NCBI GenBank assembly: GCA_018820745.1
Contig: JAHJNP010000172.1
Location: forward strand, 1-14,233
Direction of reading: 5' to 3'
Length of the DNA: 14,233 bases
Origin: Gammaproteobacteria bacterium
Lineage (GTDB): Bacteria; Pseudomonadota; Gammaproteobacteria; Burkholderiales; Thiobacillaceae
Shown: positions 1 to 14,233 of the stretch, in pieces
Layout: every line of letters begins with the position of its first letter
How positions within the stretch are numbered: the stretch's first letter is position 1
Notes under the pieces: model-generated
Told to the model about the DNA's origin: nothing
Seen by the model: the letters and a program-made list of their open reading frames with translations, nothing else
Databases searched by the model: none
Position numbers and translations under genes: made by a program

Positions 1-1
1 C

Positions 2-1450
2 CCGCTCGACGAGGCCCACAATCTGTCGCGCCGTCTCAACAACCGGATTCTGTTGAAGCGTGAAGATCTGCAGCCGGTGTTTTCGTTCAAGTGCCGCGGC
101 GCCTACAACAAGATGGCGAAGCTGACGCAGGCTCAACTGGCGCGCGGCGTGGTGGCGGCGTCGGCCGGCAACCACGCGCAGGGAGTGGCGCTGGCGGCGC
201 AAAAACTCGGCGTGACGGCCATCATCGTGATGCCGGCCACCACGCCCAAGATCAAGGTCGATGCGGTGGCGGCGCGCGGCGCGCAGGTGATCCTGCACGG
301 CGACAATTACGACGAAGCCTGCGCCCACGCCATCACGCTGGCCAAGGAAGCGAAAGCGACCTTTGTCCACCCCTACGACGACCCCGACGTCATCGCCGGC
401 CAGGGCACGGTGGCGATGGAGTTGCTGCGTCAGCATCCCGGCCCGATCCATTCGGTCTACATCCCGGTCGGCGGCGGCGGGCTGATCGCCGGCATGGCCG
501 CCTATATCAAACGGCTGCGGCCGGAAATCAAAATCATCGGCGTCGAACCCGAGGACGCCGACGCGATGGCGCGCTCGCTGTGCAAGGGCAAGCGCATCAC
601 GCTGCCGCGCGTGGGCATATTTGCCGACGGCGTAGCGGTGAAACGGGTTGGCAAGGAAACCTTCCGCCTGGCGCAGCTGTATGTCGACGAAATCATCCGC
701 GTCAACAACGATGCCATCTGTGCGGCAATCAAGGACGTGTTCGAGGACACCCGCTCGATCCTGGAACCGGCCGGCGCGCTGTCGATCGCCGGGATGAAGG
801 CGGCCATCGCCGGCGACAAACTGAGGGGCAAGACGCTGGTCGCGGTGGCGTCGGGCGCCAACATGAACTTCGACCGCCTGCGCCACATCGCCGAGCGGGC
901 CGAACTGGGCGAGAAGCGGGAAGCCGTGCTGGCGGTGACCATCCCCGAGACGCCGGGCAGCTTCAAGACCTTCTGCGGCCTCTTGGGCGCGCGCAACATC
1001 ACCGAATTCAACTACCGCTATTCCGATCCCAGGGTGGCGCGCGTGTTCGTCGGCCTGTCCGTGCCGGGCGCGGGCGAGGGCGCGCGCGTGGTCGAGCTGT
1101 TGCAGCGCCATGGCCTGGAAGCGCTCGACCTCACCGACAATGAGATGGCCAAGCTGCACATCCGCCACATGGTCGGCGGGCGCGCGCCGGAGGCGGTCAA
1201 TGAAGTGCTGTATCGCTTCGAATTTCCCGAGCGCCCCGGTGCGCTGATGCAGTTTCTGGAAAGCATGAGCCGCGGCTGGAATATCAGCCTGTTCCACTAC
1301 CGCAACCACGGCGCGGACTATGGCCGCATCCTGGTCGGCATTCAGGTGCCGGAAAAGGAAAAGCCCGGCTTCCAGACGTTTCTGGACGGGCTGGGCTACC
1401 GTTATTGGGACGAATCCCGCAATCCGGCCTACAAGCTGTTCCTGGCCTGA
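2..1450 (+). CDS. ilvA: Threonine ammonia-lyase, biosynthetic (5' end outside window)
   Basis: PLP-dependent enzyme that deaminates threonine to 2-oxobutanoate, the first step of isoleucine synthesis; cytoplasmic. The reading frame is open from base 2, upstream of the first start-like TTG at 53, and already reads PLDEAHNLSRRLNNRILLKR, which is family sequence, so the true start lies before the window. About 20 residues are probably missing compared with the usual ~500 aa. Seen: the PLP-lysine motif SFKCRGAYNK (lysine codon 89-91), the SAGNHAQG phosphate loop region, and the glycine loop VGGGGLIAG. The C-terminal third holds two ACT-like regulatory modules, beginning near VLAVTIPETPGSF and VLYRFEFPERPGAL. 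This marks the biosynthetic, isoleucine-inhibited form rather than the shorter catabolic TdcB type. Stop TGA at 1448-1450, one base from the converging DUF2892 remnant. Confidence 0.95.
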   Translation, partial: PLDEAHNLSRRLNNRILLKREDLQPVFSFKCRGAYNKMAKLTQAQLARGVVAASAGNHAQGVALAAQKLGVTAIIVMPATTPKIKVDAVAARGAQVILHGDNYDEACAHAITLAKEAKATFVHPYDDPDVIAGQGTVAMELLRQHPGPIHSVYIPVGGGGLIAGMAAYIKRLRPEIKIIGVEPEDADAMARSLCKGKRITLPRVGIFADGVAVKRVGKETFRLAQLYVDEIIRVNNDAICAAIKDVFEDTRSILEPAGALSIAGMKAAIAGDKLRGKTLVAVASGANMNFDRLRHIAERAELGEKREAVLAVTIPETPGSFKTFCGLLGARNITEFNYRYSDPRVARVFVGLSVPGAGEGARVVELLQRHGLEALDLTDNEMAKLHIRHMVGGRAPEAVNEVLYRFEFPERPGALMQFLESMSRGWNISLFHYRNHGADYGRILVGIQVPEKEKPGFQTFLDGLGYRYWDESRNPAYKLFLA

Positions 1451-1451
1451 T

Positions 1452-1640
1452 TTACTTCTTCAGGCCGCAGGGGGCGCCAGGCAGGCGGTTGGCGGGGGCT
1501 GTCTGAACAGCCCGGTGGCGAGCGGCTGCACGCCGATCCGAGCTCGCACTGCACCATTGAAGAAGACCACCCCGGCGATGAGCGCGAGGCCTGCATGGAT
1601 GCGGATGGTGCGCAATCGTGCCGGCGTTGGCGAGCCCCTC
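1452..1640 (-). pseudogene. Decayed DUF2892 small membrane protein gene
   Basis: No single frame encodes this protein, but joining two minus-strand frames gives a recognisable DUF2892 (YgaP-type inner-membrane) pattern. One frame gives NAGTI (about 1627-1613), a second gives RTIRIHAGLALIAGVVFF then IGVQPLATGLFRQ (about 1612-1500), and the first resumes as PANRLPGAPCGLKK with stop TAA at 1454-1452. The family usually reads NVGxxDRxxRIxxG, then WxWIGxxPLxTGLFRxCPxYxLLG. Here the expected Cys before the final Pro is lost at the second shift, and two usual Trp positions are Arg (NGAVRARIG). The two shifts, near 1613 and 1494-1499, cancel, as with losses of two bases and one base. No good ATG with a ribosome site precedes it. 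Family assignment is from memory; sequencing error is an alternative explanation. Confidence 0.5.
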
Positions 1641-1763
1641 AAATCGTGAATGAAGGATTCCACTATAGTGCGTCCATAGCCCTCGATGTGAGGAAATGAA
1701 CTGGCTGAGTCCCGGCGGATTTCGCTCGGGCGATGCCCGCCCGCTGCATGTTACGCTCGTGCC

Positions 1764-3713
1764 ATGTTTCGAATAATCGGTTTTTTCCTGCTGGTGGTGT
1801 GGCCCGTGGTGCCCGTGTGGGCGGCCCCGGGCGACGCCGCCGTTCTTCAGGCGCAGCAGGCATTTGCCGCACGCAAGCTGGCCGGTCTGGAACGTGCCGC
1901 GCGTGCCGTGCCGGACGCTCATGTGCTGTTGCCCTATGTCGAATACTGGCGCCTGATACTGACGAGCAGTGCCAAGGATGCTCGCGTTGCCGATTTTCTG
2001 GCGCGCTACCCCGGTAGTCGCCTGGCCGAAGCCCTGCGTGCCGACTGGCTGAAATCGCTCGGCGTGCGCGAAGCGTGGCCGCAGTACCTGGCCGAGTACC
2101 CGCGCCTCGTTAGCCCCGATGCAACGCACCAGTGCTATGCCTATCGTGCGGAGTGGGCGCAGGGGAATCGCAGCCATCAGCGTGAGGCGGTGGCAATGTG
2201 GTTCACCGGACGCGACATGCCGTCGGCCTGCACCCCCTTATTCGAACAGATGATCGAGGCCGGGTTGATCAGCGAGGAGGACGTCTGGCGGCGCCTGCGG
2301 CTGGCGCTGGAAGCCAACAACCCCAACGTCGCCCGGGCCGTGGTCAATGCTTTGCCCGCCGCGCAGCGCCCCGCCGCCACCCTGCTCGATCGGGCCAGCC
2401 GCGATCCTGCACGTTTGCTGAGAACGGACAGCCTTGATCCGGGTCAGCGCAGTCACCGCGAAATTGCGCTCTATGCGCTCGATCAGCTGGCCAGGCGCAG
2501 TACGGCGGAGGCCGAGCAGGCGCTGCACAAGCGCGCGGCACAGTTCGGCACGGAAGAGTTGCGCACGGCCTGGGCGCGTCTCGCTACCTGGGCGGCACGC
2601 CGCCATGAACCGGTTGCCTTGGCGTGGTTTCAGCAGGCGGGGGTGGCGCTGACAAATGATTTCCAGCGCGAATGGTGGGTGCGCGCCGCACTGCGCGCAG
2701 GCGACTGGCAGGCCGTGCAGCGGGTGATCGAGAGCATGAGCGATGCGGTCCGTGAACAGCCTGTCTGGCGCTACTGGCGCGCGCGCGCCTTGCAGGCCAA
2801 CGGCCAGCGTGCGGCGTCGAATCCGCTGTTTCTCGCGCTGGCGCGCGAGCATCATTACTACGGCCAACTGGCGCAGGAAGAGCTCGGCCCGGTGATGCAG
2901 GCGCCTGTTGTCAATACCAAGGCAGGTGGCGATGACGTCGCGGCGATTGCACGCCTGCCCGGCATCGCGCGTGCGCAGGCCTTGTACGAGATCGGCCTGC
3001 GCAGCGACGCCAGCCAGGAGTGGAACTGGACGATCCGCGCGTTTTCAGATGCCCAGCTGCTGGCGGCCGCGGAGCTGGCGCGGCGCATGGAATGGTATGA
3101 CCGCGCCATCAACACCGCCGAGCGCACCCGCGAACTGCACGATTTCGAATTGCGTTTTCTGGCGCCTTACCGCGAACTGGCGCAAAAGGCCGCGCGCGAA
3201 AACGAACTCGACGAAGCCTGGGTGTTCGGCCTGATGCGGCAGGAAAGCCGCTTCGTCAACGTGGCGCGATCCAGCGTTGGCGCGTCCGGCCTGATGCAGA
3301 TCATGCCGGCCACAGCCAGATGGATCGCGAAGCGGCTCGGCATCAAGCGTTTTCATCCGCGCGAGATGCAGGATCCGGCCAAAAACATCCAGTTTGGCGC
3401 GTATTACCTGAAGCACGTTCAAACCAGCCTGGACGGTTCGCCGGTGCTCGCCACTGCAGCCTACAACGCCGGGCCCGGGCGGGCGCAGCGCTGGCGCGAC
3501 ATCCGGCCGATGGAAGCGGCGATCTACATCGAAACGATTCCGTTTGCTGAAACACGCGATTACGTCAAGAAGGTGATGAGCAACGCCATCTATTATGCGG
3601 CGCGTTTCGGCCAGCCGTCGGTGCTGCTGACAGACCGGCTGGGCACGGTGCCGCCGCGCAAAACGCCCGTCATTGCGACGCCCGGTACGGACGCCTCGGT
3701 GGAACTCGATTAA
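1764..3713 (+). CDS. slt: Soluble lytic murein transglycosylase (Slt70 type)
   Basis: Periplasmic enzyme that cleaves the MurNAc-GlcNAc bond of peptidoglycan with formation of 1,6-anhydro-MurNAc, used in wall turnover and recycling. The 649-aa product matches the usual ~640 aa of the family. Residues 1-20 form a signal peptide with a VWA-A cleavage site. Residues about 25-450 are Ala/Arg-rich helical repeats corresponding to the U and L ring of Slt70. The catalytic SLT domain follows at about 475-600: catalytic Glu494 in RQESRF, then GASGLMQIMPATA, and the AYNAGPGRAQRW substrate-groove motif. The ATG at 1764 is the only start that places the signal peptide at the N terminus. The preceding 100 bases contain no obvious strong promoter. 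The next gene starts 37 bp downstream. Confidence 0.95.
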   Translation: MFRIIGFFLLVVWPVVPVWAAPGDAAVLQAQQAFAARKLAGLERAARAVPDAHVLLPYVEYWRLILTSSAKDARVADFLARYPGSRLAEALRADWLKSLGVREAWPQYLAEYPRLVSPDATHQCYAYRAEWAQGNRSHQREAVAMWFTGRDMPSACTPLFEQMIEAGLISEEDVWRRLRLALEANNPNVARAVVNALPAAQRPAATLLDRASRDPARLLRTDSLDPGQRSHREIALYALDQLARRSTAEAEQALHKRAAQFGTEELRTAWARLATWAARRHEPVALAWFQQAGVALTNDFQREWWVRAALRAGDWQAVQRVIESMSDAVREQPVWRYWRARALQANGQRAASNPLFLALAREHHYYGQLAQEELGPVMQAPVVNTKAGGDDVAAIARLPGIARAQALYEIGLRSDASQEWNWTIRAFSDAQLLAAAELARRMEWYDRAINTAERTRELHDFELRFLAPYRELAQKAARENELDEAWVFGLMRQESRFVNVARSSVGASGLMQIMPATARWIAKRLGIKRFHPREMQDPAKNIQFGAYYLKHVQTSLDGSPVLATAAYNAGPGRAQRWRDIRPMEAAIYIETIPFAETRDYVKKVMSNAIYYAARFGQPSVLLTDRLGTVPPRKTPVIATPGTDASVELD

Positions 3714-3727
3714 AATCAGCAGCGCCT

Positions 3728-3733
3728 TATATT
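3728..3733 (+). promoter_or_regulatory. Possible -10 element (TATATT) before the NDUFA9-like gene
   Basis: TATATT matches the sigma-70 -10 consensus at five of six positions and lies in an AT-rich patch between slt and the next gene, 17 bp before the ATG. No matching -35 hexamer lies 16-18 bp upstream, where the sequence is CTCGAT or TCGATT. If used, the leader would be only about 10 nt. The gene may equally be read through from slt. Confidence 0.25.
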
Positions 3734-3750
3734 CTGAAACGTATCCCACC

Positions 3751-4788
3751 ATGAAGATTGAACGCATATGCATCCTCGGCGGGTCCGGCTTTGTCGGCAC
3801 CCATCTCGTCAGCCAGCTCGCCGCGCGTGGCCTCCAGGTGCGTGTGCTCTCCCGCCGCCGCGAAACGGCCAAGGAACTGATCCTGCTGCCCACGGTGGAG
3901 GTCATCGAGGCCGACGTGCACGACCAGCAGGAGCTCATCCGCCATTTCCGCGGCATGGATGCCGTCATCAACCTGGTCGGCATCCTGCATGAAAGGACGA
4001 TCGGCCGCGCCGACCTGCCCGCCGCACGCCGCGGCGACTTCCAGAGAGTCCACGTCGAACTGCCGCGCAAGGTCATCCACGCCTGCGGCGAGGCGGGCGT
4101 GAACCGCCTGCTGCACATGAGCGCGCTCGGCGCCAACCCGAATTCGCGCTCAGCCTACCAGCGTTCAAAGGGCATCGCCGAAGCACTGGTGCGCGAGGCC
4201 GGGATGCACCATGTCGAGCACGAGAACTGGTATCTCAACGGCCCCAAGTTCATCCATGGCTACGGCCTCGATGTCACGATTTTCCGTCCATCGGTGATTT
4301 TCGGTCGCGGCGATTCCTTCCTGTCGATGTTCGCCCGACTGCTGAAGGTTTTTCCCGTGCTGCCACTGGCAAACGCGGGCGCGCGCTTTGCCCCGGTGCA
4401 CGTCGAAGACGTCGCGCGCGCGTATGCCGACAGCCTCGACAATCCCGCGACCTACGGCCAGACCTATGAGCTGTGCGGCCCCAGGGCCTATACCCTGCAG
4501 GAGCTGGTGAGTTATGTGGGCGAAGTCACCGGCAAGCCACGCAGCATCATCCCCCTGGGCAAATGGATGTCGTATTTCCAGGCCTGGGCGCTTGAATTCA
4601 AGCCCGGCAGCAAGCTGATGACGCGCGACAATTACTACGCCATGAGCACGGACAACGTCTGCGCCGGCGGCTGGCCGCCGGTGTTCGATTTCCAGCCGGC
4701 AGCACTCGAAGCCGTCGCGCCGGAATATCTGCGTGCCGGCACGCCCCGCGCGCGCTACGAAGGCTACCGCGAAGGCGCCCGCCGCTAA
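3751..4788 (+). CDS. NDUFA9-like NAD(P)-binding protein (atypical extended SDR)
   Basis: Cytoplasmic Rossmann-fold protein of the family often labelled complex I NDUFA9 subunit family protein. In bacteria its substrate is not established; relatives include NmrA/UDP-sugar epimerase-like proteins. The 345-aa product opens with a beta strand and the dinucleotide motif G10-GS-G13-FV-G16, followed by the SRR basic loop that often selects NADP(H). MSALGANP and then YQRSK give the SDR Ser and Tyr-x3-Lys positions. FRPSVIFGRGD and the PVHVEDVA motif are typical of extended SDRs. The frame is open back to 3673, but the ATG at 3751 puts the Rossmann motif at the N terminus and avoids overlap with slt. 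Around residues 152-170 a stretch with HHVEHENWY looks longer than I expect for the family. It lies between slt and cca in the same orientation. Confidence 0.85.
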   Translation: MKIERICILGGSGFVGTHLVSQLAARGLQVRVLSRRRETAKELILLPTVEVIEADVHDQQELIRHFRGMDAVINLVGILHERTIGRADLPAARRGDFQRVHVELPRKVIHACGEAGVNRLLHMSALGANPNSRSAYQRSKGIAEALVREAGMHHVEHENWYLNGPKFIHGYGLDVTIFRPSVIFGRGDSFLSMFARLLKVFPVLPLANAGARFAPVHVEDVARAYADSLDNPATYGQTYELCGPRAYTLQELVSYVGEVTGKPRSIIPLGKWMSYFQAWALEFKPGSKLMTRDNYYAMSTDNVCAGGWPPVFDFQPAALEAVAPEYLRAGTPRARYEGYREGARR

Positions 4789-4803
4789 CGCTACGCTGCC
4801 GCC

Positions 4804-6033
4804 ATGAAGACCTATATCGTTGGCGGCGCGGTGCGGGACCAGTTGCTGGGCTTGCCGGTGGCCGACCGCGACCACGTCGTCGTCGGCGCCACGCCGGACG
4901 AGATGCTTGCGTTGGGCTTTCAGCCGGTGGGCAAGGATTTCCCGGTTTTTCTGCATCCGAAAACCCACGAGGAATATGCGCTGGCGCGCACCGAGCGCAA
5001 GTCTGGCCACGGCTACAAGGGATTCAAGGTGTACGCCGCGCCGGAAGTCACGCTGGAAGAGGACTTGCTGCGGCGCGACCTCACCATCAATGCGATGGCC
5101 GAGGACGAGACCGGCGCGCTGATCGATCCTTATGGCGGCCAGCGCGACCTGGCGGCAAAAATCTTCCGCCATGTCAGCGCGGCGTTTGCCGAAGATCCCG
5201 TTCGAATTCTAAGAGTGGCCCGCTTCGCCGCCCGCTTCACCGACTTTGTCGTGGCGCCGGAAACCCTCGCGCTGATGCGGCAGATGGTGGACAACGGAGA
5301 GGTCGACGCGCTGGTGCCCGAGCGGGTGTGGCAGGAAGTCGCGCGTGGCCTGATGGATGCGCAGCCCTCGCGCATGTTCCTGGTGCTGCGCGACTGCGGC
5401 GCGCTGGCCCGGCTGTTTCCCGAAATCGACCGCCTGTTCGGCGTGCCGCAGCCGCCCGAGCATCATCCGGAAATCGACACCGGTGTCCACGTCATGCTGG
5501 TGGTCGACTGGGCCGCGCGGCAGGGCTTCAGTCTGCCGGTGCGTTTCGCGGCATTGACCCACGATCTCGGCAAGGGCGTCACCCCGCCCGAGCAGTGGCC
5601 CCGACACCACGACCACGAAGTCAAAAGCGCCGAACTGGTGCGCGGACTTTGCGAACGCATCCGCGTGCCCGCCGACTGTCGCGACCTCGCCGTCGCGGTG
5701 GCGCGCGAGCACGGCCAGGTGCATCGCGCGCTGGAACTGCGTCCCGGCACCCTCGTCGAGCTGCTGGAGCGGGTTGACGCCTTTCGCCGGTCCGATCGCT
5801 TCGAGGAATTCCTGCAGGCCTGCGAGTGCGATTTTCGCGGGCGGCCGGGCTATGCGGACAAAGCTTTTCCTGCCCCCGACTATTTGCGGCAAACGCTGCA
5901 AGCCGCGCAGGCCATCGATGCCGCTGCCGTGGCACGCAGTGCCGATCCGGCACGCATCCGGGAGGCGATCTTCCAGGCGCGGGCGGCCGCCGTGGCGGCG
6001 TGGCGCGATCGGCCGCCAGCCGGCAGCCTGTAA
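4804..6033 (+). CDS. cca: Multifunctional CCA tRNA nucleotidyltransferase/phosphohydrolase
   Basis: Adds or repairs the 3'-terminal CCA of tRNAs using CTP and ATP without a template; cytoplasmic. The 409 aa closely match the E. coli enzyme (412 aa). The N-terminal class II polymerase-beta-type domain shows [10 protein letters not shown], the two metal Asp residues D21 and D23, and the [10 protein letters not shown] and [15 protein letters not shown] motifs that form the nucleotide and tRNA sites. The C-terminal HD phosphohydrolase domain is intact: [13 protein letters not shown], then the H253-D254 pair in LTHDLGKG, and HHDHE. This marks the bifunctional type with phosphatase/phosphodiesterase activity. 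It starts 15 bp after the NDUFA9-like gene. No strong ribosome site is seen before the ATG, which suggests coupling to the upstream gene. Confidence 0.96.
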
Positions 6034-6087
6034 GTCCGGTTTCCCGTTCGGCGATCCTCCCGGCGAACCACCCCGAATTTTTATCGG

Positions 6088-6111
6088 CAATGCGCGAGCA
6101 GTTCAATGCGC
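6088..6111. repeat. Pair of 8-bp direct repeats CAATGCGC
   Basis: CAATGCGC occurs at 6088-6095 and 6104-6111, start to start 16 bp, in the 131-bp gap between cca and the lipoprotein gene. It could be a regulator site or chance. Just downstream a weak promoter-like pair is seen: TTGAAG at 6124-6129 and TTTAAA at 6147-6152, with a 17-bp spacer. Confidence 0.25.
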
Positions 6112-6164
6112 TTGTGTCTATCCTTGAAGAGGCTTGTTCATCGATTTTTAAAAGGGATGCGTTC

Positions 6165-6581
6165 ATGGAATCCAGATTGCTTGTTGTGCTGCTGGCCACC
6201 GCGCTGGCACCGGCCCTGATCGGCTGCGAAACCGGTCCGCGCTATGGCGAGGTCGCGGTGCGCGACCCGCACTACTCGGCGAGGGTGGTGTTTACCGATC
6301 ATGACCGCCGCCTGATTCATGACTATTACGAACCGCGCTACAAGAAACTACCCCCTGGCCAGGTCAAGAAGGGCCGGCTTCCCCCCGGCCATGCCTGGCG
6401 GGTAAGGCATGGCCAGCGAATCAGCGATGACGCGCAATTGCGCTACCTTCCTTATGCGCTGGATCAACGCCTTTCGCGACTGCCGCCGGAGTATGTGCGC
6501 GTCATCATCGGCACCGATGTGGTGATCATGAATACGCGTACCCGTGTGGTGGTGGACATTCTGGAGGACATCGCCGACTGA
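6165..6581 (+). CDS. RcnB-like lipoprotein of unknown function
   Basis: The 138-aa product has a lipoprotein signal: a hydrophobic stretch of residues 5-18 and a lipobox ALIGC with Cys21, so it is probably membrane-anchored and faces the periplasm. The mature part has the RcnB-type pattern: a [12 protein letters not shown] segment, a second LPPGHAW repeat, [14 protein letters not shown], and a C-terminal [25 protein letters not shown]. coli RcnB is a periplasmic protein linked to nickel/cobalt homeostasis; that role is not shown for this branch. The frame is open far upstream, but only the ATG at 6165 gives the signal sequence and has a purine-rich AAAAGGG about 8 nt before it. Archease follows after 31 bp. 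Confidence 0.75.
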
Positions 6582-6612
6582 GCCGGTGTTGCCGGACAGG
6601 CGTGCATCGGTA

Positions 6613-7059
6613 ATGAACCAGACCGGCGGAACCGCCATGGGTGGGGCGCACTGGGCGCATTTTCCGCACCAGGCCGACATGGGGGTGCGCGGCGTCGGCC
6701 CCACCCTGGCGGCCGCCTTCGAGCAGGCGGCACTGGCGATGACCGCCGTGGTGACCGATCCGGCCAGTGTGGCGCCGGCGCTGGCAGTCGATATCGACTG
6801 CGAGGCGCCGGACGACGAGTTGCTGCTGGTCGACTGGCTCAACGCGCTGATCCTCGAGATGGCGGCGCGCCACATGCTGTTCAGCCGCTTCGAAGTCGGC
6901 CTTGACGGGCGTCATCTGCATGCCACCGCCTGGGGCGAGGCGGTGGACATCGAAAAGCACCAGCCGGTCGTCGAAATCAAGGGCGCCACCTACACTGAAC
7001 TGAAAGTGGTGCGGGACGAATCCGGGCGGTGGCTGGCCCAGTGCGTGGTGGATGTGTGA
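6613..7059 (+). CDS. Archease, RtcB cofactor
   Basis: Small cytoplasmic protein that speeds guanylylation and turnover of the RNA ligase RtcB and broadens its nucleotide use. From the ATG at 6613 the product is 148 aa, close to the ~140 aa of the family. Family features seen: [12 protein letters not shown] with the N-terminal metal-binding Asp, [15 protein letters not shown], the acidic [14 protein letters not shown] segment, and the C-terminal [11 protein letters not shown] motif. An internal ATG at 6637, preceded by GGCGGA, is an equally possible start and would remove eight poorly conserved residues. The stop codon lies next to the rtcB start region, so the two are almost certainly co-transcribed. 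Confidence 0.88.
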
Positions 7060-7060
7060 A

Positions 7061-8491
7061 ATGGATCTAGCTCAGCTCAAGCAGGTGTCGGATGTCGAGT
7101 GGCGCATCGCGCCGTTCGGGAAAATGCGTGTGCCGGCGGTGATCTATGCCGATCAGGCATTGATCAGCGAAATGGACGACAAGGTGTTCGAGCAGATCAC
7201 CAATGTCGCCACGCTGCCGGGGATCGTCCAGGCCGCCTATGCCATGCCCGACGCACACTGGGGCTACGGCTTCCCGATCGGCGGGGTGGCGGCGTTCGAT
7301 GCCGACGCGGGCGGCGTGGTATCGGCCGGCGGGGTGGGGTTCGACATCTCCTGCGGCGTGCGCACCCTGCATACCGGACTCAAGGCCGCAGACATCGCGC
7401 CGCTCAAGCAGCGGCTCGCCGACCGGCTGTTCACCCATATTCCGGCAGGCGTCGGCAGCACCGGCCCGTTGCGCCTCGACGCCGGCGAGATGGACGCGAT
7501 GCTGCGCGGCGGCGCGCGCTGGGCGGTCGAGCACGGCTACGGTAGCGAGGCCGACCTCGATCGCATCGAGGAGCATGGCTGTATGGCCGGCGCCGAGCCG
7601 AACCGGGTGTCCGAGCACGCCAAGCGCCGCCAGCGCGACGAGATCGGCACCCTCGGCTCCGGCAACCATTACCTCGAACTGCAGGAAATCGTCGAAATCT
7701 ACGACACGAAAGCAGCCGACCGCTTCCGCCTGCGCCAGGGCGAGGTGGTGGTCAGCATCCATTGCGGATCGCGCGGACTGGGGCACCAGATCGGTACCGA
7801 ATTCCTCAAGCAGATGGTGATCTCCGCGCCCGGTTACGGCATCGACTTGCCCGACCGCGAGCTCGCCTGCGCGCCCATTCACTCGCCTGTCGGCCAGGCC
7901 TATCTCGGCGCCATGCGCGCGGCGGTCAACTGCGCCCTGGCCAACCGCCAGGTCATCACCCACCTCACCCGCAAGGTGTTCGCCGACCTCATTCCGGGCA
8001 CGCATCTCAGCCTGATCTACGACGTCTCGCACAACACCTGCAAGGAGGAATGGCATACGGTGGACGGTCAGACGCGCCGCCTGTATGTGCACCGCAAGGG
8101 CGCGACGCGCGCCTTCGGCCCGGGCCATCCGAGCCTGCCCGGCGAGTTACGCGATATCGGCCAGCCGGTGCTGATCGGCGGCAGCATGGGCACCGCGTCC
8201 TACATCCTCGTCGGCACCGAGGAAGGCATGTCGCGCGCCTTCAGCTCCGCCTGCCACGGTGCCGGACGTTCCATGAGCCGTCATCAGGCCACCCGCCAGT
8301 GGCACGGCCGGGCGTTGGTGGACGAGCTCGCCAGCCAGGGCATATTGATCCGCAGCCCCTCGCTGCGGGGCGTGGCGGAAGAAGCCCCCGGCGCCTACAA
8401 GGACGTCAGCGCGGTGGTGGAAGCGGCCGACCGGGCCGGGCTGGCGCGCAAGGTGGCCAAGCTGAAGCCGCTGGTCTGTATCAAGGGCTGA
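7061..8491 (+). CDS. rtcB: RNA-splicing ligase RtcB (3'-phosphate/5'-OH ligase)
   Basis: GTP- and Mn2+-dependent ligase that joins RNA ends bearing 3'-phosphate (or 2',3'-cyclic phosphate) and 5'-OH, as in repair of cleaved tRNA or rRNA. All active-site residues are seen and several fall at the same numbers as in the Pyrococcus enzyme: D95 and C98 (FDISCG), N202-H203 (GSGNHYLE), H234 (SIHCGSRGLGHQ), H324 (DVSHN), and the guanylylated H399 in ACHGAGRSMSRHQ. The 476-aa length is normal. An in-frame ATG at 7052 overlaps the archease stop, but the ATG at 7061 gives the usual MDL-type N terminus and just clears it. No RtcA cyclase or RtcR regulator gene is in the window. Confidence 0.95.
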   Translation: MDLAQLKQVSDVEWRIAPFGKMRVPAVIYADQALISEMDDKVFEQITNVATLPGIVQAAYAMPDAHWGYGFPIGGVAAFDADAGGVVSAGGVGFDISCGVRTLHTGLKAADIAPLKQRLADRLFTHIPAGVGSTGPLRLDAGEMDAMLRGGARWAVEHGYGSEADLDRIEEHGCMAGAEPNRVSEHAKRRQRDEIGTLGSGNHYLELQEIVEIYDTKAADRFRLRQGEVVVSIHCGSRGLGHQIGTEFLKQMVISAPGYGIDLPDRELACAPIHSPVGQAYLGAMRAAVNCALANRQVITHLTRKVFADLIPGTHLSLIYDVSHNTCKEEWHTVDGQTRRLYVHRKGATRAFGPGHPSLPGELRDIGQPVLIGGSMGTASYILVGTEEGMSRAFSSACHGAGRSMSRHQATRQWHGRALVDELASQGILIRSPSLRGVAEEAPGAYKDVSAVVEAADRAGLARKVAKLKPLVCIKG

Positions 8492-8579
8492 ATGGCGCCC
8501 CGTTGGAACTGTGGCTTGTTTGCGGCGTCAAATTGACCGAATGCGGCGCAGCAGCCGCAAATGGAAAATGGAGTGCCCC

Positions 8580-9326
8580 ATGCCTTACAGTGAACAAACA
8601 GTGCAATCGGTGCGGCCGTGGTCGGACAAGACCTTCAGCTTCACGCTCAGCCGGCCGCAGGATTTTGCCTTCGAGAACGGCGAATTCGTCACCATCGGCT
8701 TGAAGCGCGAGGGCAAGCTGGTGGCCCGCGCGTATTCAATCGTCTCCACCGCCGACCGCGATCATCTGGAATTCCTCAGCATCCACGTGCCGGACGGCCC
8801 GCTGACCAGCCAGCTGGTCCATATCCGCCCCGGCGACAACGTGTGGGTCAACAGCAAGGCCACCGGCTCGCTCACGCTCAATCATGTGTTGCCGGGGCGC
8901 ACGCTGTACCTGCTGGCCACCGGCACCGGACTGGCGCCGTTCATGAGCCTGATCCGCGACGCCGGACTCTATACGCGTTTTGAGAATGTGGTGCTGGTGC
9001 ATTCGGTGCGCACGGTGGCCGAGTTGGCCTACCGCGACGAAATCGAGGCGCTGGACAACGCCCAGCTGTATTACGTGCCGACGGTGACGCGCGAGGCTTT
9101 TCCCACGCCCGAACGCGGCGGCGATCTGTTTCGCTCCGGCCTGCTGTCGCAGCGTATTGGCCTGCCCGCGCCCGATCCCGAACAGGACCGTGTGATGGTC
9201 TGCGGCAACCCGGCAATGACGCGTGAGCTGACACATCACCTCAAGGACTCGGGCTGGACGCTGACCAACCATCGCGGCATCGGCAATTTCACCACCGAAG
9301 TCGCGTTTGTCGTGCATCACGAATAA
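8580..9326 (+). CDS. fpr: Ferredoxin/flavodoxin-NADP+ reductase
   Basis: FAD enzyme moving electrons between NADPH and ferredoxin or flavodoxin; cytoplasmic, often linked to oxidative stress and Fe-S cluster supply. The 248-aa product has the FAD-binding R50-AYS motif (ARAYSIV), the GPLTSQL diphosphate loop, and the NADP-binding LLATGTGLAPFMS at about 111-123. A second NADP-domain motif, VMVCGNPAMTREL, and a C-terminal NFTTEVAFV-type end follow. In-frame starts exist upstream, but the ATG at 8580 is chosen because a GGAG lies about 7 nt before it and it aligns with the family N terminus. It is 88 bp after rtcB with no clear own promoter. A GC-rich hairpin follows the stop. Confidence 0.93.
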   Translation: MPYSEQTVQSVRPWSDKTFSFTLSRPQDFAFENGEFVTIGLKREGKLVARAYSIVSTADRDHLEFLSIHVPDGPLTSQLVHIRPGDNVWVNSKATGSLTLNHVLPGRTLYLLATGTGLAPFMSLIRDAGLYTRFENVVLVHSVRTVAELAYRDEIEALDNAQLYYVPTVTREAFPTPERGGDLFRSGLLSQRIGLPAPDPEQDRVMVCGNPAMTRELTHHLKDSGWTLTNHRGIGNFTTEVAFVVHHE

Positions 9327-9353
9327 TCGCCCAGGGTCCGTTTGAATAATCGA

Positions 9354-9377
9354 TGGGCCCAGGAAGCCCCGGGCCCA
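9354..9377. terminator. Hairpin between converging genes, possible bidirectional terminator
   Basis: TGGGCCC (9354-9360) pairs perfectly with GGGCCCA (9371-9377) around a 10-base loop that can add a GG/CC pair. It sits in the 59-bp gap between the ends of fpr (plus) and the 130-aa exported protein gene (minus). Only AAAA follows on the plus strand and a short TCGATTATT on the minus strand, so the U-tract is poor in both directions. Confidence 0.4.
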
Positions 9378-9385
9378 AAACCTGC

Positions 9386-9778
9386 CTAGTCGCGGCCGTG
9401 GCGGCGGTGGTCGCGACGGTCGCTGCGATGCTCACGTCGAGCATCGCGCCGGCCGTCGTGCCGGTCTTTCCAGCCGCGGCGGTCATCCCAGCCACGTCCG
9501 TAATCCCGGTAACCGTAATCGCGGTAATGCCGTACATGCGTCACCCGGTGCGGCGGCGGCAGCACGATGACATGGCCGGGGTGGTGCGGCGTGTGCGTCC
9601 AGTAACGGCTGCCGCCGGATTCGTACAGCACGCGGAAACCGTCATGGTGGCGGGTGCCGAACGAGATGACGAAGTGCGGTTCGACCGAGACCACGCGGCC
9701 GTGGCCATAGTCGCTGCGGGCGATTGCGGTGCCGGAGGCGGCCAGCAGGGTGGTGGCAATCAGAAGGGTGCGTAACAT
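9386..9778 (-). CDS. Small exported protein with Arg/Asp/His-rich tail
   Basis: I do not recognise a named family. The 130-aa product has a clear signal peptide (LRTLLIATTLLAASG, cleavage near AIA-RS at about residue 20). A short folded-looking segment follows (RVVSVEPHFVISFG, then VLYESGGSRYWTHTP), including the HHPGHVIVLPPP stretch. From about residue 83 to the end it is a low-complexity mixed-charge tail of YRDYG repeats and RR/RD/DRH runs with many His, which suggests a disordered or surface-binding tail. A strong AGGAGA lies 7 nt before the ATG. It is the last gene of a three-gene minus-strand group, 59 bp after the glycine-zipper gene. The plus-strand frames here lack these start and export signals. 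Confidence 0.75.
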   Translation of the reverse strand: MLRTLLIATTLLAASGTAIARSDYGHGRVVSVEPHFVISFGTRHHDGFRVLYESGGSRYWTHTPHHPGHVIVLPPPHRVTHVRHYRDYGYRDYGRGWDDRRGWKDRHDGRRDARREHRSDRRDHRRHGRD

Positions 9779-9789
9779 GGCGTTTCTCC

Positions 9790-9810
9790 TTTCAGGTTTC
9801 AGGTTTCAGG
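9790..9810. repeat. Three tandem copies of TTTCAGG
   Basis: Three perfect head-to-tail 7-bp units at 9790-9796, 9797-9803 and 9804-9810 (CCTGAAA on the minus strand). They lie directly upstream of the AGGAGA ribosome site of the 130-aa exported protein gene, and the last minus-strand unit abuts that site. Confidence 0.85.
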
Positions 9811-9837
9811 TCCGGAAGGCGTGCGCCCGGCTGGGCG

Positions 9838-10422
9838 TCAATCGTTCCACTTGTTGCGGCTGTTGTTCCAGCGCTCGCCGCGCTGATCCTCGGCCACGGA
9901 AAAGCTCACATTCAGGGTCAGCCATTTTCCCGGGTCGTAGGGCAGGCGGGTGCTGTATTCGTGGCCCTGGAAGCGGTAGCGCACGTCGTAGCCGTTGACC
10001 ACCTGGCGGAAGTTGTCCTGGGTGCGGCAGCGTTCCACCTGCTGCGGGCGCGACTCGTAACGGGTGCCTCCGTCGTTCCAGCGGTCGCCCACCACGGCGC
10101 CGGTGGCGGCGCCGACTGCGGCGGCGGCAACCCGGCCGTTGCCCTTGCCGACGGTGGAACCGATCAGGCCGCCGGCGATGGCGCCGAGAATCGCGCCGCC
10201 GCCGTTGTTGCTCTCCCGGTAGCCTTGGGTCTCGTAACCGACGGTTTCGGTCCAGCACTCGCGGCGCGGCTCGTTGATCGTCTCGAAGACCGGCGTGCTG
10301 GCCAGAACCTGGGCGCGGGCGGTGAAGCCGTCGCTGTTGCCACGGCCGGGCCCCGCTTGCGCTGCGCCGCTGGCGGCCAGCAGTGCGGCAATCAGGGTGA
10401 TGTTCAGGGTGCGTGATTTCAT
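9838..10422 (-). CDS. Glycine-zipper 2TM-domain outer-membrane/periplasmic protein
   Basis: The 194-aa product has a signal peptide (hydrophobic residues 8-20, cleavage near AQA-GP at 23). The glycine-zipper hairpin at about 73-113 (GGGAILGAIAGGLIGSTVG, then AAAAVGAATGAVVGDR) is as in 17-kDa-antigen-like and related envelope proteins. Two cysteines, C56 and C132, flank the zipper and could form a disulfide. The C-terminal part (YDVRYRFQGHEYSTRLPYDPG and a LTLNVSFSV strand) is the usual tail of the proteobacterial branch. Only the ATG at 10422 gives a signal peptide; it has AAGGAGAG 6-8 nt upstream. It is the middle gene of the minus-strand group, 34 bp after the 96-aa gene. Function in the family is not settled; an envelope-integrity role is inferred. 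Confidence 0.85.
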   Translation of the reverse strand: MKSRTLNITLIAALLAASGAAQAGPGRGNSDGFTARAQVLASTPVFETINEPRRECWTETVGYETQGYRESNNGGGAILGAIAGGLIGSTVGKGNGRVAAAAVGAATGAVVGDRWNDGGTRYESRPQQVERCRTQDNFRQVVNGYDVRYRFQGHEYSTRLPYDPGKWLTLNVSFSVAEDQRGERWNNSRNKWND

Positions 10423-10456
10423 CGTTACTCTCCTTGTTGCATCAAATCGATCGGGT

Positions 10457-10747
10457 TCAGCGACGGTCGCGTGAGCGGCTGTCATCTTCCCTTCGCTGCT
10501 TTTGCTTCTGCTGGCGACGTTCGTAGCCGTAACCGTAGCCTTGCGGCTCCTCGGCCTCGGCTTCACGCTTGGTGGCGCGGCGTTCGTCCCTGCGGGCATC
10601 ACGCTGACCCGGGCGAACCTCGTCGCCACGGTCGCGCTGGGCCACGACGAACGCGCCGTCCATCCAATCCGGGGCGGCCTGAACCGGGGCGGCCAGCGCC
10701 AGTCCCAGTGCGGTCAGTCCGAAAATCCAAAGTTGTCGTGTGTTCAT
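10457..10747 (-). CDS. Small exported, highly charged protein
   Basis: Not recognised as a named family. The 96-aa product starts with a signal peptide (LWIFGLTALGLALAAPVQA-AP, cleavage near residue 24). A short DWMDGAFVVAQRDRG segment and then a long mixed-charge, Arg/Glu/Asp/Gln-rich tail follow, with GYGYGYERR in the middle and SRSRDRR at the end. The frame is open far upstream, but only the ATG at 10747 combines the signal peptide with a ribosome site (TGGAG about 8 nt before); an ATG four codons earlier is less likely. It is the first gene of the minus-strand exported-protein group and is divergent from the response regulator gene across a 153-bp gap. Composition resembles the tail of the 130-aa protein in the same group. 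Confidence 0.7.
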   Translation of the reverse strand: MNTRQLWIFGLTALGLALAAPVQAAPDWMDGAFVVAQRDRGDEVRPGQRDARRDERRATKREAEAEEPQGYGYGYERRQQKQKQRREDDSRSRDRR

Positions 10748-10841
10748 CGTGGGCTCCATTTCTGTGGTTGCGTTGCTTCGCTTCCATGCTTCGCAGTCTG
10801 GTTCAGGTAAGTAAGTGCACTGTTTCACGCAAGGGCGATTT

Positions 10842-10857
10842 TGTAACAGTGTGTAAC
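10842..10857. promoter_or_regulatory. Candidate response-regulator site: TGTAAC-N4-TGTAAC
   Basis: Two identical hexamers, 10842-10847 and 10852-10857, lie 10 bp apart, the head-to-tail spacing used by OmpR-family dimers. On the minus strand the site reads TACACACTGTTACA, agreeing at 10 of the 12 fixed positions with the RstA box TACATNTNGTTACA as I recall it. It is centred about 51 bp upstream of the response regulator start and faces the exported-protein genes on the other side. A further 7-bp inverted pair, CACTGTT (10818-10824) and AACAGTG (10845-10851), overlaps it. Binding is inferred. Confidence 0.5.
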
Positions 10858-10888
10858 GGGGAGGGGAATAGCACCCCACTACCGCTGA

Positions 10889-10894
10889 TATAGT
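10889..10894 (+). promoter_or_regulatory. Possible -10 element TATAGT giving a leaderless mRNA
   Basis: TATAGT (five of six to consensus) ends 6 bp before the ATG of the response regulator gene. Transcription starting at the usual distance would begin on or next to the start codon. No Shine-Dalgarno sequence is visible before the ATG. The -35 region (GAATAG) is poor, as expected for an activator-dependent promoter. Confidence 0.4.
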
Positions 10895-10900
10895 TGCCGC

Positions 10901-11614
10901 ATGGAAAAAGACGTGATTTACGTAACCGACGACGACCCCGGCATTCGCGAACTGGTGGCCGAATACCTGACGGGCCAGGGCTACGCAGTCGAGACCGCTG
11001 AAGACGCGGTCTCGCTCGATCGCCTGCTCGCCGCCCGGCTGCCCGACCTCTTGGTGCTCGACTGGATGATGCCGGGCGAGGATGGCCTGTCGGTGGCGCG
11101 GCGGCTGCGTGCGCAGCCTGGATTTCCGCCCATCATCATGCTGTCGGCCAAGGGCGAGGACATCGACCGCATCATCGGCCTCGAAGTCGGCGCCGACGAT
11201 TACCTGCCCAAGCCCTTCAATCCGCGCGAGCTGCTGGCGCGCATCCGCGCGGTGATGCGGCGGTACGAGGGGACAGCCGCGCCGGCCGCGGCCGAAACTG
11301 CGCGGCGGGTGCATTTCGGCCCGTTCAGCGCCAACCTCGACGCCCGCACGCTCAGCCGCGACGGCGCGGAAATCACGCTGACCAGCGGCGAATACGAGTT
11401 GCTGGAAATTTTCGTTACTCATGCCAACCGCGCGCTGTCGCGCGACTGGCTGATGGACCAGCTGCGCGGTTTCGAGCGCGACCCGTTCGACCGCAGCATC
11501 GACGTGCGGGTGAATCGCCTGCGCAAGAAAATCGAGGACGATCCGGCCAATCCGGCCTACATCCGAACCCAGCGCGGGCAGGGTTATCTGTTCGTGCCGC
11601 AGGGAAAAGGATAA
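10901..11614 (+). CDS. OmpR-family DNA-binding response regulator
   Basis: Two-component response regulator of 237 aa, the normal length. The receiver domain (about 1-122) shows the acidic triad D10-D11-D12, the phospho-acceptor D54 in LVLDWMMPGEDG, S82 and K104 in LPKPF. The C-terminal winged helix (about 137-235) has the OmpR/PhoB pattern LTSGEYELLEIFVTHANRALSR, PFDRSIDVRVNRLRKKIEDDP, and the RGQGYLFVP wing. The PFDRSIDVR motif places it nearest OmpR itself. The kinase gene follows after 7 bp. The signal and regulon are unknown; the divergent exported-protein genes are the obvious local target. The product lacks a visible ribosome site and may be translated from a leaderless mRNA. Confidence 0.93.
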   Translation: MEKDVIYVTDDDPGIRELVAEYLTGQGYAVETAEDAVSLDRLLAARLPDLLVLDWMMPGEDGLSVARRLRAQPGFPPIIMLSAKGEDIDRIIGLEVGADDYLPKPFNPRELLARIRAVMRRYEGTAAPAAAETARRVHFGPFSANLDARTLSRDGAEITLTSGEYELLEIFVTHANRALSRDWLMDQLRGFERDPFDRSIDVRVNRLRKKIEDDPANPAYIRTQRGQGYLFVPQGKG

Positions 11615-11621
11615 AGCCGGC

Positions 11622-12896
11622 ATGCGCTCGCTGTTCGCCCGCACCGCGCTGACGCTGGCGCTGGCCTTCATCGTGTTCCAGGTGGCGGCGTTCTGGGTGG
11701 TGTACCGGACCCTGATCGTGCCGGTGGCGGAGCGTTCGGCTGACGACCTGGCCGGACTGGTCGTGCTGTCGGCGCAAACCTGGGTGGAACTGCCGCCCGA
11801 GACGCGGGCGGCGTTCGAGCGCGAGCTGGCGCGCCGCCACGGCCTGCGCCTGACCACCGTCGATGTCGGGGCGACTGCGGACGCGCCGCAGTTTGCGTTT
11901 CGCACCCAGATCGAGGCCGCGCTGAGCCGCCGCGTGGGCGCGGCGGTCGTATTGCGCGGGGTGCCGAATCAAGCGGCAGCGTGGCTGGATATTCCGGTGG
12001 GCGGGCACGACCTGCGGGTCGGCTTTTTCCCCGGCCGCTATGCCGTCGAGCCGCCGCTGGCCGCGATCGCGGTTGTCGCGCTGGGCACGTTTTTCAGTCT
12101 GCTGACCGCCCTGTTTCTGGTGCGCCGCATCACCGTGCCGCTGGCGCGCGCGGCCCAGGCGGCCAGCCAGGTGGGGGCGGGCGAGTTGCCCGAGCCCTTG
12201 CCGGAAACGGGCCCCGCCGAACTCGCCGAACTCGCCCGCCGTTTCAACACCATGGCGGCCGAGGTGCGCGAGCTGCTGGATAACCGCACCACCTTGCTGG
12301 CCGGGATCTCGCACGACCTGCGCACGCCGATGACGCGTCTGCAGCTCAATCTGGAAATGTTGCGCGACGCCCCCAGCCCGGCGCGTATCGACCGCGCGGT
12401 GGCCGATCTGGCCGACATGAACAAGCTGATTACCGGTTACCTGGCGCTGGCGCGCACCACCCAGGCCGAAGCGAAGGTGCGTTTCGATCTGGCGGATTTG
12501 CTGGAAGAAATGGCCGTCGATGCAGGGCTGGCGTGGTCAGGCGCGGGACCATGCCAGGTTGAGGAGGGGCGGCTGGCAGTGCGGCGAATCGTGTCCAACC
12601 TGATCCAGAATGCGCAGCGCTACGGCGGTGGCACACCGGTCGAACTGGCTTTGGAATGTTCGGATAAGTTGGCGCAGGTGATCGTGCGCGATACGGGTGC
12701 GGGTATTCCAGACGATCAGCTGGAAAAGGTGTTCAGGCCGTTTTACCGGCTGGAGACCTCGCGTTCGCAGGTCACGGGGGGGACCGGGCTGGGCTTGGCG
12801 ATCGTGCGCCAGCTGGCGGAAACAAACGGCTGGAAAGTGAAGCTCAGGAACCGTGCGGCAGGCGGCCTGGAGGCCGTGCTTGAAATTCCCCGCTAG
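11622..12896 (+). CDS. EnvZ-type sensor histidine kinase
   Basis: Inner-membrane sensor kinase of 424 aa, paired with the response regulator 7 bp upstream. TM1 is at about residues 8-32. A periplasmic sensor region of about 115 residues follows without cysteines or a recognised fold. TM2 is at about 147-168 (AAIAVVALGTFFSLLTALFL), then HAMP (RRITVPLARAAQ to about 220). The dimerisation/phosphotransfer helix has H231 in LLAGISHDLRTPMTRL. The catalytic ATP domain shows the N box (SNLIQNAQRYGG), the G1 box (VRDTGAGIPDDQ), the F box (FRPFYR) and the G2 box (GTGLGLAIVRQL). All residues needed for kinase activity are present. It converges on the small-ORF pair, whose stop lies 10 bp beyond. Confidence 0.94.
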   Translation: MRSLFARTALTLALAFIVFQVAAFWVVYRTLIVPVAERSADDLAGLVVLSAQTWVELPPETRAAFERELARRHGLRLTTVDVGATADAPQFAFRTQIEAALSRRVGAAVVLRGVPNQAAAWLDIPVGGHDLRVGFFPGRYAVEPPLAAIAVVALGTFFSLLTALFLVRRITVPLARAAQAASQVGAGELPEPLPETGPAELAELARRFNTMAAEVRELLDNRTTLLAGISHDLRTPMTRLQLNLEMLRDAPSPARIDRAVADLADMNKLITGYLALARTTQAEAKVRFDLADLLEEMAVDAGLAWSGAGPCQVEEGRLAVRRIVSNLIQNAQRYGGGTPVELALECSDKLAQVIVRDTGAGIPDDQLEKVFRPFYRLETSRSQVTGGTGLGLAIVRQLAETNGWKVKLRNRAAGGLEAVLEIPR

Positions 12897-12906
12897 GCGG
12901 TCCGGC

Positions 12907-13062
12907 TCAGGTGTAGTAAGGCGTGCTCCGCCGCAGCACCCGGAATTCGATGAACAGCAGCGTCAGGCTGAACATCGACATGCGGTAAGTGCTGCCGCTG
13001 AAAAATCCCAGCGGCGAGCTGGACAGGCTGAGGCTCACGCTGGTTGCTCGACCGACTTGCAT
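12907..13062 (-). CDS. Small ORF 2 of a tandem paralogous pair (51 aa)
   Basis: The family is not recognised. The ATG at 13062-13060 overlaps the TGA of small ORF 1 in the sequence TGATG, so translation is probably coupled. The 51-aa product aligns without gaps to small ORF 1 over 37 residues with about 18 identities, including SxSP, FxGxTxRMS and SLxLLFxxF. This similarity across two frames is the main evidence that it is a real gene. There is no signal peptide or cysteine. Alternating polar/apolar residues (SLSLSSSPL, LLFIEFRVL) suggest beta strands rather than a transmembrane helix. The C terminus is basic and Tyr-rich (RRSTPYYT). A longer open frame runs upstream to 13311, but it would fully overlap small ORF 1. 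Confidence 0.6.
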   Translation of the reverse strand: MQVGRATSVSLSLSSSPLGFFSGSTYRMSMFSLTLLFIEFRVLRRSTPYYT

Positions 13063-13214
13063 CAGAGTGCAGGCTGGCGGGCAAACAGCGAGAACTGCAC
13101 GAACAGCAGCGACAGGCTGGTGAGGCTCATGCGTTCGGTCTGGCCGTGAAACCAGGCGAAAGGCGAGGCGCTGAGTTCGAGAACCAGTTGGTTTTGGCCG
13201 AATTGCAGTTTCAT
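13062..13214 (-). CDS. Small ORF 1 of a tandem paralogous pair (50 aa)
   Basis: The family is not recognised. The 50-aa product starts at the ATG at 13214 with a strong AGGAG six nt upstream (13225-13221). The predicted sigma-54 start point lies about 27 nt before the ATG. The open frame extends upstream to 13343, but that extension would begin before the promoter, so the short form is preferred. The sequence begins MKLQFGQNQLVLELSASPF and continues with WFHGQTERMS and then LTSLSLLFVQFSLFARQ. It shares the SxSP, FxGxTxRMS and SLxLLFxxF positions with small ORF 2. It has no cysteines and no classical signal peptide; hydrophobic and polar residues alternate. The promoter, ribosome site and paralogue together argue for a real, conditionally expressed gene. 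Confidence 0.65.
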   Translation of the reverse strand: MKLQFGQNQLVLELSASPFAWFHGQTERMSLTSLSLLFVQFSLFARQPAL

Positions 13215-13251
13215 GATGCGCTCCTGGGTGAAGGGGGGATGCCTGAATACC

Positions 13252-13267
13252 TGCAATGCCTGTGCCA
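13252..13267 (-). promoter_or_regulatory. Sigma-54 (RpoN) promoter for the small-ORF pair
   Basis: The minus strand reads TGGCACAGGCATTGCA, a TGGCAC-N5-TTGCA pattern preceded by T. The -24 GG (13266-13265) and -12 GC (13254-13253) are separated by exactly 10 bp as RpoN requires. Compared with the consensus YTGGCACG-N4-TTGCW, only the G after TGGCAC differs. The predicted start is near 13241, giving a leader of about 27 nt that contains the AGGAG site of small ORF 1. Confidence 0.75.
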
Positions 13268-13308
13268 ACCGGGCGATAATCGCGCGACGAAAAAATAAAC
13301 CAACAAAA

Positions 13309-13321
13309 CAATGGGTTGCCA
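13309..13321. promoter_or_regulatory. Possible IHF site upstream of the sigma-54 promoter
   Basis: CAATGGGTTGCCA agrees with the reverse of the IHF consensus (YAANNNNTTGATW) at all fixed positions except the AT of GAT. It is flanked by an AT-rich run (13290-13311) and lies about 50 bp upstream of the -24 element, between the promoter and the dyads, where IHF normally bends DNA in RpoN systems. A short degenerate site, so weak on its own. Confidence 0.3.
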
Positions 13322-13336
13322 GAGATGGCTTGAGCG

Positions 13337-13406
13337 GCCCCATTGGGGCGGGTGCGCGGGCTGACGGAAAGCCGTCAACCTGTGTCGAAGCGGCAAACAG
13401 TCGACA
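13337..13406. promoter_or_regulatory. Three dyads: candidate upstream activator sites
   Basis: Three inverted repeats lie in the 275-bp gap between the small ORFs and the ABC-F gene: GCCCC-ATT-GGGGC (13337-13349), TGACGG-AAAG-CCGTCA (13362-13377) and TGTCGA-N12-TCGACA (13383-13406). Their centres are about 26 and 25 bp apart, at roughly -102, -128 and -153 from the predicted sigma-54 start, within the usual range for enhancer-binding-protein sites. Their sequences differ from each other, so at most one or two may belong to the same protein. Confidence 0.4.
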
Positions 13407-13489
13407 TCGCGGGCGGGCGAACTTGACCGACAGGGTAGAATCCTGCTTTCGGTTTTGGCGGCGCGTGTCCTGCGCGCTGCACCTTTTGC

Positions 13490-14233
13490 ATGATCATCCT
13501 CAAGAATCTCAGCCTGCGGCGTAGCGCCAAGGTCCTGCTCGACAACGCGTCGGTATCGATCAACCCCGGTGAAAGGGTCGGCCTGGTGGGGCGCAACGGC
13601 GCCGGCAAGTCGAGCCTGTTCGCGCTCCTGAACGGCACCCTGCACGAGGATAAAGGCGACTTTTCCATCCCCTCGCAGTGGCGCATGGCGCAGGTGGCGC
13701 AGGACATGCCGGAAACGGCCGAGTCCGCGACCGATTTCGTCATCGCCGGCGACACCCAGCTGGCGGCGGCGCAGGCCGAGGTGACCGCCGCCGAGGAAAG
13801 CGACGACGGCGAGCGCATGGCGCACGCCTACATGGCGCTGCACGACGCCGGCGCGCACGACGCGCAGTCGCGCGCGCAGTCGCTGATTCTCGGCCTGGGG
13901 TTCCAGGTGCGCGAGCTGAACCAGCCGGTCAACAGCTTTTCCGGCGGCTGGCGCATGCGGCTGCAGCTGGCGCGCGCGCTGATGTGTCCGTCGGAGCTGC
14001 TGCTGCTCGACGAACCGACCAACCACCTGGATATGGACTCGCGCGCCGTCCTCATCGAGGCGTTGCGCCAGTTCGAGGGCTCAGTCGTCTTCATCAGCCA
14101 CGACCGGCACCTGATCAATGCCATCGGTACCAAAGTCATCGAGGTGCGGGACGGTCGTCTGACCCACTACCTCGGGGACTGGGAGTACTACCAGTGGAAG
14201 AAGGGTCAGCAAGTGAAGCCGGCCGTCGCGCCC
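13490..14233 (+). CDS. ABC-F family ATPase, 3' end outside window
   Basis: Soluble ABC-F protein (no membrane domain); the family binds ribosomes or other targets and full members have two ABC domains (~530-640 aa). The visible 248 aa hold one ABC unit: Walker A GRNGAGKSS (about 35-43), the signature FSGGWRMRLQLARAL (about 150-164), Walker B LLLLDEPTNHLD (about 170-181) and the switch His in ISHDRH (about 203). The N terminus and the FSGGWRMRLQLARALMCPSE region resemble the first domain of YheS. After Walker B, however, the sequence (SRAVLIEALRQFEG and then HYLGDWEYYQWKK) resembles a second ABC-F domain; first domains usually continue with WLE-type sequence. The ATG at 13490 fits the family N terminus, though no good ribosome site is seen. 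It is divergent from the small-ORF pair. Confidence 0.85.
   Translation, partial: MIILKNLSLRRSAKVLLDNASVSINPGERVGLVGRNGAGKSSLFALLNGTLHEDKGDFSIPSQWRMAQVAQDMPETAESATDFVIAGDTQLAAAQAEVTAAEESDDGERMAHAYMALHDAGAHDAQSRAQSLILGLGFQVRELNQPVNSFSGGWRMRLQLARALMCPSELLLLDEPTNHLDMDSRAVLIEALRQFEGSVVFISHDRHLINAIGTKVIEVRDGRLTHYLGDWEYYQWKKGQQVKPAVAP

Follow-up and report, generated by a model that had tools for sequence, protein, structure and literature searches.

PEP-CTERM/exosortase is a surface-protein sorting system, and its PEP-CTERM proteins are what the PrsKR/sigma-54 system is known to switch on. A sigma-54-driven small-protein operon in E. coli is phage shock (psp), which encodes helical or membrane proteins, and the MzrA-type connectors of EnvZ/OmpR consist of a single membrane helix. 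In Haft et al. (2006, PMC1569441), PrsK-PrsR and sigma-54 govern the PEP-CTERM/exosortase regulon, PrsR is its sigma-54 activator, and PEP-CTERM genes are reported to carry a sigma-54 motif together with an upstream activator motif; one PEP-CTERM gene was shown to need RpoN (PMC9850573).

Here, we describe two overlapping small genes, ORF1 and ORF2, which we read, at a probability of about 0.55, as a pair in the PrsKR/PEP-CTERM response that is driven by sigma-54 and coupled in translation. Like that regulon, the pair has a sigma-54 element and activator-like upstream sites in its non-coding region, and genomes encoding the small proteins as a rule carry PrsR, with prsKRT close by in the genus g4. 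Differences from the regulon are that a tiny gene, or two, takes the place of a secreted protein, that the products (about 50-102 aa) show no PEP-CTERM domain, and that the main palindrome of the pair, TGACGG-N4-CCGTCA, differs from the published 17-nt PrsR motif ending in TTTACA (motif 1). Small proteins, an enhancer-dependent promoter and an IHF-like site recall the psp operon, but this small-protein family is predicted to be all-beta and is matched by no family model at cut-off. As with MzrA-type connectors, a small gene lies beside an EnvZ-like kinase in most loci; in contrast to them, the pair products have no predicted membrane helix and the kinase linkage is not strict. What goes beyond the preliminary description of the locus, which concerned the two ORFs, is the predicted sigma-54 promoter, the conservation of sites upstream of it and the PrsR co-occurrence. 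The window analysed, from a Thiobacillus that oxidises sulfur, is the whole 14,233-nt stretch of contig JAHJNP010000172.1 (assembly GCA_018820745.1, Gammaproteobacteria bacterium, Thiobacillaceae), and its features are collected in Table 1.

Table 1. Features of the small-gene locus and its neighbours, in window positions.
Feature	Position	Strand	Remarks
OmpR-like response regulator	10901..11614	+	best NCBIfam OmpR, below cut-off
EnvZ-like histidine kinase, convergent neighbour	11622..12896	+	Pfam HAMP, HisKA, HATPase; best NCBIfam EnvZ, below cut-off
ORF2, paralogue of ORF1	12907..13062	-	51 aa
ORF1 stop/ORF2 start overlap TGATG	13060-13064	-	one base common to both codons
ORF1, first of the pair	13062..13214	-	50 aa
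AGGAG ribosome-binding site of ORF1	13221..13225	-	6 nt before the ORF1 ATG
Predicted sigma-54 -24/-12 promoter TGGCAC-N5-TTGC	13253..13267	-	exact match, GG and GC present
IHF-like site CAA-N4-TTG	13309..13318	-	conserved block between the upstream sites and the promoter
Palindrome TGACGG-N4-CCGTCA, possible activator site	13362..13377	.	exact; near -162
Second upstream site, 17-nt block TGTCGAAGCGGCAAACA	13383..13399	+	conserved; TGTCGR half of PEP-CTERM motif 1
ABC-F-like ATPase, divergent neighbour	13490..14233	+	cut by window end; Pfam ABC_tran; best NCBIfam ABC-F, below cut-off for the fragment

The two minus-strand ORFs joined by TGATG, and the AGGAG before ORF1, were found in the sequence as the preliminary description had claimed, and a hand count returned the same 18 ungapped identities over 37 positions. 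GGAG or AGGA stands at the ORF1 ribosome-binding position in 50 of 52 distinct pair loci; these are the 57 loci read minus the second fetches L081-L084 and L086, which the upstream-motif, overlap and IHF counts leave out too. The likeness of ORF1 and ORF2 goes beyond chance, because BLASTP aligned them with 13/27 identical residues (E 5e-8, for one comparison) and a profile-profile comparison over 49 columns gave a probability of 98% (E 1.1e-13). The proposal that the genes are tandem paralogues from an old duplication held at the protein level is supported.

Both frames were open in all 57 ORF1 loci read in relatives, and ORF2 lay downstream of ORF1 in every one; five of the 57 repeat a place already fetched. 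Across 46 Thiobacillus loci, the median pairwise dN/dS was 0.125 for ORF1 and 0.238 for ORF2. Substitutions in relatives thus show a strong frame bias, with dN/dS well below 1 in both ORFs, as had been anticipated. The remaining frames gave 0.76 to 4.6, save one antisense frame per ORF (0.235 and 0.333), whose low value probably arises because its third positions lie opposite the third positions of the coding frame. Mean variability at codon positions 1, 2 and 3 was 0.086, 0.028 and 0.241 in ORF1 and 0.199, 0.088 and 0.298 in ORF2. ORF1 and ORF2 evolve as protein-coding genes. They are probably also made together, as had been suggested, with an ATG overlapping the ORF1 stop by one base in 43/52 distinct loci. 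Poor annotation of such genes was borne out as well: among the matches listed (120/152), names read 'hypothetical' or 'uncharacterized'. Many of the listed database entries exceed 50 aa, and the over-long ones were probably called from an upstream start.

Among 117 genomes of the bacterial family, ORF1 was found in 53, comprising 48/56 of the genus Thiobacillus, three of g4 and two of g12. The kinase match lay at a contig edge in three of the eight pairless Thiobacillus genomes (G072, G073 and G077), and in two others (G056 and G105) the ABC-F gene comes directly after the kinase gene and the pair is missing. Two sequences, each from one contig and each possibly an error, have another layout: the metagenome protein P0242 combines the two ORFs in one continuous frame (g4 type), and P0108 resembles an in-frame deletion between the two paralogues.

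More distant relatives widened the family. A second branch, MTLxLTPSLTIRIRR..., was spotted by eye at the same kinase-adjacent place in a g6 genome, and was found in g5, g6, g7 and g11, in 24/117 family genomes at E 0.001 or better. With G077 and G039 (E above 0.001) left out, the small-protein set comprises 77 genomes. Profile comparison linked this branch with the other members: A5 and A4 matched at a probability of 94.7% (E 5.7e-8), and A5 gave weaker values against A1 alone (61.8%) and A2 alone (36.3%). In g95, which belongs to another family of the order, a profile search returned single-copy relatives of 61 aa or more, and a single-sequence search placed them in 8/8 genomes of g95 and in 0/2 of the sister genus g61. 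The small-protein family has members in Thiobacillus, g4, g12, four further genera of the bacterial family and two further families. Six of seven weak matches in the order had no promoter near the match and were rejected; among them, PrsR was over cut-off in G142 and G215 and below it in G242. The seventh, in G144 (family f29), is described with the promoter below. A profile search of 369 genomes across the class gave five weak places outside the window's genome, none with a sigma-54 score of at least 13; for that reason none was accepted. A tblastn search of phage and plasmid records with ORF1 (P0001) returned no relative, nor did a search of viral contigs (IMG/VR) with the ORF1 profile A1.

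In a tree of 25 members, one branch (84/93; found in 90% of bootstrap trees) separates the ORF1s of three genera from the rest, and the duplication thus probably predates the split of these genera. ORF2 does not form one group in the same tree, and 10/22 forks are open. Since the relatives in six other genera (g5, g6, g7, g11, g95 and g40) are single-copy where read, except in one genome, the paired state need not be ancestral. G033, of the single-copy branch, holds its own tandem duplicate (L170, 2142-2505), and a single sigma-54 element precedes the first copy.

The promoter site is the sole match in the window at up to one mismatch, where 1.8 would be expected by chance; the weight of the call lies in its fixed place in 89/90 upstreams against 3/748 controls, not in the window match itself. 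The 90 upstreams, each of up to 300 bp, came from the window, 57 pair loci, 25 g5-g7/g11 loci and seven g95 loci, five being second fetches. In 89/90 the sigma-54 score was 13 or more (maximum 15.5), a level reached by 8% of random 300-mers. The element ended 26-44 nt 5' of the start codon in 89/90, the exception to this placement being the second gene of the G033 tandem, for which the best site is the promoter of the first gene. The controls were mechanical ORFs of at least 150 aa in stretches of G053. Members of g95 sited away from the kinase retain the promoter. We conclude that sigma-54 is very probably used in the cell at the predicted promoter, which would place the transcription start at about 13241. 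The fixed promoter is also a route to divergent members missed by sequence search. The G144 member, with a sequence match of E 0.005 only, was recognised in this way, after the 15 order-sample genomes discussed below: its sigma-54 element ends 42 nt before the start, and the genome has PrsR.

Further upstream, the Thiobacillus non-coding footprints comprise the promoter, the IHF-like site, the palindrome and a TGTCGA/TCGACA block near -190. Upstream-motif and IHF counts leave out L160 (short) and the second G033 copy in addition to L081-L084 and L086. Of the 48 distinct Thiobacillus upstreams, 43 carry the palindrome exactly or with one mismatch (hand count), and variants such as TGTCGGAATTCCGTCG occupy a similar place in part of g7; in the window, 1.07 matches at up to two mismatches are expected by chance. 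The form TGWCGGN4CCGWCA occurred once per genome, before the pair, in 4/4 Thiobacillus genomes scanned and in 0/3 others, and for this reason the palindrome is not common to Thiobacillus PEP-CTERM genes. The consensus applied to 13309..13318 and its relatives, which we take to be that of IHF, was matched with at most one mismatch in 29/48 Thiobacillus, 3/5 g4/g12, 6/7 g95 and 2/23 g5-g7/g11 upstreams, against a chance level of 2% of random 85-mers; at two mismatches, g5-g7/g11 gave 8/23 versus 16% of random pieces.

The 17-nt block is likened to PEP-CTERM motif 1 as a resemblance only. TGTCGR or its complement was present upstream in Thiobacillus (37/48), g4/g12 (5/5), g5-g7/g11 (15/23), g95 (5/7) and g40 (0/1), and in 24% of random stretches. 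The fuller motif TGTCGR-N5-TTTACA, at 9/12 or more, was matched in 36/48 Thiobacillus, 3/7 g95 and 3/23 g5-g7/g11 upstreams (random, 9.4%), with varying strand, place and spacing; the g5-g7/g11 matches are hardly commoner than chance. In 4/7 g95 upstreams, the best motif-1 match is a block like TGTCGACGATTCGAACA about 65 nt before the promoter, close to the mean motif 1 to sigma-54 distance of 62.8 nt given by Haft et al. (PMC1569441). PEP-CTERM genes were sought by regex in 25 stretches (0.5 Mb) of one genome, giving three matches, two apparently genuine. In G053, the motif takes the forms TGTCGGCGGTTTTTACA and CGTCGGAAAACTTTACT at two PEP-CTERM-like genes, scoring 12 and 10 of 12. A stricter scan of five stretches for PEP-CTERM genes behind a sigma-54 site found none. 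The upstream of the G053 pair (L087) has an extra TGTCGGCATTTTTTACG, similar to motif 1, that lies about 21 nt ahead of the promoter.

PrsR, called by TIGR02915 over cut-off, was present in 85/117 family genomes: 74/77 of those with the small protein versus 11/40 of those without it (Fisher p 3e-15, uncorrected for kinship). Three genomes had the small protein only and 29 had neither; the three were G015, G061 and G076, with a partial PrsR match in G061. The corresponding Thiobacillus counts were 46 with both, two with the small protein only, five with PrsR only and three with neither (p 0.017, uncorrected for kinship), and in g12 the same 2/9 genomes carry both. G056 and G105 are PrsR-negative as well as pairless, at only 75% and 79% genome completeness; some of the absences may not be real, several genomes being incomplete. 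In the order sample the PrsR base rate was 100/399, and all 15 small-protein genomes were positive, seven of these being already among the family's 77 and eight belonging to one genus; G144 made a sixteenth. Both g61 genomes had PrsR, and no small protein was found in them. The gene order in G004 (g4) is regulator, kinase, pair, glyS, prsT, prsR, prsK. Matches to TIGR00211, TIGR02917, TIGR02915 and TIGR02916 confirm glyS and the three prs genes, respectively, and the distance from the pair to the start of prsT-prsR-prsK is about 6 kb. In G003, PrsR lies on the same contig as the pair. On balance, these associations favour PrsR as the activator of the pair.

AlphaFold2 modelled ORF1 with five strands and no helix (mean pLDDT 86), and P0128, a 51-aa close relative of the window's ORF2, with four strands and no helix (mean pLDDT 89). 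ORF1 and the ORF2 relative are accordingly predicted to be small all-beta proteins, and their models contain no transmembrane helix. None of the features of a PEP-CTERM protein (C-terminal PEP motif, membrane stretch, basic end, N-terminal signal peptide) was seen by eye. A PDB sequence search gave one match, at E 0.69, and structural comparison against solved folds gave no clear match. Pfam, NCBIfam and PHROGs returned no match for ORF1 (P0001) or ORF2 (P0002), and PADLOC models none for five family members. Six other members had no Pfam or NCBIfam match at cut-off and a single Pfam match below it (ApaLI-like, E 0.05). The claim of an unrecognised family stands: in every branch tested, all Pfam and NCBIfam models stayed below cut-off. 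The literature searched on PEP-CTERM/exosortase, EnvZ and Thiobacillus small proteins yielded no description of such proteins. As far as these searches of literature and family libraries go, the small-protein family and its tie to sigma-54/PrsKR are new; the sigma-54 promoter class and the PrsKR system are already known.

In the reading we prefer, ORF1 and ORF2 would form one small operon. A surface or exopolysaccharide signal would pass through PrsK to PrsR, or to a closely linked sigma-54 activator, which would bind the sites about 150-190 bp upstream. IHF would bend the DNA between these sites and the promoter, and sigma-54 RNA polymerase would start about 27 nt before ORF1. Translation of ORF1 from AGGAG, and of ORF2 by stop-start coupling, would let the products appear together. 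Both proteins, for which no helix is predicted and inspection by eye shows no signal peptide, would fold alike into a short antiparallel beta-sheet and would most likely form a cytoplasmic hetero-oligomer serving the PEP-CTERM/exosortase exopolysaccharide response. Taken separately, we give an ORF1-ORF2 hetero-oligomer an even chance, and a role of the pair in the PEP-CTERM/exosortase response might be judged either way. More speculatively, and with odds somewhat against it, the pair may belong to the XrtA/PEP-CTERM response as its first small-protein effectors that are not secreted. In that case the two tiny beta proteins, driven by sigma-54 and coupled in translation, would make up a hetero-oligomer that probably acts as an exopolysaccharide-export feedback or assembly factor and that derives from a single-gene homo-oligomer persisting in related genera. 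If the preferred reading is true, a small-protein family in three bacterial families is an unlisted output of the PrsKR/sigma-54 system, and the single and paired forms would show in a simple setting how a small homo-oligomer becomes a hetero-oligomer. The PrsR co-occurrence and the promoter give an unannotated gene pair a testable role.

Sigma-54 control might instead be exerted by another, dedicated enhancer-binding protein, with the PrsR link reflecting shared inheritance in the same lineages. Such a protein would suit a palindrome confined to a single site per genome, in front of the pair, the weak agreement of several genera with the published PrsR motif, and the PrsR-positive genomes that lack the small protein (11/117 family genomes and both of g61); the co-occurrence figures, moreover, cover PrsR alone among sigma-54 activators. 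We nevertheless consider it unlikely, given the joint absences within genera (only the same 2/9 genomes of g12 have both, and three Thiobacillus genomes lack both), the 15/15 PrsR-positive genomes of the order sample and the proximity of prsKRT in g4. A partnership with the neighbouring genes, in which the small proteins act on the EnvZ-like kinase or the OmpR-like regulator like enterobacterial connectors, seems improbable, although the pair is convergent with this kinase in 46/52 distinct loci (two of the other six end soon after the pair), relatives adjoin the kinase in 28/29 single-copy-branch loci (several being second fetches of one genome), and G066, G069 and G102, without a close kinase match, are also without the pair. 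It is weakened because four genomes (G091, G065, G096 and G097) keep the pair with the kinase about 7 kb off or on another contig, and because g95 keeps the promoter elsewhere, two of the g95 relatives read sitting near glycerate genes. Conversely, the kinase occurs without the pair in G056, G105 and G111 and in g2, g3 and g10 genomes, and MzrA-type connectors have a transmembrane helix, which is not predicted here.

The main product could also be RNA, a sigma-54 transcript running through the pair and antisense to the 3' end of the kinase gene, with the ORFs of minor use. The kinase and ORF2 stops are indeed 10 bp apart, and the sole minus-strand terminator-like site between 12500 and 13560 is inside ORF2. 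Strong protein-level selection in both frames, retention of the promoter by members away from the kinase, and the lack of any Rfam match over the gathering score make this account very improbable. A toxin-antitoxin or other mobile pair is scarcely credible: two tiny overlapping genes missing from some relatives would fit, but these two are paralogues of one predicted fold, occupy mostly one chromosomal place, and have no ORF1 match in phage or plasmid records or viral contigs and none in PHROGs or PADLOC.

Some further features of the surroundings were recorded. The g95 relatives at L103 and L105 have glycerate dehydrogenase- and kinase-like genes as neighbours, identified by eye from the translations. 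In the window, 9838-10629 on the minus strand encodes a glycine-zipper protein; close to it on that strand, inspection by eye shows further small, basic proteins that seem to be exported. On the plus strand, 6544-8491 holds overlapping genes that presumably correspond to archease and RtcB RNA ligase, which they resemble.
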